The translations under genes and the position numbers were made by a program. Shown piece by piece: positions 1 to 64,000 of a stretch of DNA of 64,000 nt. This DNA comes from Subtercola sp. PAMC28395 (GTDB lineage Bacteria > Actinomycetota > Actinomycetes > Actinomycetales > Microbacteriaceae): positions 434,001 through 498,000 of the forward strand of contig NZ_CP076547.1 in assembly GCF_018889995.1 (NCBI RefSeq), given 5' to 3'. Under the pieces are notes generated by a model. It was not told where the DNA came from, did no database searches, and was given only the letters and a program-made list of their open reading frames with translations. Positions within the stretch are counted from its first letter, which is position 1; each line of letters opens with the position of its first letter.

Positions 1-1
1 C

Positions 2-412
2 TCCGACCCGGCCAACGAGGCGCAGGGCCTCTGGATCCTCGACAGCGCGGGTCTCATCACGCTGAAGCCCGGTACCGGCAAGGGCACCGCGACGCAGGCC
101 GACATCGCCACCAACCCGAAGAACCTGAAGTTCACCCTGCTCGACTTCGCGGCGCAGTCACGCGCCCTGCCAGACCTCGACGCGGCCGTGGGCTACACCG
201 AGTACTACCTCGCCGCGAACATCCCGATCGAGAAGCAGATCTTCGCACCCCAGGCTCCCGACGAGTTCGCCGGCCAGCTCACCATCGGCTCCAACTTCGC
301 CAACAGCGACAACATCAAGAAGCTGGTCGCCGCGTTCCAGGACCCGGCCGTGCAGACGTTCCTCGCCACCGACCCTTCGGTGAAGAGCATTCTGCTCCCG
401 CTCAGCCAGTAA
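2..412 (+). CDS. MetQ/NlpA-type substrate-binding lipoprotein of a methionine ABC transporter (3' part)
   Basis: The window opens inside this gene; 136 codons are readable from base 2 to the TAA at 410-412. The text resembles the C-terminal half of NlpA/MetQ proteins, which capture methionine outside the membrane and hand it to the MetI-MetN importer. Family-like stretches are NEAQGLWILDSAGLI near the left edge and TEYYLAANI before the C-terminal helices. The lipobox and the transporter partner genes would lie to the left and cannot be seen. A strong terminator-like hairpin follows at once, so this is the last gene of its transcript. The family call is fairly safe; the exact ligand (methionine or another amino acid) is inferred. 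Confidence 0.8.
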   Translation, partial: SDPANEAQGLWILDSAGLITLKPGTGKGTATQADIATNPKNLKFTLLDFAAQSRALPDLDAAVGYTEYYLAANIPIEKQIFAPQAPDEFAGQLTIGSNFANSDNIKKLVAAFQDPAVQTFLATDPSVKSILLPLSQ

Positions 413-430
413 CACTCTCGCAACCCGAGT

Positions 431-477
431 GCGGGGTGTGCGTCACGGCCACAGCCGGCCGTACGCCCCGCCTTTTT
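431..477 (+). terminator. Intrinsic terminator after the MetQ-like gene
   Basis: GCGGGG at 431-436 pairs with CCCCGC at 466-471, with further ACGGCC/GGCCGT pairing inside, followed by CTTTTT. It lies 18 bases after the stop codon. Confidence 0.75.
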
Positions 478-551
478 GCGCTCCACGTCTCTCTTCGCGT
501 CTCTCCACGCGTGATCCGAGGCGGTTCGGGCAGCTGACCCTATTCCCGTCC

Positions 552-557
552 TAGGCT
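552..557 (+). promoter_or_regulatory. -10 box TAGGCT of a leaderless promoter
   Basis: TAGGCT ends 7 nt before the ATG at 565, so transcription should begin at or next to the start codon. No Shine-Dalgarno sequence is present. Confidence 0.5.
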
Positions 558-564
558 GGGAAGC

Positions 565-849
565 ATGGCACGCGAACTCATCCACGACACGGAGCGCCAC
601 CGCTACGAGCTTCGCCTCGACGGCGCCCTCGCCAGCGCAGCCGACTACATCGAGCGGGCAGACAGCATCTCGTTCACCCACACGTTCACCGACCCGAAGC
701 TCCGGGGCCAGGGGCTGGCCGGCGAAGTCGTCGCCTTCGCAATGGATGACGTCGAGCACAGCTCGACGCTCCGCGTCATTCCGATGTGCTGGTACGTCGG
801 CCAATGGTTCGACGAGCATCCGGAGCGCCAGGCGCTGCTTACCCGCTGA
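565..849 (+). CDS. Small GNAT-like N-acetyltransferase (YjdJ/COG2388 type)
   Basis: This 94-aa protein matches the short GNAT family typified by YjdJ: an N-terminal strand pair reading HRYELRLDG, then FTHTFTDPKLRGQGLA, the acetyl-CoA phosphate-binding turn (here RGQGLA), and a C-terminal PMCWYVGQWFDEHPE block. Members are about 90-100 aa, so the length is normal. They probably transfer acetyl from acetyl-CoA to an amine, but substrates are mostly unknown. The last 11 bases overlap the 3' end of the convergent HerA-type gene. Start choice: ATG 565, with a TAGGCT box 7 nt upstream. Confidence 0.85.
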   Translation: MARELIHDTERHRYELRLDGALASAADYIERADSISFTHTFTDPKLRGQGLAGEVVAFAMDDVEHSSTLRVIPMCWYVGQWFDEHPERQALLTR

Positions 850-2269
850 CGGGAACGACAGGAGCCCTCAGCGGAACGGGAACGTCGACGCCACCTTCAA
901 CCGTGAGGCGGTCGCGCACCTGCACGATCACCGGGGCCGGCGCGAAGCCGCCCGCGAAGAGCGCCTCGCCCTGGCGGAAGTTCGGCGACTGCGAGACGAG
1001 CGCCGCCGGCGCGAAGCCGAAGATCGTTCCGAGTTCCTCGAGGTCGAGCGGCGAACTCATCTTCATGAGCGCGAGGTTGTCGCACTGCGAGATGATGCTC
1101 GGGTGCACCTTCGACGGGCGCTGCGTCGACAAGAGCAACCACAGGCCGAACTTCCGGCCCTCTGCGGCGATCTGCATGATCTGCTCCCTGATCGCCACCT
1201 GAAGCGGCGAGGTGAGATCGGGCGAGCAGAGGTTGTGGGCTTCGTCGATCACAATGAGGATCGGCCTGCGCTCTTCGCGGCGCGCCCACAGGTCGTCGAG
1301 CACCGACAGTGCCGCGATCAGGGGTTCCTCTGCGAACTCGAACCCGCCGAGGTCGAGCACGGTGGCGTTGGGGCGGTCGACGATGACCTCGGTGGCCGCC
1401 GTCTCCTCCCTCGCCCACACGCTCCAGGCGAGCACATTCAGATTGTCGATGCGCAGGGCCAGGGCGTGTTTGGCCGGATCCTCCGACCCCAGGAGTCGCC
1501 GCATGAGAGCCGCGGTGTCTTCGCTCTGGAAGGCTCCGTCGAGGTGCAGCATCGTGTTGTATTCGTCGCGGTCGAGCAGGGGGTCCAGGCGCAGCAGGGC
1601 CGCCTTCACCGGGAATGGAAGGGCGGTGAACCGGGCGCGCAGGTGCTCGCCGTCGCCCCCGGGCCGCAGGATCCTGATCGACCTCGAACGAAGAAGCTCG
1701 GCCTCCTCGTCCGAGGCACCCGGGCGCACCTGGTCGAGCTTCACGAAGTCCGAGTTCGGGTCGAAGATCACTACCGGCAGATCGGTGTGCGAGAGCAGCT
1801 GCTCGATCAGAACGCCGAGCGCGAAGGTCTTGCCCGACCCGCTCTGCCCGCACCAGAAGGTGTGCCGGTTGAACCGGTGAGGAAGCAGGCGGGCGTCGAC
1901 ACCTGGATAGCTGGCCAGCGTGCCCACGGCGAGCGTAGCCCTCGCCGATTCGTGCACGAGCTCGAGCACGGCGGTGTCGGCCGCGGCCAGAACCGCCGAC
2001 TCGAACGGCTTTGCACCGCGCGGGTCGAGCCGGGCATCCGGATGCACGGAGCCGAGCAGGCGGCCGAACCCCGTCGTGCCACCCGAGGCCGTAACCGAAT
2101 GCGCTTCGACGTGACCCACTGCGACGTCGCCCGACGCTGAAGTCAGGGTGACGAATTCGCCCGGCATGAACGAGGTCTCGCTAGACACCTCGAAGGTGAA
2201 GGTGCGGCCGTCGAGAGAGACGCCAGAGGCCCCGGGCGTTGCCGGCTGGAGTGCGACAGTGTCAGTCAT
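839..2269 (-). CDS. HerA/VirB4-like ATP-binding protein (DUF87 family)
   Basis: The protein has 476 aa. An N-terminal HAS-barrel-like region of about 120 residues precedes a RecA/FtsK-like ATPase core. The Walker A motif is GQSGSGKT (about residues 141-148) and the Walker B is ILIVIDEAHN in the middle third; a sensor region LLLSTQRPSKVHP follows. Such proteins form hexameric DNA or substrate pumps. HerA proper works with the NurA nuclease in end resection, and some bacterial relatives are antiphage ATPases with Sir2 or nuclease partners. No NurA, Sir2 or nuclease gene is adjacent here, so the role is open. It has its own leaderless promoter box 44 bp after gadB-side sequence, so it need not be co-transcribed. 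Confidence 0.85.
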   Translation of the reverse strand: MTDTVALQPATPGASGVSLDGRTFTFEVSSETSFMPGEFVTLTSASGDVAVGHVEAHSVTASGGTTGFGRLLGSVHPDARLDPRGAKPFESAVLAAADTAVLELVHESARATLAVGTLASYPGVDARLLPHRFNRHTFWCGQSGSGKTFALGVLIEQLLSHTDLPVVIFDPNSDFVKLDQVRPGASDEEAELLRSRSIRILRPGGDGEHLRARFTALPFPVKAALLRLDPLLDRDEYNTMLHLDGAFQSEDTAALMRRLLGSEDPAKHALALRIDNLNVLAWSVWAREETAATEVIVDRPNATVLDLGGFEFAEEPLIAALSVLDDLWARREERRPILIVIDEAHNLCSPDLTSPLQVAIREQIMQIAAEGRKFGLWLLLSTQRPSKVHPSIISQCDNLALMKMSSPLDLEELGTIFGFAPAALVSQSPNFRQGEALFAGGFAPAPVIVQVRDRLTVEGGVDVPVPLRAPVVPVSG

Positions 2270-2275
2270 GCGAAG

Positions 2276-2281
2276 ACCCTA
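2276..2281 (-). promoter_or_regulatory. -10 box TAGGGT of a leaderless promoter (HerA-type gene)
   Basis: On the minus strand TAGGGT is followed by 6 nt and the ATG at 2269. There is no ribosome binding site. Confidence 0.55.
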
Positions 2282-2312
2282 CCGCCAGAGGTGCCCTGCC
2301 CGCACTGGCTCG

Positions 2313-3794
2313 TCAGTGCGTGAACGACGACACCATTCCCTCGGTGGGCATAGGCGACTCGAGCCGGTCGAGATAGTCGACCGCTTCCCTGATGTCGCCC
2401 ATCAGGCTCTCGGCGAGGTTGAGGCTGAGGCCGTTGCGCACAACGATGCGCTGCACCACCACGTCGGTGAGATTGTCGGGCATGGGATAGGCGGGGATGA
2501 GCCAGCCCTTCAGGCGCAGTCGTTCAGACAGGTGGTAGAGGTTCCAGTTCTCGGTGTGCCCCGCAGCCAACTGCCAGGCGAAGACCGGAATGTCTGTGCC
2601 GTCATTCCAGAGGTCGAAGGCAGGCATCGCGCCGATCTCGCCGGCGAGGAACACCGCCACATCGTGCGAGGCCTTCTGCACCTTGTAGTACCCGTCCCAG
2701 CCCAGCCGCAGAAAGAGGTAGTACTGCAGCAGCACCTGCGCGCCGGGGCGCGAGAAGTTGAGCGCGAAACTCGGCATGTGCCCACCGAGATACGTGACGT
2801 CGAAGATCAGGTCTTTCGGCAGGTCGTCGATCGTGCGCCAGATCACCCAGCCGAGACCCGGGTACACGAGCCCGTACTTGTGAGCCGAGGTGCTGATCGA
2901 AGCCACCCGATCGAGCCGGAAGTCCCAGACCAGCTCCGGCTGGAGGAACGGCGCGATCATGCCGCCAGACGCACCATCGACATGGATCGGAATATCGAGC
3001 CCCGTCTCCGCCTGGATTCGGTCGAGGGCCTCCGCGATCTGGGCGACCGGCTCGTACATGCCGGTGTAGGTCACTCCCATGATCGCGACGACGCCGATCG
3101 TGTTCTCGTCGACGTACGACGCCAGGTCGTACCCGTCGAGAACCTTGTGCTCATCGGTGATGGGCACGTAACGCGGCTCGACGTCCCAGTAGTTGCAGAA
3201 CTTCTCCCAGCACACCTGAACCGCGCTCGAAAGCACCAGGTTCGGCCGCTCGGTCGATTTCCCTGCAGCCCTGGCAGCCTGCTGCCAGCGACGCTTGAGG
3301 GCGAGCCCACCGAGCATGCAGGCCTCCGACGACCCGATCGTCGAGGTTCCGATCGAATTGTCGGGGTCGGGCGCATTCCACAGTTTCGACAGCATCTTCC
3401 AGCAGCGCGTCTCGATCGCGGCCGTCTGCGGGTATTCGTCTTTGTCGACCATGTTCTTGTCGACGGTCTCGGCGTACAGGCGCGTGGCCTGCTCATCCAT
3501 CCACGTGCCCACGAAGGTGGCGAGGTTCAGCCTCGAATTGCCGTCGAGCATGGCCTCGTCGTGCACGATCTGATACGCCGTCTCCGGCAGTGATTCGGCG
3601 TCGGGAAGCGTGTTCTGCGGAAAATCCGTGGCTTCGCCCTCGCGCGCGAAGATCGGGTTCAGCTGGTTCTGGCCCGAGGTTCCCACGTGCCCGGGTCGTG
3701 TCGGGTGAGCGCGCGCCCTGTGTGGCCGCGGAGCGTGCGACTGTGTCGTGTTCTGCTGGTCGTCTGATGCCGGTGTCGTCGTCGTCTGGCTCAT
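2313..3794 (-). CDS. gadB: Glutamate decarboxylase
   Basis: This PLP enzyme converts glutamate to GABA and CO2, consuming a cytoplasmic proton. The 493-aa length fits the family. The PLP-binding lysine lies in STSAHKYGLVYPG, close to the usual SGHKYG form; DGASGGMIAPF carries the conserved Asp-Ala pair that holds the cofactor ring. The ATG at 3794 is chosen because GTGAGGT stands a few nt upstream; an in-frame GTG-like start at 3833 has no such site. It starts 7 bp after the PrmC-like gene and is probably co-transcribed with it. No GadC glutamate/GABA antiporter is visible, but a GABA transaminase gene lies at 18-19 kb, so GABA may be recycled to succinate semialdehyde. Confidence 0.96.
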   Translation of the reverse strand: MSQTTTTPASDDQQNTTQSHAPRPHRARAHPTRPGHVGTSGQNQLNPIFAREGEATDFPQNTLPDAESLPETAYQIVHDEAMLDGNSRLNLATFVGTWMDEQATRLYAETVDKNMVDKDEYPQTAAIETRCWKMLSKLWNAPDPDNSIGTSTIGSSEACMLGGLALKRRWQQAARAAGKSTERPNLVLSSAVQVCWEKFCNYWDVEPRYVPITDEHKVLDGYDLASYVDENTIGVVAIMGVTYTGMYEPVAQIAEALDRIQAETGLDIPIHVDGASGGMIAPFLQPELVWDFRLDRVASISTSAHKYGLVYPGLGWVIWRTIDDLPKDLIFDVTYLGGHMPSFALNFSRPGAQVLLQYYLFLRLGWDGYYKVQKASHDVAVFLAGEIGAMPAFDLWNDGTDIPVFAWQLAAGHTENWNLYHLSERLRLKGWLIPAYPMPDNLTDVVVQRIVVRNGLSLNLAESLMGDIREAVDYLDRLESPMPTEGMVSSFTH

Positions 3795-3801
3795 AATGAC
3801 C

Positions 3802-4632
3802 TCACTCTGGCAGGTGGCCACCACCCGGCGCAATGGATGATCGGCCCATCGTCGCGATCACGACAGTCGCACCGTACTCCCCTGAGTGCTCGATCCGGAT
3901 CTCGAGCCCCACCGCGGCGAAGAGCGCAGCTGTTCGCTCGGCCTGCAACGTGCTCGTCTCGATCAGCAGGCTCCCCCCTCCCACGAGCCAGTCCGCTGCG
4001 CCCGCCGCCACTCGTCGCTGTACGTCGAGACCGTCGCCCCCGCCGTCGAGGGCGACGGGAGCCTCGTACAACCGCGCCTCCGGAGGCATCAGCGCGATCG
4101 ACTCCGTGGGAACGTACGGGGCGTTGACCAGCAGGGTCGTGACTCGGCCCCTCACGCTCTCGGGCACAGCGTCGAACAGGTCACCCTCGAACACCTCACC
4201 GATCCCCGCCAGGTTGCGCCGGGCGCAGGCGACGGCCGCGGGGTCGACGTCGACCGAGACCAGCACTGCATCCGGTCGCTCGAGGGCAACAGCGAGCCCG
4301 AGTGCGCCCGAACCGCAGCACAGGTCGAGAATTACGAGCGGTTCGGATGCCCGGCTCTCCTCCAGAGCCAACTCGACCAGGTACTCCGACCGCCGCCGCG
4401 GAACGAACACCCCTGGCTGCACGCCGACGCGATGCCCGCAGAACTCCGCCCAGCCGAGGATGTACTCCAGCGGCTCCCCGCCGACCCGCCTGTCGACCAG
4501 CTCTCGGAGCCCTCCCTGCGACTCCGCGGCCTCGGCGACCAGGGCCGCCTCTTCTTCGGCAAAGACGCATCCTGCCTCACGGAGACGCGCGACCACCTGG
4601 GCGAATTCCTGCTCCGTTTGCATAACTGGCAC
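3802..4632 (-). CDS. PrmC/HemK-related protein-glutamine methyltransferase with NAPY motif
   Basis: This is a 276-aa class I SAM-dependent methyltransferase related to PrmC, which methylates the GGQ glutamine of release factors. The SAM site is LDLCCGSGALGLAVA; the PrmC N-terminal helical region carries the typical EYILGWAEFCG block and VFVPRRRSE. The catalytic motif of true PrmC, NPPY, is NAPY here (VNAPYVPTE). That variant marks a family of PrmC-like paralogues in actinobacteria whose substrate is not settled. GTG 4632 is taken as start because TAAAGT stands 6 nt before it; ATG 4623 is an alternative. First gene of a probable operon with gadB. Confidence 0.88.
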   Translation of the reverse strand: MPVMQTEQEFAQVVARLREAGCVFAEEEAALVAEAAESQGGLRELVDRRVGGEPLEYILGWAEFCGHRVGVQPGVFVPRRRSEYLVELALEESRASEPLVILDLCCGSGALGLAVALERPDAVLVSVDVDPAAVACARRNLAGIGEVFEGDLFDAVPESVRGRVTTLLVNAPYVPTESIALMPPEARLYEAPVALDGGGDGLDVQRRVAAGAADWLVGGGSLLIETSTLQAERTAALFAAVGLEIRIEHSGEYGATVVIATMGRSSIAPGGGHLPE

Positions 4633-4638
4633 GCTGCC

Positions 4639-4644
4639 ACTTTA
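4639..4644 (-). promoter_or_regulatory. -10 box TAAAGT of a leaderless promoter (PrmC-like gene)
   Basis: TAAAGT lies 6 nt before GTG 4632 on the minus strand. A TTGAGC about 18-19 nt further upstream could be the -35, overlapping the ribosome site of the divergent small gene. Confidence 0.55.
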
Positions 4645-4679
4645 ATTGGATTCACCCGCACTCGCTCAAGGAGAACGAC

Positions 4680-4784
4680 ATGCCAGAAGTACTGCTCGGT
4701 TTGCTCGCCTTCCTCTCTGTCGGGGTCGCCATCACCGGCATCGTCGCGGGCATCGCCATGGTCAAATCCCCGTACCGCGATTAG
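4680..4784 (+). CDS. 34-aa single-span membrane peptide
   Basis: An ATG at 4680 preceded by AAGGAG with 6-nt spacing opens a 34-codon reading frame ending in TAG at 4782-4784. The peptide begins MPEVLLGLLAF, continues as one hydrophobic helix of about 23 residues rich in Gly, Ala, Val and Ile, and ends in a charged tail KSPYRD. It is therefore a likely single-pass membrane peptide. The ideal Shine-Dalgarno sequence and compact fit between the divergent PrmC-like gene and the GAF-ANTAR gene (15 bp downstream) support it being real. I do not recognise a family and assign no function. Too short for most gene callers. Confidence 0.6.
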   Translation: MPEVLLGLLAFLSVGVAITGIVAGIAMVKSPYRD

Positions 4785-4799
4785 CCTGCGGCGCGCACC

Positions 4800-5528
4800 A
4801 TGAGCGGGAACGATCGCGAGGCGTACCTTCTCGCACACAGTGAACTTTCGCGCGCACACGAAGGAGACGGCAAGGCGAGCCTCTGCCGGCCATTCCTGCG
4901 GGTCGTGCCCGTCACAGGCGCGGCAGTGTCGACGATCGGCAGCGGTCGCCTCGGCACCTCCACCATCTGCGCGACCGACCCCAAGGCCATTGTGATCGAC
5001 GAACTGCAGATCGACCTCGGCGAGGGCCCCTGCTGGCAGGCGCTACGGACGGGGGCGCCGGTACTCTCCCCGAGTTTCGCGCTCACCGAGCATCCGGCCT
5101 GGCCCGTCTTCGCCAAAGCACTCCGCGAGTACGAGATCGGTGCGCTCTTCGCCTTTCCGCTGACGCTGGGCGGGCTCGACGTGGGGTCGATCGACCTGTA
5201 CTCGCACGAACCACTCACGCTGTCCGAGACCGAGGTCTCCGACGTGGTCTCTCTTACCGAGATAGCGGCCTGGCAGGTCTTGCGCAGAGTACTGGCCGAC
5301 GATTCGGTGAACATCGCCGACGTCGACAGCGACCCGAGCCCTGGCTTCTCGCGCAAGCAGGTTCACCAGGCAACCGGGATGATCATCGCCCAGTTGGAGG
5401 TCTCGTCAACAGATGCCCTCCTCCTGCTGCGAGCGCACGCCTTCGCATCGGGGCGGAGCGTGCGCGAAGTCGCCCACGATGTGGTCTCACGCCGTCTCGA
5501 TTTCACCCACGACCGAGCGCAGCCGTAG
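4800..5528 (+). CDS. GAF-ANTAR domain regulator (first of a pair)
   Basis: The protein has 242 aa. A GAF sensor domain spans roughly residues 35-165 (the LGEGPCWQA and PVLSPSF segments are typical of actinobacterial GAF-ANTAR proteins). A C-terminal ANTAR three-helix domain occupies about 180-235, with the signature QATGMIIAQLEVSSTDALLLLR. ANTAR domains bind paired hexaloop hairpins in nascent RNA and prevent termination. The ligand is unknown; GAF domains bind small molecules or respond to light or redox. No transmembrane segment, so cytosolic. It lies 15 bp after the 34-aa peptide and 17 bp before the second GAF-ANTAR gene, so the three probably form one transcript. Confidence 0.9.
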   Translation: MSGNDREAYLLAHSELSRAHEGDGKASLCRPFLRVVPVTGAAVSTIGSGRLGTSTICATDPKAIVIDELQIDLGEGPCWQALRTGAPVLSPSFALTEHPAWPVFAKALREYEIGALFAFPLTLGGLDVGSIDLYSHEPLTLSETEVSDVVSLTEIAAWQVLRRVLADDSVNIADVDSDPSPGFSRKQVHQATGMIIAQLEVSSTDALLLLRAHAFASGRSVREVAHDVVSRRLDFTHDRAQP

Positions 5529-5545
5529 AGAGGGGTGAGTCCGTC

Positions 5546-6256
5546 ATGACGGAATCCCGAGAAGGACTGCTCGCAGCCTCATTTGTTTCGCTCGCCGATA
5601 CTCTCGTCGTCGGCTACGACGTCGTCGATCTGATGCAGACGCTGGTCGACACCTGTGCGACCGTGCTCCACGCTGCCGCAGTAGGCCTGCTGCTGGCCGA
5701 CGAGAACGGGGTCCTCGAAGTGATGGCCTCGACCAGCGAACGAAGTCGACTGCTCGAGATCCTCCAGCTCCGGGCCGGTCTCGGACCCTGTGTCGAGTGC
5801 TACCTCACCGGCAAAGTCGTCGAGGTTCCCGACATCCGTGAGATCCGGCCGGACTGGTTCGCCTTTCGCGACGGTGCTCTCGACCTCGGCTTTCTCTCGG
5901 TGCATGCCGTTCCGCTTCGCCTGCGTGGTTTCACAATGGGGGCGCTGAACCTCTTCAGCGACGCCACCGGCGAACTGAACGAGACCGACGCCGCCGCCGC
6001 GCAGGCGCTCGCCGACATGGCCACGATCGGCATCGTGCACGAGCGTGCTCTCCGCCAGAGCGAAGACACCCGCGAGCAGCTCCAGCGAGCGCTCGACAGC
6101 AGGGTTGTCATCGAACAGGCCAAGGGTGTGGTCTCACACGTCAAGCACGTCGAGATGAACGAGGCTTTCGCTCTGATCAGGAATTATGCCCGGAACGCAC
6201 GGAGGCCGCTCAGCGAAGTCGCTGCTGACATCGTCAATCGCACGCTGACTCTCTGA
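5546..6256 (+). CDS. GAF-ANTAR domain regulator (second of a pair)
   Basis: This 236-aa protein has the same architecture as its neighbour: GAF (about residues 25-165, with LGPCVECYLTGKVVEVPDI) and ANTAR at the C terminus (VIEQAKGVVSHV... LIRNYARN... LSEVAADIV). The ANTAR core is closer to consensus than in the upstream copy. The two proteins differ enough over the GAF region that they are old paralogues rather than a recent duplication. A purine-rich GAGAGGGGTGAG lies upstream of ATG 5546. Likely function: a sensor that couples a signal to antitermination of unidentified transcripts. ANTAR proteins can act as dimers, so a heterodimer of the pair is possible, which is inference. Confidence 0.9.
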   Translation: MTESREGLLAASFVSLADTLVVGYDVVDLMQTLVDTCATVLHAAAVGLLLADENGVLEVMASTSERSRLLEILQLRAGLGPCVECYLTGKVVEVPDIREIRPDWFAFRDGALDLGFLSVHAVPLRLRGFTMGALNLFSDATGELNETDAAAAQALADMATIGIVHERALRQSEDTREQLQRALDSRVVIEQAKGVVSHVKHVEMNEAFALIRNYARNARRPLSEVAADIVNRTLTL

Positions 6257-6296
6257 CCCGGCATACTGCCCACCTCGGAGCCGCCGGGTCGACCAG

Positions 6297-6602
6297 CTAG
6301 GAGTCGGTGGGCTCCGGAATGTAGTGCAGGCCCGCACCACTGTTGGCCGAATCCGCGAGCACCTGGATCCAGGCCCGGTTCACCACCGGAACCTTGCTGC
6401 CGAAATACTTGAAGTACAGGGGAATGGATGGGTCGAGCCACAGGCTGCTGCGGCCAGAACCCATTTCGGCGTCATCCTTCCATGAGAAGAAGAAGCTCTC
6501 ACGGCGTCTGAGCTTGTTGCCGACGACGATCTGCAGGTGAGCCAGTGCCCGGTCGTCGAAGACGACCTCGATCCCAGAACTGCCGTAGATCAGTTTGCCC
6601 AC
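6297..6602 (-). CDS. DUF7882-family protein of Microbacteriaceae
   Basis: A 101-aa protein starting MGKLIYGSSGIEVVFDDRAL, followed by a LRRRESFFFSWKDD segment, SSLWLDPSIPLYFKYFG and the C-terminal PEPTDS. This order (an N-terminal strand with a small-residue turn, a 'DDRALAHL' helix, a serine/tryptophan 'FSW' strand, then 'WLDPSIPL') matches a short uncharacterised family (DUF7882) that I know from Microbacteriaceae, sometimes misnamed as ATP-dependent DNA ligase. No catalytic residue is evident. GTG 6602 start has GGAGG about 10 nt upstream. Function unknown. Confidence 0.82.
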   Translation of the reverse strand: MGKLIYGSSGIEVVFDDRALAHLQIVVGNKLRRRESFFFSWKDDAEMGSGRSSLWLDPSIPLYFKYFGSKVPVVNRAWIQVLADSANSGAGLHYIPEPTDS

Positions 6603-6703
6603 AAGCCCAACGCCTCCATTTGTTGCTCAAAGGGCGATTCCCCGCGTAGCTACAGACAGACCCTATTCAAACAGATCACGGAACGTCTTATCGAGTCAGG
6701 GGC

Positions 6704-6732
6704 TTGACCGGAGCGGAATGCTACGCTACCGA
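6704..6732 (+). promoter_or_regulatory. Housekeeping-type promoter of the histidine phosphatase gene
   Basis: TTGACC (6704-6709), 17-bp spacer, TACCGA (6727-6732). The TTG that could be read as a start codon is better explained as this -35 element. Confidence 0.5.
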
Positions 6733-6766
6733 GTCGGAATCACGCAGAGAGTGCGAGAATTGGGGA

Positions 6767-7378
6767 GTGACACCGCATACCACCCTCGCCCTCGTTCGGC
6801 ACGGCGAAACGGCCTGGAACGCCCAGAAGCGCATCCAGGGCCGATCCGACATTCCGTTGAACGCCACCGGCCGCGAACAGGTACGCGCCACCGCTCGGGC
6901 GATGCAGGTCGACGAGTGGGACTTCATCGTCTGCTCACCACTGTCGCGGGCCCGCGAGAGCGCAGAGATACTGGGCAGCGAACTCGGCATCAACGTCGTC
7001 GCCGAGTTCCCGGCACTGGTCGAGCGTGACTATGGCCCAGCGGAGGGCCTGCAGGACTCCGAGGAACTCACCGCTCTTCGTATTCCCGGAGGATTCACCG
7101 GGGCAGAGACAGAACTCGAAGTCGCGAGGAGGTCGACTACTGCCCTCACCGACATCGTCACCACACACCACGGCAAACGCATCATCGTCGTCGCTCACGG
7201 CACGCTCATCCGCATAGCAATGACGGCTCTCACTGGCGCAGAAGTCACCACGATCTCGAACGCAGCCCACAGCGTGCTGCTGCACACCGCCCGCGAAGAC
7301 GGCCCTCACGAGTGGCATGCGACGATCGTGAACGGCGAGCACTACCACCACCGGGCCCCGGTCTCTCCCGGCCGCTGA
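6767..7378 (+). CDS. Histidine phosphatase superfamily protein (phosphoglycerate mutase-like)
   Basis: This 203-aa protein is a one-domain histidine phosphatase. The signature ALVRHGETAWN carries the nucleophilic His and its Arg; the second pair is in SPLSRARESAE and the distal His in VVAHGTLIR; the acid residue is in LVERDYGPAEG. Members dephosphorylate phosphoglycerate, adenosylcobalamin precursors or other phosphomonoesters; the substrate cannot be told here. GTG 6767 is chosen because it begins MTPHTTLALVRHGET, the usual length, and because the upstream TTG 6704 falls in a promoter -35. It is separated from the neighbouring convergent anti-sigma gene by 66 bp. Confidence 0.9.
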   Translation: MTPHTTLALVRHGETAWNAQKRIQGRSDIPLNATGREQVRATARAMQVDEWDFIVCSPLSRARESAEILGSELGINVVAEFPALVERDYGPAEGLQDSEELTALRIPGGFTGAETELEVARRSTTALTDIVTTHHGKRIIVVAHGTLIRIAMTALTGAEVTTISNAAHSVLLHTAREDGPHEWHATIVNGEHYHHRAPVSPGR

Positions 7379-7401
7379 CCAACCGGCAGCCAAACGCGCG
7401 A

Positions 7402-7419
7402 GGCCCGGAATGACGGGCC
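7402..7419. terminator. Short GC hairpin between convergent genes
   Basis: GGCCCG pairs with CGGGCC across a 6-nt loop, between the phosphatase and anti-sigma stop codons. There is no U-tract, so it is at best a weak terminator. Confidence 0.35.
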
Positions 7420-7444
7420 CAATGCACGACCGCTCCCTGCCGAG

Positions 7445-8368
7445 CTACAGATCAGAACCCAGCAGGATCTGACCGGTGTCTGACGCGACGATGGAGACCG
7501 CCACGATGTCGGCCAGCTGGATGCTCGTGGTGGCGGTCGGCGTGACCTCGGTGCCGGGCCCCGCAGTCCAGGTCGCGACCTGCGTGCGTGTGCCATCGGC
7601 AGCGGTGACGACCATCGCGTACCCCCGCGAATACCCGCCCGCCTGCGGCAGGCTGGACTTCTGCCCAGAAGTCTCTTCAGGCGCGCGGGAGGCAGGGTTG
7701 CCAGCCGCCTGGCTGGCCTGGTCACTGTAGGTGCAGGTCCAGTCGATCCGGGTGCCCCACGGCAGCGGAGTGAACGAGGCCTCCGCGCTGAGCGGGCTCG
7801 GCTGAACGGAGACCAGCTGCACGTGCTCGGTGCTGGGCGACACGGGGAGTGCTGTTCCCGTCGAAGCATCGGGTAGTGCCGTTTCGGGCAGTGCCCTGCC
7901 GGGAGGTGACATGACGACCAGAAGAGTCACCACCCCTGCCGCAACGGCCACGGCCAGCCCCGCCGCAGCCCCGATTCGCAGGCGGGTCATCCTTCTGCGG
8001 CGACGTGCCCGCCCCAGAAGTCGTGGCAGCACGTCGACCGTTCCGACATCGATCGGGCCGACATCGACGGCTGTGGCATCGACCGCTGTGGAACCGGCGA
8101 TTTCGCCCTCATCGTGGATCTCGCCGCGCGTCTCGCCCGCAAGCGCTTCTTCGGCCGAGACCGACGCAAGCAACCCGGGAAGCCCGACGAGCTCACCGAC
8201 GCGCTCCCGGCAGGCCGGGCATCCGGTCAGATGCCTCTCGAAGAGCAGCCGTTCGCTCGGCGACAGCGCACCGAGAACGTAGGCTGCATCACTTTCGGCG
8301 TAGGGGTCTTCGGCGAAGTCGTACAGGTCGGGGCCCTCACGACCGCTGCCACCACCTGGCTCTGTCAT
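7445..8368 (-). CDS. Zinc-binding (ZAS) anti-sigma factor, RslA-like
   Basis: A 307-aa single-pass membrane protein. The cytosolic N terminus carries the ZAS motif H-x3-C-x2-C (His46, Cys50, Cys53 in RHLTGCPAC), which in relatives binds zinc and releases the sigma factor on oxidation. A transmembrane helix follows at about residues 127-150, then an external C-terminal domain of about 150 residues (WGTRIDWTCTYSD and a threonine-rich end). It overlaps the 3' end of the sigma gene by 4 bp, which indicates translational coupling and stoichiometric production. The layout is like SigL-RslA of mycobacteria. The external signal is unknown. Confidence 0.92.
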   Translation of the reverse strand: MTEPGGGSGREGPDLYDFAEDPYAESDAAYVLGALSPSERLLFERHLTGCPACRERVGELVGLPGLLASVSAEEALAGETRGEIHDEGEIAGSTAVDATAVDVGPIDVGTVDVLPRLLGRARRRRRMTRLRIGAAAGLAVAVAAGVVTLLVVMSPPGRALPETALPDASTGTALPVSPSTEHVQLVSVQPSPLSAEASFTPLPWGTRIDWTCTYSDQASQAAGNPASRAPEETSGQKSSLPQAGGYSRGYAMVVTAADGTRTQVATWTAGPGTEVTPTATTSIQLADIVAVSIVASDTGQILLGSDL

Positions 8369-8868
8369 CTGGTCACCCCCCGCTCCTGCAGCGCGAGCTT
8401 CACCGCACGCAGTCCGTAGTGCAGGCGTGACTTCACGGTGCCCTCTGGTATGCCGAGAAGCTGGCTCAGTTCGGCGATCGACTTCTGGCCGTAGTAGGCC
8501 TGCACCAGAACCTCACGGTGCTCCGCAGTGAGGTCGGTCAGGGCGTCGGCCACCAGCCAGGCCTGCAGCAGCTCGTCGGTGCGATCGGCACTCGCCCGTT
8601 CGGGCAGAACGTCGGTACCGATCTCGTTTCGCGACCGGGCGCTGCGGAATTCATCGATGACGAGATTGCGCGCTACCGTGAACAGCCATGCCTGCACTCC
8701 CGTGCCGGTGTTCTGGATGATCGCGGGGCTGCGCCACGCCCGAAACAGGGTCTCCTGCACCACGTCTTCTGCCCACGCCCTGTCGCCGGTCAGTCGAACG
8801 ACGAAACGGTAGAGCGCTGGGGCATGCTGGTCGTGGAGCGTGCGCAACAGCTCGGCCTGATCATCCAC
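8365..8868 (-). CDS. ECF RNA polymerase sigma factor, SigL-like
   Basis: A 167-aa sigma-70 ECF factor. Region 2 reads LYRFVVRLTGDRAWAEDVVQETLFRAW followed by FTVARNLVIDEFRS; region 4 has LTAEHREVLVQAYYGQKS and the helix-turn-helix GIPEGTVKSRLHYGLRA. The end, LQERGVTR, resembles the C terminus of mycobacterial SigL. GTG 8868 is the start, with GGAGG ten nt upstream. It is co-transcribed with the ZAS anti-sigma gene. A matching ECF promoter, TGAACT-N16-CGT, lies immediately upstream, and a second copy faces the divergent Rieske gene, so the factor probably drives its own operon and the Rieske pair. Confidence 0.95.
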   Translation of the reverse strand: MDDQAELLRTLHDQHAPALYRFVVRLTGDRAWAEDVVQETLFRAWRSPAIIQNTGTGVQAWLFTVARNLVIDEFRSARSRNEIGTDVLPERASADRTDELLQAWLVADALTDLTAEHREVLVQAYYGQKSIAELSQLLGIPEGTVKSRLHYGLRAVKLALQERGVTR

Positions 8869-8894
8869 GACTCTTCACACCTCCACCAGTACAT

Positions 8895-8919
8895 ACGAGA
8901 TGCCGGCCAAGAAAGTTCA
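8895..8919 (-). promoter_or_regulatory. ECF-type promoter of the sigma/anti-sigma operon
   Basis: Minus strand: TGAACT (8919-8914), 16-bp spacer, CGT (8897-8895). This equals the SigL-type consensus TGAAC-N16-CGT. Predicted start of transcription near 8888, giving a short leader with GGAGG. Confidence 0.75.
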
Positions 8920-8927
8920 CCCGGCGG

Positions 8928-8952
8928 TGAACCGAATGAGCCAGCGTTTCGT
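8928..8952 (+). promoter_or_regulatory. ECF-type promoter of the Rieske/DUF2231 genes
   Basis: Plus strand: TGAACC (8928-8933), 16-bp spacer, CGT (8950-8952). Same elements and spacing as the facing promoter of the sigma operon; only 8 bp separate the two -35 boxes. Confidence 0.78.
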
Positions 8953-8999
8953 AGGTACCAGTAGCAGTATGACAATTCCGCAGCCGAAGAAGGAGCCTC

Positions 9000-9455
9000 A
9001 TGTCTGAAAACACCCCCGTCACCCGCCGAGTTGTTCTCACAGCGGGGAGCGTCGGCATGCTCGGCGCGAGCGCGCTCGCCCTCTCGGCCTGCGCCCCCAC
9101 CACCTCGACCGGGGCGGCTGGCGGCACAGCTTCGACACCGGCAGCGTCGGCAGGTTCGGGGAGCGCCGGCGAGATCGCCAAGCTCGCCGATGTGCCGGTC
9201 GGCCAGGCGAAGAGCATCTCGTTCGGCGGGCAGGACATCCTGGTGGCCCAGCCCAGCGCCGGCAAGGTCGTCGCCTTCAGTTCGGTCTGCCCACACCAGG
9301 GCTGCGCCGTGGCGTTCGCGTCAAGTGACTTCGCGTGCCCCTGCCACGGCTCGACCTTCGACCTCGCGACGGGCAACGTCACCCACGGCCCCGCACAGAA
9401 GGGGCTCAGCGTCGTTGCGGTGAAGGTCGCCGGCGACGCCATCGTCGCCGGTTAG
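9000..9455 (+). CDS. Rieske [2Fe-2S] lipoprotein exported by Tat
   Basis: A 151-aa protein. The N terminus has the twin arginine (TRRVVLTAG, Arg9-Arg10) and a lipobox LSAC at Cys31, so it should be exported folded with its cluster and lipid-anchored outside the membrane. After a Ser/Ala/Gly linker, the Rieske fold carries CPHQGC and CPCHGS: both cluster ligand pairs plus the extra cysteines that form the stabilising disulfide of high-potential Rieske proteins. AAGGAG stands before ATG 9000. It is followed 9 bp later by a DUF2231 membrane protein, a likely electron partner. Not part of a cytochrome bc operon. Predicted to be controlled by the divergent ECF sigma factor. Confidence 0.93.
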   Translation: MSENTPVTRRVVLTAGSVGMLGASALALSACAPTTSTGAAGGTASTPAASAGSGSAGEIAKLADVPVGQAKSISFGGQDILVAQPSAGKVVAFSSVCPHQGCAVAFASSDFACPCHGSTFDLATGNVTHGPAQKGLSVVAVKVAGDAIVAG

Positions 9456-9464
9456 AGTACCTTC

Positions 9465-10082
9465 ATGCTGCCCTACGAGATCAACGGTCTCCCCCTCCAC
9501 ATCCTGCTCGTGCACGTGGTGGTCATCGTGGTGCCCCTCGGCGCCATCATGACCTTTCTCGGGGCAGTGTGGCCGGCATTCCGGCGCAAGCTGACATTCA
9601 TCACCCCGCTGGTGACCTTCGTCGGGCTCGCGAGCGTGCCGCTTGCCACCAATGCCGGTGAGTGGCTGCTCGCCCGGGTGAACCCCACGCCGCTCATCAC
9701 CGCGCATGCCGCCATCGGCGACACCCTCGTACCCTGGGCATTCGGCCAGTTCGTTCTGGCGACCGCGATCTGGGTCTGGTATCGCTCATTCGCCGCCCCT
9801 CCCAGCCAGCCGGAGCCCCCGACGCGCAACCTCGCCGTACCTGACGAGCGCGACCCGTTCGTGGTCGCCGAAACGACGCCTGCCGACTCTTCACCCCGTG
9901 CAGCGCGGCCCGCAGGCCGATTCGCCGGCCGGGTGAGCCGGCGGGCATCACTGGTGGTCTCGGTCGTGTTCATGGTGCTCGCACTCGCGCTCGGCACGGC
10001 GACGACGATCAGGGTCGTGCAGATCGGCGAGTCGGGTGCGGCGGCCATCTGGACGGGCTCGTTCAGCGAGACACCGAAGTAG
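9465..10082 (+). CDS. DUF2231-family four-helix membrane protein
   Basis: A 205-aa protein beginning MLPYEINGLPLHILLVHVVV, the DUF2231 pattern of an N-terminal 'GLPLHPLLVH' helix, followed by three more membrane helices (two before residue 120, one near the C terminus after a charged loop rich in Pro and Arg). Conserved histidines in helices (LHILLVH, ITAHAAIGD) could ligate haem, which is inference. In other actinobacteria DUF2231 domains are found near or fused to Rieske domains, as far as I recall, which supports a joint redox role with the upstream gene. Spacing of 9 bp suggests co-transcription. Confidence 0.85.
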   Translation: MLPYEINGLPLHILLVHVVVIVVPLGAIMTFLGAVWPAFRRKLTFITPLVTFVGLASVPLATNAGEWLLARVNPTPLITAHAAIGDTLVPWAFGQFVLATAIWVWYRSFAAPPSQPEPPTRNLAVPDERDPFVVAETTPADSSPRAARPAGRFAGRVSRRASLVVSVVFMVLALALGTATTIRVVQIGESGAAAIWTGSFSETPK

Positions 10083-10098
10083 AGGTGACGCCGAGGGC

Positions 10099-11061
10099 TC
10101 ACGCCGAGTGGGTCGCCGCCTCCCAGCCGGAGGAGATCATGTCGCGGAGAGTGTGGCGGGGCGCCCAGTCGACATCGCGCGATGCCAGCTCGCCTGAAGC
10201 GACAATGCGTGCCGGGTCACCCGGTCGGGCGGGCATGACCTCGGGAGTGAAGGCGATGCCGGTCACTCCAGCCATCTCGGTCATGATCTCGCGAACAGAG
10301 CTGCCCGACCCGCTGCCGAGGTTGTAGGCACGCTCGAGGGGCACACCGGCATCGAGCTTGCGTGCGGCAGCGACATGCGCCGCGGCGACATCGGCGACGT
10401 GCACATAGTCGCGAACACAGGTTCCGTCGGGGGTGGGATAGGTGTCACCGAAGATCTTCGGGGTCTCGCCCGCGAGAAGCGCCCTAAAGACCAGCGGGAA
10501 GAGGTTGTGCGGGCTGGTGTCGCTGACCGTCGGCGTTGCCGAACCGACGACGTTGAAGTACCGCAGGCTGGTGTGCCGGAGGCCGGTCGCCCTGGCCTGG
10601 TCGGCGATCATCCACTCGCCGATGAGCTTGGTCTCGCCATACGGCGATTCGGGGTTCGTTGCGGTCTCCTCGGTCACGAAGGCGACCGGGGTGTTTCCGT
10701 AGACCGCGGCACTCGAGGAGAACACGATCGATTCGACACCGGTGGCCGCCATCGCCTCGAGCAGGTTGACCGTGGCGGTGACGTTCTGCGTGTAGGTGTG
10801 CAACGGGCGCGTCACCGACACACCGGCGTACTTGAAGCCGGCCAGGTGAACGACGCCGCTCACCTGGTGCCGCGCGAAGACCTGGTCGACGAAGGCCCGA
10901 TCGACGAGCGAACCCTGCTCGAGCACTGCGCCCTCAGGCACGAATTCTGTGCGACCGCTCGAGAGGTCATCGATGACGACAACGTCGATACCGTTCTCGA
11001 GAAACGCCCGAGCGACGTGCGAGCCGATGTAGCCGGCCCCTCCGGTGACGATCCAGGTCAT
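10099..11061 (-). CDS. galE: UDP-glucose 4-epimerase
   Basis: This 320-aa extended short-chain dehydrogenase interconverts UDP-galactose and UDP-glucose in the Leloir pathway. The NAD site is TGGAGYIGSHVA at the N terminus; the catalytic triad is Ser/Tyr-x3-Lys, seen as FSSSAAVYG and SPYGETK; the sugar-nucleotide region contains RYFNVVGS and the C-terminal RAYNLGSGSG. Length is usual. It overlaps the start of nothing downstream but shares 4 bp with the end of galK, so the order galT-galK-galE on the minus strand is one operon. Confidence 0.97.
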   Translation of the reverse strand: MTWIVTGGAGYIGSHVARAFLENGIDVVVIDDLSSGRTEFVPEGAVLEQGSLVDRAFVDQVFARHQVSGVVHLAGFKYAGVSVTRPLHTYTQNVTATVNLLEAMAATGVESIVFSSSAAVYGNTPVAFVTEETATNPESPYGETKLIGEWMIADQARATGLRHTSLRYFNVVGSATPTVSDTSPHNLFPLVFRALLAGETPKIFGDTYPTPDGTCVRDYVHVADVAAAHVAAARKLDAGVPLERAYNLGSGSGSSVREIMTEMAGVTGIAFTPEVMPARPGDPARIVASGELASRDVDWAPRHTLRDMISSGWEAATHSA

Positions 11062-12329
11062 TCGGATGCTCCCTCTCCAGTTGACGCGTGGGCTCCGGTC
11101 ATGGTCGCACCCTCAGAGGGCTGCACGATGAACAGGTCGGGCCGGGCGAACCCCTCTGCCCGGAATGCTTCGAGAATATCGGCTTCGAGAGATTCACGGA
11201 GCGTGCGGGGAATGAGTGCGAGCGCTGATCCGCCGAAACCGCCGCCGGTCATCCGGGCGCCGATCGCCCCGGAGCGCTGCGAGACCTCCACCGCCAGGTT
11301 CAGCTCGGCGACCGAGATCTCGAAGTCGTCGCGCATCGAGACGTGTGAGGCGTCCAGAAGCGCCCCGATCGCCTGGGGGCCCTCTGTGCGCAGAAGCCTC
11401 GCCGTCTCCTGCACCCGTTCGTTCTCTGTGACAATGTGCCGGGCCCTGCGAAAGGTGACCTCGTCGAGCGCCTCGCGCATGCGCGGCAGGTCTGCCGGGG
11501 TCAGCTCCCTGAGCGAGTGCACGCCCATCGTCGCCGCTGCGAGCTCGCAGGATGCCCGGCGATCCGCATAGCCACCCGTCGCATGATCGTGGCTGACCTT
11601 GGTGTCGATCACGAGGATCTCGAAGTCGTTCGCGGCGAGCCCGAGCGGAATCGTGGCCGTCTGCATGCTGCGGCAGTCGAGGAAGACCGCTGCGTCGGCG
11701 TGACCGAGCATCGAGGCGGACTGGTCCATGATTCCTGTGGGAGCACCGACGGCCTGGTTCTCGGCGATCTGCCCGATGCGTGCGAGCCTGGCCGGCGCCT
11801 CACTCAACTGCCAGAACTCATTGAGGGCAACCGCTGTGGCGCATTCGATCGCAGCAGACGACGAGAGCCCTGCGCCGATCGGCACCTCGGAGTGGATGTG
11901 CAGCGAGAACCCCGGCAGCGATTCGGGCGTGCGGGGCTTCTGCCCCTCGACCGCCGCCGAAAGCAGGGCCCACGCCACGCCCAGCGGGTACGCCGACCAC
12001 CCGGCAAGCACGCCGGGTGAGAGTTCGGTGAGCGCACACTCGACGATGTCGTCTGAGAACGTCGACGAGACGCGGGCCAGCCCGTCAGCACGGGCCGCAA
12101 GCGCCACATACGCCCTCCGATCGATGGCGAACGGCAGCACGAAGCCCTCGTTGTAGTCGGTGTGCTCACCGATCAGGTTCACTCTGCCCGGCGCGGACCA
12201 GACGCCGTCGGCCGGCTGGCCGTGGAGGCGCTCGAACTCGGTTGTCAGCGCGGCGGTCGTCTGCGCCGCGATTGTCTGCGCGTCGCTGGTCTGCTCAGCA
12301 TCACGATTCGGGTCGATGGGGTCACTCAT
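11058..12329 (-). CDS. galK: Galactokinase
   Basis: A GHMP kinase of 423 aa that phosphorylates galactose at C1. Signatures: GRVNLIGEHTDYNEGFVLPFAI (galactokinase motif, read here in two parts GRVNLIGEHTDY and NEGFVLPFAID), the ATP loop GAGLSSSAAIECA, and the C-terminal RMTGGGFGGSALAL. ATG 12329 is chosen; a longer frame to 12383 would overlap galT by far more. It overlaps galT by 8 bp upstream and galE by 4 bp downstream, so translation of the three Leloir genes is coupled. Confidence 0.96.
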   Translation of the reverse strand: MSDPIDPNRDAEQTSDAQTIAAQTTAALTTEFERLHGQPADGVWSAPGRVNLIGEHTDYNEGFVLPFAIDRRAYVALAARADGLARVSSTFSDDIVECALTELSPGVLAGWSAYPLGVAWALLSAAVEGQKPRTPESLPGFSLHIHSEVPIGAGLSSSAAIECATAVALNEFWQLSEAPARLARIGQIAENQAVGAPTGIMDQSASMLGHADAAVFLDCRSMQTATIPLGLAANDFEILVIDTKVSHDHATGGYADRRASCELAAATMGVHSLRELTPADLPRMREALDEVTFRRARHIVTENERVQETARLLRTEGPQAIGALLDASHVSMRDDFEISVAELNLAVEVSQRSGAIGARMTGGGFGGSALALIPRTLRESLEADILEAFRAEGFARPDLFIVQPSEGATMTGAHASTGEGASE

Positions 12330-13503
12330 GGGCGGCAAAACTCTCTCGAAGGTTGTGGGCGGTGACCTCGGGGCGCACGTCACCGATGAACGCCCCCATG
12401 GCCGATTCGGAGCCGGCCAGGAACTTGAGGCGGTCTGCGGCGCGACGCGGCGAGGTGATCTGCATCATGAGGCGGATGTCATCGCGATGCGAACTCACCG
12501 GGGCCTGGTGCCACCCCGCGATGTAGGGCGTCGGCGTGTCGTAGAGACCATCGAAAGCGCGCAGAACGCGCGGGTACAGCACAGCGAGCTCGTCACGTTC
12601 GGCCGGAGTGGTCGACGCGAGGTCGGGAATCTGGCGGTGCGGCAGAATATGCACTTCGATCGGCCAGCGTGCGGCGAAGGGAACGAAGGCGCTCCAGTGC
12701 TCGCCCTGCACGATCATCCGGTCGCCTGCCTGCTCGCTGGCCAGAATGTCGGCGAAGAGCGTCGGGCCGTAGTCGTCGATCGAGGCGATGAGCCTTTGCG
12801 TGCGAGGCGAGACGAACGGGTACGAGTAGATCTGGCCGTGCGGGTGGTGCAGCGTGACTCCCACCTGCTCACCGCGGTTCTCGAAGGGGAAGACCTGCTC
12901 GATGCCCGGCATGGCCTGCAGTACGGCGGTGCGGTCGGCCCAGGCCTCGATCACCGTTCGGGCGCGCGACGTCGGCAACGACCCGAAAGAGCCCTCGCGC
13001 TCGGGGCTGAAGCACACGACCTCGCAGCGGCCGATGGATGCCCGGCTCTTGCCGAGCCCGATCGAGTGGTCGTCTCGCACGGGTGCCTCGCCCGCGCCGA
13101 GAAGCTCGGGCCCGAACGACGGCGAGCGGTTCTCGAACACCGCGACGTCGTAGAGGCTCGGCACCTCCGACGGGTTGTCGGGGGCCTGGGGTGCGAGAGG
13201 ATCGAGGTTCGCCGGCGGGAGGAAGACGCGATTGTTGCGGGCGGCGGCAATGGAGATCCACTCCCCCGTCAGCGCGTCCTGGCGCATCTCCGCGACGGGT
13301 GGGCGCGGGTCGAGCAGGCGTTCGTCGGCAGCTCGCTCAGGCGGGAGAAGCGTGTCGGCGTCGTCGTAGTAGATGAGTTCCCGGCCGTCGGCGAGGGAAT
13401 ACGGGCGTTTGACGATGGGCGAACCATCCACCATCGAGAGTCTTTCGACCTCACCGGCGGGAGGGCCGGGGAGATTCTCGTCTGAGCCGCGCAAATGAGC
13501 CAC
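12322..13503 (-). CDS. galT: Galactose-1-phosphate uridylyltransferase
   Basis: The 393-aa protein swaps UMP between UDP-glucose and galactose-1-phosphate. The histidine triad motif is seen as HHPHGQIYSYPF, with the nucleophilic His; the MRQDALTGEWISIAA and NRSPSF segments are family features. The start is uncertain: GTG 13503 is the longest, while ATG 13434 opens where homology to other GalT proteins begins (SPIVKRPYSLADGRELIYYDD region). First gene of galTKE; only 29 bp separate GTG 13503 from the divergent deoR-type regulator, so the promoter region overlaps the regulator's 5' end. Confidence 0.95.
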   Translation of the reverse strand: MAHLRGSDENLPGPPAGEVERLSMVDGSPIVKRPYSLADGRELIYYDDADTLLPPERAADERLLDPRPPVAEMRQDALTGEWISIAAARNNRVFLPPANLDPLAPQAPDNPSEVPSLYDVAVFENRSPSFGPELLGAGEAPVRDDHSIGLGKSRASIGRCEVVCFSPEREGSFGSLPTSRARTVIEAWADRTAVLQAMPGIEQVFPFENRGEQVGVTLHHPHGQIYSYPFVSPRTQRLIASIDDYGPTLFADILASEQAGDRMIVQGEHWSAFVPFAARWPIEVHILPHRQIPDLASTTPAERDELAVLYPRVLRAFDGLYDTPTPYIAGWHQAPVSSHRDDIRLMMQITSPRRAADRLKFLAGSESAMGAFIGDVRPEVTAHNLRESFAAHE

Positions 13504-13504
13504 A

Positions 13505-13520
13505 CTTTCGTTTTCGCAAA
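13505..13520. promoter_or_regulatory. Possible DeoR half-site cluster CTTTCGTTTTCGCAAA
   Basis: CTTTCG-type repeats (TTTCG, TTTCG) precede the regulator; a related imperfect palindrome CTTTCGAAATCTAAAG occurs at 13536-13551. DeoR/GlpR proteins often bind such TTTCG repeats. Confidence 0.4.
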
Positions 13521-13526
13521 TACAAT
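13521..13526 (+). promoter_or_regulatory. -10 box TACAAT of a leaderless promoter (DeoR regulator)
   Basis: TACAAT is 6 nt before ATG 13533, so the mRNA should start at the AUG. Confidence 0.55.
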
Positions 13527-13527
13527 T

Positions 13528-13564
13528 GCAGAATGCTTTCGAAATCTAAAGTACAGCATTCTGC
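13528..13564. repeat. Perfect 9-bp inverted repeat across the regulator start codon
   Basis: GCAGAATGC (13528-13536) and GCATTCTGC (13556-13564) are exact inverse complements 19 bp apart; the left arm contains the ATG. Inside lies CTTT...AAAG. It may be an operator for the gal regulator or, in RNA, a hairpin at the 5' end. Confidence 0.6.
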
Positions 13565-14399
13565 GGTGGCTCGTCGAGAACAGATGCTCGCGGTGATCGA
13601 CGAGCGCGGATTCGCCAGAGTCGGCGAACTCAGCGACACCTTCGGGGTGTCTGACGTGACGATTCGAACCGACCTCGACGCCCTCGACGCGCAGCAGGCG
13701 ATTCGCCGGGTGCACGGTGGCGCGGTCATCCGTCAGCGCCAGCTCGTGCAGGAGCCGAGCTTCGAACAGGCCATCGAGGCTGCTGCTGCCGACAAACAGC
13801 TCATCGGCGAACTGGCGGCCAGTCTGGTGCGCACGGGCCAGAGCGTTCTGCTCGACGTGGGTTCTACGGCCCTGGCGGTAGCTCATGCGCTCGTCGCTCG
13901 GCCAGACCTCAGCGACGTTGTGATCATCACGAACGGGCTCAGCATTGCGCTCGCGCTCGAGCCGGCCATCCCGCGCTTCACGGTCATCGTCACCGGAGGC
14001 ACTCTGCGGCCCCTGCAGCACTCGCTGGTAGAGCCTCTGGTCTCACCGGTTCTGAGTGGCCTGCACGTCGATCTCGCCTTCATCGGGTGCAACGGCGTCG
14101 ATGCCGAGCAGGGCGTGACCAACGTGAACCTGCCGGAGGCCCAGGTCAAGCGCCGCATGCTCGAATCGGCCGCCCGGGCCGTCATCGTCGCCGATGTGAG
14201 CAAGCTCGGCCAGGTGCACCTCGGTACGATCGGTGACGTCGCAGAGTTCGACGCCCTCATCACCGGCGCACCCACCCCGGGGACTCTGGCCGTCGAGGGC
14301 GTTGCACTGTCGGGCACCGAAATGGATGACAGGCTCGCCAGCCTCGGAACGGCCGGGTTGCTCCTCATCACCGACGCGGAGAGCGCCGCTCGATTCTGA
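13533..14399 (+). CDS. DeoR/GlpR-family transcriptional repressor (probable gal regulator)
   Basis: A 288-aa regulator. The N-terminal winged helix-turn-helix reads RVGELSDTFGVSDVTIRTDL and ends with the DeoR signature RRVHGGAV; the C-terminal sugar-phosphate sensor domain carries the conserved IGCNGVD segment. These proteins usually repress sugar genes until a phosphorylated sugar binds. Its position, divergent from galTKE with overlapping control regions, makes it the likely galactose regulator. It appears leaderless: TACAAT 6 nt before ATG 13533. A perfect inverted repeat covers its start codon, suggesting autoregulation. Confidence 0.93.
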   Translation: MLSKSKVQHSAVARREQMLAVIDERGFARVGELSDTFGVSDVTIRTDLDALDAQQAIRRVHGGAVIRQRQLVQEPSFEQAIEAAAADKQLIGELAASLVRTGQSVLLDVGSTALAVAHALVARPDLSDVVIITNGLSIALALEPAIPRFTVIVTGGTLRPLQHSLVEPLVSPVLSGLHVDLAFIGCNGVDAEQGVTNVNLPEAQVKRRMLESAARAVIVADVSKLGQVHLGTIGDVAEFDALITGAPTPGTLAVEGVALSGTEMDDRLASLGTAGLLLITDAESAARF

Positions 14400-14464
14400 C
14401 AACTGATTCACACGGGCCCCTTCACAACAGAGCCCTCACACCAGGCTGCCAGAAGGGCTGCGGG

Positions 14465-14470
14465 TATGAT
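14465..14470 (+). promoter_or_regulatory. -10 box TATGAT of a leaderless promoter (LCP gene)
   Basis: TATGAT lies 6 nt before ATG 14477; no Shine-Dalgarno sequence is visible. Confidence 0.6.
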
Positions 14471-14476
14471 GCTCCA

Positions 14477-15703
14477 ATGGCTCCACCGATCAAGCACGCA
14501 GAACGGGGCCGCCTCGGCGCCGCCAGCACTCTCGTGAAGTTTTTGGCGATTGCTGTCGCAGTCGTTCTCGTCAGTGGCGCTTCTGTTGCTGCCATCGCCG
14601 TGACCAGCATCGCCACGCAGGTCTCGGCGAACTCGATCGACATCGGGGGCAGCTCGGGCGCCCCCGCCGAAGCACACGTCGGTGCGTTCGTCGGCGGGTT
14701 CAACGTACTGATCGTGGGAACAGACAACGACGCCAGCCAGGGCAATTCCTTCGGTGAGCGCGACGCCACCCTCAACGACGTGAACATTCTGCTGCACGTG
14801 TCTGCCGACCAGAAGAGCGGGGTCGTGGTCAGCTTTCCGCGGGACCTGATCGTCGATCATCCGGCCTGCACAGACCCCAGTACCGGCACCGCTTACGACG
14901 CGACCTACAACGAAGCACTCAACACGGGGTATGAACGCGGCGGGCTGGCCTGTATCAAGACCACGATCGAGAATCTCACCGGTCTGACCATCCCGTACGC
15001 GGGGCTCATCTCGTTCAACGGCGTGATTGAGATGACGAATGCCGTCGGCGGGGTGCCAGTGTGTCTCGCAGAACCCATCAAAGACACCGACTCGGGCCTC
15101 GACCTGCCGGCCGGAACGAACACGATCTCCGGCGGAACAGCGCTGGCGTTCCTGCGCACCCGGCACGGCGTCGGCGACGGCAGCGACCTGGCCCGTATCT
15201 CGTCGCAGCAGCAGTACCTCTCCTCGCTCGTGCGTACGCTGAAGAGCGCGAACACCCTCACCGACGTGACCAAGCTCTATGGGCTGGCGCAGGCGGCGGC
15301 CCAGAACATCAAGCTCTCGACCACATTGGCGAGCCTCGATTCGATGGTGTCGCTGGCGCTGGCGCTGAAAGACGTCGACCTCGCCAAGCTCGTCTTCGTG
15401 CAGTACCCGGGAACGACCGGCGATGCCGATTACCCCGGCAAGGTCGTGCCGACGACCGACGTCGCCGACGAGCTGTTCGCGAAGATCAAGGCCGATGAGC
15501 CGTTCACGCTCAATGCGGACTCGACAGGACCCGGGTCCTCTGTTGTGTCGACCCCGGTCCAGACAGACACACCGCTGCCCACTGCGACCGAAACGCCGGG
15601 AGCCTCAGGTGTACCCACCCCGGCTCCCACGAGCAACGTCATCGATGGGGTCACGGGCCAGACGGCCGCCGAACAGACCTGCGCGAACGCCTTCGGCAAC
15701 TGA
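14477..15703 (+). CDS. LytR-CpsA-Psr (LCP) family cell-wall glycopolymer ligase
   Basis: A 408-aa membrane-anchored protein: a short cytosolic start, one transmembrane helix at about residues 17-45, then the extracellular LCP catalytic domain. LCP hallmarks are IVGTDNDA, a RDATLNDVNILLHV strand and VSFPRDLIVDHP with the phosphate-binding Arg-Asp; an FLRTRHGVGDGSDLAR segment with further arginines follows. LCP enzymes attach teichoic-acid-like or arabinogalactan polymers to peptidoglycan from polyprenyl-linked precursors. The last 60 residues are a Thr/Pro-rich tail ending in EQTCANAFGN. It looks like a stand-alone gene with a leaderless promoter. Confidence 0.94.
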   Translation: MAPPIKHAERGRLGAASTLVKFLAIAVAVVLVSGASVAAIAVTSIATQVSANSIDIGGSSGAPAEAHVGAFVGGFNVLIVGTDNDASQGNSFGERDATLNDVNILLHVSADQKSGVVVSFPRDLIVDHPACTDPSTGTAYDATYNEALNTGYERGGLACIKTTIENLTGLTIPYAGLISFNGVIEMTNAVGGVPVCLAEPIKDTDSGLDLPAGTNTISGGTALAFLRTRHGVGDGSDLARISSQQQYLSSLVRTLKSANTLTDVTKLYGLAQAAAQNIKLSTTLASLDSMVSLALALKDVDLAKLVFVQYPGTTGDADYPGKVVPTTDVADELFAKIKADEPFTLNADSTGPGSSVVSTPVQTDTPLPTATETPGASGVPTPAPTSNVIDGVTGQTAAEQTCANAFGN

Positions 15704-15745
15704 CACGCCGCGCGATCGTGCCGGGCGCGCGACGGGGCGGGGGCC

Positions 15746-18019
15746 TTAGACGGCGACGCTCAGCTGCGGAAAGTAGTGTTCGAGCGGTGCGGGGCGACCG
15801 ATGTGGAACCCCTGCGCGCCGTCGACACCGAGCGACTCGAGAAGCACCAACGAGCCCTCGTCTTCGACGAATTCGGCGATGGTCACCATGCCGAGGCCCT
15901 TGCCGACCGAGACGAGCGACGACATGACGAGCAGGTCGAGCGGGTCCCGCTCGCTGCCGGAGACGAACTCGCCGTCGAGCTTCACAATTCCGAACGGCAG
16001 GTGCTTCAGGTAGTAGAACGAGCCGTAACCCACCCCGAAGTCGTCGAGCGCGAACACACAGCCGAGCGCCGTGAGGGTGCGCATGAAGGCCTGTGCACTG
16101 TCGATGTTGCTCACCGCCGCCGTCTCGGTGAGCTCGAGCACCAGGCCAGAGGCATCAACACCGGCTTCGGCGAGACGGGCAGCGATGAAATCGGCGAAAG
16201 CGAGGTCACCGACCGATCGCCCTGACAGATTGACATGCACGGTGATCGTCGGATCGATCTTCTGCAGCCTGCCGAGGCAGCTGATCGCGTGGGCGACGAC
16301 CCATTCGTCGAGCATCACGGCGAGCCCCGACTGCTCGGCTACGGAGATGAACGGGGCAGGGGAGATCAGGCTCCCGTCGTCGTCGATCATTCTCACGAGC
16401 AACTCGAGGGAGGTGATCTTCTTCGACTTCAGGTTGAGGATCGGCTGGGCATGAAGCACAAGCTGGTCACTCTCTATGGCCGCGAGGATCTTCGCCGTCC
16501 AGTTGATCTGGTTCGACGCCCTCGCCGCGAGCACTTCTGATGGCTCCAGAAAGCTGTACCCGTTTCGCCCATGCTGCTTGGCGTGGAACATGGCCAAGTC
16601 GGCATCGGAGAGGAGATCGGCCGCAGTTGTGCCCTCGCTCACCACTGCGACGGCACCGACGCTCGCCGTGACCCGGCGCGCGAGCCCGACCGCCTCGGCC
16701 TGCTCCAGACCGCGAAAACCGTCGCGCACCTGGGCGACAAGCGAGTTGACCGCTGCCTCCACTTGGGTGTGGTCGCCTTCGGTGAGCAGAACGGCGAACT
16801 CGTCAGCACCGAGGCGGGCGACAGCATCCGTCGATCGCACCCAGCGGGAGATCATGCCGGCGAGTGCCACAATGAAGTCGTCACCAGCACGGTGACCCAA
16901 CTGCTCGTTGATGTCGCGAAAGTTGTCGACGTCGACGACCAGTACGGCGCCACAATCTTCGCTGTCGCGGCACGAGGCCAGGTGCTCGTCGAGACGGCGC
17001 TCGAAGGCGGCCCGGTTCATGAGGCCGGTGAGGGTGTCGTGCGACGAGATGTAGGCCATGTGCTCGTGGTAGCGGTGCTGTTCACTCGTGTCGTACGCGT
17101 TGATGAGCACCGACGTCGCCTCGCCCGAGCCGTCGCGCAGCACGACCGCACTGACGACGGCGCGTCGGGTCTCGTCCATGACAGTGGGCCCCGGCAGTTC
17201 GATGTCGTCGGTACGAAGCCCCGACGGGGAGTGGATGAGCTGCTCCACCCAGCCGTCACCGGGCGAAGCCGCTCCAGGCACGGGAGGCAGGGGCAGCAGC
17301 TCAACGGCCGACGTGTCGATGAGCGACTCTGCCTCGGCATCGAACAGAGCGCAGAAGGCGTCGTTCACCAGCGAGATCCGGCCCTCGGGGTCTGCGAGTG
17401 CGATCCCCGTCGGCGAAGCCAGCACCAGTTGCTCGAACTGCTGGGTGACCAGCCTCAGCGCCATCTCGCGGCCGCGGATCTCGGTGAGATCCCGGGCCAC
17501 GACGAGGGCTTCCGGGTGCTCGCCACGGGTGAATGGTGCCGCAATGACCTCATTCTCACGATGCGTCACGGTCGAAGTGATGCGCACGACCGTGCGGGTG
17601 CCAGCAAGGGCAGCCCGGTAGGCGCGCTCGAGAATCACGATGTTCTCGGGGCTCGATACCTCATAGAGGGTCTTGCCCTCCCAGTCGAGCACGCCCTGCC
17701 CGCGCCTACCGGCTCCCGCAGCGACCCGGTAACGCAGGTTTTCGTCGACGATGAAGAGAATGGTGTCGGGAAGCTGGTCGAGCAGTACGCTCAGTTGCAG
17801 CTCACTCTCGTCGGCGGGCGACGTGACGGGGGCCGCTGCGACCGTGGGCGCATCGGAAGTAGGTACCGGGACTGCAGGTACGGGGGCTGCGCTTTCGTCG
17901 TTCTGCGCGGCAGCCGCTGACAGCGAAGCATCTTCGTCACCGTGTCTCCAGTCGCGAACGGCGACGCGCAGGGCGGCCAGCAGTGACCCCCTGCTGGCCC
18001 GTCGTTCCGCGCCCCGCAT
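15746..18019 (-). CDS. PAS-PAS-GGDEF-EAL cyclic-di-GMP protein
   Basis: A 757-aa cytosolic protein without membrane segments. Two PAS domains (about residues 65-185 and 195-320) lead to a GGDEF domain (about 330-490) and an EAL domain (about 510-750). The GGDEF active-site loop reads RLGADEF, with the second Gly replaced by Ala. The EAL motif reads ELL, but the other phosphodiesterase residues appear present (VLELTET, LDDFGVGYGS, VKLDGEFV, GAQGFHIGRP). This suggests a phosphodiesterase whose GGDEF domain may be regulatory, though variant GGDEF loops can remain active. Last gene of a five-gene minus-strand set, 8 bp after gabT. Confidence 0.93.
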   Translation of the reverse strand: MRGAERRASRGSLLAALRVAVRDWRHGDEDASLSAAAAQNDESAAPVPAVPVPTSDAPTVAAAPVTSPADESELQLSVLLDQLPDTILFIVDENLRYRVAAGAGRRGQGVLDWEGKTLYEVSSPENIVILERAYRAALAGTRTVVRITSTVTHRENEVIAAPFTRGEHPEALVVARDLTEIRGREMALRLVTQQFEQLVLASPTGIALADPEGRISLVNDAFCALFDAEAESLIDTSAVELLPLPPVPGAASPGDGWVEQLIHSPSGLRTDDIELPGPTVMDETRRAVVSAVVLRDGSGEATSVLINAYDTSEQHRYHEHMAYISSHDTLTGLMNRAAFERRLDEHLASCRDSEDCGAVLVVDVDNFRDINEQLGHRAGDDFIVALAGMISRWVRSTDAVARLGADEFAVLLTEGDHTQVEAAVNSLVAQVRDGFRGLEQAEAVGLARRVTASVGAVAVVSEGTTAADLLSDADLAMFHAKQHGRNGYSFLEPSEVLAARASNQINWTAKILAAIESDQLVLHAQPILNLKSKKITSLELLVRMIDDDGSLISPAPFISVAEQSGLAVMLDEWVVAHAISCLGRLQKIDPTITVHVNLSGRSVGDLAFADFIAARLAEAGVDASGLVLELTETAAVSNIDSAQAFMRTLTALGCVFALDDFGVGYGSFYYLKHLPFGIVKLDGEFVSGSERDPLDLLVMSSLVSVGKGLGMVTIAEFVEDEGSLVLLESLGVDGAQGFHIGRPAPLEHYFPQLSVAV

Positions 18020-18027
18020 GAGGAGAC

Positions 18028-19374
18028 TCAGGCGTTCTCGAGGAGAGTGAGCACTTCTTCGATCACCGTGGCTGCATCGTCGATGAGCTCTTCACTGATC
18101 ACCACGCTCGGCAGGAACCGCAGCACGCTGTCCCAGCTGCCTGCGTCGAGAACGATGACTCCGTTCGTGGTGGCGTGTTTGATTATCGCTGTCAGTGCCT
18201 CTGGATTGGGTTTTCTGGTACCGGGGAGAACCAGTTCGACCCCGATCATCGCGCCCTTTCCGCGAACCTCGCCGACGACGCTGAAGCGTTCGGCCCAATC
18301 GCCGATCCGCGCGAAGAAGGCACGCTCGACACGTTGCGCCTCGGCAATCAGCCCGTCGGACTCGATCGTCTCGAACACAGCGAGCGCTGCGGCCGTCGAC
18401 ACGGGGTTGCCACCGAAGGTGCCACCGATGCCACCGGGCTGCACAGCATCCATGATCTCTGCTCGACCGGTCACCGCCGCTAGCGGAAAGCCGCCGGCGA
18501 TGCCCTTGGCGCTCGTGACCAGGTCGGGCACCACTCCGCTGTGCTCGATGGCGTACCAGGCACCGGTTCTGGCGATACCGGCCTGGATCTCGTCAGAGAC
18601 GAAGACGATGCCGTTCTCTGTGCAGAACGCGCTCATCGTCTCGAAGAAACCGGGGGCGGGAATGACGATGCCGCCGTCGCCCTGGATCGGTTCGACGAAG
18701 AACGCGGCGAGCTCCGTCGCCCCGATGTGGGTATTGATGTAGTCGATGGTGCGCTCGGCGGCTTCGACACCCGTCATGCCCTCGGGGTCGCGGAAGGGGT
18801 AGCTGGTCGGAACACTGTAGATCTCACCGGGGAACGGCCCCATGCCCGCGCGCTCGGGCCAAGGGCGGTAGGTCATCGCCATCGTCAGGTTCGTGCGGCC
18901 GTGAAAAGCGTGGTCGAGGGTCGCGATGGCGCGTCGGCCGGTGAACTTGCGAGCGATCTTGACGGCGTTCTCGACCGCTTCTGCGCCCGAGTTCACGAGA
19001 ATCGACCGCTTCTCGAAGTCGCCGGGCGTGATCTCAGCGAGCTTCTCTGCGACTCGAAGGTAGTTCTCGTACGGCGTCACGGTGAACAGGGTGTGGGTGA
19101 GCTTGTTGGCCTGGGCAGCCGCAGCGGCCGCAACGGCCGGATGCGCGTGCCCGATGGTCGTCACGCCGATCCCGCAGCCCAGGTCGATGATCTGGTTGCC
19201 ATCGACGTCGACCAGGATCGCGCCTGAACCATGGTCCATGTAGATGTCGACGAGGGTGCCCGCACCGCGCGACACCGTCTTGAGTCGACGCGCGTGCAGT
19301 TCTCTCGATTTCGGGCCGGGCAGCTCAGTGACGAGCTTGCGCTCCTGGGAGACGGTGAAGGGAGAAGAAACCAT
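18028..19374 (-). CDS. gabT: 4-aminobutyrate--2-oxoglutarate transaminase
   Basis: The 448-aa class III aminotransferase moves the amino group of GABA to 2-oxoglutarate, giving succinate semialdehyde and glutamate. The PLP lysine lies in TSAKGIAGGFPLAAV, the cofactor aspartate in VFVSDEIQAGIARTG, and NSGAEAVENAVKIAR is the phosphate-binding helix. Together with gadB at 2.3-3.8 kb it can run part of the GABA shunt; gabD is not in the window. It sits 21 bp after the DedA gene, but a TAAGCT box 6 nt before its ATG suggests an additional internal promoter. Confidence 0.95.
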   Translation of the reverse strand: MVSSPFTVSQERKLVTELPGPKSRELHARRLKTVSRGAGTLVDIYMDHGSGAILVDVDGNQIIDLGCGIGVTTIGHAHPAVAAAAAAQANKLTHTLFTVTPYENYLRVAEKLAEITPGDFEKRSILVNSGAEAVENAVKIARKFTGRRAIATLDHAFHGRTNLTMAMTYRPWPERAGMGPFPGEIYSVPTSYPFRDPEGMTGVEAAERTIDYINTHIGATELAAFFVEPIQGDGGIVIPAPGFFETMSAFCTENGIVFVSDEIQAGIARTGAWYAIEHSGVVPDLVTSAKGIAGGFPLAAVTGRAEIMDAVQPGGIGGTFGGNPVSTAAALAVFETIESDGLIAEAQRVERAFFARIGDWAERFSVVGEVRGKGAMIGVELVLPGTRKPNPEALTAIIKHATTNGVIVLDAGSWDSVLRFLPSVVISEELIDDAATVIEEVLTLLENA

Positions 19375-19380
19375 ACCCCG

Positions 19381-19386
19381 AGCTTA
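19381..19386 (-). promoter_or_regulatory. -10 box TAAGCT of a leaderless promoter (gabT)
   Basis: On the minus strand TAAGCT is 6 nt before ATG 19374, inside the 21-bp gap after the DedA gene. It would give gabT its own transcript. Confidence 0.5.
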
Positions 19387-19395
19387 TGCTCTCGA

Positions 19396-20079
19396 TCAGG
19401 ATTCGCCCTGCTTGCGCCGTGACCGCAGCACCTGCACCAGCACAGTACCGAGCGAGATCACGACGATTCCGACGATGACCACGTCGATGTACTGCGTGAC
19501 GAAGTCGGCGACGCCGGGTACGTGGCCCAGAAGGTAGCCGAGCAGAATCACGCTGAACGCCCAGGCGACTGCACCGATCGCGTTGAAGGCGAGAAACCTC
19601 AGGTAGTGCATCTTGCCCACACCGGCTGCGACAGGAGCGAAAGTGCGCACCACAGCGACGAACCGCGCGAGAATCACGGCGGCTCCGCCGTACTTGTCGA
19701 AGAACTGCTGCGTTCTGGCCACGTTCTTCTTACTGAAGAGCCCCGTGTCTTTTCGCTCGAATATTCGCGGGCCCGTCCGATAGCCGATGAAGTACCCCAG
19801 CTGGTCGCCCAGCACGGCCGACACAGAGACGGCCAGCAGCACGAGCCACAGCGGTGCAGAGATCACGCCGGTGTAGGTCAGCAGTCCGGTGAAGAACAGC
19901 AGGGTGTCGCCGGGCAGTACGAAGCCGATCAGCAGGCCCGTCTCTGCGAACACGATGGCACAGACAACGACGAGGGCCCACGGGCCTGCACCCGAGATGA
20001 TCGACTCGGGGTTGATCGGGTTGATACCGGCCAGAACGGCCGCGCCGCTCACCACCACTTCAGAAAACACAGCACTCAT
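19396..20079 (-). CDS. DedA-family (SNARE-associated/VTT) membrane protein
   Basis: A 227-aa protein with about five membrane helices. Family signs are GFVLPGDTLLFFTG near the start of the re-entrant loop and ARFVAVVRTFAPVAAGVGKM with the essential arginines, plus the ISAPLWLVLL helix. DedA proteins use the proton motive force; several act as flippases for polyprenyl phosphate or phosphatidylethanolamine. It begins 2 bp after the histidine kinase gene, so it is co-transcribed with the two-component system and may be one of its effectors or its signal source, which is inference. Confidence 0.93.
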   Translation of the reverse strand: MSAVFSEVVVSGAAVLAGINPINPESIISGAGPWALVVVCAIVFAETGLLIGFVLPGDTLLFFTGLLTYTGVISAPLWLVLLAVSVSAVLGDQLGYFIGYRTGPRIFERKDTGLFSKKNVARTQQFFDKYGGAAVILARFVAVVRTFAPVAAGVGKMHYLRFLAFNAIGAVAWAFSVILLGYLLGHVPGVADFVTQYIDVVIVGIVVISLGTVLVQVLRSRRKQGES

Positions 20080-20081
20080 CC

Positions 20082-21557
20082 TTACGACAGCTCTTCTGCA
20101 ACGGGCAGTTCCACGACCACGCTGAGCCCCCGCGGCAGTCGGTTCGTTATGCTAACAGTCCCTCCTGCAGACGACACGAGTGCTGCCACGATCGACAGGC
20201 CGAGACCAGCACCGGATGATCGCCCACGGGCGGCGCGCGAGCTGTCTTCCCTGGCGAACCGATCAAGCGCCAGGTGCACGAACTCCGGCGCCATCCCGGG
20301 GCCGTCGTCGCGCACTTCGAGCCTCAGTCTCGCGTCGGTCGGGAGACTCAGCAGCACCTCGACCGACCGTTCCCCTGTTTGCTCGGAGCCCGGCCGGGTT
20401 GACGCTGCAACGGCGTTGGTCACCAGGTTGTCGATGACGCGGCCGAAGTTGTGCGGCGACAGCCCCACCCTGCCCATGGTGCCGACGATGTTCCCCGCAG
20501 TCGACGAGGTCACGGCGACTCCAGAATCGCCAGAGAGCAGCGCGGCCCGGGCAACTGCATCGACGATCTCGTCGGCCATCTCGGTGACCGGCGTCGAATC
20601 GTGCTGCTGTGCCGCTTCGATGTGAGTCAGTTCGAGGAGACCTGCGGCGAGCTGCGAGAGGCGTTTGACAGTGAGCTCGGCGGATTCGATCTCGCTGAGC
20701 AGGGCATCCGGGTCTCCAGCACTGAGGTGGGCGAGTTCGAGCTGGGCCTGGAGGATCGCCAGGGGTGTACGCAGTTCATGGCTTGCGTCGGAGACCAGCT
20801 GTTTTTCACGGTCTGCCGATGCTCGAAGCTGCTCGATCAGCGCATTGAGGGTGGTCGCCAGTTCAGAGAGCTCATCGTGAGCGGGCCCGACCGGCAAAAG
20901 TTCGGCCTTGTGGGAGCCGGAGCCGGCCGATACCAGGCGATCAGCCGCTCTCAGCTCCTCTGCGGTTCGCCGCATCGCAGAGACCGGCCTGAGAGCCGCC
21001 GAAGCCAGGACCCACGATCCGAGACCGAAGAGCAGGGTGAGCACAATGAGGCCGACCGTGAGCGCGCGGGTCAGCGAGTCGAGCGAGAGCCGGGATGCGC
21101 CCTCGTTACGGGCGGCGACAACCTTCCACTGGCCGTTGGGCGCAGTCACCGTGTGGGCGAGCACGAGATAGTCGGCGGCAGTGGTGTGCACGTTCTGAGG
21201 GGCCGTGCCCGCGGAGGCCAGCGAACTGAGCATCGGCTCGAGTTCAGCGGGGAACGTCGACAGGCGCACGGTTCCTGTCGGGTCGATCACGGCGACCAGC
21301 TGGCCCTGGCCCGGGCGGTCGAGGTCAGCGTCTTTGCCATCGGTGATCTGTTCTTCGAACAGGGAGGAGTCATTCTGCAGGAGCAGAATCGAGGAGTTGG
21401 TGAGAATCGCTTCGACCTGCTGGTGAACGGCGAAGGCTGTTCCTGCGAAGAACACGCCGGCGATGATCAGCGCGCCGACCGTGAGCCTGGCGCGAATCGA
21501 GAGTCGGCGAAGAATCCGGGGGGCCCTGCGAACGACGGGGCCGGAGGCCTCTGTCAC
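20082..21557 (-). CDS. Membrane sensor histidine kinase with HAMP domain
   Basis: A 491-aa HPK1-type kinase. Two transmembrane helices (about residues 25-45 and 165-190) bracket an extracytoplasmic sensor of some 120 residues; HAMP follows, then the H box DASHELRTPLAIL with the phosphorylated His, N box DNLVTNAV, G1 RDDGPGMAP and G2 GAGLGLSIV. It overlaps the response regulator gene upstream by 4 bp and abuts the DedA gene 2 bp downstream. The extracellular stimulus is unknown; the DedA partner hints at envelope lipid stress. Confidence 0.94.
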   Translation of the reverse strand: MTEASGPVVRRAPRILRRLSIRARLTVGALIIAGVFFAGTAFAVHQQVEAILTNSSILLLQNDSSLFEEQITDGKDADLDRPGQGQLVAVIDPTGTVRLSTFPAELEPMLSSLASAGTAPQNVHTTAADYLVLAHTVTAPNGQWKVVAARNEGASRLSLDSLTRALTVGLIVLTLLFGLGSWVLASAALRPVSAMRRTAEELRAADRLVSAGSGSHKAELLPVGPAHDELSELATTLNALIEQLRASADREKQLVSDASHELRTPLAILQAQLELAHLSAGDPDALLSEIESAELTVKRLSQLAAGLLELTHIEAAQQHDSTPVTEMADEIVDAVARAALLSGDSGVAVTSSTAGNIVGTMGRVGLSPHNFGRVIDNLVTNAVAASTRPGSEQTGERSVEVLLSLPTDARLRLEVRDDGPGMAPEFVHLALDRFAREDSSRAARGRSSGAGLGLSIVAALVSSAGGTVSITNRLPRGLSVVVELPVAEELS

Positions 21558-22243
21558 ACGCTGCCTGCCAGCTCGTCGACGCCGAGCCCGTAACCGATTC
21601 CCCGCCGCGTGATGATCGAGATACCCGAACCCAGCGGGTCGATCTTGCGTCGCAGGTAGCTCACGTACTGATCGACGACGTTGGCATCGATGTTCTCGCT
21701 CTTGCCCCAGACCTCGGTGAGAATCTCCGCCCGGGTGAGCACCTGGCCCTGTCGCAGTGCCAGCAGCCTCAGCAGTTCGAATTCCTTCGGACTGAGGGCA
21801 AGGCTCGTGCCTGCGATCACGGCCCGGCGCGTCTGGTTGTCGATGACGAGCTGCCCCACCCTCACAGAGAGCTTCGGTGTTGCCGTTTCACGCCTCACGA
21901 GCGCACGGATGCGCGCCGTCAGTTCGGCGAAGGCAAACGGCTTCGTGAGGTAGTCATCGGCACCGGCGTCGAGGCCCCGTACGCGGTCGTCCACAGCATC
22001 CCGTGCCGTCAGCAGCAGAATCGGCAGGGTGCTCGCCTGCGAGCGCAGATGCCGGCAGAACTCGAAGCCCGACATTCCCGGCAGCATGACGTCGACGAGT
22101 GCGGCGACGTACGACACCGATCCCGCCTTGATGAGAGCATCAACGCCGTTGTCCGTGACGTCGACCTCGTAGCCCTCCGCCTCGAGCCCCCGGGCGATCA
22201 AACGGCCCATCTCTTCTTCGTCTTCGACAACCAGCAGTCGCAC
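21554..22243 (-). CDS. OmpR/PhoB-type response regulator
   Basis: A 229-aa regulator with a receiver domain (acidic pocket VVEDEEE, phospho-acceptor in ALVDVMLPG, Lys in YLTKPFAF) and a C-terminal winged helix (SPKEFELLRLLALRQGQVLTRAEI, then VVDQYVSYLRRKI and TRRGIGYGL). GTG 22243 is chosen as start: it opens directly at the receiver (VRLLVVEDEEE) and has GGGAG 7 nt before it; a 14-residue longer frame to 22285 is unlikely. First gene of the set regulator-kinase-DedA-gabT-GGDEF/EAL. Confidence 0.94.
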   Translation of the reverse strand: MRLLVVEDEEEMGRLIARGLEAEGYEVDVTDNGVDALIKAGSVSYVAALVDVMLPGMSGFEFCRHLRSQASTLPILLLTARDAVDDRVRGLDAGADDYLTKPFAFAELTARIRALVRRETATPKLSVRVGQLVIDNQTRRAVIAGTSLALSPKEFELLRLLALRQGQVLTRAEILTEVWGKSENIDANVVDQYVSYLRRKIDPLGSGISIITRRGIGYGLGVDELAGSV

Positions 22244-22393
22244 GCGATGCTCCCTTCCCTGAGCATCATGCTCGCACGCCCGCACATTCGCTTCCCGAGC
22301 GTCTTCCGAAAGTGTGCGGATTCTCAGACTGCCGTGAAACTCTCCCTACAGATCGATCTGCGGGCCCGCCTCTCCTCCGCAGCTCGCGGCGGT

Positions 22394-22399
22394 TACGGT
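22394..22399 (+). promoter_or_regulatory. -10 box TACGGT of a leaderless promoter (TspO-like gene)
   Basis: TACGGT ends 6 nt before ATG 22406. The 160-bp gap to the divergent regulator holds nothing else clear except a short AGATCGATCT palindrome. Confidence 0.5.
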
Positions 22400-22405
22400 T
22401 GAAGC

Positions 22406-23209
22406 ATGAGTTCACCGACACTGAGAGACACCGTGCGCCAGAGTGTCGTCGTTTCCAGCGCAGTCATCGCCGTCGTGGGTGCCTTCGTGGGCTCGGGGGC
22501 AGCAGGGGGAACCCCCATCGCCGAAGCCGCTGGAGGAGCACTCGGCGCGGACTCCACGCTCGTCGCCCCCGCCGGAGGGGCGTTCGCCATCTGGAGCGTC
22601 ATCTACCTCGGCCTGGTCGCGTACGCGTTCTGGCAACTTCTTCCCGCCCAGAAGACGGATGCTCGGCAGCGGGCTCTCGGCTACCCCATTGCTGTGACGC
22701 TCATTCTGAACGCTGCCTGGATCCTGAGCGTGCAGGCGGGCTACCTGGCTCTCAGCGCGCTGGTGATCGTGATGCTTCTCGCCTCACTCTGTTACGCCTT
22801 CGCCATGACACTGCGTTCCCGTCCCCGAACAGTCATCGAGACGATCGTTCTCGACGGCACTGTCGGCCTCTACCTCGGATGGGTGAGCATCGCGACCGCA
22901 GCCAATCTGACCGCTTGGCTGCAGCAGGCGGGATTCACCGGGTGGGGACTGCCTGCTGAGGTGTGGGGAGTGGCCGTCGTCGCGGTTGCCGGCCTGGTGG
23001 GCGTGCTGCTCGCTGTCTACGGCAGAGGGAGGCTTGCCCCGATGTTCTCGCTCACCTGGGGAATCGTCTGGGTGGCGGTGTGCCGGCTCACCGGAACCCT
23101 TCCCTCCACGCCTGTAGCGATAGCCGCCCTTGTAGCGGCTGCCGTCGTCATCATCGCAACCATCGTGGCTCGACTCCGGGCGAGATCGGCTGGGCTGCCC
23201 CGTCGCTGA
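22406..23209 (+). CDS. TspO/MBR-like tryptophan-rich membrane protein
   Basis: A 267-aa membrane protein with seven or so hydrophobic segments. A loop-helix block APAGGAFAIWSVIYLGLVAYAFWQLLP resembles the 'FSIWxxIYxxL' region of the TspO-related tryptophan-rich sensory family (longer than classical 160-aa TspO). Other tryptophans lie at helix ends (AWILSVQAGYL, YLGWVSIA, TAWLQQAGFTGWGL, LTWGIVWVAV). Classical TspO binds porphyrins and cholesterol; for this longer subgroup the ligand is not known. Monocistronic, with a leaderless-type start. Confidence 0.75.
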   Translation: MSSPTLRDTVRQSVVVSSAVIAVVGAFVGSGAAGGTPIAEAAGGALGADSTLVAPAGGAFAIWSVIYLGLVAYAFWQLLPAQKTDARQRALGYPIAVTLILNAAWILSVQAGYLALSALVIVMLLASLCYAFAMTLRSRPRTVIETIVLDGTVGLYLGWVSIATAANLTAWLQQAGFTGWGLPAEVWGVAVVAVAGLVGVLLAVYGRGRLAPMFSLTWGIVWVAVCRLTGTLPSTPVAIAALVAAAVVIIATIVARLRARSAGLPRR

Positions 23210-23288
23210 CACGGGATCGTCAATTCTGCTGCTCGCAGAATCGCTCATTCGGTTGGCGATTTATCTAGGTAAGTGAAATACTAGGCGC

Positions 23289-24947
23289 GTGAATAACATT
23301 GCCCAGACTGCTCGCGCCCGCTGGGCCGGGCTGGTCTTCATCAGCATCGGCGTCTCGCTCATCATCGTCGACTCGACCATCGTCAATGTCGCCATCCCCT
23401 CGATCATCTCGGACCTCGGCATCACGTCTACGCAGGTTCAGTGGGTCCAGGAGTCGTACACCCTCGTCTTTGCGGCCCTTCTGCTGGTCTTCGGCACGCT
23501 CGCCGACCGGTACGGCCGCCGTCGCCTGCTGATCCTCGGTGTGGCCATCTTCGCCATCGCATCCATCTTCGCCGCGGCAGCACAGACAGGTGAACTCCTC
23601 ATCGCGGCGCGGGTCGTTCAGGGTGTCGGTGGCGCCATGGTGCTGCCCACGACACTCTCCCTCATCAACGCCAACTTCCGGGGTAGAGAACGCGCCCTGG
23701 CCTTCGCCATCTGGGGTTCGACGATCGGTGGAATGACTGCGGTCGGCCCGCTGCTCGGTGGCTGGCTCACCACCTACTTCTCGTGGCGCTGGGCCTTCGG
23801 AATCAACATTCCCCTCGGCATCATCGTGATCGTGGGCGTGCTCGTCTTCGTGCGCGAATCGCGTGACGAAGGCTCGACTCGTCGGGTGGATGTCGTTGGC
23901 GCTGTTCTGTCTGTGGTTGCGAGTGCCACGCTGGTCTTCGGTCTGATCGAAGGCCGCACCTATGGTTGGTGGCTCACCAACCATGCGCCCGTGATCGGAA
24001 ATTACACCTGGCCGTATGCACTGTCGCCGATCCCGATGGTGTTCGCGATCTCCGTGGTCTCCGGCGTGTTGTTCGTGGTCTGGGGCCGTCGTCGGCAGCG
24101 TGCCGGCAAGAGCACGATGCTCGCCTTCGACCTGTTCGCGATCCCCTCCTTCCGCAACGGCAACATCGCGGCGATGATCGTCTCACTCGGCGAATTCGGC
24201 ATCATTCTGTCGCTGCCCCTCTGGCTGCAGAACGTGCTGGGGTACGACGCCCTGCAAACAGGTTTCATCATTCTGGCGCTGGCCATCGGCTCGTTCGTCG
24301 CCAGCGGGTTCGCCGGCGCATTCGGCAACAAGGTCTCCCCCGTCACGATCGTGCGGATCGGGCTCGTGGCCGAGATCATCGGTGTCGCCAGCATCGGCTT
24401 CGTGATCTCCTCCACGACTCCGTGGGGCCTGCTGGTGCCCTTCCTCTTCGTCTACGGGTTCGGCGTGGGCCTCGCCACCGCACAGCTCACCGGTGTCGTG
24501 CTCCGCGATGTTCCCGTCGAGCAGAGCGGGCAAGGCTCCGGTACCCAGTCCACCGCCCGCCAGATCGGGTCTGCGCTCGGTATCGCCATTCTCGGCACGG
24601 TGTTGTTCACCGCGACGGGCGCCGCTCTCGATTCCCAGCTGAGCGACCAGGGCGTGCCGGAGGCCCAGCGAACCGCCCTCGTGTCGAGCGTGGTCGACAG
24701 TGCGGGTTCGTCGATCAGCGCGCTTGCCGCCTCACCGGAGACGGCGGCAGTGGCAGAAGCCGCCAAGGTGGCTTTCAGCGACGGCACGAAGTACGCCGCG
24801 TTCACTGCAGCGGGATTCCTTGCCATCGGCTTTCTTGCGACCCTGTCGCTGGGCGGAGCCCCCCGAACGTCGCCGAAGCGTACGCCAGAGCGAATCGAGA
24901 GTGACGATTCCGAGCCCAGCGAAGAGGAACCCCGCCGCGCGCTCTGA
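23289..24947 (+). CDS. MFS drug transporter, DHA2 (14-helix) family
   Basis: A 552-aa proton-coupled exporter. Helix 1 ends with the DHA2 motif VDSTIVNVAIPSI; motif A is GTLADRYGRRRLLILG between helices 2 and 3; a motif C-like GPLLGGWL lies in helix 5. About 14 transmembrane segments are spaced along the protein, and the acidic C-terminal tail is cytosolic. Substrates are probably cationic or amphiphilic drugs. No TetR or MarR regulator is adjacent, which is unusual for such pumps. The start is GTG 23289; an AATACT box 6 nt upstream could make it leaderless. Confidence 0.93.
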   Translation: MNNIAQTARARWAGLVFISIGVSLIIVDSTIVNVAIPSIISDLGITSTQVQWVQESYTLVFAALLLVFGTLADRYGRRRLLILGVAIFAIASIFAAAAQTGELLIAARVVQGVGGAMVLPTTLSLINANFRGRERALAFAIWGSTIGGMTAVGPLLGGWLTTYFSWRWAFGINIPLGIIVIVGVLVFVRESRDEGSTRRVDVVGAVLSVVASATLVFGLIEGRTYGWWLTNHAPVIGNYTWPYALSPIPMVFAISVVSGVLFVVWGRRRQRAGKSTMLAFDLFAIPSFRNGNIAAMIVSLGEFGIILSLPLWLQNVLGYDALQTGFIILALAIGSFVASGFAGAFGNKVSPVTIVRIGLVAEIIGVASIGFVISSTTPWGLLVPFLFVYGFGVGLATAQLTGVVLRDVPVEQSGQGSGTQSTARQIGSALGIAILGTVLFTATGAALDSQLSDQGVPEAQRTALVSSVVDSAGSSISALAASPETAAVAEAAKVAFSDGTKYAAFTAAGFLAIGFLATLSLGGAPRTSPKRTPERIESDDSEPSEEEPRRAL

Positions 24948-25026
24948 GCAGCCGCCTTTGTGCTCGTTGAGAACTGGGCTCATTGAGAGCTGAGCTCGGT
25001 TCAGGCGACCTGTGCCAGAATCTGGT

Positions 25027-26025
25027 GTGACGTCACCATCGGGCAGAGGCCGGGCATCCGCCATTCTGATCATCGGTGCGGCCGTCTGTTTCGGAACAAC
25101 GGGCACGGCGCAGGCCCTCGGAGCCCCGGCAGCCAGCGCAGTCTCGCTCGGGGCAGCCCGCATCGTCTTCGGGGGCGCCCTGCTCGCCCTGTTCGCACTG
25201 TTCGCCGCACGATCAGGTGCTCGCTCTCGACCAGGCTCCACCGCCCAGCTTCAGGCTCGTACCAGCCTTCTCGCGCGCCTGCACGCCGTGCGCCCAGTCG
25301 AATGGATGCTCGTGGCCGTCGGTGCCGTCGGGGTCGCCGCCTACCAGCCCACGTTCTTCACCGGTACGAGCCAGAACGGCGTCGCGGTGGGCACTCTGGT
25401 CGCCCTCGGCTCGGCACCCGTGATCACGGGCCTGCTCGAATGGCTCGTGCGTCGGCGTGCGCCCGGGATGCGATGGGCCCTAGCGACGGCCATCGCGGCG
25501 CTTGGCGTCGCCACCCTCTCGGGAGCCTTCGCTCTGCTCTTCGGGTCGGGCGCCTCGACCCCCAGCACCATCACCGCGCTCGGCATTGTCGCGTCGCTCG
25601 GCGCGGGTGTCTCCTACGCGCTCTATGCCCTGAGCAGCAAGGCCCTGCTCGACCTCGGTTGGACCCCGGCGGCCACGATGGGCACGACCTTCGGAGCTGC
25701 CGCGGTCATCATGACGCCGGTGCTGCTCGGTTCGGACCTCGCGTGGCTGGCGACGCCGAGCGGCGGCCTGACCGCAGCATGGCTGGCCGTGGTCACAACC
25801 GCCCTCGCGTACACGCTCTTCGCCAGGGGGCTCCGGGGCGTGCCCGCATCCCAGGCATCGACCCTCACACTCGTCGAACCCCTCACCGCCACCGTGCTCG
25901 GGCTGGTCGTGTTGCACGAGCAGTTCACGGTGTCGATCGCGGCCGGCCTGGTTCTGCTCGCTGCAGGCCTCGCCGTTCTCGCGCTGTCACCCCAGCCGAG
26001 AGTCAGGGCCAGCCCGTCACGGTGA
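25027..26025 (+). CDS. EamA-family (DMT) transporter
   Basis: A 332-aa protein of ten membrane helices in two EamA repeats. The first repeat starts AAVCFGTTGTAQALG and the second ALGIVASLGAGVSYALYALSSKALLD; the last helices contain SQASTLTLVEPLTATVLGLVVL, the most typical EamA block. The family exports amino acids or other small metabolites. GTG 25027 is preferred (CAGAAT box 5 nt upstream); GTG 25012 is an alternative. Its last 9 bp overlap the convergent pip gene. Confidence 0.9.
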   Translation: MTSPSGRGRASAILIIGAAVCFGTTGTAQALGAPAASAVSLGAARIVFGGALLALFALFAARSGARSRPGSTAQLQARTSLLARLHAVRPVEWMLVAVGAVGVAAYQPTFFTGTSQNGVAVGTLVALGSAPVITGLLEWLVRRRAPGMRWALATAIAALGVATLSGAFALLFGSGASTPSTITALGIVASLGAGVSYALYALSSKALLDLGWTPAATMGTTFGAAAVIMTPVLLGSDLAWLATPSGGLTAAWLAVVTTALAYTLFARGLRGVPASQASTLTLVEPLTATVLGLVVLHEQFTVSIAAGLVLLAAGLAVLALSPQPRVRASPSR

Positions 26026-26979
26026 TTCGGCGAAGCGATCCGTCGCCTCGATCAGCGCGTCGAGAATACCCGGCTCGTCAAAGGCGTGGCCCGCGTCGGG
26101 CACCATGGTGAACGATGCTTCGGGCCAGGCCTCATGCAGGTCCCAGGCTGTCACCGCTGGGGTGCAGAGGTCATACCTACCCTGCACGATCGCTCCCGGA
26201 ATCTGCCGGAGCACCCCTGCATTCGCGATCAGCTGGCCTTCGTCGAGCCACCCCTCATTGACGAAGTAGTGGTTCTCGATCCGGGCGAACGCCAGGGCAT
26301 AGGCGGGCTCTGCAAAACGCCTGATGAGCTCTTCACGCGGCAACAGGGTGATGGTCGACGCCTCCCAGGTCGACCACGCGACGGCCGCGGGGCCATGGAT
26401 GCCCGGGTCGGGGTCTGCCAGAAGCTCGTGGTAGGCGCGAATGAGGTGGTGCCGTTCGGCGTGGGCAACGGGCTCGAGGAACTTCTGCCAGAGGTCGGGA
26501 ACGATCATCCGTGCCCCGCCTTCGTAGAACCAGTCGAGTTCGGCCTTGCGCAGGGTGAAGATGCCGCGAAGCACCAGCTCGCTCACCCGGTCGGGGTGGG
26601 TCTCGGCGTAGGCAAGGGCCAGTGTGCTCCCCCACGAGCCGCCGAAGACCTGCCACTTGTCGATGCCGAGGTGCGTGCGTAGCTTCTCGATGTCGCTCAC
26701 GAGGTGCCAGGTGGTGTTGGCAGCGAGGTGGGCGGAGGACTCGCTGGCATGCGGCAGGCTCAGGCCGCAGCCGCGCTGGTCGAAGAGAACGATGCGATAC
26801 CGTTCGGGGTCGAACAGGCGCCGGTGCGCGGGGCTGGTGCCCCCACCCGGCCCACCGTGCAGGAAGACCACCGGTTTGCCAGCTGGGTTTCCCGATGTCT
26901 CCCAGTAGAGCTCCTGGCCGTCACCGACCGGCAGGAAGCCGATCTCGTCTGGTTCGATTTCGGGATACATCTGTCGCAT
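26017..26979 (-). CDS. pip: Prolyl aminopeptidase (proline iminopeptidase)
   Basis: A 320-aa alpha/beta hydrolase of peptidase family S33 that removes N-terminal proline. The oxyanion region is FLHGGPGGGTSPAHRR, the nucleophile is in GGSWGSTLALAYAE, the acid in QGRYDLCTP and the His in PDAGHAFDEPG. The start YPEIEPDEIGFLPVGDGQELYWE is typical, so length and start look right. Monocistronic, leaderless-type promoter; it overlaps the EamA gene tail to tail. Confidence 0.96.
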   Translation of the reverse strand: MRQMYPEIEPDEIGFLPVGDGQELYWETSGNPAGKPVVFLHGGPGGGTSPAHRRLFDPERYRIVLFDQRGCGLSLPHASESSAHLAANTTWHLVSDIEKLRTHLGIDKWQVFGGSWGSTLALAYAETHPDRVSELVLRGIFTLRKAELDWFYEGGARMIVPDLWQKFLEPVAHAERHHLIRAYHELLADPDPGIHGPAAVAWSTWEASTITLLPREELIRRFAEPAYALAFARIENHYFVNEGWLDEGQLIANAGVLRQIPGAIVQGRYDLCTPAVTAWDLHEAWPEASFTMVPDAGHAFDEPGILDALIEATDRFAESP

Positions 26980-26985
26980 GGTTCG

Positions 26986-26991
26986 AGCCTA
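26986..26991 (-). promoter_or_regulatory. -10 box TAGGCT of a leaderless promoter (pip)
   Basis: TAGGCT, 6 nt, then ATG 26979 on the minus strand. Confidence 0.6.
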
Positions 26992-27029
26992 GGACGCCCA
27001 CGACCCTCCCGCCTAACGGCGCGACACCA

Positions 27030-27368
27030 TCAGACCTCGTCGTAGTCGAACCCCATCGCTGTCGCCTCTGACTGCGATTCGGCGATCGGTCTGGGTCGGC
27101 CGAGAGCGTTCGTCTTCTGGAGCATGTTCTGCACAGCCGCGGCCGACTCCGGTTCGGCGAACGGCGATTCGACGGTCGTGCTCACCAACTCGCTCGCCGG
27201 CCCGATCACCATCTGCACAACGCCTGTCTCCCCGTTGTCCCTGACCACCGGCACCTCCAATGCCTCAGCCCGGTGACTCGAACCGAGCGCCGCAACGAAG
27301 TGCGCGAGCGCGTCGGCCACAGCGTCTGAAGTGAGAAATGACCCGCCGCTGTACGAAATCCGTTTCAT
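27030..27368 (-). CDS. Conserved hypothetical protein of 112 aa
   Basis: The protein begins MKRISYSGGSFLTSDAVADAL, continues with LEVPVVRDNGETGVVQMVIGPASELVSTTV and ends in a Pro/Arg-containing linker and an acidic FDYDEV terminus. I believe I have seen similar short proteins in related Microbacteriaceae, but I know of no function. No membrane helix, no metal motif. ATG 27368 is preferred over a start at 27398 because it begins at the conserved-looking block and has GAGG 8 nt upstream. Confidence 0.65.
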   Translation of the reverse strand: MKRISYSGGSFLTSDAVADALAHFVAALGSSHRAEALEVPVVRDNGETGVVQMVIGPASELVSTTVESPFAEPESAAAVQNMLQKTNALGRPRPIAESQSEATAMGFDYDEV

Positions 27369-27423
27369 GCCTACAGCCTCGTCTGCCCCGGCACTCAATT
27401 CAAGGGCATTGCGCGCGCCTACT

Positions 27424-28248
27424 TCACGGGTTATGAGGCGCGGACGAATCGCTGGTCAATCCGAATTCGTAGGCGAGAATGACGGCCTGTACGCGGTCCC
27501 GTGCCTCGAGCTTGGCCAGGACCCGACCCACGTGCGACTTCACCGTAGACTCGGAGACCGTCAGTCGTGCCGCGATCTCGATGTTGGTGAGACCACCGGC
27601 GATCGCCAGCAACACCTCCCGCTCCCTGTCGGTGAGTGTGCCGAGGCGCAGCTCATCGGCAACAGCCGTGACCGGGCGCTCGTCGCCAGCCCCGACTCCT
27701 GAACTCACAGTGGTGCCAGCGGTGGAGCCCCGCAGCACTGCTGTTGGCTCTCGACCCTTGGGCATCTCGGCCGGCGAGCCAGCGTCACTGTCTGCGACGG
27801 GCAGCTTCGAGCCGAACAGGTCGAGCAGCTGCTTCGTGACACGCGGTGAGACGACAGCATCGCCCGCGGCGACCGCCCGTATCGCGGCGACGAGCTCGGC
27901 CGGGCGCGCATCCTTCAACAGGAACCCGCTCGCTCCGGCGCGCAGCGCAGAGAACGCGTACTCGTCGAGATCGAACGTCGTCAGAATGAGAATCCTGCTC
28001 GACGGGACATCACGCACGAGTACCTTGGTTGCCTCGATGCCGTTCATCCCGGGCATCCGCACATCCATCAGGATGATGTCCGGTAGCAGCTCAGCAGCAA
28101 CGGCGATCCCCGACGCGCCATCTTCGGCCTCGCCCACCACCTCGAAACCCGGTTCGGCATCGAGCACGAGCCGAAACCCGAGGCGAAGCAGTGGCTGGTC
28201 ATCGACCAGCACGATCCGGATGACCGGGCGCGCGTCGCTCGCCATCAT
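27424..28248 (-). CDS. NarL/LuxR-type response regulator with an extended linker
   Basis: A 274-aa regulator, about 55 longer than usual. The receiver has VLVDDQPLLRLG, the phospho-acceptor in IILMDVRMPGMNG and Lys in GFLLKDARPAE. The LuxR helix-turn-helix is LTDREREVLLAIAGGLTNIEIA... VSESTVKSHVGRVL. Between them lies a linker of roughly 65 residues rich in Ser, Gly, Pro and Val, where most relatives have 15-20. ATG 28248 is chosen (GGAG upstream); 28302 is a longer alternative. It is the last gene of ABC ATPase-permease-kinase-regulator. Confidence 0.92.
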   Translation of the reverse strand: MMASDARPVIRIVLVDDQPLLRLGFRLVLDAEPGFEVVGEAEDGASGIAVAAELLPDIILMDVRMPGMNGIEATKVLVRDVPSSRILILTTFDLDEYAFSALRAGASGFLLKDARPAELVAAIRAVAAGDAVVSPRVTKQLLDLFGSKLPVADSDAGSPAEMPKGREPTAVLRGSTAGTTVSSGVGAGDERPVTAVADELRLGTLTDREREVLLAIAGGLTNIEIAARLTVSESTVKSHVGRVLAKLEARDRVQAVILAYEFGLTSDSSAPHNP

Positions 28249-28323
28249 TGCGCCCCACACTCCTTCTGCATCGAACCCTTTTGCTCTCGGCCGCGTGAAC
28301 ACACTGTCTCTGCTGCCCGCGCC

Positions 28324-29640
28324 TCACACTACGGCGTGTTCGCCGCCCGGTGCTCCCGGAGGCCGCACGGGTAGGGTGGCTCGCACTCGCCAGCCGCCTG
28401 CCGTTGTCGGGCCGGTCTCGAGGGAACCCTCGTATGCGGTCACCCGTTCACGCATGCCGACGAGTCCCTGGCCGGATCCGATGACGGTGGTGGCACCGGC
28501 GAGCGAACCTTTCGCGCTGCCGTTCGATGCTGTGCCCTGGCCTTCGTCGGCGACAGACACCACGAGTTCGGAAGTGCCGTAGTCCAGCTCCACAACCACG
28601 TGTTTCGGGTCGGAGGCATAACGCAGACAGTTCGTCAGTGCCTCCTGGACGATGCGGAACACGGTGAGCTGTAACCCTGGATCTCGCGGGGGCGCCCCCG
28701 ACACGGTGAAGTGAACGACCATTCCCGCGCCGCGATACGACTGCACGAGGGCTTCGAGATCGTCATGACCCGGCTGGGGCTTGAGGGCCGCTGCCACGGT
28801 GGAGGGGCGCGGATCGGCGAGGACTCCGAGAACGACGCGCATGTCTGCGAGTGCCTGGCGACCCGTCTCTGCCACCTGGTGCATGATCTCCTGGGCGCGG
28901 TCGGGGTCATTCCCCACAGTGAGACCGGCGCCGTCGGCGAGTGCCACCATCACGGTGAGGCTGTGTGCGACGATGTCGTGCATCTCCCTGGCGATCCTGG
29001 CCCGCTCCGTCACAGCTGCCAGGAGTGCCTGTTGGTCACGCTCGCGGGCGAGCTGTGCCGCTCGGTCGAGCAGCGCCTCCACATAGCGCTTGCGATTGCC
29101 CACATTGATGCCGACAAGAACGGCCACGAGCATCAGAAAGCCGAAGACCAGCGAGACGGCGATCGCCTCCCCGAGATCACCATTGTGGGCGACAAGGCTG
29201 ACGGCAGCCAGGCAGAGGATGAGAACACCGAATGACACCCAGGCCGCGCGCACCGAAGCGTAGAGGGCGGCCGCATAGAGGGCGAACAGCGGCGCCGACT
29301 GGCCGAGGCCGGGAAAGGACGGCAGCACCAGAAAGAATGAAACGGCGACAACGGCGACGAGCACCAGGGGGTGAGTACGCCGGAACAGCAAAGCAACGGC
29401 GACGGTCGCCGTGCCGACGATGGCCAGAATCCCGACGACCGTGCCAGGCGCATCACCGGTCGCGCCAGAGAGTCTGATCGGGAGATAGACCGCAGCGGGC
29501 AGGGCGAAGACGACGACGACTGCCCAGTCCACGATCCACATGTGCCTGCCGAAGAAGAGCCGGAAGACCCCAGGAGGTTTGGGCAGCTTCAGATCCTGCT
29601 CCGCCGACACGGACGCCGAAGAGCGCCCGGTGGGACTCAC
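28324..29640 (-). CDS. NarL-type sensor histidine kinase (HisKA_3)
   Basis: A 438-aa kinase. About five or six membrane helices fill the N-terminal half with almost no extracellular domain, so it likely senses a signal within the membrane. The dimerisation/phosphoacceptor region reads RARIAREMHDIVAHSLTVM; the ATPase domain has EALTNCLRYA and DEGQGTAS, ending in GQGLVGMRERVTAY. GTG 29640 is chosen because AGGAG lies 9 nt before it and the reading begins after the permease stop; a start at 29754 would overlap the permease by 88 bp. Probably adjusts the upstream ABC exporter. Confidence 0.92.
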   Translation of the reverse strand: MSPTGRSSASVSAEQDLKLPKPPGVFRLFFGRHMWIVDWAVVVVFALPAAVYLPIRLSGATGDAPGTVVGILAIVGTATVAVALLFRRTHPLVLVAVVAVSFFLVLPSFPGLGQSAPLFALYAAALYASVRAAWVSFGVLILCLAAVSLVAHNGDLGEAIAVSLVFGFLMLVAVLVGINVGNRKRYVEALLDRAAQLARERDQQALLAAVTERARIAREMHDIVAHSLTVMVALADGAGLTVGNDPDRAQEIMHQVAETGRQALADMRVVLGVLADPRPSTVAAALKPQPGHDDLEALVQSYRGAGMVVHFTVSGAPPRDPGLQLTVFRIVQEALTNCLRYASDPKHVVVELDYGTSELVVSVADEGQGTASNGSAKGSLAGATTVIGSGQGLVGMRERVTAYEGSLETGPTTAGGWRVRATLPVRPPGAPGGEHAVV

Positions 29641-29666
29641 CAGAGCGCTCTCCTGCGGGGCGTGGG

Positions 29667-30500
29667 TCAGGCGTCTCTCCGCTTCATCAGTACGGCCGCC
29701 GCTACTCCGACCGCCACGATCCAACCAAGAACGATCAGCAGTCCCTGCCACCACTCGAAGATCCCGCCCGACCCGAAGAGGCTACCGCCCGCGCTGCCGG
29801 GCAGCCAATCCGAGATGGACTTGGCCCAGTCAGCGGGGATCAGGCCGAAGATGACCGGCACAACCAACAGCAGGCCGAGCGAAGCGGCGATGGCGCCTGC
29901 CGTGGTGCGCAGAACCGCACCGATCGTGAGGGCGAGGAGTCCGACCAGGGCCAGATAGAGCGCCGCCCCGAGAAGATTCAGGTACACGTCTGAATCGAAG
30001 AGATTCGAGGTGACCCCGGCTCCCGAGAGGATGGGCCAGGTGACGAAGTAGGTGAGCACGATCGCCACCAGCGACACCACGAACGTCACAACGGTGAAGA
30101 CGGCAGCCTTCGCCCAGAGCACGGGCAGCCGTTTCGGCACCGCGGCAAAACTCGACTTGATCTGACCCGTCGAATACTCGCCGCTGATGATCAGAACGCC
30201 GAGCACAGAAACCACGAGTTGCCCGAAGTTCACTCCGGCAGTCGCGACAAGTGCTGCGACACCGGGGGAATGAAGCAGACCTGCGCCCTGGCCACGTGGA
30301 CCACTCTGGCCGCTTGCCGCAACAGAGGCAATGAGCAGCCCGATGGCGACCTGGATGACCAGCAGAACAGCATACGACCACACCGTCGACCGGAGCGATG
30401 TCAGTTTGATCCATTCCGACTTCAGAATGCCGCCTGCAGTCAGATGGACCTTCGCGAGTTTCTGGGAGGAACGGGGTACAGAAGGAGCGGTGGCAGTCAT
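29667..30500 (-). CDS. ABC-2 type transporter permease
   Basis: A 277-aa membrane protein with six helices and a short cytosolic start containing LKSEWIKLTSLRSTVWS, typical of ABC-2 permeases that pair with a separate ATPase ('EWxKLrS'). The ISGEYSTGQIKSSFAAVPKR segment is the family's coupling region. ATG 30500 has GGAGG upstream and overlaps the ATPase stop by 4 bp. With that ATPase it forms an exporter, most often for antibiotics or peptides. Substrate unknown. Confidence 0.92.
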   Translation of the reverse strand: MTATAPSVPRSSQKLAKVHLTAGGILKSEWIKLTSLRSTVWSYAVLLVIQVAIGLLIASVAASGQSGPRGQGAGLLHSPGVAALVATAGVNFGQLVVSVLGVLIISGEYSTGQIKSSFAAVPKRLPVLWAKAAVFTVVTFVVSLVAIVLTYFVTWPILSGAGVTSNLFDSDVYLNLLGAALYLALVGLLALTIGAVLRTTAGAIAASLGLLLVVPVIFGLIPADWAKSISDWLPGSAGGSLFGSGGIFEWWQGLLIVLGWIVAVGVAAAVLMKRRDA

Positions 30501-31447
30501 CGTGAGACCTCCGAGTCGGTGAGAGCGGCAGCGGCAAGTGCCGACGGGTGGGTGCGGTATTCGACAGAATCGGCAGTGAGGTTCACATAAGCGTCTTCGA
30601 GTGAGCCCTTGAGAGGCGTGAGTTCGTGCAGAACAATGCCCGCCGCAGCCGCGGCTTCACCGACGGCAGCAGCCGTCAGCCCGACGATCTGCAGGGTCTG
30701 GCCATCGACACTCGTGATGGTCACGTCGTTCGAGGTGAGCAACCTGGCTATCTCTCCGGCCTGGGGGCTGACCGCCCGCACCGAGGAGACGGTCGACGAG
30801 CTGATCATCTCCGCAACCGGCGCATCGGCGAGCACGCGCCCCTTGCCCAGCACGATGATGTGGTCGGCCGTGAGTGCCATCTCGCTCATGAGGTGCGATG
30901 ACAACAGAACAGTCCTGCCCTCCGACGCCAGGAACCTCACCAGCTCCCGCACCCACATCACGCCTTCGGGGTCGAGACCGTTCACCGGCTCGTCGAGAAT
31001 GAGCGTCGACGGGTCGCCGAGCATCGCAGCCGCAATTCCGAGCCGCTGCCCCATGCCCAGCGAGAACCCACCCACCCGCTTCTTCGCCACGGTGTCCAGG
31101 CCGGTCATCTCGATCACCTCGCGAACACGCGTTGCACCGATTCCGTGGGTGGCCCCCAGCGCCAGGAGGTGGTTGTAGGCCGAGCGGCCCTGGTGCACTG
31201 CCTTCGCATCGAGAAGCACGCCCACCTCGTGAAGCGGGGCATGATGGTCTTTGTACGCCTTGCCATTGACGGTGACGCTGCCGCCCGTCGGGCGATCGAG
31301 GCCGACGATCATGCGCATCGTCGTCGACTTGCCGGCACCGTTCGGGCCGAGGAACCCGGTGACGAGTCCCGGGCGAACGACAAAACTGACCGAATCGACG
31401 GCGGTCTTCGATCCATACCTTTTTGTGAGTGAGTGAGCTTCGATCAC
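30497..31447 (-). CDS. ABC transporter ATP-binding protein (DrrA/bacitracin type)
   Basis: A 316-aa ATPase. Walker A GPNGAGKSTT, signature FSLGMGQRLGIA (LGMGQ in place of LSGGQ, common in this subgroup), Walker B LILDEPVNGLDPEG and the switch His in LSSHLMSEM. The C-terminal accessory domain of about 100 residues is typical of DrrA-like ATPases. GTG 31447 (VIEAHSLTKRYG) is chosen since it starts where ABC ATPases start and has GGAGA 8 nt upstream; a 63-residue longer frame to 31636 lacks homology. First gene of the four-gene exporter/two-component operon. Confidence 0.94.
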   Translation of the reverse strand: MIEAHSLTKRYGSKTAVDSVSFVVRPGLVTGFLGPNGAGKSTTMRMIVGLDRPTGGSVTVNGKAYKDHHAPLHEVGVLLDAKAVHQGRSAYNHLLALGATHGIGATRVREVIEMTGLDTVAKKRVGGFSLGMGQRLGIAAAMLGDPSTLILDEPVNGLDPEGVMWVRELVRFLASEGRTVLLSSHLMSEMALTADHIIVLGKGRVLADAPVAEMISSSTVSSVRAVSPQAGEIARLLTSNDVTITSVDGQTLQIVGLTAAAVGEAAAAAGIVLHELTPLKGSLEDAYVNLTADSVEYRTHPSALAAAALTDSEVSR

Positions 31448-31640
31448 TGGCTGATCTCCGAACTTCTGCGTGGATGCTCCGGGCAATGGCCCGCAGTACT
31501 TCGAGAGTACGAGGTCTAGTGCACCCCGGGCATCCGACCACGGGTGGATCTTTGTGTCGACGATTCGAACACCGATCGTCATACCGCGGTACGACCTGTG
31601 AACTTCCAGTATGTTTTTTTCAGCACATACGTGCACAAAC

Positions 31641-31652
31641 GATTGCGCAATC
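31641..31652. promoter_or_regulatory. Perfect 12-bp palindrome GATTGCGCAATC upstream of aquaporin
   Basis: It lies about 43 bp before GTG 31695 in the 247-bp gap between the divergent ABC ATPase and aquaporin genes. The aquaporin -10 (CATATT at 31657-31662) may overlap its right side. A candidate operator; also next to a TTTTTTT run at 31614-31620. Confidence 0.45.
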
Positions 31653-31694
31653 TGCGCATATTCTCACACAAACACACCGATTGAGGGGACCCCT

Positions 31695-32483
31695 GTGTCA
31701 TTTCCAGAAGCACCAGAACCAGCTGAGCCGTCGACTCTCGCGCGCCTGCTCGCAGAAACCTTCGGCACCTTCCTCCTCGTCTTCGGGCTGGTCGGCACCG
31801 CGACGTTCTCAGCCGCCTTCCCGTCGAGCGACGCATCGAACCCCCTTGGTGTCGGATTTCTCGGGGTCGCTGTCGCGCTCGGGCTCACCGTCATGATCGG
31901 GGCCTATGCATTCGGGCCGATCTCTGGCGGCCACTTCAACCCCGCGGTCACCCTCGGCCTGGCGGCCGCGGGTCGCTTCGCCTGGAGCGACGTCATCACG
32001 TACATCGTCGCTCAGCTGGTCGGTGCGATTCTGGGTGCAACGGCCATCTTCGCCCTCGCCTCGGCAGGGCCCGCCGGCTTTCTCGATTCGGCGGTGAAGG
32101 GTGGATTCGTCTCTAACGGTTACGGCGAGCACTCGCCCGGCGGCTTCGGGCTCGGCGCTGCGATCGCCATCGAGATCATCATCACGGCCTTGTTCCTTTT
32201 CGTGATCCTCGGCGTCACGAATGCCAAGCATGCAGTGGCGGGATTCGCTCCGATCGCCATCGGGTTCACGCTGACGCTGTTGCTGCTCATCTCGATTCCC
32301 ATCGACAACGCGTCGATCAACCCGGCCCGGTCGATTGCGACGGCGATCTTCGGTGGCGGTGACTGGCTGGCACAGCTCTGGGTGTTCATTGTCTTCCCCA
32401 TTGTCGGCGCGCTCATTGCCGGCCTCAGCTATCGCCTGCTGTTCGACGGAGTCAAGTACACGAAGACTTCTGCGGCGAAATAG
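31695..32483 (+). CDS. Aquaporin (MIP family)
   Basis: A 262-aa channel with six transmembrane helices and two NPA half-helices: GGHFNPAVTLG after helix 2 and DNASINPARSIA after helix 5. The narrow-filter residues cannot be judged with certainty, but His and Arg (INPARS) and no glycerol-facilitator Asp suggest a water-selective AqpZ-like pore. GTG 31695 is chosen: GAGGGG stands just before it; the ATG at 31611 lies in a non-conserved Cys-rich run. Stand-alone gene that ends at a strong shared terminator. Confidence 0.95.
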   Translation: MSFPEAPEPAEPSTLARLLAETFGTFLLVFGLVGTATFSAAFPSSDASNPLGVGFLGVAVALGLTVMIGAYAFGPISGGHFNPAVTLGLAAAGRFAWSDVITYIVAQLVGAILGATAIFALASAGPAGFLDSAVKGGFVSNGYGEHSPGGFGLGAAIAIEIIITALFLFVILGVTNAKHAVAGFAPIAIGFTLTLLLLISIPIDNASINPARSIATAIFGGGDWLAQLWVFIVFPIVGALIAGLSYRLLFDGVKYTKTSAAK

Positions 32484-32505
32484 TCGCGGCGCGAAGACGA
32501 ATTTC

Positions 32506-32547
32506 GCAGAGGCTTCCGCGTCGGTGATTCCGCACGGAAGCCTCTGC
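32506..32547. terminator. Bidirectional terminator, 13-bp perfect stem
   Basis: GCAGAGGCTTCCG pairs exactly with CGGAAGCCTCTGC across a 16-nt loop, between the convergent aquaporin and acyl-CoA dehydrogenase stops. Confidence 0.75.
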
Positions 32548-32549
32548 CG

Positions 32550-34703
32550 TCAGTTCGTCGAAGCCTTCGTCTTCGCGAGGGACTTCTCGTCGACAGGAGC
32601 AGTTCCGCTTTCGCGGAGCGCCCTGTAGTACTCGCGCGCCTCGGTCTGGCGCACCGCTTCGGCGCCAGAGGCGATCGGAGCCCGAACATGCTCCGGCCCG
32701 TACCCGAAGGCATCCACGAGGTCGAGGGCGTGCGGTCGAAGCCGCAGCGTGAGGCGGTCGATGTAGGCCTCGATGGCGAGCGCACGCTTCGGCGAGAGGC
32801 GACCGTGGATCAGGTACCACGCGGCGTGCTTCTGAATGAGCCCCAGCCCGAACAGGTCTCGCAACCAGGTGAGAACCGCCTTCGTCGGTGCGTCGTCGAT
32901 CCCTGCGAGCGCATCGGTGAACGCCTCCCACTGCAGGAGTTCGGCGTGTGCCCGCGCGGCCTCGATCATGGCGTTCTGGTTCGAATTGAAGAGATCGGCT
33001 GCCTTCTTCTTCGAGGACTTGGCAGCTGGGCGGAGCCGCGTCGCGATCTCCGCCACCATCGTCTCCACGCGATCGGTCAGCAGTGATCGCTGCACCTTCG
33101 ACGATTGCAGCTGGCCGACGGAACGGGCAACCGAACCACGGTCAGAGACATTCTGCGCCAATCGTCGCAGTCCCGTGCCATTGACCGCTCGATCCGCGGC
33201 CTGTTCGACGACGTATCGTGCCATGACGCCGGCATCGGCCTTTGCGAACTTGCGGTTGAAATCCGTGAGCAGGCGTTTGGCGACCAGCTGGAGAAGTACG
33301 TGGTTGTCTCCCTCGAACGTGGCATACACGTCGAGGTCGGCGCGCAGGCCGGTCAACCTGTTCTCGGCCAGAAAGCCAGCGCCTCCGCACGCTTCGCGCG
33401 CCTCCTGCAGGGTGTCGAGGGCGTGCCACGTCGAAAGAGGCTTGAGGGCCGCAGCAAGCGTCTCGAGATCCTGCCGGTCGACGTCTGTGTCGTGCTTGCC
33501 GGAGAACACCTCATCGAACTTGGTCAGCAGCACCTCATGGGCGAAACTCGCCGCATAGGTCGTGGCAAGAAGCGGCAGGAGCCTGCTCTGGTGCTTCTGG
33601 TAGTCGAGCAGGACTTCTTCGTTCGTGTCGCTGCCCGCGGTGAACTGCCGACGCTGGCTTCCGTACGTGATGGCAATGTTGAGTGCGATCTTCGCGGCAG
33701 CAGTGGATGCCCCGTCCAACGAGACGCGGCCCTGAACGAGAGTGCCCAGCATCGTGAAGAAGCGGCGGCCCGGGCTGGCTATCGACGAGGAGTAGACACC
33801 CTCGGCAGAAACGTCTCCGTACCGGTTGAGGAGGTTCGCTCGGGGTATCCGCACATCGTCGAAGTGCAGCCGCCCATTGTCGATCCCGTTCAGCCCACCT
33901 TTCAACCCATCGTCTTCACCGCCGACGCCGGCCAGGAATGCTCCGTCAGAGTCCCGCAGCGGTACGTAGAGTGCGTGCACTCCGTGGTTCACTCCCTGAG
34001 TGATCAACTGGGCGAAGACGACCGCCGCGATGCCGTGCAGTGCAGCATTGCCGAGGTAGTCCTTCCAGGCACCGCGGAACGGCGTGTTCAGCACGAACTC
34101 CTGGGTCTCCGGGTCGTAGGTCGCAGTCGTGCCGATGCTGGCGACGTCAGAACCGTGACCCGTCTCGGTCATGGCGAATGCACCGGGCACAGCAAGGCTC
34201 ATGATGCCGGGCAGGAAGGTGTTGTGGTGGTATTCGGTTCCGAGGTGCAGCACAGCTGCACCGAACAGGCCCCACTGCACGCCGGATTTGATCTGGAGCG
34301 AGGGGTCGGCCGTCACGAGTTCTTCGAAACCCGCGATGTTGCCGCCGTGGTCGTCCTGCCCGCCGAGCCTCGTCGGGAACGCCTTGTTCACAGCGCCCTC
34401 TGCCACGAGCAGGTGGAGCTGGTCGAGGACTCTCTGGCGATGTTCGGAGAGGGTCTGGCCCTCGATGCGCTGCATCTCTGGGCGCGCTGTGACCCGACGC
34501 GCTTCGAGGCGGGCCTCGGCCCAGGTGCCCAGCAGATATTCACCCAGCAACGCGACATCGACAGTCGGCGCAGGGGTGCTGGCCACGAAGGCACCCGAGG
34601 TCGACCCATTCACACGCGAATTCTTCGTCGCGCCACCGGACGATGCCGGACGTCGTATCGGCGCCTCGTGTGGGGCAGAAGCCGGAGAAGTGGTGACCAT
34701 CAT
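32550..34703 (-). CDS. Acyl-CoA dehydrogenase/oxidase-family flavoprotein
   Basis: A 717-aa FAD enzyme, much longer than the ~390-aa core dehydrogenases and closer to acyl-CoA oxidase-like proteins. The FAD/substrate signature is FAMTETGHGSDVASI; the C-terminal core has the segments ACGGAGFLAENRL and TFEGDNHVLLQLVAKRLL, the latter typical of the oxidase-like group. It likely oxidises the alpha-beta bond of an acyl-CoA. ATG 34703 (with GAGGACACC before it) is preferred to 34766. Two inverted repeats sit in its upstream region. Not in an operon with other beta-oxidation genes. Confidence 0.9.
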   Translation of the reverse strand: MMVTTSPASAPHEAPIRRPASSGGATKNSRVNGSTSGAFVASTPAPTVDVALLGEYLLGTWAEARLEARRVTARPEMQRIEGQTLSEHRQRVLDQLHLLVAEGAVNKAFPTRLGGQDDHGGNIAGFEELVTADPSLQIKSGVQWGLFGAAVLHLGTEYHHNTFLPGIMSLAVPGAFAMTETGHGSDVASIGTTATYDPETQEFVLNTPFRGAWKDYLGNAALHGIAAVVFAQLITQGVNHGVHALYVPLRDSDGAFLAGVGGEDDGLKGGLNGIDNGRLHFDDVRIPRANLLNRYGDVSAEGVYSSSIASPGRRFFTMLGTLVQGRVSLDGASTAAAKIALNIAITYGSQRRQFTAGSDTNEEVLLDYQKHQSRLLPLLATTYAASFAHEVLLTKFDEVFSGKHDTDVDRQDLETLAAALKPLSTWHALDTLQEAREACGGAGFLAENRLTGLRADLDVYATFEGDNHVLLQLVAKRLLTDFNRKFAKADAGVMARYVVEQAADRAVNGTGLRRLAQNVSDRGSVARSVGQLQSSKVQRSLLTDRVETMVAEIATRLRPAAKSSKKKAADLFNSNQNAMIEAARAHAELLQWEAFTDALAGIDDAPTKAVLTWLRDLFGLGLIQKHAAWYLIHGRLSPKRALAIEAYIDRLTLRLRPHALDLVDAFGYGPEHVRAPIASGAEAVRQTEAREYYRALRESGTAPVDEKSLAKTKASTN

Positions 34704-34744
34704 TGGTGTCCTCGTCTGTCGAGTGCGTTCAGTGCTGCTCAATC

Positions 34745-34766
34745 GTGGGGGAATGACTCTCCCCAC
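34745..34766. repeat. Inverted repeat GTGGGG-N10-CCCCAC upstream of the acyl-CoA dehydrogenase gene
   Basis: Exact 6-bp arms. It lies in the mRNA leader or the operator region of the minus-strand gene starting at 34703. Confidence 0.4.
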
Positions 34767-34769
34767 TGA

Positions 34770-34785
34770 GTGAGTTCTCCCTCAC
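34770..34785. promoter_or_regulatory. Inverted repeat GTGAG-N6-CTCAC near the acyl-CoA dehydrogenase promoter
   Basis: It stands just after a possible minus-strand -10 TTTACT (34788-34793) with TTGGGC upstream. A reverse-order copy CTCAC-N6-GTGAG is at 34853-34868. Candidate regulator sites. Confidence 0.4.
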
Positions 34786-34852
34786 AGTAAAGGCGAGGCA
34801 CTGCACGCCCAAGCCGACAGTGCCGGGGCTACAAACTCCCCATGGCCGTATG

Positions 34853-34868
34853 CTCACCAGTTTGTGAG
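34853..34868. promoter_or_regulatory. Inverted repeat CTCAC-N6-GTGAG
   Basis: Second copy of the same half-site pair, in the 271-bp gap between recQ and the acyl-CoA dehydrogenase gene. Nothing else clear is in that gap. Confidence 0.35.
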
Positions 34869-34974
34869 AACCTCCAATAGACCAGCGTCTTCACAGCAGA
34901 GAACGCACAAGGCTGCACCGGTCCCACTGAACGCTGGCCGAACCAGACGGCAGCGCGCATTGAGCCCGATGCGG

Positions 34975-36969
34975 TCAGACGTTGGCCGCAACGACTTCGA
35001 GCAGCCCCTCGCCGAAGGTGTCGAGCTTCTTCTGGCCGATACCGGCGACTCCGTCGAGGTCAGCGGCAACCAGCGGTCGCCTCACGGCGATCTCGCGGAG
35101 TGTCGCATCGTGGAAGATCACGTACGCGGGCACACCCATCGTCTTGGCCGTCGTCGACCGCCAGGCACGAAGGGCCTCGAAAAGCGAGATGGCGTCGTCT
35201 GGCAGGTCGGCAACTGCGCGCGCCTGTTTCGCGCGCGAACCGCCCGTGCCTGAGCCGGACGAACCCGCGGCGCGGTCTGGCTCCAATCGCATCGGCACCG
35301 TCACAGCCCCGCTCAACACGTCGATGCTGGCAGGCGCAAGCACAAGGGTGCCGAACCCGTCGTCGTTCACTGCAAGAAGGCCCTTTGCCAGCAGTTGGCG
35401 CACCACACTTCTCCACTGCTGCTCGGAGAGTTCTGAACCGATGCCCCAGACCGCGAGCTCATCGTGACCATACTGGTCGACCCTGGGCGTCTTCTTCGCG
35501 CGCAGGATGTCGATGAGATGCCCTGCACCGAACTTCTGGTTGCGTTCGCGCTGCAACCGCACCACGGTCGAAAGCAGCTTCTGAGCGGGAATGGTGCCAT
35601 CCCACGAGACAGGCGGCACCAGGCAGGTGTCACAGTTGCCGCATGGCACACTCGTCTGGCCGAAGTAGCCGAGCAGGTTCACCCGCCGGCAGTCGATCGT
35701 CTCGCAGAGCGCGAGCATGGCATCGAGGTGGGAGGAGAGTTTGCGGCGGTGTGCGAGGTCACCCGGGGACTGCTCGATCATTCTGCGCTGCTGCACCACG
35801 TCTTGCAGGCCGTAGGCCAGCCAGGCCGTCGACGGTTGGCCGTCTCGACCGGCCCGACCTGTCTCCTGGTAGTAGCCCTCCACCGATTTCGGCAGGTCGA
35901 TGTGCGCGACGAACCTCACGTCGGGCTTGTCGATACCCATGCCGAACGCGATCGTGGCCACGATGACCACGCCGTCTTCGCGCAGGAACCGTGCCTGGGT
36001 GCGGGAGCGCAGCCCGCTCTCCAGCCCCGCGTGGTACGGCAGCGCGTTGACCCCGTTCGCCGAAAGGAATTGCGCTGTCTGCTCGACGGTCTTGCGTGAG
36101 AGGCAGTACACGATGCCCGCGTCGCCATCGTGCTCGCGACGGATCAACGAGAGCAGTTGCTGCCGCACCTCGCCTTTACCCTCGATGCGATACCGGATGT
36201 TCGGCCGATCGAAGCTCGCGACGTAGTGCCGCGCGTCGCCGAGTTTCAGTCTCTGCGTGATCTCGGTGTGGGTTGCAGCCGTCGCCGTCGCCGTCAGGGC
36301 GATCCTCGGAACCTCGGGCCAGCGGTCGGCCAGATCGGAAAGACTCAGGTAGTCGGGCCTGAAGTCATGGCCCCACTGCGACACGCAGTGGGCTTCGTCG
36401 ATCGCGAAGAGAGCAATTCTCCCGTTGTCGAGAAACCGCTTCGTGCTCTCGGACGAGAGTCGCTCTGGTGCCACGTACAGCAGATCGAGTTCGCCGGCGA
36501 GATACGCACTCTCGACCCGATCGCGTTCTGAGGCGTCTTGGGTCGAGTTCAGGAATGCCGCCCTCACCCCGACCGCCAACAAAGCGTCGACCTGATCCTG
36601 CATGAGAGCAATGAGAGGAGAGATGACAACCCCGGTGCCGTCACGAAGGAGCGCAGGGATCTGGTAACACAACGACTTGCCACCGCCGGTCGGCATCAGC
36701 ACAACAGCGTCACCACCCGCGGCCACGTGGCTGATGACGGCGGCCTGGTCGCCGCGGAAGTCGTCGTAACCGAACACTCTCTTGAGCAACTGGCGCGCTG
36801 GGTCAGCCTGCTCGAGCCCTGCCTGCTCGGGGCTGACCTGCTCGGGGCTGGCCTGCTCAGGTCTGGCCTGCTCAGGGCTGGCCTGCTCAGGTCTGGCCTC
36901 TGCAGACCCGCCGCCGACCCGCGTACTCACCGCATCATCGAGAGTGGGTGCAGCAGAGTCGAATGTCAT
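34975..36969 (-). CDS. recQ: ATP-dependent DNA helicase RecQ
   Basis: A 664-aa superfamily-2 helicase that unwinds recombination and fork intermediates 3' to 5'. Motif [15 protein letters not shown], motif II with aromatic loop [19 protein letters not shown], motif [12 protein letters not shown]; the zinc-binding RQC region has CRRVNLL... CGNCDTC; a C-terminal HRDC domain covers about the last 90 residues. The extra N terminus of about 55 residues is unusual: six 5-residue PEQ(A/V)(S/R) repeats at about residues 27-56 come before the helicase core. Leaderless-type promoter. Confidence 0.96.
36802..36891 (-). repeat. Six tandem 15-bp repeats inside recQ
   Basis: The repeats encode PEQAS-like pentapeptides in phase. 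Array lengths that are multiples of 15 bp keep the frame, so copy number could vary without breaking recQ. Confidence 0.8.
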
Positions 36970-36975
36970 GTGCCC

Positions 36976-36981
36976 AGCTTA
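36976..36981 (-). promoter_or_regulatory. -10 box TAAGCT of a leaderless promoter (recQ)
   Basis: TAAGCT, 6 nt, then ATG 36969 on the minus strand. Confidence 0.6.
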
Positions 36982-37068
36982 GTTTTGACTCCTGACACAC
37001 CACCCCTGCCTGTTCGACCCTGTGGAGAACTTCTCTCCACAGCATGATCAACAGACCACGTGCCGCGT

Positions 37069-37074
37069 TAGGCT
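37069..37074 (+). promoter_or_regulatory. -10 box TAGGCT before the EamA-type gene
   Basis: TAGGCT ends 8 nt before ATG 37083, so transcription starts within a base or two of the start codon. Confidence 0.5.
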
Positions 37075-37082
37075 CGGGTCAC

Positions 37083-37961
37083 ATGATCCCCACGCTTCTC
37101 GGAATCACAGGCGCCTTGGTCTACGGTTCTGCCGACTTTCTCGGCGGCCTCGCCTCGAAGCGCCTGAACCCGGTGCTCGTGACAGCGCTGGCGGCAGCAT
37201 CCGGCCTCGCGATTCTCCTCGCCGTCTACCCGATCATCGGCGGCGCCTTCAGCTGGTCGGCAGCGATCTGGGGAGCCCTCTCCGGTGTCGCCGGTGCGAT
37301 CGCACTTTCGCTCCTCTATGCCTGCCTCGCCATCGGGCCGATGAGCATCCTCTCGCCGCTCACTGCCCTCGTCTCGGCGATCGTACCCATGGTTGTCGGC
37401 TTGCTGACAGGCACACGGTTCGGCATCATCGGCTACCTCGGCCTGGTTGTCGCACTGGTCGCGGTCGTGCTCGTCGGCTTCGTGCCCGAGAAGGGTGCAG
37501 TGCGACCGAGTCTTCGCGGCATCGGTATGGCCGTCGGCTCGGGAGCGATGATCGGCGTCTTTCTGATTCTGATCAACCAGACTCCAGAAGACTCCGGAAT
37601 CGTGCCGCTGCTCTTCAATCGAGCGGTGAATGCGACCCTGCTGTTGGGCGTCGCTCTGGTGATCTTTCTCACGAGTCGCACGAAGAGAGCCGGCGTCGAC
37701 GCCGGAACGCGGACTGGATCTCCCGCCAGGCTCGGAGTGTCGCTTGCTGCCGGGTGCGGCATCGTCGACGCCCTGGGCAATATTCTGCTGCTTACCGGGT
37801 TGCACCTCGGCGACCTGGTCACCATGTCGGTACTCACGGCGATGTATCCGGCCGGAACCATCATTCTCGCCGCGATCGTGTTGCGCGAGCGCATCGCGCC
37901 CGTGCAGATCGTCGGCCTGGTTCTGGCGTTGTCAGCTGCCGGAATGCTCGCCCTCGGGTAG
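37083..37961 (+). CDS. EamA/DMT-family transporter
   Basis: A 292-aa protein with about ten membrane helices arranged in two EamA repeats. It starts IPTLLGITGALVYGSADFLGGLASK, a pattern seen in the DMT branch that has 'YGSADFLGG', and ends with PVQIVGLVLALSAAGMLALG. The substrate is unknown; members export metabolites or drugs. ATG 37083 is preferred because TAGGCT stands 8 nt before it; ATG 37044 is an alternative that adds 13 residues. Divergent from recQ with only 113 bp between. Confidence 0.88.
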   Translation: MIPTLLGITGALVYGSADFLGGLASKRLNPVLVTALAAASGLAILLAVYPIIGGAFSWSAAIWGALSGVAGAIALSLLYACLAIGPMSILSPLTALVSAIVPMVVGLLTGTRFGIIGYLGLVVALVAVVLVGFVPEKGAVRPSLRGIGMAVGSGAMIGVFLILINQTPEDSGIVPLLFNRAVNATLLLGVALVIFLTSRTKRAGVDAGTRTGSPARLGVSLAAGCGIVDALGNILLLTGLHLGDLVTMSVLTAMYPAGTIILAAIVLRERIAPVQIVGLVLALSAAGMLALG

Positions 37962-38076
37962 GCCACTACACGAGTGGGGCCCGTACCCACTACGGTAAGA
38001 AAGAAATCGCCGAATTCTCGGCAGATTGCAACAGTTTGACTAGCGCACAGCGCGCGCCTCGAGGGGAACACTCATC

Positions 38077-38469
38077 ATGGATTTTTGGAACAACATCTGG
38101 AACGTCATCGGCATCTTCTTCTGGAGCTTCGCGTTCATCGCGTACCTCTTCGCTCTGTTTGCGATCATCGGTGACCTGTTCCGCGACCACAAACTGAACG
38201 GCGTCTTCAAGGCGATCTGGATCCTCTTCCTGATCTTCGTGCCGTTCCTCACCGCGCTGGTCTACCTGATCGCCCGTGGCGGCGGCATGGCAGAGCGCCA
38301 GGTCAAACAGGTCAAAGAAGCCCAGTCGGCCACCGACCAGTACATCCGCACGGTTGCAGGCTCGAGCCCGTCTGACGAGATTGCCAAGGCGAAGGCCCTC
38401 CTCGACGCTGGCACGATCACCTCGGTCGAATACGACGCGATCAAGGCACACGCCCTTTCAGGCAAGTAG
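38077..38469 (+). CDS. PLDc_N-like membrane protein with C-terminal SHOCT domain
   Basis: A 130-aa protein. Two transmembrane helices (about residues 10-32 and 45-68) with a short loop RDHKLNGVFKAIWILFL resemble the PLDc_N module; a cytosolic tail ends in a SHOCT domain (DEIAKAKALLDAGTITSVEYDAIKAHAL). SHOCT domains often sit on membrane or stress-related proteins and help oligomerisation. No enzyme activity is predicted. GAGGGG stands before the ATG. Followed by a long hairpin terminator. Confidence 0.88.
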   Translation: MDFWNNIWNVIGIFFWSFAFIAYLFALFAIIGDLFRDHKLNGVFKAIWILFLIFVPFLTALVYLIARGGGMAERQVKQVKEAQSATDQYIRTVAGSSPSDEIAKAKALLDAGTITSVEYDAIKAHALSGK

Positions 38470-38534
38470 AACACACAGCTCACACACCGATTCACGTCGC
38501 GGCCGGTTCGGGCACGACGAGTCAGTCGCAGAGC

Positions 38535-38578
38535 GAAGAAGCCCCGCCGGTCATCCAGTTGACCGTCGGGGCTTCTTC
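38535..38578. terminator. Bidirectional terminator with 19-bp stem
   Basis: GAAGAAGCCCCGCCGGTCA faces TGACCGTCGGGGCTTCTTC with one mismatch and a 6-nt loop, between the convergent SHOCT and metB genes. Confidence 0.8.
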
Positions 38579-38599
38579 GTGCAGCATGCGTATCCCGGG

Positions 38600-39754
38600 C
38601 TACCGCTTCGGCAGCGCACGGTCGAGGTCGTCGATCAGATCATCGACGTTCTCGATACCGACCGACAGGCGAATGATGTTGTCAGGCACTTCGAGGGCGG
38701 TCCCTCGCACCGAGGCGTGCGTCATCTCGCTGGGGTACCCCACGAGCGATTCGACACCACCGAGCGACTCGGCGAGCTGGAACACCTTCGTCGACTCGGC
38801 GAACTTGCGCGCGGCCTTGGCACCCGCCCGGATTCCGAGCGAGATCATGCCACCGAAACCCGACATCTGCTTCTTCGCGAGCTCGTGCCCGGGGTGCGAC
38901 TCCAGGCCCGGGTAGTAGATGCGCTCGATTGCCGGATGACCGACCAGGTGTTCGGCGATCGCCTGGGCATTGGCGCTGTGCCTGTCCATGCGAACGGCCA
39001 ACGTCTTGATTCCGCGGACGGTGAGCCACGCATCCATCGGCCCGGAGACAGCGCCCGCGGCGAACTGCTGGAAACCCACCTTGTCGGCAAGCTCCGCGTC
39101 GCTCATGACGAGGGCTCCCCCGAGAATGTCGGAGTGGCCGCCGAGGTACTTCGTGGTCGAGTGCACCACAACGTCGGCCCCGAGCGCCAGCGGCTTCTGG
39201 AGGTAGGGCGATGCAAAGGTGTTGTCGACCACCACGATGGCTCCCGCAGCGTGACCGATCTCGGCAAGCTCGCCGACGTCGCTGATCTTCATCAGTGGGT
39301 TGCTCGGGGTCTCGAGCCAGAGCACCTTCGTCTTGCCCTTGACCACAGCCTTCTGCACGGCATTGAGATCCATCATCTCGACGGTGTCGTTCTCGATGCC
39401 AGACCGGCTGTGGATCTTGTTGATGAGGCGATGAGTGCCACCGTAGACGTCGTTTCCGAGTACCACGTGGTCACCGGGCTCCAGAACAGCGCGAAGCAGT
39501 GCGTCTTCGGCTGCGAGTCCCGACGCGAACGAGAACGCATGGGTTCCGCCTTCGAGGGCGGCCAGCAGGGTTTCGAGTGATGTGCGGGTGGGGTTGCCAC
39601 CGCGTGCGTATTCATAACCGCCGCGAAAGTTGCCGATTCCGTTCTGCACGAAGGTCGACGTCTGGTAGATCGGCGGAATGATGGCGCCCGTAGTGGGGTC
39701 GAACTCCTGGCCGGCGTGGATGGCGAGTGTCTCGAAGTGCTGCTTGTTGGGCAT
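38600..39754 (-). CDS. metB: Cystathionine gamma-synthase (or gamma-lyase)
   Basis: A 384-aa Cys/Met-metabolism PLP enzyme. The PLP lysine is in VVHSTTKYLGGHSD; the phosphate cup includes YARGGNPTR and SGLAAEDALL; start HFETLAIHAGQEFDP is typical. Actinobacterial MetB proteins may run synthase (cysteine plus O-acyl-homoserine to cystathionine) or lyase reactions. It begins 51 bp after cystathionine beta-synthase, with GAGG before its ATG, so the pair can interconvert homocysteine and cysteine through cystathionine. Confidence 0.93.
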   Translation of the reverse strand: MPNKQHFETLAIHAGQEFDPTTGAIIPPIYQTSTFVQNGIGNFRGGYEYARGGNPTRTSLETLLAALEGGTHAFSFASGLAAEDALLRAVLEPGDHVVLGNDVYGGTHRLINKIHSRSGIENDTVEMMDLNAVQKAVVKGKTKVLWLETPSNPLMKISDVGELAEIGHAAGAIVVVDNTFASPYLQKPLALGADVVVHSTTKYLGGHSDILGGALVMSDAELADKVGFQQFAAGAVSGPMDAWLTVRGIKTLAVRMDRHSANAQAIAEHLVGHPAIERIYYPGLESHPGHELAKKQMSGFGGMISLGIRAGAKAARKFAESTKVFQLAESLGGVESLVGYPSEMTHASVRGTALEVPDNIIRLSVGIENVDDLIDDLDRALPKR

Positions 39755-39805
39755 GGTGTGTCCTCAAGCGCCGGGTAGGGCGCGGTTCGTAGGTGTGACG
39801 AGCGG

Positions 39806-41170
39806 TTATTCGCTCAGGAAGCTCAGCAGGTCCTGCCGGGTGATCACGGAGACGGGTTTGCCGTCGTCGACGACCAGGAGCGCCTGCGAGGCGCGGAATG
39901 CCTGCCTGGCCGCGCCCACCGACTCGTTGATTCCAATGAGCGGGAGAGCATCGCTGGCGAACCCGCCGACCTTGTCTGTCATGCTCGCGGCGCCGCTGAA
40001 AACCTGCTCGAGCAGGGACTGCTCGTTGAGCGAGCCGACGACCTCGCCGATCACGACGGGGGGTTCCGCGCTCAGCACGGGCAGCTGCGAGACACCATAC
40101 TTCGTCATGATGCCGATGGCGTCGTGCACGGTGTCGGTCGGGTGCGCGTGCACGAGGTCGGGCATTGCCCCACTCTTCAGGCTGATGAGTTCGCGCACGG
40201 TGCTCTCGGTCGACTCGTCGCTGAAGCCGTACGACCGCATCCACTTCTCATTGAAGATCTTGCCGAGGTACCCGCGACCGCCGTCGGGGAGGAGAACAAC
40301 CACGACAGCGTCGGCCGGGAGGTCTTTCGCGACTTTGAGTGCCACCGAGACGGCGAGTCCGCTCGAACCCCCTACGAGCAGGCCCTCTTCGAGCGCAAGC
40401 CGGCGGGTCATGTCGAACGACTCCGCATCGTTGGACGCGATCACGGCGTCCACGACACTGGGGTCGTAGGCTGCGGGCCAGAAGTCCTCGCCGACGCCTT
40501 CGACGAGGTACGGGCGCCCCGTGCCCCCGGAGTAGACCGAGCCTTCGGGGTCTGCTCCGATCACCTTCACCCGGGCATCCGAGATCTCCTTGAGGTATTT
40601 GCCGGTGCCACTGATCGTGCCGCCGGTGCCAACTCCGGCCACGAAGTGCGTCACGCGCCCGTCGGTGTCGCGCCAGATCTCTGGACCGGTCGATTCGTAG
40701 TGGCTGAGCGGGCCATTGGGGTTCGCGTACTGGTTCGGCTTGAACGCACCTTCGATCTCGGCTGCGAGGCGGTCAGAGACCGAGTAGTACGAATCCGGAT
40801 GATCGAGGGCAACCGCCGTGGGAGTGACGACGATCTCGGCACCGTAGGCCGTCAGCACGTTGCGCTTGTCTTCGCCGACCTTGTCGGGCAGTACGAAGAC
40901 ACAGCGGTAGCCGCGCTGCTGGGCCACGAGCGCCAGGCCCACACCGGTGTTGCCCGAAGTCGGCTCGACGATGGTGCCGCCGGGCTTCAACAGGCCGTCG
41001 CGCTCGGCGGCATCGATGATACGGATCGCGATGCGGTCTTTGGCCGAGCCGCCGGGGTTCAGATACTCGATCTTCGCGAGCACCGTGGCGGCGATGCCGT
41101 CGGTCACCCGGTTGAGTTTCACCAGAGGAGTGTTGCCGATGAGGTCGAGCACAGTTTCCGCGTATTTCAC
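39806..41170 (-). CDS. cbs: Cystathionine beta-synthase with C-terminal CBS pair
   Basis: A 454-aa fold-type II PLP enzyme joining serine and homocysteine into cystathionine. The PLP lysine is in NPGGSAKDRIAIRI; the substrate loop is PTSGNTGVGLALVA; the catalytic core ends near residue 320. A Bateman pair of CBS domains follows (VHAHPTDTVHDAIGIM and GINESVGAARQAF), as in regulated enzymes. GTG 41170 is the start, with a TACGTT box 6 nt upstream. Together with the adjacent metB it forms a transsulfuration operon. Confidence 0.94.
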   Translation of the reverse strand: MKYAETVLDLIGNTPLVKLNRVTDGIAATVLAKIEYLNPGGSAKDRIAIRIIDAAERDGLLKPGGTIVEPTSGNTGVGLALVAQQRGYRCVFVLPDKVGEDKRNVLTAYGAEIVVTPTAVALDHPDSYYSVSDRLAAEIEGAFKPNQYANPNGPLSHYESTGPEIWRDTDGRVTHFVAGVGTGGTISGTGKYLKEISDARVKVIGADPEGSVYSGGTGRPYLVEGVGEDFWPAAYDPSVVDAVIASNDAESFDMTRRLALEEGLLVGGSSGLAVSVALKVAKDLPADAVVVVLLPDGGRGYLGKIFNEKWMRSYGFSDESTESTVRELISLKSGAMPDLVHAHPTDTVHDAIGIMTKYGVSQLPVLSAEPPVVIGEVVGSLNEQSLLEQVFSGAASMTDKVGGFASDALPLIGINESVGAARQAFRASQALLVVDDGKPVSVITRQDLLSFLSE

Positions 41171-41176
41171 TTCTTA

Positions 41177-41182
41177 AACGTA
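41177..41182 (-). promoter_or_regulatory. -10 box TACGTT of a leaderless promoter (cystathionine beta-synthase)
   Basis: TACGTT, 6 nt, then GTG 41170 on the minus strand. Confidence 0.5.
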
Positions 41183-41250
41183 CCAGCGAAGAATTTCGTG
41201 TTACCCGGCACCCGGGATCCAGCGTAGAACGAGTCATCCGCGCACGAGGG

Positions 41251-43158
41251 TCACCGCACCGAGACCTGCTCCACGTACAGGGCCGAATAGGCGCCCCCGC
41301 GCTCGAGCAGGTCTGCGTGCGTGCCCTTCTCGACGATCAGCCCGTCTTCGATGACGAAGATGACGTCGGCTGACACGACCGTCGAGAGGCGATGTGCGAT
41401 GGCGATGGTGGTGCGCCCCCGCGCTGCCGTGTCAAGCGCTGCCTGGACGATGCGCTCTGAGATCGAGTCGAGGGCGCTCGTCGCCTCGTCGAGAATGAGT
41501 ACAGCTGGGTCTTTGAGCAGAACCCTCGCGATCGCGATGCGCTGTTTCTCGCCGCCCGAGAGACGGTACCCACGCTCCCCCACCATTGTGTCGTACCCGT
41601 CGTCGAAGCTCATGATGCGATCGTGGATGTTCGCCTGCGTCGCCGCTTCTTCGAGTTCGGACTGTGTCGCATCGGGCTTTGCGTAGCGGAGGTTGTCGGC
41701 CACGGTGGCGTGAAAGAGGTAGGTCTCCTGGCTCACGATACCCAGATGCGAAACCAGCGATTCCTGGCGGAGCTCGCGAACGTCCACACCTGCGAAGAGC
41801 ACTCGACCACCCGTGGCTTCGTAGAACCGTGGGATCAGCGAGGAGATCGTCGTCTTTCCTGCGCCCGACGGCCCCACGAACGCCGCGAACTGGCCGGGCT
41901 CGATCTCGAAACTGATTCCACCCAGCGTGGGCCGCGAGGTCGGCGAGGCGTCGGCGTAACGGAAGGAGACGTTCTCGAACGCCACGCTGCCCAGCTGGTC
42001 CGGAACAGGCGAAGCAACGCCAAGAGAATCCGGCGCCGGGCCAGGCACGTCACGAGCATCCGGGCCGTCGACGATCGAGGGCACCAGATCCATGTATTCG
42101 AAGATCCGTGCAAAGAGTGCGCCAGAGGTCTGCAGGTCAAGCGCCACGCGCAGCAGCCCCAGAAGCGGGAACAGCAACCGGGCCTGAACGGTGGTGAAGG
42201 CAACGATCGTGCCTGCTGTGATGTCGGCAGCGCCGTTGTTCAGCAGAAGTCCGGCGACGAGGTAGACGATCGCCGGAATACTCGACAGGAAGATGCTGAC
42301 CATGGCGAAGAACCACTGGCCGCTCATCTGCTGGCTCACCTGCAGGCGAACCTGGTTGTCGTTCTCCTTCGAATAGCGGGCAATCTCGCTGTTCTGACGG
42401 TTGAAACTCTTCGACAGCAGGATGCCCGAAACGCTCAGCGTCTCCTGGGTGATGGCCGTCATGTCAGACAGCGATTCCTGCGTCTTCGTGGCGATCCGCG
42501 CTCGAACCTGGCCTACCTTGCGCTGGGCGATCACGAGGATCGGCATCAGGATGATCGCCACGATCGTCAGCTGCCAATTCAGCAGCAGCATGGCGACGAA
42601 GGCGGCGATCACTGTGACGGTGTTGCCGAGCACGCTCGAGATGGTGTTGGTGAGAACTGCGGCCACACCACCGACATCGTTCTGAAGCCGCGACTGGATG
42701 ACGCCGGTCTTCGTCTTGGTGAAGAAACTGAGTTCCATCGCCTGCAGGTGAGTGAACAGGCTGACACGCATCGCCCCCATGACCTTGTTGCCCACGGTGG
42801 CGGTCAGGTAGGTCTGCCAGACACCGAGCAGCGTCGAGACGACATAGATCACGATCATCAGGGCGATGATGCCGGTCAACACCGGCACATTCGGCCCGCC
42901 GCCCGCGACAGGGAACAACCCGTCGTCGAAGGCTCGCTGCGTGAGCAGCGGCGGCACTACCGAGAGTGCCGCCGCCACCAGAACGAGGATGACCGTCAGT
43001 GCGATCTGTGGCCGATACGGAGCGAACAGTTGGGTGATGCGCCCGAAGAGGTTGTCGACCTTCGGCGCCTGGGCGTTCCGGGCCTTCTGCGCCTGGACGT
43101 CGCCACCGCCCATCAAACCACCGCCACCACCACGACCACCGCGACCCACTGAACTCAT
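41251..43158 (-). CDS. ABC exporter half-transporter (fused membrane and ATPase domains)
   Basis: A 635-aa protein. A six-helix type-I exporter domain covers about residues 50-335, and an ATPase domain about 375-630 with Walker A GPSGAGKTTISSL, signature LSGGEKQRIAIARVLL and Walker B VLILDEATSALDS, followed by the switch IAHRLSTV. The N terminus is Gly-rich (MSSVGRGGRGGGGGLMGGGD). As a half-transporter it should homodimerise and pump lipids, drugs or peptides. A TAGCCT box stands 6 nt before its ATG. Stand-alone, 92 bp from the divergent-free neighbour genes; substrate unknown. Confidence 0.92.
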   Translation of the reverse strand: MSSVGRGGRGGGGGLMGGGDVQAQKARNAQAPKVDNLFGRITQLFAPYRPQIALTVILVLVAAALSVVPPLLTQRAFDDGLFPVAGGGPNVPVLTGIIALMIVIYVVSTLLGVWQTYLTATVGNKVMGAMRVSLFTHLQAMELSFFTKTKTGVIQSRLQNDVGGVAAVLTNTISSVLGNTVTVIAAFVAMLLLNWQLTIVAIILMPILVIAQRKVGQVRARIATKTQESLSDMTAITQETLSVSGILLSKSFNRQNSEIARYSKENDNQVRLQVSQQMSGQWFFAMVSIFLSSIPAIVYLVAGLLLNNGAADITAGTIVAFTTVQARLLFPLLGLLRVALDLQTSGALFARIFEYMDLVPSIVDGPDARDVPGPAPDSLGVASPVPDQLGSVAFENVSFRYADASPTSRPTLGGISFEIEPGQFAAFVGPSGAGKTTISSLIPRFYEATGGRVLFAGVDVRELRQESLVSHLGIVSQETYLFHATVADNLRYAKPDATQSELEEAATQANIHDRIMSFDDGYDTMVGERGYRLSGGEKQRIAIARVLLKDPAVLILDEATSALDSISERIVQAALDTAARGRTTIAIAHRLSTVVSADVIFVIEDGLIVEKGTHADLLERGGAYSALYVEQVSVR

Positions 43159-43164
43159 GGGTTC

Positions 43165-43170
43165 AGGCTA
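43165..43170 (-). promoter_or_regulatory. -10 box TAGCCT of a leaderless promoter (ABC exporter)
   Basis: TAGCCT, 6 nt, then ATG 43158 on the minus strand. Confidence 0.5.
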
Positions 43171-43188
43171 CGCCGCTCTGTGGCCCTG

Positions 43189-44166
43189 TTACCCCTTCGT
43201 CGAGCCTGCCAGCAGTCCACGCACGAAGTAACGCTGAAGGCTGAAGAACACGATCAACGGCACGACCAGCGAGACGAAGGCAGCAGCCGTGAGGCGCTGC
43301 CATTCACTGCCTCGGCTACCGGTGAGCTCGGCAAGTCGCTGGGTCAGAGGCGCCACCTCAGGCGAACCACCCGAGAACACCAGCGCGACGAGCAGGTCAT
43401 TCCACACCCAGAGGAACTGGAAGATGGCGAACGACGCGAGTGCCGGCATCGCGAGCGGAATGATGATCCGCAGGAAGATCTGCCCGTGAGATGCCCCGTC
43501 GACCCGCGCTGCCTCGATCACTTCGCCGGGAACCTGCGAGATGAAGTTGTAGAGCAGGAAGATTGCCAGCGGCAGAGCGAACGCCGTGTGGGCGATCCAC
43601 AACTGCGCGTACGTTCCGGTCGGGATCGGCGGGATGATGGTCGTGCTGCCGATCTGGACACCCTTCGAGAAGAGCTGAAGAAGGGGGATCAGCGCCATCT
43701 GCAGCGGCACGATCTGGAGCGCGAAAACCAGGATGAAGACGACGTCGCGGCCCTTCCACTTCATCCACGAAAAAGCGTAGGCAGCCATCGACGCCAGGAT
43801 CAACGGGAAGATGGTCGCCGGAATGCTGATGGCGATCGAGTTCACGAAATACTGGCCCAGTTGCGGCGCGCTCGACGATGAGGCGAAGAGCACCTCTTTG
43901 TAGTTGTCGAGGGTGAGGCCGGGATTGGTGAAGATCGTCCACCAGCCGGTGGTCTTGATGAGCACCTCGGGGCGGAACGACGACAACAACAGGCCGAAGG
44001 TCGGGATCGTCCAGACGACAGCGATCACCAGGGCCGCAACAGTCGCCCACCGCGACGTGAGGTTCTTCTTGACTCGCGCCGTCTTCGTGGTGGCGGCGAC
44101 ATACTCTTCTTCGAGCGACCGGGTGGCTCCACCCGGGATTGGAAGCTCGACTGGTGCGACGCTCAT
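43189..44166 (-). CDS. Carbohydrate ABC transporter permease (MalG-like)
   Basis: A 325-aa membrane subunit with about six helices after a charged cytosolic N terminus of some 40 residues. The ATPase-contact EAA loop is EVIEAARVDGASHGQIFLRIIIPLAMP (read as EVIEAARVDGA, then GQIFLRIIIPLA). The large loop after helix 1 has SFRPEVLIKTTGWW, typical of MalG-type permeases. It overlaps the other permease gene by 4 bp. Works with the permease and binding protein upstream as a CUT1 sugar importer; no ATPase gene is nearby. Confidence 0.94.
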   Translation of the reverse strand: MSVAPVELPIPGGATRSLEEEYVAATTKTARVKKNLTSRWATVAALVIAVVWTIPTFGLLLSSFRPEVLIKTTGWWTIFTNPGLTLDNYKEVLFASSSSAPQLGQYFVNSIAISIPATIFPLILASMAAYAFSWMKWKGRDVVFILVFALQIVPLQMALIPLLQLFSKGVQIGSTTIIPPIPTGTYAQLWIAHTAFALPLAIFLLYNFISQVPGEVIEAARVDGASHGQIFLRIIIPLAMPALASFAIFQFLWVWNDLLVALVFSGGSPEVAPLTQRLAELTGSRGSEWQRLTAAAFVSLVVPLIVFFSLQRYFVRGLLAGSTKG

Positions 44167-45134
44167 CGGATCTCCCTCTGCTTGCGCAAGACTCTCACGT
44201 TGTAAATGACGATCGGCAGAACCAGCACGAACAGGATCAACGCCAGTGCTGAGCCCCGCCCCGGTTCACCAGCACGGAAGGCCTGGGTGTACATCTCGTT
44301 GGCGAGCACGCTGGTGTCGAAGTTTCCGGCTGTCATCGTTCGCACGATGTCGAAGACCTTCAGTGTGGCGATCGAGATGGTCGTCACGACCACGACGAGC
44401 GAGCTCTGGATGCCCGGGATGGTCACGTTCGTGAACCGCTGCCAGGCGTTGGTGCCGTCGAGCTGGGCCGCTTCGATGATCTCCGTGGGAACGCCCTTGA
44501 TCGCGGCGGAGAGCACCACCATTGCGAACCCGGTCTGGATCCAGACCATGACGACGATCAGCAGCAGAGTGTTCGCAGGAACGGACTGCAACCACTGCAC
44601 AGGCTCACCGCCCAGCCACACGACGATCTGGTTCAGGAGCCCGATCTGGTTGACACCCGTGGGCCGATACTCGTACACGAACTTCCAGATGATGCTCGCG
44701 CCGACGAATGAGATCGCCATCGGCATGAAGACAAGCGCCTTGAAGTAGCGCTCACCGCGGGACTTGTCGATGAAGACCGCGTAGGCGAGGCCGATCGCGG
44801 TCGCGGCCAGCGGAGTCAGGATGACCCAGATGATCGTGTTGCGAAGACTCACGAGGGAGTCAGGCTGGGTGAACACCCACACGAAGTTCTCGCCACCGAT
44901 GAAGTTGCCCTTGCCGTCGAAAAGCGAGGCGATCGCCGTTCTGATGGCCGGATAGACAAGACCGATGATGAGGAAGAGGAACGCCGGAGTCACGAAACCG
45001 ATGAGTTGAACGACATCTTTTCGCTTTTTCGGTGCCCGGTCGATGAGGAACAGCAGTAGTCCGATCACTGCGGCGAAAGCCGCAAGTGCCACTACTACTT
45101 GAACGATTTTGTTGATTAGGTCGGTGGTTGTCAT
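44163..45134 (-). CDS. Sugar ABC transporter permease (MalF-like)
   Basis: A 323-aa membrane subunit with about seven helices; the EAA loop is EIIEAAQLDGTNAWQRF followed by VTIPGI. N-terminal helix followed by a cytosolic RAPKKRKDVVQ stretch, as in MalF-like proteins. It pairs with the MalG-like subunit (4-bp overlap). A long hairpin separates it from the binding-protein gene 102 bp upstream, likely to tune expression of the permeases relative to the binding protein. Confidence 0.94.
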   Translation of the reverse strand: MTTTDLINKIVQVVVALAAFAAVIGLLLFLIDRAPKKRKDVVQLIGFVTPAFLFLIIGLVYPAIRTAIASLFDGKGNFIGGENFVWVFTQPDSLVSLRNTIIWVILTPLAATAIGLAYAVFIDKSRGERYFKALVFMPMAISFVGASIIWKFVYEYRPTGVNQIGLLNQIVVWLGGEPVQWLQSVPANTLLLIVVMVWIQTGFAMVVLSAAIKGVPTEIIEAAQLDGTNAWQRFTNVTIPGIQSSLVVVVTTISIATLKVFDIVRTMTAGNFDTSVLANEMYTQAFRAGEPGRGSALALILFVLVLPIVIYNVRVLRKQREIR

Positions 45135-45168
45135 GGCTCACCCCTTTAGATACGTCTTTGGACCAAAG

Positions 45169-45214
45169 CGAGATTGCTGCGCGGCACCTCTGAGGGTACC
45201 GCGCAGCAATCTCG
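45169..45214 (-). promoter_or_regulatory. Long intercistronic hairpin between sugar-binding protein and permease genes
   Basis: CGAGATTGCTGCGCGGCACC (45169-45188) pairs with its complement at 45195-45214 with a single mismatch and a 6-nt loop: a 20-bp stem. It has no U-tract, so it is more likely a partial terminator or an mRNA-protecting hairpin, as between malE and malF. Confidence 0.65.
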
Positions 45215-45235
45215 TGTGCACTGGTTAGTGAGTTG

Positions 45236-46591
45236 CTACTTTGTCGGCCAGGTTGACTGGATGAACTCGGTCACCGTCTGGGTGCTGTCACCGTTGATCC
45301 AGTTGACAATGCCCTTCCAGAAGGAGTTCGAGCCGACGGCGGCGGGCATCAGGTCAGACGCGTCGAACCGGAACGTGGTGTTCGGGTCCTGCAGGATCTT
45401 GATGCTCTGCACGGCCAGGGGCGACTGGGCGTTCGCGGGGTCGAGACCCTTGTTCGCGCTGATCACACCACCGAGCTTGACGCGGTTGTTGGCCCACAGT
45501 GCGCTGGAGAGGTACGTCTGCACTGCGGTGATCTGGTCGCTCGTCTTGAACGCGCCGACGAGCTCGCCACCACCGGTGACAGCCTGGGCTCCACCTGCAG
45601 CTGCAGGAGGCATGAGGAAGCCGTAGACGTCTCCGTCTTCAGCGACCTTCGTGCCCTTGGGCCACTGTGCCTCGTAGAACGAAGCCTGGTGCATCATGGC
45701 GCACTGGCTCTGGAGGATCGGCAGACCGGCGTCCTGGAAGGTCGTCGAGTTGACGCTGGTCACGTCGCCGAAGCCGGCGTTCACGTAGGCCGGGTTCTTC
45801 AGGAAGTTGCCGACGTAGTCGAATGCCTTCGTGATCTGCGGGTCGGTGAACTTGACATCGTTGGTGACCCACTTGTCGTAGACGTCAGGGCCTGACTGGC
45901 GAAGCACGACGTCTTCGATCCAGTCGGTGCCCGGCCATCCACTGGCCTCACCCGATGCGAAACCTGCACACCACGGCTTGGCTTTGCCGTCGGCCGCGAT
46001 CTTGGCGGTCAGGGTGTTCAGCTCGTCGAGGGTCTTCGGGATGGTGTAGCCGTTGCTCTTGAAGAACGTCGGCGAGTACCAGATGTAGCCCTTGACGCTG
46101 GCCATCAGCGGTGCACCGTAGAAGGTGCCATCGACGGTGCCGTACTTCTTCCAGTCAGCAGACCAGTTCTTGTCGACGTTGTCGGAGACCGACTGGGGTG
46201 CTGGCTTGAGGTAGCCACCGGCCACCATCGAGGCGAGCAGGCCCGGCTGCGGGAAGATCGCGAGGTCGGGCGGGTTGCCACCCTGTGCGCGAACGTTGAT
46301 CTGGGTCTCGAACTCCTGGCTGCCCTCGTACTTGATGGTGATTCCGGTGCACTTCTCGAAATCGGCCCAGGACTGGTTCAGCTGGTCTGCCTCGACGTCG
46401 ACGATCGTCGAGTAGATGCTCACCGTGGGTGAACCGGTGAAGGTGCCGTAGCTTGCGTAGTGTTCGCAACCTGCTGCGGCAGTGCCGCCAGACGAAGCCG
46501 GCGCGTCACCGGTACAGCCTGTCAGCGCAAGACCCAGAACGGCCAAGCCTGCCAGAGGGATGATCACTCGCTTGTCACGGGTGAGTCTCAT
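45236..46591 (-). CDS. Sugar-binding lipoprotein of a CUT1 ABC importer
   Basis: A 451-aa extracellular solute-binding protein (family 1). The signal peptide ends in the lipobox LALTGC (Cys about residue 23). Typical stretches are ADFEKCTGITIKYEGSQEFETQI, PDLAIFPQPGLLASM and AGFASGEASGWPGTDWIEDVV. ATG 46591 is chosen for the AGGAGG 7 nt upstream; a start at 46714 would give a non-cleavable Arg-rich leader. A LacI-type site lies in its upstream region, so it is probably repressed in the absence of sugar. Substrate not determinable from sequence; likely an oligosaccharide. Confidence 0.95.
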   Translation of the reverse strand: MRLTRDKRVIIPLAGLAVLGLALTGCTGDAPASSGGTAAAGCEHYASYGTFTGSPTVSIYSTIVDVEADQLNQSWADFEKCTGITIKYEGSQEFETQINVRAQGGNPPDLAIFPQPGLLASMVAGGYLKPAPQSVSDNVDKNWSADWKKYGTVDGTFYGAPLMASVKGYIWYSPTFFKSNGYTIPKTLDELNTLTAKIAADGKAKPWCAGFASGEASGWPGTDWIEDVVLRQSGPDVYDKWVTNDVKFTDPQITKAFDYVGNFLKNPAYVNAGFGDVTSVNSTTFQDAGLPILQSQCAMMHQASFYEAQWPKGTKVAEDGDVYGFLMPPAAAGGAQAVTGGGELVGAFKTSDQITAVQTYLSSALWANNRVKLGGVISANKGLDPANAQSPLAVQSIKILQDPNTTFRFDASDLMPAAVGSNSFWKGIVNWINGDSTQTVTEFIQSTWPTK

Positions 46592-46651
46592 GGATTTCCT
46601 CCTCATTGAGTACGGTTGGGAAGCACGCGAACCGCGGTTGTTATCGAAATA

Positions 46652-46663
46652 GCAAGCGCTTCC
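46652..46663. promoter_or_regulatory. LacI-family operator-like palindrome GCAAGCGCTTCC
   Basis: The core AAGCGCTT at 46654-46661 is a perfect 8-bp palindrome of the kind bound by LacI/MalR/CebR regulators. It lies 60 bp before the binding-protein ATG, near a possible TTGTCA -35. No lacI-type gene is in the window. Confidence 0.55.
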
Positions 46664-46785
46664 AGTGACAAACACTAAGCGCCTTGGCGGCTTGGGGCAA
46701 GCCCGTTTCGGCATTTATCCGACCCGTTGCCGAATCGTTATCTGGGAGACTACACAGTAAATGATCGCGCTCTCATCCGCAAGAC

Positions 46786-46821
46786 AAAAGGGGCGCCAGG
46801 GTTTTCACCCTGACGCCCCTT
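46786..46821 (-). terminator. Intrinsic terminator of rplJL
   Basis: A 14-bp stem (AAGGGGCGTCAGGG with its near-complement), 6-nt loop and TTTTGT tail on the minus strand, 21 bp after the rplL stop. It keeps ribosomal transcription out of the sugar importer. Confidence 0.85.
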
Positions 46822-46842
46822 CGTGAGAGCTGTGAAGCGGAG

Positions 46843-47226
46843 TTACTTGAGGGTAACCGTCGCGCCGGCTGCCTGCAGCTGGGCGACTGCCTTGTCGGCA
46901 GCTTCCTTGTTGACGCCTTCGAGAACAGGCTTGGGTGCTCCGTCAACGAGTGCCTTCGCCTCACCGAGGCCGAGGCTGGTGATAGCGCGCACCTCCTTGA
47001 TGACCTGGATCTTCTTCTCGCCAGCGGCCTCGAGGATGACGTCGAACGCCGTCTTCTCTTCGACCTCTTCGACGGCCGCAGCAGCGCCACCGGCAGCAGC
47101 GACTGCCACGGGAGCAGCAGCGGTGACCTCGAAGACCTCTTCGAACTTCTTCACGAACTCGCTGAGCTCAATGAGCGTGAGCTCCTTGAAGGCATCGATG
47201 AGCTCGTCTTGTGACAGCTTTGCCAT
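46843..47226 (-). CDS. rplL: 50S ribosomal protein bL12 (L7/L12)
   Basis: The 127-aa stalk protein: an N-terminal dimer domain ([25 protein letters not shown]), a flexible Ala-rich hinge, and a C-terminal domain ([41 protein letters not shown], read in parts) that recruits translation factors. It follows rplJ by 78 bp with a GGAG site, and ends at a strong terminator. Length and sequence are normal. Confidence 0.98.
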
Positions 47227-47304
47227 TTTTTTCTCCTTGTGTTGGTTTGTGTTTACTACCGACGGTCAGGTGCGACTCGCGTGCGGAATGCACGGGGTCA
47301 CAAC

Positions 47305-47820
47305 CTAGTTGCCGGACTCCTGCTTCTCGCGCAGCGCCTCGACCGTGCGAACGGCCTTCGAGAGCGGTGCGTTGAACAGATAGGCGACACCGAACAGCGA
47401 AGCCTTGGCGGCACCGGCGAACTTCGCCAGCAACACCTCCCGGCTTTCGAGGTCGGCGAGCTTGGTGACCTCTTCAGCGGTCAGCGGGTTACCGTCGAAG
47501 TAACCGCCCTTCACGCTCAGAAGAGGGTTTGCCTTGGCAAAGTCGCGCAGAGCCTTTGCCACGGTCACGGGGTCACCGTGAACGAAAGCGATAGCGGAAG
47601 GACCCACCAGTTCGTCGTCAAACGAAGTGATGCCGGCCTTGTTGGCCGCGATCTTGGTCAGCGTGTTCTTTACCACGGCGTAGGTGGCGTGCTCACTGAT
47701 CGAACGGCGCAGCTTTGTCAGCTGCGCAACAGTGAGACCGCGGTACTCAGTAAGCAGAACGGCGGTCGAGCTCTCGAAAAGTTCGGAGAGTTCGGCAACC
47801 GTGGCTTCTTTGTTCGCCAT
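47305..47820 (-). CDS. rplJ: 50S ribosomal protein uL10
   Basis: The 171-aa base of the ribosomal stalk, on which L12 dimers assemble. Typical text: [30 protein letters not shown] at the N terminus, NTLTKIAA, and [22 protein letters not shown] stands before ATG 47820. Expression is probably feedback-regulated by free L10/L12 binding to the long leader upstream. Confidence 0.98.
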
Positions 47821-47882
47821 GGCGCTCCTTGGATAAATAGTTTTCGTTGAAAAACTGTGCTGGGCAGCCCCGGTAACACAAC

Positions 47883-47914
47883 AAAAAAAGCTCCGGCACA
47901 GGAGTGCGGAGCTT
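47883..47914 (-). terminator. Intrinsic terminator (attenuator) in the rplJ leader
   Basis: Minus strand: AAGCTCCG, 11-nt loop, CGGAGCTT, then TTTTT. It lies about 60 bp before rplJ, where an attenuator of an L10 leader is expected; it would also stop read-through from the DUF2071 gene. Confidence 0.8.
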
Positions 47915-48070
47915 GGATTTCAGCTGGCATGGATGACCGTGGTCATTCACAACCCGAAGAAACTGACTTCGAACACCTGCGCGGGCTTCGCTTCTGCGAA
48001 ACTTCGACCGGAGCACACGTCTTCGTTCTCACGAATCTGCGCACACCGATGACCAGCGGTCTTTGGCTTC
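47915..48070 (-). ncRNA. Ribosomal protein L10 leader
   Basis: The 257-bp gap before rplJ holds the conserved-looking CCAAAGACCGCTGGTC near its 5' end (48068-48053), several helices, then the terminator. A -10 TAGTCT (48080-48075) with TTGCGT 18 nt upstream fits a start just before it. This agrees with the L10 leader, which binds L10(L12)4 to repress rplJL. Confidence 0.65.
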
Positions 48071-48074
48071 GTAC

Positions 48075-48104
48075 AGACTAGCCTGTCGTGACCCCGGCAC
48101 GCAA
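48075..48104 (-). promoter_or_regulatory. Probable rplJL promoter
   Basis: TTGCGT (48104-48099), 18-bp spacer, TAGTCT (48080-48075) on the minus strand; it overlaps the stop codon of the DUF2071 gene. Confidence 0.45.
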
Positions 48105-48830
48105 CTCGCCGGCGTTGAAAGGCTGGGGGCGACCGAAGATGGCGTCCACTCCGGTGGAGAACAGCACAGAGTCGGGCGGCCTGTTGGCCACACCCGGGAG
48201 CCCCGCGCGGGTGATGAGCGTGTCTGAGAAGTCGAGCAGCTCCGCCTGCTGCAACGGCCACGGCTGGTGGTTGTTCGGCAGGTAGAGCGTTCGGCCGAGG
48301 TGCCTTGAGAACAGCGCCCAGCGGGCGGTGAGAAAGTCGGCCAGGGCATCCGGATGCTCGATGCGGGCGCCCGGCCGCACCGACACTGCAGAGTCGACCT
48401 CACCCCGGGGAGTCGAATGCCTGCGCGAGGTGTACACGATCGTTCCCCCGGTCTTGCGAACGCGCATGTGCGACCAGATGTACGGGAGCCCGAACGCCAC
48501 TCGTGCGCCGAGGACTGCCGCGAGTCGCTCGGCCTCGAGCGAGAGGAAGACGACTCCCCGACGCCCCTCTGCGTCGCGCGCATAGAGGCGCACGTTGGTC
48601 TCGTGGAACGTTCCGTAGAACGGGAGTGCCGGGGAGGGGCCGAACTGCGTGTTGCGAAGCGTGAACGGCACCAGGCCTACCCACGAGCTTCCGTCGAACT
48701 CATCGGGAACGATTCCCGCGGGCATGAGGGAGGCAGCGACTGCGCTGTCGATGCGCCAGTGGAGAAAGGTGAGGTTGCGCCACTGCTGGCGCAGGATCGG
48801 GCGGGTGATGGCGTGCGGAGAGGAACTCAC
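48078..48830 (-). CDS. DUF2071 (YqjF-like) family protein
   Basis: A 250-aa soluble protein with family features LRQQWRNLTFLHWRID at the start, DGSSWVGLVPFTLRNT, FHETNVRLYARDAEGRRGVVFLSLEA, and GLPYIWSHMRV. The family is widespread in actinobacteria and Bacillus (YqjF) and of uncertain function; structurally related to acetoacetate decarboxylase. GTG 48830 is chosen: homology begins there and CAGAAT stands 6 nt upstream; 48893 is a longer alternative. Confidence 0.88.
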   Translation of the reverse strand: MSSSPHAITRPILRQQWRNLTFLHWRIDSAVAASLMPAGIVPDEFDGSSWVGLVPFTLRNTQFGPSPALPFYGTFHETNVRLYARDAEGRRGVVFLSLEAERLAAVLGARVAFGLPYIWSHMRVRKTGGTIVYTSRRHSTPRGEVDSAVSVRPGARIEHPDALADFLTARWALFSRHLGRTLYLPNNHQPWPLQQAELLDFSDTLITRAGLPGVANRPPDSVLFSTGVDAIFGRPQPFNAGELRAGVTTG

Positions 48831-48836
48831 GGAACC

Positions 48837-48842
48837 ATTCTG
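48837..48842 (-). promoter_or_regulatory. -10 box CAGAAT of a leaderless promoter (DUF2071 gene)
   Basis: CAGAAT, 6 nt, then GTG 48830 on the minus strand. Confidence 0.45.
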
Positions 48843-48926
48843 TACCTGTGGCGCGTGATCGGTATCGTCATCGAGATGCGCCGGGACGATCATCCTGCCC
48901 GTGCGGCGGCCCGCGCACCGGCCACG

Positions 48927-50420
48927 TCAGGCAGCGATGGGGGCGGGCGCGGCATAGGTCACGGGCAACGTCACCCTGAACACCGTGTGACCCGGCACGC
49001 TTTCAACCGTGACAGTGCCACCGTGCGCCTCAGCAACCGCATACACGATCGCCAGGCCGAGTCCGGTGCTGCCGGCGTGCCGCGAACGCGATACGTCACC
49101 GCGAACGAACCGCTCGAAGAGGGTCGGCATGACGGCAGGGTCGATGCCGGGGCCGTCGTCAGCGACGCTGATGACCGCAAACTTCTTCCCGGAGACCGCG
49201 ATCTCCTCGAGCCCAGCCGTCACGTGCGTACCGGCGGGTGTGTGGACGCGGGCGTTGGCCAGCAGGTTTGCCGTGATCTGGTAGAGACGGGCAGCATCTC
49301 CTTCGACCTCGACGGGTTCTTCAGGCAGGTCGAGGATCCAGTCGTGGTCGCGCCCGGCCGCGTGGGCGTCGCTGACGGCATCCACGAGAGTGAGCGTCAG
49401 GTCGACGGCGTCATGAGCCACGTCCGGGCTCGAGTCGAGTCGCGCGAGCAGCAGCAGGTCTTCGACGAGTGACGTCATTCGCGTCGCTTCCGACTCTATG
49501 CGGGCCAGGGAATGCGTCACGTCGGTGGGCAGGGTTTCGTCCTGGCGGCGGGTGAGCTCGGCGTACCCCCTGATCGACGCGAGTGGGGTGCGCAGCTCGT
49601 GGCTGGCGTCGGCCACGAACTGCCTCACCTTGTCTTCGGACTGCTGGCGCGCGGTGAGCGCAGACGACACGTGTTCGAGCATCCGGTTCAGGGCGTTACC
49701 GACCCGGCCGACCTCGGTCTTCGGGTTCGTGTCTCGCTCGGGGACGCGCACGGCGAGGGCGACTTCGCCCCGGTCGAGCGGGAGCTCTGCAACGTGGGCA
49801 GCGGTGTCGGCCACGCGCTGCAGGGGCCGGAGGGCGAGAGTGATGATGAGTCCGCCGAGCAGAACGGCGACGAGGAGGCCGGCCAGGGTCACGACGACGG
49901 TGGTGATGGCGAGTTGCGTAACGGTCGCCTGGACGGGCGCCAGGGAGAGGCCGAGCACGACGGTGTAGCCATTGGTCGTTTCAAGCGAGACGACGCGGTA
50001 CTGGCCGAGCCCGGTTCCGAGGTCGACGGTGACCGGCTTCTGGCCGGGAGTGACGGCTGCGAGTTGCAGGGCTCGTGCGGACGCGAGCGGAACCACTTCG
50101 GTTCCACCGAAGGAAGTGGCGCTCGACGAGCTGATGACGGTGCCTGAGTACAGCACCTGGCCACCGGACACGATCACCCCGACTGTTCCGAGCGGCTGTC
50201 GGTCGAGAAACGTGGAGAGGTCGCCCCCGCGGAGCTGCAGAGTGAACGTTCCGCCCGGCGGAGGCCCTCCCGCACTGCTCGATGAGCCGCCGGGGAGCTG
50301 TTCGTCGAGCTTGTTCACGAGCACGCCGTTGAGCGTGAGCGTGCTCACGAGCCCGATGGCCAGGCCGAGCAGGACGATCAGGGCGCCGACGCTCAGAACG
50401 AGCCGGCGACGGAGGGTCAC
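48927..50420 (-). CDS. Membrane sensor histidine kinase with HAMP domain
   Basis: A 497-aa kinase. Two transmembrane helices (about residues 8-32 and 175-200) flank an extracytoplasmic sensor with a Ser/Gly/Pro-rich loop and a LRGGDLSTFL segment. HAMP follows, then H box DASHELRTPLASIRG, N box NLLANARVH, G1 ADDGPGIDPA and G2 TGLGLAIVYA. It overlaps the response regulator gene by 4 bp. With the divergent MacB-type exporter next door it is likely its regulator. Confidence 0.94.
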   Translation of the reverse strand: MTLRRRLVLSVGALIVLLGLAIGLVSTLTLNGVLVNKLDEQLPGGSSSSAGGPPPGGTFTLQLRGGDLSTFLDRQPLGTVGVIVSGGQVLYSGTVISSSSATSFGGTEVVPLASARALQLAAVTPGQKPVTVDLGTGLGQYRVVSLETTNGYTVVLGLSLAPVQATVTQLAITTVVVTLAGLLVAVLLGGLIITLALRPLQRVADTAAHVAELPLDRGEVALAVRVPERDTNPKTEVGRVGNALNRMLEHVSSALTARQQSEDKVRQFVADASHELRTPLASIRGYAELTRRQDETLPTDVTHSLARIESEATRMTSLVEDLLLLARLDSSPDVAHDAVDLTLTLVDAVSDAHAAGRDHDWILDLPEEPVEVEGDAARLYQITANLLANARVHTPAGTHVTAGLEEIAVSGKKFAVISVADDGPGIDPAVMPTLFERFVRGDVSRSRHAGSTGLGLAIVYAVAEAHGGTVTVESVPGHTVFRVTLPVTYAAPAPIAA

Positions 50421-51178
50421 GGCGCGGTCTTCAGCATGTAGCCGGCGCCGCGCACAGTGTGGATCATCGGCGGGCGACCCGCGTCGACCTTCTTTCGCAG
50501 GTAGGAGATGTAGATCTCGACGACGCTCGAGCGCCCACCGAAGTCGTAGCTCCAGACCCGGTCGAGGATCTGGGCCTTGCTGAGCACCCGGCGAGGGTTG
50601 CGCATGAGGAAGCGCAGGAGCTCGAATTCTGTGGCGGTGAGTTCGATCGGCTCGCCGGAGCGGTGCACCTCGTGGCTGTCTTCGTTCAACACGAGATCGC
50701 CCACCACGACCTCGGGGTCGACGGCGTCGGTGACGAGAACGGTCGAACGGCGGAGCAGGCCACGCAGGCGGGCCACCAGCTCTTCGAGACTGAACGGCTT
50801 GGTGACGTAGTCGTCGCCACCCGCGGTGAGGCCGGCGATCCGATCATCCAGCGAGTCTTTCGCCGTAAGGAAGAGAACAGGGGTCTCCTGCCCATCGCCG
50901 CGAACGCGGGACAACACCTGGAGCCCATCGATGTCGGGGAGCATCACATCGAGAACGATGACGTCGGGGCGGAACTCGCGGGCCAGCGTCACGGCCTGGC
51001 GGCCTTCGCTGGCCGTCTTGACGTCCCATCCCTCGTAGCGCAGTGCCATCGACAGCAGGTCGGTCAGGGTGGGCTCGTCGTCGACGACGAGGGCACGCAC
51101 CGGGGAGCCGTCGGCTCTCGAGAGTCGCGGCCTGCTCGCCGAGGAACTGGAAGGAAGCCTTGAGTTGTCTATGGTCAC
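50417..51178 (-). CDS. OmpR/PhoB-type response regulator
   Basis: A 253-aa regulator: a Ser/Arg-rich N-terminal extension of about 26 residues, a receiver (VVDDEPTLTD, phospho-acceptor in VIVLDVMLPDIDG, Lys in YVTKPFSL) and a winged helix (ELTATEFELLRFLMRNPRRVLSKAQI and RSSVVEIYISYLRKKVD, ending VRGAGYML). Close to PrrA/TrcR/PhoP-type actinobacterial regulators. GTG 51178 has a TACCTA box 6 nt upstream. First gene of the regulator-kinase operon; the gap to the divergent exporter holds regularly spaced boxes. Confidence 0.94.
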   Translation of the reverse strand: MTIDNSRLPSSSSASRPRLSRADGSPVRALVVDDEPTLTDLLSMALRYEGWDVKTASEGRQAVTLAREFRPDVIVLDVMLPDIDGLQVLSRVRGDGQETPVLFLTAKDSLDDRIAGLTAGGDDYVTKPFSLEELVARLRGLLRRSTVLVTDAVDPEVVVGDLVLNEDSHEVHRSGEPIELTATEFELLRFLMRNPRRVLSKAQILDRVWSYDFGGRSSVVEIYISYLRKKVDAGRPPMIHTVRGAGYMLKTAP

Positions 51179-51184
51179 AGCCCT

Positions 51185-51190
51185 TAGGTA
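51185..51190 (-). promoter_or_regulatory. -10 box TACCTA of a leaderless promoter (two-component system)
   Basis: TACCTA, 6 nt, then GTG 51178 on the minus strand; 10 bp from the first direct-repeat box. Confidence 0.5.
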
Positions 51191-51200
51191 ATCGTTCTTT

Positions 51201-51244
51201 TCTATGACAAGTCTATGAATCGCCTACGCGTGGTCTGTGAATTG
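51201..51244 (+). promoter_or_regulatory. 11-bp direct repeats, candidate response-regulator sites
   Basis: TCTATGACAAG (51201), TCTATGAATCG (51212), a degenerate unit (51223) and TCTGTGAATTG (51234) follow at exactly 11-bp steps. OmpR/PhoP-type dimers bind such head-to-tail repeats. Located just upstream of the regulator's promoter. Confidence 0.6.
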
Positions 51245-51284
51245 AAAATGTCCATTTCTCTGAGCAAGCTCTCAGGCACAGCTG

Positions 51285-51292
51285 ATTCATAG
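51285..51292 (-). promoter_or_regulatory. Inverted copy of the box (ATTCATAG) on the exporter side
   Basis: Exact inverse complement of CTATGAAT at 51213-51220. It lies just upstream of a TTGGCA (51300-51305) that could be the -35 of the divergent exporter operon. Confidence 0.5.
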
Positions 51293-51396
51293 CTTCTCCT
51301 TGGCAATTCGATAAGACACGCTCCTAGATTCTCGCTGTTCGACTCACCCTCTCTGCCTGCCCCGGGCCGAGACAGCTGGATCTACGAGGAGCACCC

Positions 51397-52947
51397 GTGT
51401 TCGGTACCTACTTGCGGCGAGAACTACTCGGCCGCCGCAGACAGACCATCATCATCGCCATCGGCATGGCCCTGGCGATCGGGTTGGTCATCCTGGTCAA
51501 CTCGATCTCTGCCGGAGTGCAGAACGCACAGGCCTCTGTACTCGCCTCCGTCTATGGCGTCGGCACCGACGTGACGATCAGCCAGGCGGCCACTCCGCCG
51601 ACTGCCGGAGCCGCTGGCGGTGGCCAGCAGGGATTCGCCTTCGGGTCGGGCTCAGGTGACACCTCGGGAGGCACGACCAATCTCAGCCAGTCCCGGCTCG
51701 TCAGCACTCCGACGCAGACGGTCTTCGATGCCGGCCAGCTGGCAACGGTGCAGGGAGTGAGTGGAGTCGCCGCCGCCACCGGCACCCTGTCGCTCGAGAA
51801 CATCACGTTCAGCGGGCAGGTGCCGAACCGTCAGGCGGGTGCCACCGGTGGCAACCGCACCCCGGGCGGAGCGACCAACGCGACGCCGCCCACCGGCGGT
51901 GCAGACGGCGCGGGAGGGAGCGCCTTCAACCTCAACAGATTCAGCGTGCTCGGCGTCGACTCCGCGGGCGATTCGGTCGGGCCCCTCTCGTCGGTTGCCG
52001 TTGCGACCGGGCGCGTTCTTGCGACAAGTGACGCCGGCACCGATGTCGCCGTTCTCGACAGCAGCTATGCCACCAGTGCGTCGCTCGCCGTCGGTGGCAC
52101 CATCACGATCGGCGGAACAGCGTTCCAGATCGTCGGCACAGTCGATTCGACCGGCACGGATTCGACAACCGCTGCGAACGTCTATGTGCCCCTGGATGTC
52201 GCCCAGTCCCTTTCGGGCAACACCGGCAAGCTGAGCACGGTCTACGTACAGGCCGCCTCCTCCAGCGGTGTCGACCAGCTTGCAGCAGACCTCAAGACGG
52301 CCTTGCCGACGGCTACCGTGAACACACAGGCCGACCTCGCCTCGACCGTCTCCGGCTCCCTGTCGACTGCATCATCGCTGGTGAGCAGCCTGGGTACCTG
52401 GCTGTCGATCCTCGTGCTAGCCGCGGCGTTCCTGATTGCCATCCTGTTCACGATCTCGGGAGTGACCCGCAGAACGCGTGAGTTCGGCACGCTCAAGGCC
52501 ATCGGCTGGAGCAACGGGCGCATCGTGCGCCAGGTCGCCGGAGAATCGGTGGTGCAGGGCCTCATCGGCGGGGTCATCGGTGTCGTCGTGGGAATCGCCG
52601 GCATCGCGATCGTGAATGCCATCTCCCCCACATTGACCGGCTCAGCCACCACGGGTGGTGGGTTCGGCGGGGCAGCACGGCGCGCAGCCGGTACGGCAGG
52701 GTCTGCTGCAACGGGCGGCGGGGCGACCGGCGGGGGCGGCGGCTTCGGCCAGCGTGGTGCTGGCGGCGGTTTCGGCGCTGCGGCGAACCAGGCAACTTCG
52801 ACCGTCGTCCTCCACGCACCCTTCACCATCGAGATCGTCCTGATCGCTGTGGGGCTGGCTGTTCTGGGCGGCCTGCTCGCCGGGGCCATCGGTGGTTGGC
52901 GGGCGGCTCGCCTGCGCCCGGCTGAGGCACTGCGCTCAGTCGCCTAG
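51397..52947 (+). CDS. MacB/FtsX-type ABC permease with glycine-rich insertions
   Basis: A 516-aa permease. One N-terminal helix (TIIIAIGMALAIGLVILVN), a large extracytoplasmic domain (about residues 45-320), then three helices, the FtsX core (FTISGVTRRTREFGTLKAIGWS) and a C-terminal helix with RAARLRPAEALRSV. Two low-complexity stretches are notable: a Gly/Ser/Thr-rich run near residues 65-95 and a Gly/Ala-rich run of about 50 residues (about 420-470) just before the last helix. MacB-type systems move lipoproteins, peptides or drugs by mechanotransmission. GAGGAG before GTG 51397. Confidence 0.92.
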   Translation: MFGTYLRRELLGRRRQTIIIAIGMALAIGLVILVNSISAGVQNAQASVLASVYGVGTDVTISQAATPPTAGAAGGGQQGFAFGSGSGDTSGGTTNLSQSRLVSTPTQTVFDAGQLATVQGVSGVAAATGTLSLENITFSGQVPNRQAGATGGNRTPGGATNATPPTGGADGAGGSAFNLNRFSVLGVDSAGDSVGPLSSVAVATGRVLATSDAGTDVAVLDSSYATSASLAVGGTITIGGTAFQIVGTVDSTGTDSTTAANVYVPLDVAQSLSGNTGKLSTVYVQAASSSGVDQLAADLKTALPTATVNTQADLASTVSGSLSTASSLVSSLGTWLSILVLAAAFLIAILFTISGVTRRTREFGTLKAIGWSNGRIVRQVAGESVVQGLIGGVIGVVVGIAGIAIVNAISPTLTGSATTGGGFGGAARRAAGTAGSAATGGGATGGGGGFGQRGAGGGFGAAANQATSTVVLHAPFTIEIVLIAVGLAVLGGLLAGAIGGWRAARLRPAEALRSVA

Positions 52948-53014
52948 CCTGCGCTTCCAGCCCCGCATCAGGGCCGATCCACTCATCCCTCACACCGACT
53001 TCTGGAGATCATCC

Positions 53015-53683
53015 ATGTACGAGTTGAAGAACGTCTCAAAGAGCTACAGCCAGGCGAAGCGAACCGTTGTCGCGCTGGACGATGTGACTCTCAGCATTCC
53101 CGACGGCCAGATGGTCGCCGTGCAGGGGCCGACCGGCGGTGGCAAGTCCACTCTGCTGCAGATGCTGGGCGCGCTCGACCGGCCGAGCTCCGGCGAAGTG
53201 CTGCTGGGGGGTTCGACGCTCTCGAGACTCGGCGACAACGCCCTGGCCGAGATTCGCGCGCGGGAGATCGGCTTCGTCTTCCAGAGCTTCAACCTGATCC
53301 CGACCCTGACGGCGCAGGAGAACGTCGAGACGGCGCTCGCACCGCTGGGGATGCCGGGCTCTGAGCGGCGCGCGAAGGCTCAGGATGCCCTGGCCTCCGT
53401 GGGCCTCGGCGACAGGTTGACTCACCGACCGGCTGAGCTCTCCGGTGGGCAGCAGCAGCGGGTGGCCATCGCGAGGGCGCTGGTGAAGTCCCCCGATGTA
53501 CTGCTCGCCGACGAACCGACGGGCGCCCTCGATGAAGAGACTCGCGACGAGATCATGCAGTTGCTCGAGGGCTTCTGGCGCGAGAAGGGGCTCACGCTCA
53601 TCATCGTGACGCACGACACCGCGGTCGCCCGGCGCGCCGAACGCCGACTGCACATCAAGGGCGGCACGGTGCGCGAGGCCTGA
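53015..53683 (+). CDS. MacB/LolD-type ABC ATPase
   Basis: A 222-aa ATPase with Walker A GPTGGGKSTLLQ, signature LSGGQQQRVAIARAL, Walker B DVLLADEPTGALD and the typical VFQSFNLIPTLTAQENVETAL segment. In this class the ATPase pairs with an FtsX-type permease, here the gene just upstream (68 bp apart). ATG 53015 has GGAG upstream; a longer frame from 52892 overlaps the permease end and is unlikely. Confidence 0.95.
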   Translation: MYELKNVSKSYSQAKRTVVALDDVTLSIPDGQMVAVQGPTGGGKSTLLQMLGALDRPSSGEVLLGGSTLSRLGDNALAEIRAREIGFVFQSFNLIPTLTAQENVETALAPLGMPGSERRAKAQDALASVGLGDRLTHRPAELSGGQQQRVAIARALVKSPDVLLADEPTGALDEETRDEIMQLLEGFWREKGLTLIIVTHDTAVARRAERRLHIKGGTVREA

Positions 53684-53711
53684 CACCACCTGCCCCCGAC
53701 CCGCCGCCTGA

Positions 53712-53788
53712 ATCGATCAATCGTCGGCCCACAGCCAAACCAAGCCGCCCAGCGCGGAGGTTTCACTGAGGGCCGATGGTTGATCGAT
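53712..53788. repeat. Perfect 9-bp inverted repeat flanking the convergent gap
   Basis: ATCGATCAA (53712-53720) and TTGATCGAT (53780-53788) are exact inverse complements 59 bp apart, between the ABC ATPase and SDR gene ends. Possible bidirectional terminator scaffold or a site; no U-tract. Confidence 0.35.
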
Positions 53789-53802
53789 GTTCCGCGGCAG
53801 TC

Positions 53803-54648
53803 CTACGAGCGAGCGTCTCTCCACGAGTGTTGCGGTGCGTACCCCAGCACTCTGCGAGCCTTGTCGATCGAGAGCAGGGTCGTGTTCTCGCCGAGCTCGC
53901 CGCGCACAGGCGTGTCGGGGAACACCTCCGCCACCAGCTCGTCGTTGCTCCGGCTCATGACGGTGTCGGCCGCAGCAATGATGAATCGCTCGAAGCCCGT
54001 GCCCTCGAACTCCAGCGCCTTGAGCACGGCTTGCGCCCCATCGCGCGAGTCGATGTATCCCCAGAGGTTCCACTTACGCAGGCGCGCATCGGCATCGAAC
54101 GACGGGAACTCGGCATAGTCCTCCTCGTACATGACGTTCGAGAACCGCAGCGCGACGATCTTCAGCTCCGGGCTCCAGCGCGTCAGCTCGATCGCCAGCT
54201 GTTCCTCGAGGTGCTTCGTGAGCGAATACACCGATTCAGGGCGGGCTGGGTACTCCTCGTCCACCGGAATGTAGGGCGGCGGGGTGTCGAAAGGCAGGCC
54301 GAGCACGGTCTCGCTCGACGCGGTCACGATGTTCGTGATTCCTGCGCGCCGCGCCGCGTGCAGCACATGGAACGTCGAGAGCATGTTGTTGTCGAACGTG
54401 GCGACATCAGAGCGGATGCCCGGCGCCGGTATTGCGGCAAGGTGAACCAGGGCATCCACACCGTCGTACCTGTCGTTCACGCCCAGCAGGGCGTCGAGGG
54501 CCTCGCCGTAGTTCGTGAAATCGACGCGGATCGTGCTGTCGCGTGGGCCGGCCACGTCGAGGTTGAACACCTCGTGCCCTACCTCCCGCAGATGGTCGAC
54601 CACTGTTCTGCCGAGTTTGCCTGAACCGCCGGTAACTGCAATGCGCAT
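53803..54648 (-). CDS. Extended short-chain dehydrogenase (NAD-dependent epimerase/dehydratase family)
   Basis: A 281-aa NAD(P)-binding Rossmann protein. The N terminus MRIAVTGGSGKLGRTVVDHL holds the TGGxGxxG motif; VDALVHLAAIPAPG is the cofactor-adjacent segment; the catalytic YxxxK is YSLTKHLEEQL preceded by NIVTASSETVLG. It is shorter than GalE (320 aa) and probably acts on another nucleotide sugar or an aldehyde. AAGG about 7 nt before ATG 54648. Single gene. Confidence 0.9.
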   Translation of the reverse strand: MRIAVTGGSGKLGRTVVDHLREVGHEVFNLDVAGPRDSTIRVDFTNYGEALDALLGVNDRYDGVDALVHLAAIPAPGIRSDVATFDNNMLSTFHVLHAARRAGITNIVTASSETVLGLPFDTPPPYIPVDEEYPARPESVYSLTKHLEEQLAIELTRWSPELKIVALRFSNVMYEEDYAEFPSFDADARLRKWNLWGYIDSRDGAQAVLKALEFEGTGFERFIIAAADTVMSRSNDELVAEVFPDTPVRGELGENTTLLSIDKARRVLGYAPQHSWRDARS

Positions 54649-54794
54649 TGTTCGCCTTTACTCTTGTGGATGACCGCCAAGCACGTGACGCAAAATGCTG
54701 CTGAGGCCCAGTGGTAAGAGCAGTTTGCGCCACCTCGAGCGAGACCAGCCGTGTCTGGTCAAGTGTTCCACCGTCACAGCGAGAGAATGGAATC

Positions 54795-55433
54795 GTGACG
54801 ACGGCCTTGACTTTGACCTTCCCGTGGGAAGAAGACGAGCTGGCGCCTGCCGTGGCCTTCGTGCCGGCCCACCTGTCGCGCGTCGTCGCCGATTCGACTG
54901 ACCGCGTGGCGTGGATCAGGGCACGTTCGCGCGGGGTCACCGCCACCGATGCCGCGCGGCTCACCACCCAACGCTCGGTCGAGAACGCGGCCTACGACAA
55001 GCTGAACGGCCACAACTTCGGCGGTAACGCCTACACAGACCACGGTAGAGACCGCGAGCCGCACATCGCCGCCTGGGTGCACCGTGAACACGGCATCGCG
55101 CCGAGCACGGTGCTCTTCCACGCGCACGGCCGGCCACTTCACCTGGCCACGCCCGACGGAATCGCCGTGACCGCAACCGGCGACACCGAACTCGCCGAGA
55201 TCAAGACGACGAACAAGGCGTGGAAGTCGGTACCCCGCCACTACCTTCGGCAGATCTGGTGGCAGCAGTACGTGCTGGGCGCAGAGCGCACCCTCCTGGT
55301 CTGGGAGCAGCACGCGGAGTTCGTGCCTCTCTCGGCCGAACCCGAGTGCCGCTGGATCGACCGCGACGACAACGAGATCGCCCAGCTCGTTCGCCTGGCC
55401 GACCAGTTGCTCGGCCTCATGCAGCGCCGCTGA
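54795..55433 (+). CDS. YqaJ/lambda-exonuclease-like nuclease (PD-(D/E)xK)
   Basis: A 212-aa protein with the YqaJ viral-recombinase layout: WIRARSRGVTATDAARL (helical entry), GRDREPHIAAWV with a conserved Arg-Glu, then the catalytic Asp in ATPDGIAV and Glu-x-Lys in ELAEIKTTNKAW, followed by YLRQIWWQQYVLGAERTLLVWE. The metal-binding pattern D...ExK fits a functional exonuclease or 5' resection enzyme. No annealing protein (RecT/Erf) or phage genes are near. GTG 54795 is chosen over 54711, since homology begins there. Confidence 0.82.
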   Translation: MTTALTLTFPWEEDELAPAVAFVPAHLSRVVADSTDRVAWIRARSRGVTATDAARLTTQRSVENAAYDKLNGHNFGGNAYTDHGRDREPHIAAWVHREHGIAPSTVLFHAHGRPLHLATPDGIAVTATGDTELAEIKTTNKAWKSVPRHYLRQIWWQQYVLGAERTLLVWEQHAEFVPLSAEPECRWIDRDDNEIAQLVRLADQLLGLMQRR

Positions 55434-55468
55434 CCTCCGTCGACTTGCCCGAATGTGCAAGAAAAGGG

Positions 55469-55496
55469 CGACTTTCGCGCACCTTCGGGAAAGTCG
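55469..55496. repeat. Inverted repeat CGACTTT-N14-AAAGTCG
   Basis: Exact 7-bp arms in the 184-bp gap before the ScfR/RamB-type gene; also fits a weak transcript end for the nuclease gene. Confidence 0.35.
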
Positions 55497-55534
55497 ATCC
55501 CACAGAAAGCGGGCTCGCGAGCAGAAGAATGGCA

Positions 55535-55557
55535 CTTCTTTCGATTTATGAAAGAAG
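55535..55557. promoter_or_regulatory. Perfect 8-bp inverted repeat CTTCTTTC-N7-GAAAGAAG
   Basis: Likely operator or RNA hairpin 60 bp before ATG 55618 of the ScfR/RamB-type regulator; candidate for autoregulation. Confidence 0.5.
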
Positions 55558-55617
55558 GAGCGATGTCGGCGGGACGAGTTCGCTCTGCCGTCGCCCGCGC
55601 GCAGCCAAGATGAAGTC

Positions 55618-57072
55618 ATGCTCGATTCACTCACCGTCGGCCGACGGATCCGCCAGCTGCGCTCCGACAAAGGAATGACCCTCGACGCCCTCGGCTCTGC
55701 CGTCGGGCGGGCAGCGTCGCAGGTCTCTGTCGTCGAGAACGGCAAGCGCGAACTGAAGCTCGGCGACATGCAACGCTTTGCCACGGCCCTCGACGTCACG
55801 GTCGAACAGCTCCTCGATTCCGAACCGCCCAGCCGTCGCGCGGCCCTGGAGATCGCCCTCGAGCGCATCCAGCGCGGCCAGCTCTACTCCTCGCTCGGCC
55901 TCCCCGCGGTGCCCGCGCGCAAGACCCTCAGCGACGAGGCGATCGAGACGATTCTCGGCCTGCATCACGAAATCAAGCGGATGCACGGCGAGCGCATCGC
56001 GACCCCCGAGGAGGCCCGCCGCGCCAACACCGAGCTGCGCGCACACATGCGGGGGCGCAACAACTACTTCGCCGAACTCGAGACGACAGCGCAGAAGTTG
56101 CTCGAGGCCGTCGGTCACCTGGGCGGCCCGCTCTCGCAACGCGTCGCATCCGATCTCGCTTCGCACCTCGGCTTCACACTGCACTACGTGGCCGACCTGC
56201 CGGGGTCGACCCGGTCGATCACCGACCTGGCGAACGGGCGCATCTACGTGCCCCGCGCACAGAGCCCCGACGCCGACCCGCGCACCGTTCTGCTGCAGGC
56301 CCTGGCCAGCCACGTACTCGGGCACGAGGAGCCGACGGGCTACGGGGACTTCCTCCGCCAGCGTGTCGAGACGAACTACCTCGCAGGCGCTCTGCTCATC
56401 CCCGAACACACGGCCGTCGAGTTCCTGCAGCGCGCCAAGGCCCAGCGCGAGCTCTCGGTCGAAGACCTGCGCGACGCCTTCAGCGTGAACTACGAGACCG
56501 CGGCACACCGTTTCACCAACCTGGCGACGGAGCACCTCGGTATCCCCGTGCACTTCCTCAAGGTGCACGAGACGGGTTCTGTCGTGAAGGCCTACGAGAA
56601 TGACGACGTCGTCTTCCCGACCGATGCGCTCGGGTCGGTCGAGGGCCAGATCGTCTGCCGGTACTGGAGTGCCCGGCAGGTGTTCGACGCCGAAGACCGG
56701 TTCAGCCCCTACCACCAGTACACCGACAAACCGACGGGTACGTACTGGTGCACCTCGCGCATCCAGACCACCTCCCGCGGTCACTTCTCGATCAGCGTGG
56801 GCACCCCGTTTGCCGACGCGCGCTGGTTCCGGGGCCGCGACACCGACACCCGGTTCGCCTCGACGTGCCCAGACCCGACGTGTTGCCGGCAGCCCTCCAC
56901 GGCACTGTCGAGAAAATGGCAGACCAAGTCGTGGCCGAGCGCCCGGTTGAATTCGAGCCTGCTCGCTGCGATGCCGACCGGCTCGTTCCCCGGCGTCGAC
57001 AGCACGGAGGTCTTCGAGTTTCTCGACCGTCACGACCCTGAGCACGAGCTCACCAGGGCGAGCCAATCATGA
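55618..57072 (+). CDS. ScfR/RamB-type XRE regulator with degenerate IrrE-like domain
   Basis: A 484-aa regulator: an XRE helix-turn-helix at about residues 7-62 (RIRQLRSDKGMTLDALGSAVG...VSVVENGKRE), a helical middle, an ImmA/IrrE-like domain at about 190-290 and a C-terminal DUF2083 domain with CRYWSARQVF and a CPDPTCC cysteine group. In RamB, homologues control glyoxylate-cycle and acetate genes; ScfR subfamily members sense short-chain fatty acyl groups. The peptidase motif expected as HExxH is HVLGH here, missing the catalytic Glu. Its stop overlaps the start of the thioesterase gene by 4 bp. Confidence 0.92.
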   Translation: MLDSLTVGRRIRQLRSDKGMTLDALGSAVGRAASQVSVVENGKRELKLGDMQRFATALDVTVEQLLDSEPPSRRAALEIALERIQRGQLYSSLGLPAVPARKTLSDEAIETILGLHHEIKRMHGERIATPEEARRANTELRAHMRGRNNYFAELETTAQKLLEAVGHLGGPLSQRVASDLASHLGFTLHYVADLPGSTRSITDLANGRIYVPRAQSPDADPRTVLLQALASHVLGHEEPTGYGDFLRQRVETNYLAGALLIPEHTAVEFLQRAKAQRELSVEDLRDAFSVNYETAAHRFTNLATEHLGIPVHFLKVHETGSVVKAYENDDVVFPTDALGSVEGQIVCRYWSARQVFDAEDRFSPYHQYTDKPTGTYWCTSRIQTTSRGHFSISVGTPFADARWFRGRDTDTRFASTCPDPTCCRQPSTALSRKWQTKSWPSARLNSSLLAAMPTGSFPGVDSTEVFEFLDRHDPEHELTRASQS

Positions 57073-58031
57073 TGCACGGCGCCCCCGAAGTCACGCTCCG
57101 CTTTCTCGCATCGCCCAACGATGTCGCCAGCATCGGCGGCAAGGTGCACGCTGGCCGGGTGCTCGAGTGGATCGACAAGGCCGCCTACGCCTGCGCTGTG
57201 GGCTGGAGCGCGACCTATTGCGTAACGGCCTACGTCGGCAGCGTGAGCTTCGTCGCCCCCATCGACTCGGGCAACCTTGTCGAGGTACGCGCGAAACTCG
57301 TCTACACCGGGCGCTCGAGCATGCACATCAGGGTGAACGTCACCTCGGCAGACCCCAAGGTCGGCCGCTATGTCACCTCCAGCGACTGCATGGTGATCTT
57401 CGTCGCCATGGGTGCGGATGCCAGGCCACAGCCCGTCGAACCGTGGGTTCCCCAGACCGACGAAGACGCCAGCCTCTACAACGATGCCGTGAACCGCATC
57501 GACATCCGCGCCCGCATCGAAGAGGCCATGAAGGGCCAGGTCTACTCCTCGGAGGGCACCGCAGAGATCGTGACGATGCGCTTCTTCGCGGCCCCGACCG
57601 ACGTGAACTGGGGCGGCAAGACCCACGGTGGCACCGTAATGCGCTGGATCGATGAGGCTGCCCTTGCCTGCGCCTCGACCTGGAGCGGGCTCGACGCGAT
57701 CACCGTGTACTCGGGTGGCATCCGGTTCTACCGGCCCATCCCCATCGGCCACCTGGTCGAGGTCGAGGCACGTCTGGTGCACACTGGGCACTCAGCGATG
57801 CATATCTCCACCCACGTGCGCTCGCGTGACCCGCGGGAACGCGAGTTCCAGCTCACTACGCACTGCCTGACGATCATGGCTGCACTCGACGACTCGGGGC
57901 ACACCACCGCTGTGAGGCCCTGGGTGCCCGTCACCGCAGAGGATGATCGGCTCGACGCCCACGCACGCCACCTCAGCCAGCTCCGCTCGGGTTCCACACA
58001 CCTGCCGCCGCTGCAGGTTTCGGCGCGGTAG
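57069..58031 (+). CDS. Double-hotdog acyl-CoA thioesterase
   Basis: A 320-aa protein with two fused hotdog domains: the first carries KVHAGRVLEWIDKAAYACAVGW and the second KTHGGTVMRWIDEAALACASTW, each with the helix and putative catalytic Asp. BFIT/CACH-type enzymes hydrolyse acyl-CoA to acid and CoA. Translation is coupled to the ScfR/RamB-type regulator (ATGA overlap at 57069-57072), so it is probably a target or effector of fatty-acyl sensing. Either of two adjacent ATGs (57069, 57072) may be used. Confidence 0.92.
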   Translation: MMHGAPEVTLRFLASPNDVASIGGKVHAGRVLEWIDKAAYACAVGWSATYCVTAYVGSVSFVAPIDSGNLVEVRAKLVYTGRSSMHIRVNVTSADPKVGRYVTSSDCMVIFVAMGADARPQPVEPWVPQTDEDASLYNDAVNRIDIRARIEEAMKGQVYSSEGTAEIVTMRFFAAPTDVNWGGKTHGGTVMRWIDEAALACASTWSGLDAITVYSGGIRFYRPIPIGHLVEVEARLVHTGHSAMHISTHVRSRDPREREFQLTTHCLTIMAALDDSGHTTAVRPWVPVTAEDDRLDAHARHLSQLRSGSTHLPPLQVSAR

Positions 58032-58089
58032 TCGAGGCTGCGAGCACAGCAGACCCACGCCAAAGTCGAGGGTTGCACAGCAATCCTGA

Positions 58090-58106
58090 GGTGAGATAGC
58101 CTCACC
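58090..58106. promoter_or_regulatory. Inverted repeat GGTGAG-N5-CTCACC over the -10 of the surface protein gene
   Basis: Exact 6-bp arms overlapping TAGCCT (58097-58102), which stands 7 nt before ATG 58110. The layout resembles iron-box (DtxR/IdeR) operators loosely, but the core spacing differs. Confidence 0.4.
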
Positions 58107-58109
58107 CCT

Positions 58110-59645
58110 ATGCGCCTTTCTCGATCTTCCTTCACCTTTCGCACCCTTGCGGCCTCCGTTCTCGGGGCTGGCGCTTTGGGCCTCGTGCTCTTCGGTTCTG
58201 CTTCGGCTGCTCATGCAGTGGTAGCTCCTGTTATCGTCGGCAGCCATCCGCAGGGCATGGCGTACGACTCCGCGACGGGAAATGTCTTCGTCGTAAATTC
58301 CGCAGACGGCTCGGTCTCGCGATTCGACGGACGCGCGGCAGTGACGCCTGTTGCCGACACCTTCCCAGCAGTAGGAACCGACCTCCGCGGCGTGGCGGTC
58401 GACCCGGTCACCGGCCGGGTTTTCGTGGCAAGCCATGGTTCGGCGTCGCCGAAGATCTTCGATGGCGAACTGCCTGTGCCGACGATCACGAGCACGGCAG
58501 TCGGGGCGGCACCCGACGGAGTCGCGGTGGACGCCTCGTCGGGCAGGGTCTTCGTGGCGAATTCCGGCGCAGCAACGGTTTCCATTCTGGATGGACGAGC
58601 TGTCACTCCCACGGTGATTGCCACCGTGGGAGTCGGGGCCACACCTCGCGGAATCGCGGTCGATCAGACCTCACACGAGGTGTATGTGGGCAATGCCTTC
58701 GGTTCTTCTGTGTCCTTCTTCGACGGATCAGCCGCTGCGCCCGTGGCGACAACGATCGGTGGGTTCACTGTGCCAGGCGCGCTCGCGGTCGACAACAGCA
58801 CCCACAGAGTCTTCGTCACAAACCTTCTCATCTCACAGATCAGCTGGTTCGACGAAGCTGATCCTGCAGCGACTCTGGACTCCATGGATATCCCCGGAGC
58901 GCCGACGGGCCTCTCGGTCGATCCTTCCACGCACAGTGTCTTTGTTTCGGGTAACTCGGATTCCGCTGTAACCCAGTTCGATGGCAGAGATCCCAAGAAG
59001 TCGCAGAAGCTCACATTGTCAACAGGTTCAGGCCCTCGAGGGATTGTTGCAGACGCGTCACAGTTTCCCAGCGTCTACGTTGCCAACGAGAACGACGACA
59101 CCGTGTCGCGGCTGCCGAACACGATCCCGCACGTCGCTCCGACGCTGACTTCGGGGGCGCTCCCCCCGGCCACCGTTGGCGTGCCCTACAGCTTCACTTT
59201 CACCGCAAGCGGGCTGCCTGCGCCCACATTTGAGCTCGGCACAGGCGATACCCTTCCTGCTGGATTGTCACTGAATGCGACAACGGGCGAAATCTCGGGA
59301 ACCCCCACGACGCCGGGGTCGATCACCTTCGACATGGTCGCGATCAACGACACACTTCCCGCTTCAGCCAAGTTCTACACAGTCGACGTCGCGCCTGCGG
59401 TGACACCAAACCCGACCCCCACGCCAACTCCGACGGCAACGAGTGGCTCGACCGGCGCTTCCGGGTCAGCGGGCGGGTCGAACTCGAGTTCGTCGGGAAC
59501 CACCGCCACCAAACCGCAACTGGCCCACACTGGGCTCGACATTGCCGCGCTCTGGCCCCTGATCGCCGTCGGGGCGATGCTCGTCATCGTGGGCGCATTC
59601 AGCCTGCCCCGCCGCACGTCACGCTCCAGCCGCCGGTCAGAGTGA
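58110..59645 (+). CDS. Sortase-anchored surface protein with seven-bladed beta-propeller
   Basis: A 511-aa secreted protein. Signal peptide with cleavage near AHA-VV (about residue 35). Seven repeats of about 40-45 residues, each with a strand like GVAVDxxxGRVFVANS and a second half ending in a 'S..DG' turn, suggest a seven-bladed NHL/YncE-type propeller. An Ig-like 'putative Ig' domain (AGLSLNATTGEISGTP) and a Pro/Thr/Ser stalk follow, then LAHTG, a membrane helix and an Arg/Ser tail: a class E (LAxTG) sorting signal. The ligand is unknown. Leaderless-type start. Confidence 0.92.
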   Translation: MRLSRSSFTFRTLAASVLGAGALGLVLFGSASAAHAVVAPVIVGSHPQGMAYDSATGNVFVVNSADGSVSRFDGRAAVTPVADTFPAVGTDLRGVAVDPVTGRVFVASHGSASPKIFDGELPVPTITSTAVGAAPDGVAVDASSGRVFVANSGAATVSILDGRAVTPTVIATVGVGATPRGIAVDQTSHEVYVGNAFGSSVSFFDGSAAAPVATTIGGFTVPGALAVDNSTHRVFVTNLLISQISWFDEADPAATLDSMDIPGAPTGLSVDPSTHSVFVSGNSDSAVTQFDGRDPKKSQKLTLSTGSGPRGIVADASQFPSVYVANENDDTVSRLPNTIPHVAPTLTSGALPPATVGVPYSFTFTASGLPAPTFELGTGDTLPAGLSLNATTGEISGTPTTPGSITFDMVAINDTLPASAKFYTVDVAPAVTPNPTPTPTPTATSGSTGASGSAGGSNSSSSGTTATKPQLAHTGLDIAALWPLIAVGAMLVIVGAFSLPRRTSRSSRRSE

Positions 59646-59741
59646 CGTTCAGCACCCCCCGTGCGCCTCACAGCAGGTTTGTTAGCAACAAGGTGACACC
59701 CTCGTAACATCGTTGTATCAATAGAAAGGTTTACTTAGGTC

Positions 59742-59763
59742 GTGTCCCCCACTGGTGGGACAC
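59742..59763. repeat. Hairpin GTGTCCC...GGGACAC in the gap after the surface protein gene
   Basis: A 9-bp stem with a 2-nt bulge and a small loop in the 179-bp gap. No U-tract. The gap also has TTGTAT at 59713-59718 but no convincing -10. Confidence 0.3.
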
Positions 59764-59824
59764 ACGCACATTCGATGCCTAGCGATCGCCAGCGGTGTTG
59801 ATCGCACCATACGGAAGGTTACCG

Positions 59825-60865
59825 ATGACGCAGCAAACGACCGGAGTGAGTCCCTTGTCCAATCCCCAGGCAGAATTCGATCACCTCGGCACTCTCCCGA
59901 CCACAATGAAGGCCGCAGTGATCGATTCGACGGGTTCCCCCGAGGTCCTTCACACCGCAGAGATCGGTCTTCCCGTGCGTATCAGCGCAGAGGTGCTCGT
60001 CAAGGTCGCGGCGGCCGGAGTCAACCCGATCGATGCAAAGACCCGTGCCGGCAAAGGAGCCTCTGCGGCGATCGCGAGCTACCCCTGCGTTCTCGGGCAG
60101 GATTTCAGCGGTGTCGTCATTGAGACGCCCTATGAAAGTCACCCACTGAAACCCGGTGACGAGGTCTATGGAATGCTGAGCGCCCCACGCGGTCTCGGCG
60201 CCTACGCGGAATACGTCTCAGCACCGAGTATGCAACTGTGCAAGAAGCCAGCACGCCTGTCGCTTGTCGAAGCCGCAGCTGTTCCTGTTGCCGCACTGAC
60301 GGCCTGGGGAATGGTTGTGGACGTCGCCAAGGCCCACGAGGGCCAGCGGATGCTCATCCTTGCCGGCTCTGGCGGTGTCGGTCATTTCGCAGTGCAGTTC
60401 GCCGCGTATTTCGGCGCCTACGTCATCGCGACCTCATCGACGCGCAACGGGAGTTGGCTGCATGAGCTCGGCGCCGCAGAGGTCATCGACTATGCCTCGA
60501 CCCGCTTCGAAGACGAGGTGTCGAATGTCGATGTGGTGATCGACCTGATCGGCAACACGATCGACGACACCGGCACACGGGCATTGCAGACCCTTCGCCC
60601 GGGTGGCCTGCTCGTCAACGCTCCCAGCGGGAGCTGGCCAGGTCTCATCGACGATGCCCACGCGCTCGGACTCCGTGCCACCACCTATAAGGTCTCACCT
60701 GATGCCTCGACGCTCACTGTGATCACCCGGCTCATCAACTCCGGAGACGTTCACGTGCACGTCGACGAGATCTTCGATCTCGATCACGCAGCTGACGCCC
60801 ACCGACGAATCGAAGAAGGGCACACCCGCGGCAAGCTGGTCATCGCCGTCGCAGAGCAGGTCTGA
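59825..60865 (+). CDS. Quinone oxidoreductase-like NADPH-dependent MDR protein
   Basis: A 346-aa medium-chain dehydrogenase. The entry reads MKAAVIDSTGSPEVLHTAE; the segment LVKVAAAGVNPIDAKTR is family-typical; the NADPH site is LAGSGGVGHFAVQFAAYFGAYVIAT. The usual structural zinc cysteines are absent, as in quinone oxidoreductases (QOR). Such enzymes reduce quinones or enoyl groups. ATG 59825 has GGAAGG before it; 59795 is a longer alternative. A 179-bp gap separates it from the upstream gene. Confidence 0.9.
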   Translation: MTQQTTGVSPLSNPQAEFDHLGTLPTTMKAAVIDSTGSPEVLHTAEIGLPVRISAEVLVKVAAAGVNPIDAKTRAGKGASAAIASYPCVLGQDFSGVVIETPYESHPLKPGDEVYGMLSAPRGLGAYAEYVSAPSMQLCKKPARLSLVEAAAVPVAALTAWGMVVDVAKAHEGQRMLILAGSGGVGHFAVQFAAYFGAYVIATSSTRNGSWLHELGAAEVIDYASTRFEDEVSNVDVVIDLIGNTIDDTGTRALQTLRPGGLLVNAPSGSWPGLIDDAHALGLRATTYKVSPDASTLTVITRLINSGDVHVHVDEIFDLDHAADAHRRIEEGHTRGKLVIAVAEQV

Positions 60866-60871
60866 CGTCGG

Positions 60872-61402
60872 TCAGAGCAGGCGTTCGCGCACAAAGTCGT
60901 GCTCGAGCTCTTCGCCCACCAGGAACGTCTTGGTGCCGACAGCGACGAAACCACTTTTCTCATAGAAGCGGTTCGCCCTCGCATTCTCGTTGTTGACCCC
61001 GAGCCACACGGCCGCCGCACCCTGCTCACGAGCCGACTGCACCGACAGCTCCATGAGCCGGTGGGCAACCCCGCGGCCGTGATGCCCCGGCAGAACGTAA
61101 CACTTGCTGAGTTCCGCGGTGGGCCCTGTTGTGAGAGCGCGGGCCACTTCGGGGTCTGTCGGCTGCCCCATGACAACCATGGTGTAGCCGACCGGCAACC
61201 CGTCGAATTCAGCCAGGAAGAGCATCCGCTCGCCGTCTGCGAGATATTCGTCGAACCGGGCTTCAGACAGGGTCGACGAGATGAACTGCTGGATGCCCGC
61301 GGCCGAGGTATGCGGTGGGCACGCAAAGGCGAAAGTGGCGGAGGCAATGAGGGCGAGGCGAGCAGCGTCGGCCGCGTCGGCCTTGCGAATAACGAGTGGC
61401 AC
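60872..61402 (-). CDS. GNAT-family N-acetyltransferase
   Basis: A 176-aa GNAT protein. The acetyl-CoA loop is LPGHHGRGVAHRLMEL (Q/RxxGxA pattern) following a strand KCYVL; the C-terminal part has WLGVNNENARANRFYEKSGFVAVGTKTF, the usual 'N..A...Y.k.GF' substrate/CoA motif. Acceptor unknown. GTG 61402 with TAGGCT 6 nt upstream indicates a leaderless transcript. Convergent with the quinone oxidoreductase (6-bp gap). Confidence 0.93.
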   Translation of the reverse strand: MPLVIRKADAADAARLALIASATFAFACPPHTSAAGIQQFISSTLSEARFDEYLADGERMLFLAEFDGLPVGYTMVVMGQPTDPEVARALTTGPTAELSKCYVLPGHHGRGVAHRLMELSVQSAREQGAAAVWLGVNNENARANRFYEKSGFVAVGTKTFLVGEELEHDFVRERLL

Positions 61403-61408
61403 TCCCCC

Positions 61409-61414
61409 AGCCTA
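61409..61414 (-). promoter_or_regulatory. -10 box TAGGCT of a leaderless promoter (GNAT gene)
   Basis: TAGGCT, 6 nt, then GTG 61402 on the minus strand. Confidence 0.55.
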
Positions 61415-61455
61415 GACAAGGCAGCGCAGGTGAAGTGGCATGCTCCGCCACGAAG

Positions 61456-61484
61456 GAAGGGGCCCGCCTACGGCGAGCCCCTTC
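61456..61484 (-). terminator. GC-rich hairpin after rplA
   Basis: GAAGGGGC and GCCCCTTC pair exactly over a 13-nt loop; a second hairpin TTTGTGAGC/GCTCACAAA lies just before it at 61489-61513. Together they probably end the rplK-rplA transcript. Confidence 0.55.
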
Positions 61485-61488
61485 ACGG

Positions 61489-61513
61489 TTTGTGAGCGCG
61501 TGCCGCTCACAAA
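61489..61513 (-). terminator. Perfect 9-bp hairpin after rplA
   Basis: TTTGTGAGC and GCTCACAAA with a 7-nt loop, 10 bp after the rplA stop. Confidence 0.55.
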
Positions 61514-61522
61514 CAAATGTGG

Positions 61523-62215
61523 TTAGACCAGAGCGTTCACATCGACGGGGATGCCAGGACCGAAGGTCGTCGAAACGGTGCCCTTGGTGATGTAGCGGCC
61601 CTTCGAGGAGGACGGCTTCTGGCGAACGATCTCGTCGAGCGCGGCGCCGACGTTCTCGCGAAGCTGGTCGGGCGTGAAGCTGACCTTGCCGGCGACGAAG
61701 TGCACGTTGGAGTGCTTGTCGACGCGGAACTCGATCTTTCCACCCTTGATCTCGGTGACAGCCTTCGCCACGTCGGGAGTGACGGTGCCGGTCTTCGGGT
61801 TCGGCATGAGGCCACGCGGGCCGAGAACCTTTCCGAGACGACCGACCTTGCCCATGAGCTCCGGGGTCGAGACGGCGGAGTCGAACGAGGTGTAGCCAGC
61901 GGCCACCTTCTCGATCAGCTCGTCGCCACCGACCTCGTCAGCACCGGCAGCGATTGCTGCTTCGGCCGCGGGGCCCGTTGCGAAGACGATGACGCGGGCG
62001 GTCTTACCGGTGCCGTGGGGAAGAATCACGGTGCCGCGGACCATCTGGTCTGCCTTGCGGGGATCGACACCGAGCTTGAGGGCGACCTCAACGGTGCTGT
62101 CGAACTTGGCCGAGCCGGTCTCTTTTGCAAGAACGACGGCTTCGGCGGCGGTGTAGAGCTTGCCCTCTTCGATCTTCGAAGCGGCTGCCCGGTAAGCCTT
62201 TGATTTCTGTGCCAT
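61523..62215 (-). CDS. rplA: 50S ribosomal protein uL1
   Basis: The 230-aa L1 protein of the ribosomal L1 stalk that helps eject tRNA. Typical text: [75 protein letters not shown]. Starts 9 bp after rplK. It is the last gene of secE-nusG-rplK-rplA, before paired hairpins. In many bacteria rplJ follows directly; here it is 13.7 kb away. Confidence 0.98.
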
Positions 62216-62224
62216 GAGAGCCTC

Positions 62225-62656
62225 CTACGCCTCGACCGTGATGCCCATGGAGCGGGCGGTTCCTGCAATGATCAGCGACGCGGCGTCGAGATCGTTGGCG
62301 TTGAGGTCGGCCAGCTTGATCTGGGCGATCTCGCGAACCTGGTCTTTGGTGAGCTTCGCTACCTTGACGGTGTGCGGGGTGCCTGAACCCTTGGCGACGC
62401 CGGCTGCCTTCTTGATGAGCTCAGCGGCGGGCGGGGTCTTCAGGATGAACGTGAACGAACGGTCTTCGTACACGGTGATCTCAACCGGAATGACGTTGCC
62501 GCGCTGGTCTTCAGTCGCTGCGTTGTACGCCTTGCAGAACTCCATGATGTTCACGCCGTGCTGTCCCAGCGCAGGCCCGATGGGCGGTGCGGGGTTGGCG
62601 GCGCCGGCCTTGATCTGAAGCTTGATCAGACCTGTGACCTTCTTTTTCGGTGCCAT
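62225..62656 (-). CDS. rplK: 50S ribosomal protein uL11
   Basis: The 143-aa GTPase-centre protein binding 23S rRNA near the stalk base. Typical text: [37 protein letters not shown] and the C-terminal [13 protein letters not shown]. It is preceded by 180 bp after nusG, holding no clear structure other than a purine-rich site before its ATG. Confidence 0.98.
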
Positions 62657-62836
62657 TTCTTCTCTTCTCTTTCGTGCCGCCAGAAGGCGGCGCTCCCACT
62701 ACAGGGCTTGTCCCCGCGGTGGTGGTGATGAATTGCCCGAAGGCAACCTTCTTACTTTAGCCGATTCCCGGCACAACCGCATTGCGCTGGGAATCGGACG
62801 ACGTCGCGCCGCAGCAGCGGCGACGCGAATGTGTAA

Positions 62837-63847
62837 CTACAGCTTGGTGACCTGGTCGAAGCTGAGCTCCACCGGAGTCTCGCGCTCGAACAGGGATACC
62901 AGGACCGTGAGCTTGCCACTCTCGGGCTTGATCTCGCTGATCGTACCGGGGAGGCCCGCGAACGAGCCCTCCTTGATGGTGATGGTCTCGCCGATCTCGA
63001 AGTCGATCTCCGCGGGGATCGAACGGGAAACGGCCTTGCCGCCCTTGGCCCCGCCTGCCTTCGCTACGGGGACTTCGATGATCTCCACGAGGCTCTTGAG
63101 CATGGAGAAGGCCTCTTCGAAGCGAAGCGGAGTCGGGTTGTGGGAGTTGCCCACGAACCCGGTCACACCGGGAGTGTGGCGCACGACAGACCAGCTGTCT
63201 TCGTTGAGGTCCATACGAACGAGCACGTACCCGGGGATGCGAACGCGCGTGACCAGCTTGCGCTGGCCGTTCTTGATTTCGACGACGTCTTCCATCGGCA
63301 CCTCGACCTGGTAGACGTAGTCCTCCATGCCCATGGAACTCTTGCGGCTCTCGATGTTCTGCTTGACGCGCTTCTCGAAGCCCGCGTAAGAGTGGATGAC
63401 GTACCACTTGCCCGGCATGAATCGGAGTTCGGTGCGGAACGCCTCGTAGGGGTCGACCTCTGCCGCCTCAGCAAGCTCGGCCTCGAGTTCGAGGTCACCC
63501 TCACTGTCGGCAGTCACAACGGAATCGGAGATGAAGTCGTCGTCTTCTGCGTCAGTGTCGGCGCCGTCGATCTCTTCTTCGTCTTCGATGGCCTCGAGTG
63601 CTGCCTCGGTGTCGTCAGCGCTGTCGGGGTCGAGCGCTTCGTTCACCTCAGCGTCGGCTTCGATGTCGACGACGTCTTCGGAGTCGAAGTGCTCTTCGCC
63701 GGTTCCGCCATCGATGGCTGCCAGAAGTGCATCGAGGTCGGTCGGCGACTCGATTTCGATGTTGTCGCCCTCTTGAGCCTCTTCGACCTCGCTTGACTGC
63801 TCACGAGCAGCGCCGAGATCGAGATCGTCGCGGTTTGACTTAGACAC
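62837..63847 (-). CDS. nusG: Transcription termination/antitermination factor NusG with acidic N terminus
   Basis: A 336-aa NusG; E. coli NusG is 181 aa. The first about 150 residues are an Asp/Glu-rich, Ala-rich disordered extension (five or more DxE/EE clusters), seen in longer form in actinobacteria. The NGN domain begins at [18 protein letters not shown] and the KOW domain is in the [18 protein letters not shown] region near the C terminus. GTG 63847 start. NusG binds RNA polymerase and couples it to ribosomes or Rho. Gene order secE-nusG-rplK-rplA is the ancestral one. Confidence 0.96.
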
Positions 63848-63894
63848 TAAATACGTTCCATTTCTGTTGCTGAAGGGTGAGCCGAAAGGGAACC

Positions 63895-64000
63895 CTACGA
63901 GCCGATTGGGCTGGTTCCCGGATCACCGAACACGAAGACGGCCAACCAGCTGAAGACGAAGTCGAGCCCTGATACCAAAGCCATCATGATGACGACGAAG
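63895..64000 (-). CDS. secE: Preprotein translocase subunit SecE (C-terminal part)
   Basis: The window ends inside this gene; 34 codons and a TAG stop are readable. A hydrophobic helix ([19 protein letters not shown]) then [14 protein letters not shown] matches the single-helix C terminus of actinobacterial SecE. It lies 47 bp before nusG as usual. Confidence 0.85.

Follow-up and report, generated by a model that had tools for sequence, protein, structure and literature searches.

Back-to-back SigL-type promoters likely tie a sigma/anti-sigma pair to a Rieske-DUF2231 operon in Subtercola

In the window, the whole 64,000-nucleotide stretch of Subtercola sp. PAMC28395 DNA that was analysed, two TGAAC-type sites lie back to back between divergently oriented genes. 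We consider it likely that they are the promoters of the adjacent SigL-type ECF sigma factor, serving autoregulation and a Rieske-DUF2231 operon, that an envelope signal makes the anti-sigma factor release its partner, and that the target proteins work as an electron-transfer unit of the envelope. In the proposed mechanism, the sigma/anti-sigma operon would be read from one promoter and the operon of the Rieske lipoprotein and DUF2231 from the other. The RslA-type anti-sigma factor would hold the sigma factor while the cell is at rest; upon an envelope signal it would let go, through oxidation of the zinc CXXC motif, through proteolysis by way of its outer beta-domain, or through both, and the freed sigma factor would raise its own level and that of the target operon. 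The four-helix DUF2231 protein, with an outward histidine-rich cofactor or quinone site, would exchange electrons with the exported Rieske protein. The specificity of the sigma factor, the signal, the cofactor and the transfer of electrons are the parts of this scheme that we infer. The features of the locus are as follows:

7445..8368, minus strand: RslA-type anti-sigma factor, 307 aa (zf-HC2; best PDB match 3hug_B; alignment and model)
8365..8868, minus strand: SigL-type ECF sigma factor, 167 aa (Pfam Sigma70_r2/r4; PRK09645; best PDB match M. tuberculosis SigL)
8895..8919, minus strand: candidate SigL-type promoter of the sigma/anti-sigma operon (-35 TGAACT, 16-nt spacer, -10 CGT(A))
8915..8932, strandless: inverted repeat GTTCACC-cggc-GGTGAAC, built from both -35 boxes, with perfect 7-bp arms
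8928..8952, plus strand: candidate SigL-type promoter of the Rieske-DUF2231 operon (-35 TGAACC, 16-nt spacer, -10 CGT(A))
9000..9455, plus strand: Tat-type Rieske [2Fe-2S] lipoprotein, 151 aa (PF00355; RRVVL, LSAC lipobox, CPHQGC...CPCHGS)
9465..10082, plus strand: DUF2231-type four-helix membrane protein, 205 aa (family alignment, model)

The promoter pair and its conservation

The sigma gene overlaps the anti-sigma gene, and the Rieske and membrane-protein genes, 9 nt apart, run divergently from them. On the minus strand, TGAACT-N16-CGT (8919..8895) lies 26 nt upstream of the sigma GTG (8868), and on the plus strand TGAACC-N16-CGT (8928..8952) lies 47 nt upstream of the Rieske ATG (9000), leaving 8 bp (8920-8927) between the two -35 boxes. 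In the sequence, GGAGGTG lies before the start of sigma and AAGGAG before that of Rieske, and a consensus scan of 8700-10200 found no sigma-70-type promoter. The original prediction had placed two TGAAC-type sites 8 bp apart at normal distances from the start codons; both were confirmed at exactly these positions, and its gene calls (zf-HC2 anti-sigma factor, ECF sigma factor, Rieske protein) are all upheld by Pfam matches. Past its -10 element, the Rieske promoter keeps CGTARRTACNNGTAG (window 8950-8964) in 11 of 12 Subtercola loci compared by eye, and in some of them the sigma promoter resembles it in this part, possibly reflecting an extended -10 or start-region recognition. Elsewhere in the window (4800-6256), two adjacent GAF-ANTAR genes assigned by Pfam may encode antiterminators that bind RNA and carry sensor domains.

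Sequence comparison shows the two sites and how they are conserved, the linkage of the genes and, as described below, that DUF2231-Rieske fusions exist. The Rieske protein was searched in 60 genomes and the loci of the best 30 matches were fetched. The sigma gene is present in 17 of these 30 loci and divergent from the Rieske gene in 15, comprising the 12 Subtercola genomes in the set and three from other Microbacteriaceae genera. Both motifs, on whose presence in orthologous loci the original prediction had staked itself, stand in all 15 divergent loci, always with exactly 16 nt from hexamer to CGT. As a control of equal specificity, every 5+17+3 pattern of the window spacer (107 per strand, 214 in total) was sought in 13 spacers, the window and its near twin being left out. 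On each strand, TGAAC/CGT alone was present in all 13; the runners-up occurred in 9 and 11 spacers, and most patterns in none. Among the 13 fetched Rieske loci with no linked sigma gene, the motif is placed before the Rieske gene in only two (L018, L023).

A survey from the side of DUF2231 covered 80 named loci, the best 80 of 532. The sigma gene is divergent from DUF2231 or Rieske-DUF2231 genes in 17 of them, six of which were already within the set of 15 above. Rieske comes first in 11 of the 17 (Subtercola, Lacisediminihabitans, Leifsonia, Cryobacterium tagatosivorans and unclassified Microbacteriaceae) and is missing in the other six (Microbacterium, Agromyces, Herbiconiux and Specibacter). 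The motif is found on the sigma side in 17/17; on the target side it has N16 spacing in 13, N17 in three (L111, L140, L146) and occurs only with a mismatch in L074. By chance, 0.013 motifs would be expected per 300 bp. Of the 63 DUF2231 loci with no linked sigma gene, 10 have an exact motif in the 300 bp before the target, against 0.8 expected; these ten are not independent of one another (five Arthrobacter, two Frankia). No convincing Rieske-side motif was seen in L118, L154 and L162, and L160, like L074, carries a one-mismatch form. The comparison of gene order thus shows a divergent Rieske-DUF2231 operon that is kept beyond the genus but is not a fixed unit.

Before the sigma genes themselves, with repeats left out, the motif is present in 31/31 cases with an identity of at least 60%, where it lies some 23-40 nt before the start codon, in 8/13 at 50-60% and in 13/15 at 45-50%. 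Three of the five motif-less genes in the 50-60% class are from Frigoribacterium, where they stand beside Lipoprotein_15. These counts support the proposed autoregulation of the sigma factor, as marked by the motif and kept beyond the genus.

The bare TGAAC/CGT pattern occurs six times in the window against 1.9 expected, and the 3.2-Mb genome holds 203 copies of this 8-base pattern compared with 31 of its reverse. The bare pattern is thus not rare, and the case rests on placement and conservation. Requiring A or T before CGT and A, G or T behind it left 59 genomic sites (9 + 50). Sequence was obtained for 39 of the 59, and these 39 were read. Under a simple ORF and GC3 rule for predicting the surrounding genes, 34 of the 39 fall inside predicted genes. 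Among the five others, only the two window sites lie 20-60 nt before a start codon; of the remaining three, one is 136 nt upstream, one overlaps a start and one has no gene. The genome scan that had been proposed for TGAAC-N16-CGT accordingly finds the window sites well placed, but yields no other convincing promoter among the 39 sites read.

In Subtercola, the gap between the -35 boxes is 8 bp in 9 of 12 loci, 9 bp in one and 44 bp in two. Elsewhere it is 8, 9, 12, 13, 14, 18, 24 or 28 bp, and in Microbacterium only 2 bp. Hexamer and CGT are 16 nt apart throughout, save in L111, L140 and L146, whose target-side sites have 17 nt. A gap that varies between 2 and 44 bp around a near-constant internal spacing points to two independent ECF promoters and not to one conserved dimer operator. 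The perfect 7-bp arms of the inverted repeat in the window, together with the 8-bp distance shared by most Subtercola loci, could suggest that GTTCACC-cggc-GGTGAAC is the operator of a dimeric repressor or activator governing both genes. We consider this very improbable, as the variable box distance, set against the near-constant CGT spacing, rules out a conserved dimer operator. It is scarcely credible that both sites are functionless chance matches: the 8-base pattern is frequent in the genome, but the sites recur on both strands in 15/15 loci, and the spacing within each site hardly changes while the distance between the two sites varies. Taking the sites as two promoters, two holoenzymes could hardly bind together at a gap of 2-8 bp, where the promoters probably compete, and at 44 bp such competition would not be required. 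Back-to-back promoters 2-44 bp apart would offer a natural series for studying competition between two holoenzymes.

The sigma factor, its anti-sigma factor and the signal

The sigma factor matches PRK09645, a model named 'sigma-70 family RNA polymerase sigma factor' that we take to be the SigL model, with 221.2 bits against a curated cut-off of 202. Its closest solved relative is M. tuberculosis SigL (6dv9, 177.7 bits), and the other solved matches score far lower (6dxo, 59.1 bits over region 2 only; SigE, 53.6 bits over its length). The genome encodes one SigL-like sigma factor; the next full-length matches are 25-31% identical, and three short partial matches were also found. His54 and Asp60 of M. 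tuberculosis SigL read the -10 bases T-12 and G-11, and the -10 element there has G at -11 (CGTG) (PMC6372665). In an alignment to SigL, the window sigma factor has Ser at the position of His54 and Asn at that of Asp60, and in all 12 Subtercola loci both sites carry A at -11 (CGTA). The window thus departs from the combination of CGTG with His54 and Asp60, and the sigma factor is SigL-like with a -10 preference that is probably related but shifted.

The anti-sigma factor carries the zinc motif H46-C50-C53 and one hydrophobic helix, both read from sequence, and its closest solved relative is 3hug_B, presumably the RslA chain. The Hx3CxxC motif is kept in 31 of 31 anti-sigma ORFs read, two of which are the same locus. 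With this motif, the zf-HC2 match, the match to 3hug_B and a gene next to sigma, the protein has the sequence marks of the ZAS (RslA) type that had been proposed. Together with the PRK09645 score and the nearest solved sigma factor, this also sustains the description of the two genes as a SigL-type ECF pair.

The signal was originally predicted to be thiol oxidation or envelope stress. Upon oxidation, RslA loses its zinc and forms a disulphide (PMC2877774), and the conservation of Hx3CxxC in all anti-sigma ORFs read fits such a cytoplasmic trigger. In some anti-sigma groups of this class, the zinc motif can be structural (PMC7406223), and M. tuberculosis RslA is cleaved by Rip1 (PMC10449499). 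The extracytoplasmic part of the window protein, at about 178-307, is predicted to form a compact beta-domain, with a pLDDT of 95-98 in most 10-residue blocks and below 60 in one loop. This domain is conserved and Cys212 is invariant in a 20-member alignment, and the genome holds one match to an M50 (site-2) protease. The possibly structural zinc, the conserved outer domain and the cleavage of RslA by Rip1 leave thiol oxidation as only one option. Furthermore, the compact beta-domain with its invariant cysteine and the single M50 protease make an outside signal at least as likely. We are evenly divided on whether the signal is sensed outside and acts via regulated intramembrane proteolysis instead of through cytoplasmic thiol oxidation; the hydrophobic helix leading to the outer domain is in keeping with it, and the oxidation chemistry of RslA and the conserved zinc motif count against it. 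The oxidation and proteolysis routes may also both be active in one switch.

The Rieske lipoprotein and its DUF2231 partner

The Rieske protein scores 60.7 bits against PF00355 (cut-off 20.3) with both cluster-ligand pairs (CPH...CPCH) present, and a twin-arginine signal (RRVVL) and a lipobox (LSAC) can be read from its sequence. CPHQGC...CPCHGS is the pattern with an extra cysteine pair, as in bc1-type proteins. The Rieske proteins of bc1 complexes have a Tyr two places after the cluster Ser; in the window protein, Phe stands there. A high potential is plausible for the protein. The earlier description of an exported high-potential Rieske lipoprotein holds for the Tat-type lipoprotein with a bc1-like motif, but Phe in place of the bc1 Tyr weakens the part on potential. 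Its identity as a bc1 or b6f subunit was rejected, as it scored far below the curated cut-offs of the bc1/b6f Rieske families (49.3 against 154, 48.9 against 250 and 44.2 against 275 bits). A second Rieske match in the genome, in a long frame at G000:C1:2305204, is likely the bc1 subunit.

The membrane protein scores 12.8 bits against DUF2231 (PF09990), below the cut-off of 26.4, and 44 of the 56 members of its alignment match the family at E<=0.001; judged by these relatives, it is probably a divergent DUF2231 protein. Its closest named relative, from S. frigoramans, is 96% identical. The predicted structure is a four-helix bundle (pLDDT 85), for which no informative structural relative was found. 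H12, H17, H81, G188, G191 and W196 are invariant in 56/56 alignment members, E66 is kept in 54/56, and position 189 is E or D in 56/56. The basic loops are those between helices 1-2 and 3-4, so that the conserved cluster at the opposite helix ends should face outward, toward the Rieske side; the loop charges suggest this orientation for H12, H17 and H81.

DUF2231 and Rieske domains are found in one chain in 3 of 15 fetched Rieske stretches of relatives (L187, L189, L197), the 15 having been chosen because their frames were long or their scores moderate. When the DUF2231 half of one fusion served as query, 105 of the 109 homologues obtained had both domains; this does not estimate frequency, since the query came from a fusion and only proteins of comparable length were admitted. 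The fusions are established in several genera, including Amnibacterium, Rathayibacter, Microlunatus and Actinomadura. Their Rieske domains are of the ferredoxin type (CSHLSG...CPWH), which has no second cysteine pair, and the fusion therefore supports the partnership by analogy. By eye, H12 and H81 seem to have counterparts in the fused proteins, H17 not always.

By this analogy, the Rieske and DUF2231 proteins probably cooperate in moving electrons, and an electron-transfer role is the best reading of the domain fusion, the conserved histidines and the co-occurring motifs. The proposed extracytoplasmic electron-transfer pair thus gains from the fusions and the invariant histidines, but the pairing is not fixed. 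More tentatively, with less than even confidence, we propose that DUF2231 is an unrecognised membrane redox protein, whose outward histidine triad (H12, H17 and H81, with E66 and E/D189) would bind haem, a metal or menaquinol and pass electrons to the exported Rieske lipoprotein; actinomycetes would keep the pair in fused or split form, with the split form deployed by a SigL/RslA-type switch as an envelope redox defence. For DUF2231, which has no assigned function in Pfam, this provides Rieske as a partner that can be tested, along with a regulator and a predicted cluster of active-site residues.

Exchangeable targets and comparison with known systems

The target module is genuine, but its members can be exchanged: some relatives have DUF2231 or Rieske alone linked to sigma, and in others Lipoprotein_15 takes the place of Rieske. 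The Rieske-DUF2231 operon had been described as a regulated unit; the divergent operon is indeed kept beyond the genus, but either gene can be the sole linked target. A Lipoprotein_15 gene stands beside the sigma genes in six Rieske-less loci, assigned by Pfam in four (L100, L111, L122, L143) and by clustering in two (L140, L146), and in all six the motif lies on its strand close to its start. Lipoprotein_15 is likely a further envelope target of SigL-type factors. This family (PF03640, function unassigned) also stands beside SigL-type sigma/anti-sigma genes in L087 and L163-L165. The first of these, a Microbacteriaceae MAG, has tandem SigL-type sigma/anti-sigma pairs (2203-5447), one divergent from a Lipoprotein_15 gene and the other from Rieske-DUF2231. 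Outside the family, two further families of the order have another membrane protein where DUF2231 would stand (L015, 934-1442; L022, 1192-1777), with back-to-back motifs 13 bp apart between its gene and Rieske (L015) or sigma (L022); the L015 protein had no Pfam match.

The sigma factor was further searched in the 48 genomes behind 50 loci. In the eight Cryobacterium genomes, it is 64-67% identical and divergent from the Rieske gene in five, where the Rieske-side motif is exact in three and has one mismatch in one; no Rieske gene was seen beside sigma in the other three, and the motif is absent before DUF2231 in 11 of 11 Cryobacterium DUF2231-only loci. Nakamurella endophytica (G061) has divergent sigma and Rieske genes with both motifs, as well as an unlinked DUF2231 gene that also carries the motif. 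In Jatrophihabitans, sigma adjoins Rieske and only the sigma side has the motif, but a distant DUF2231 gene is also preceded by one. These two cases indicate that one type of factor can govern both Rieske and DUF2231 even where the two genes lie apart. The motif is also present at DUF2231 genes of Arthrobacter, yet the best sigma factor there is only 38-41% identical. By eye, the motif-bearing DUF2231 gene in Arthrobacter (L078, L082, L091, L094, L132) lies between transporter-like and LigD-like DNA ligase genes.

Two other readings bear on what the targets do and how far the circuit reaches. The two sites could belong to a larger SigL-like regulon, making the local pair one piece of a wider envelope response like that of M. 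tuberculosis, whose SigL is said to govern about 20 envelope and secreted-protein genes (PMC10449499). The motifs before unlinked DUF2231 genes in Arthrobacter, Nakamurella, Jatrophihabitans and Frankia and before Lipoprotein_15 genes would fit this, and the reading of the own genome covered 39 of the 59 strict sites. Against it stand the 34 of 39 sites inside predicted genes and the lack of another convincing promoter among those read, and we regard a larger regulon as rather unlikely. Somewhat less likely still is that the Rieske lipoprotein serves as an outer redox or iron sensor that signals to the ectodomain of the anti-sigma factor, with a role apart from that of DUF2231. Next to one and the same type of sigma/anti-sigma pair the lipoprotein partner varies, in some loci Rieske alone is linked, the Cryobacterium DUF2231 genes have no motif, and the ectodomain is conserved, all of which a sensor would accommodate; the DUF2231-Rieske fusions favour a direct partnership, however, and in Nakamurella the motif precedes both genes though they are unlinked. 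We retain two SigL-type promoters, one of them serving an electron-transfer pair, as the preferred reading. The circuit reads as broader than first claimed: a SigL/RslA-type switch whose envelope targets are a small, exchangeable set with DUF2231, Rieske and Lipoprotein_15 at its core.

Circuits of this kind are known; the target set appears to be new. A literature search that did not extend to the main ECF reclassification found no description of a SigL/RslA-type switch with Rieske and DUF2231. The locus would provide a small two-operon model outside pathogens for asking what SigL/RslA-type switches sense. M. tuberculosis SigL and RslA are the nearest solved relatives of the two regulators and share with them a promoter of the same sigma type beside the gene and a membrane-associated anti-sigma factor with Hx3CxxC. 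They differ in the targets named for them in the sources cited, which are cell-wall, polyketide and secreted-protein genes.

The Rieske subunits of bc1/b6f complexes and of arsenite oxidase are sequence-related to the window protein and share CxHxGC...CPCHGS with the extra cysteine pair, but the window protein is a stand-alone 151-aa lipoprotein with no cytochrome b gene at the locus. The MsrPQ envelope repair system, in which a stress-induced, Tat-exported redox protein works with a multi-helix membrane partner, offers an analogy in working only: a Tat-exported redox protein and a small multi-helix membrane partner, induced by stress. No sequence relation to it is shown, and no molybdenum protein is present here. 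A parallel in composition is given by the DUF2231-Rieske fusion proteins, annotated as Rieske 2Fe-2S or DUF2231 domain-containing, which combine the same two domains in a single chain; there the Rieske domain is of the ferredoxin type, whereas here it is a separate Tat-type lipoprotein, with both genes under a putative ECF-type promoter.
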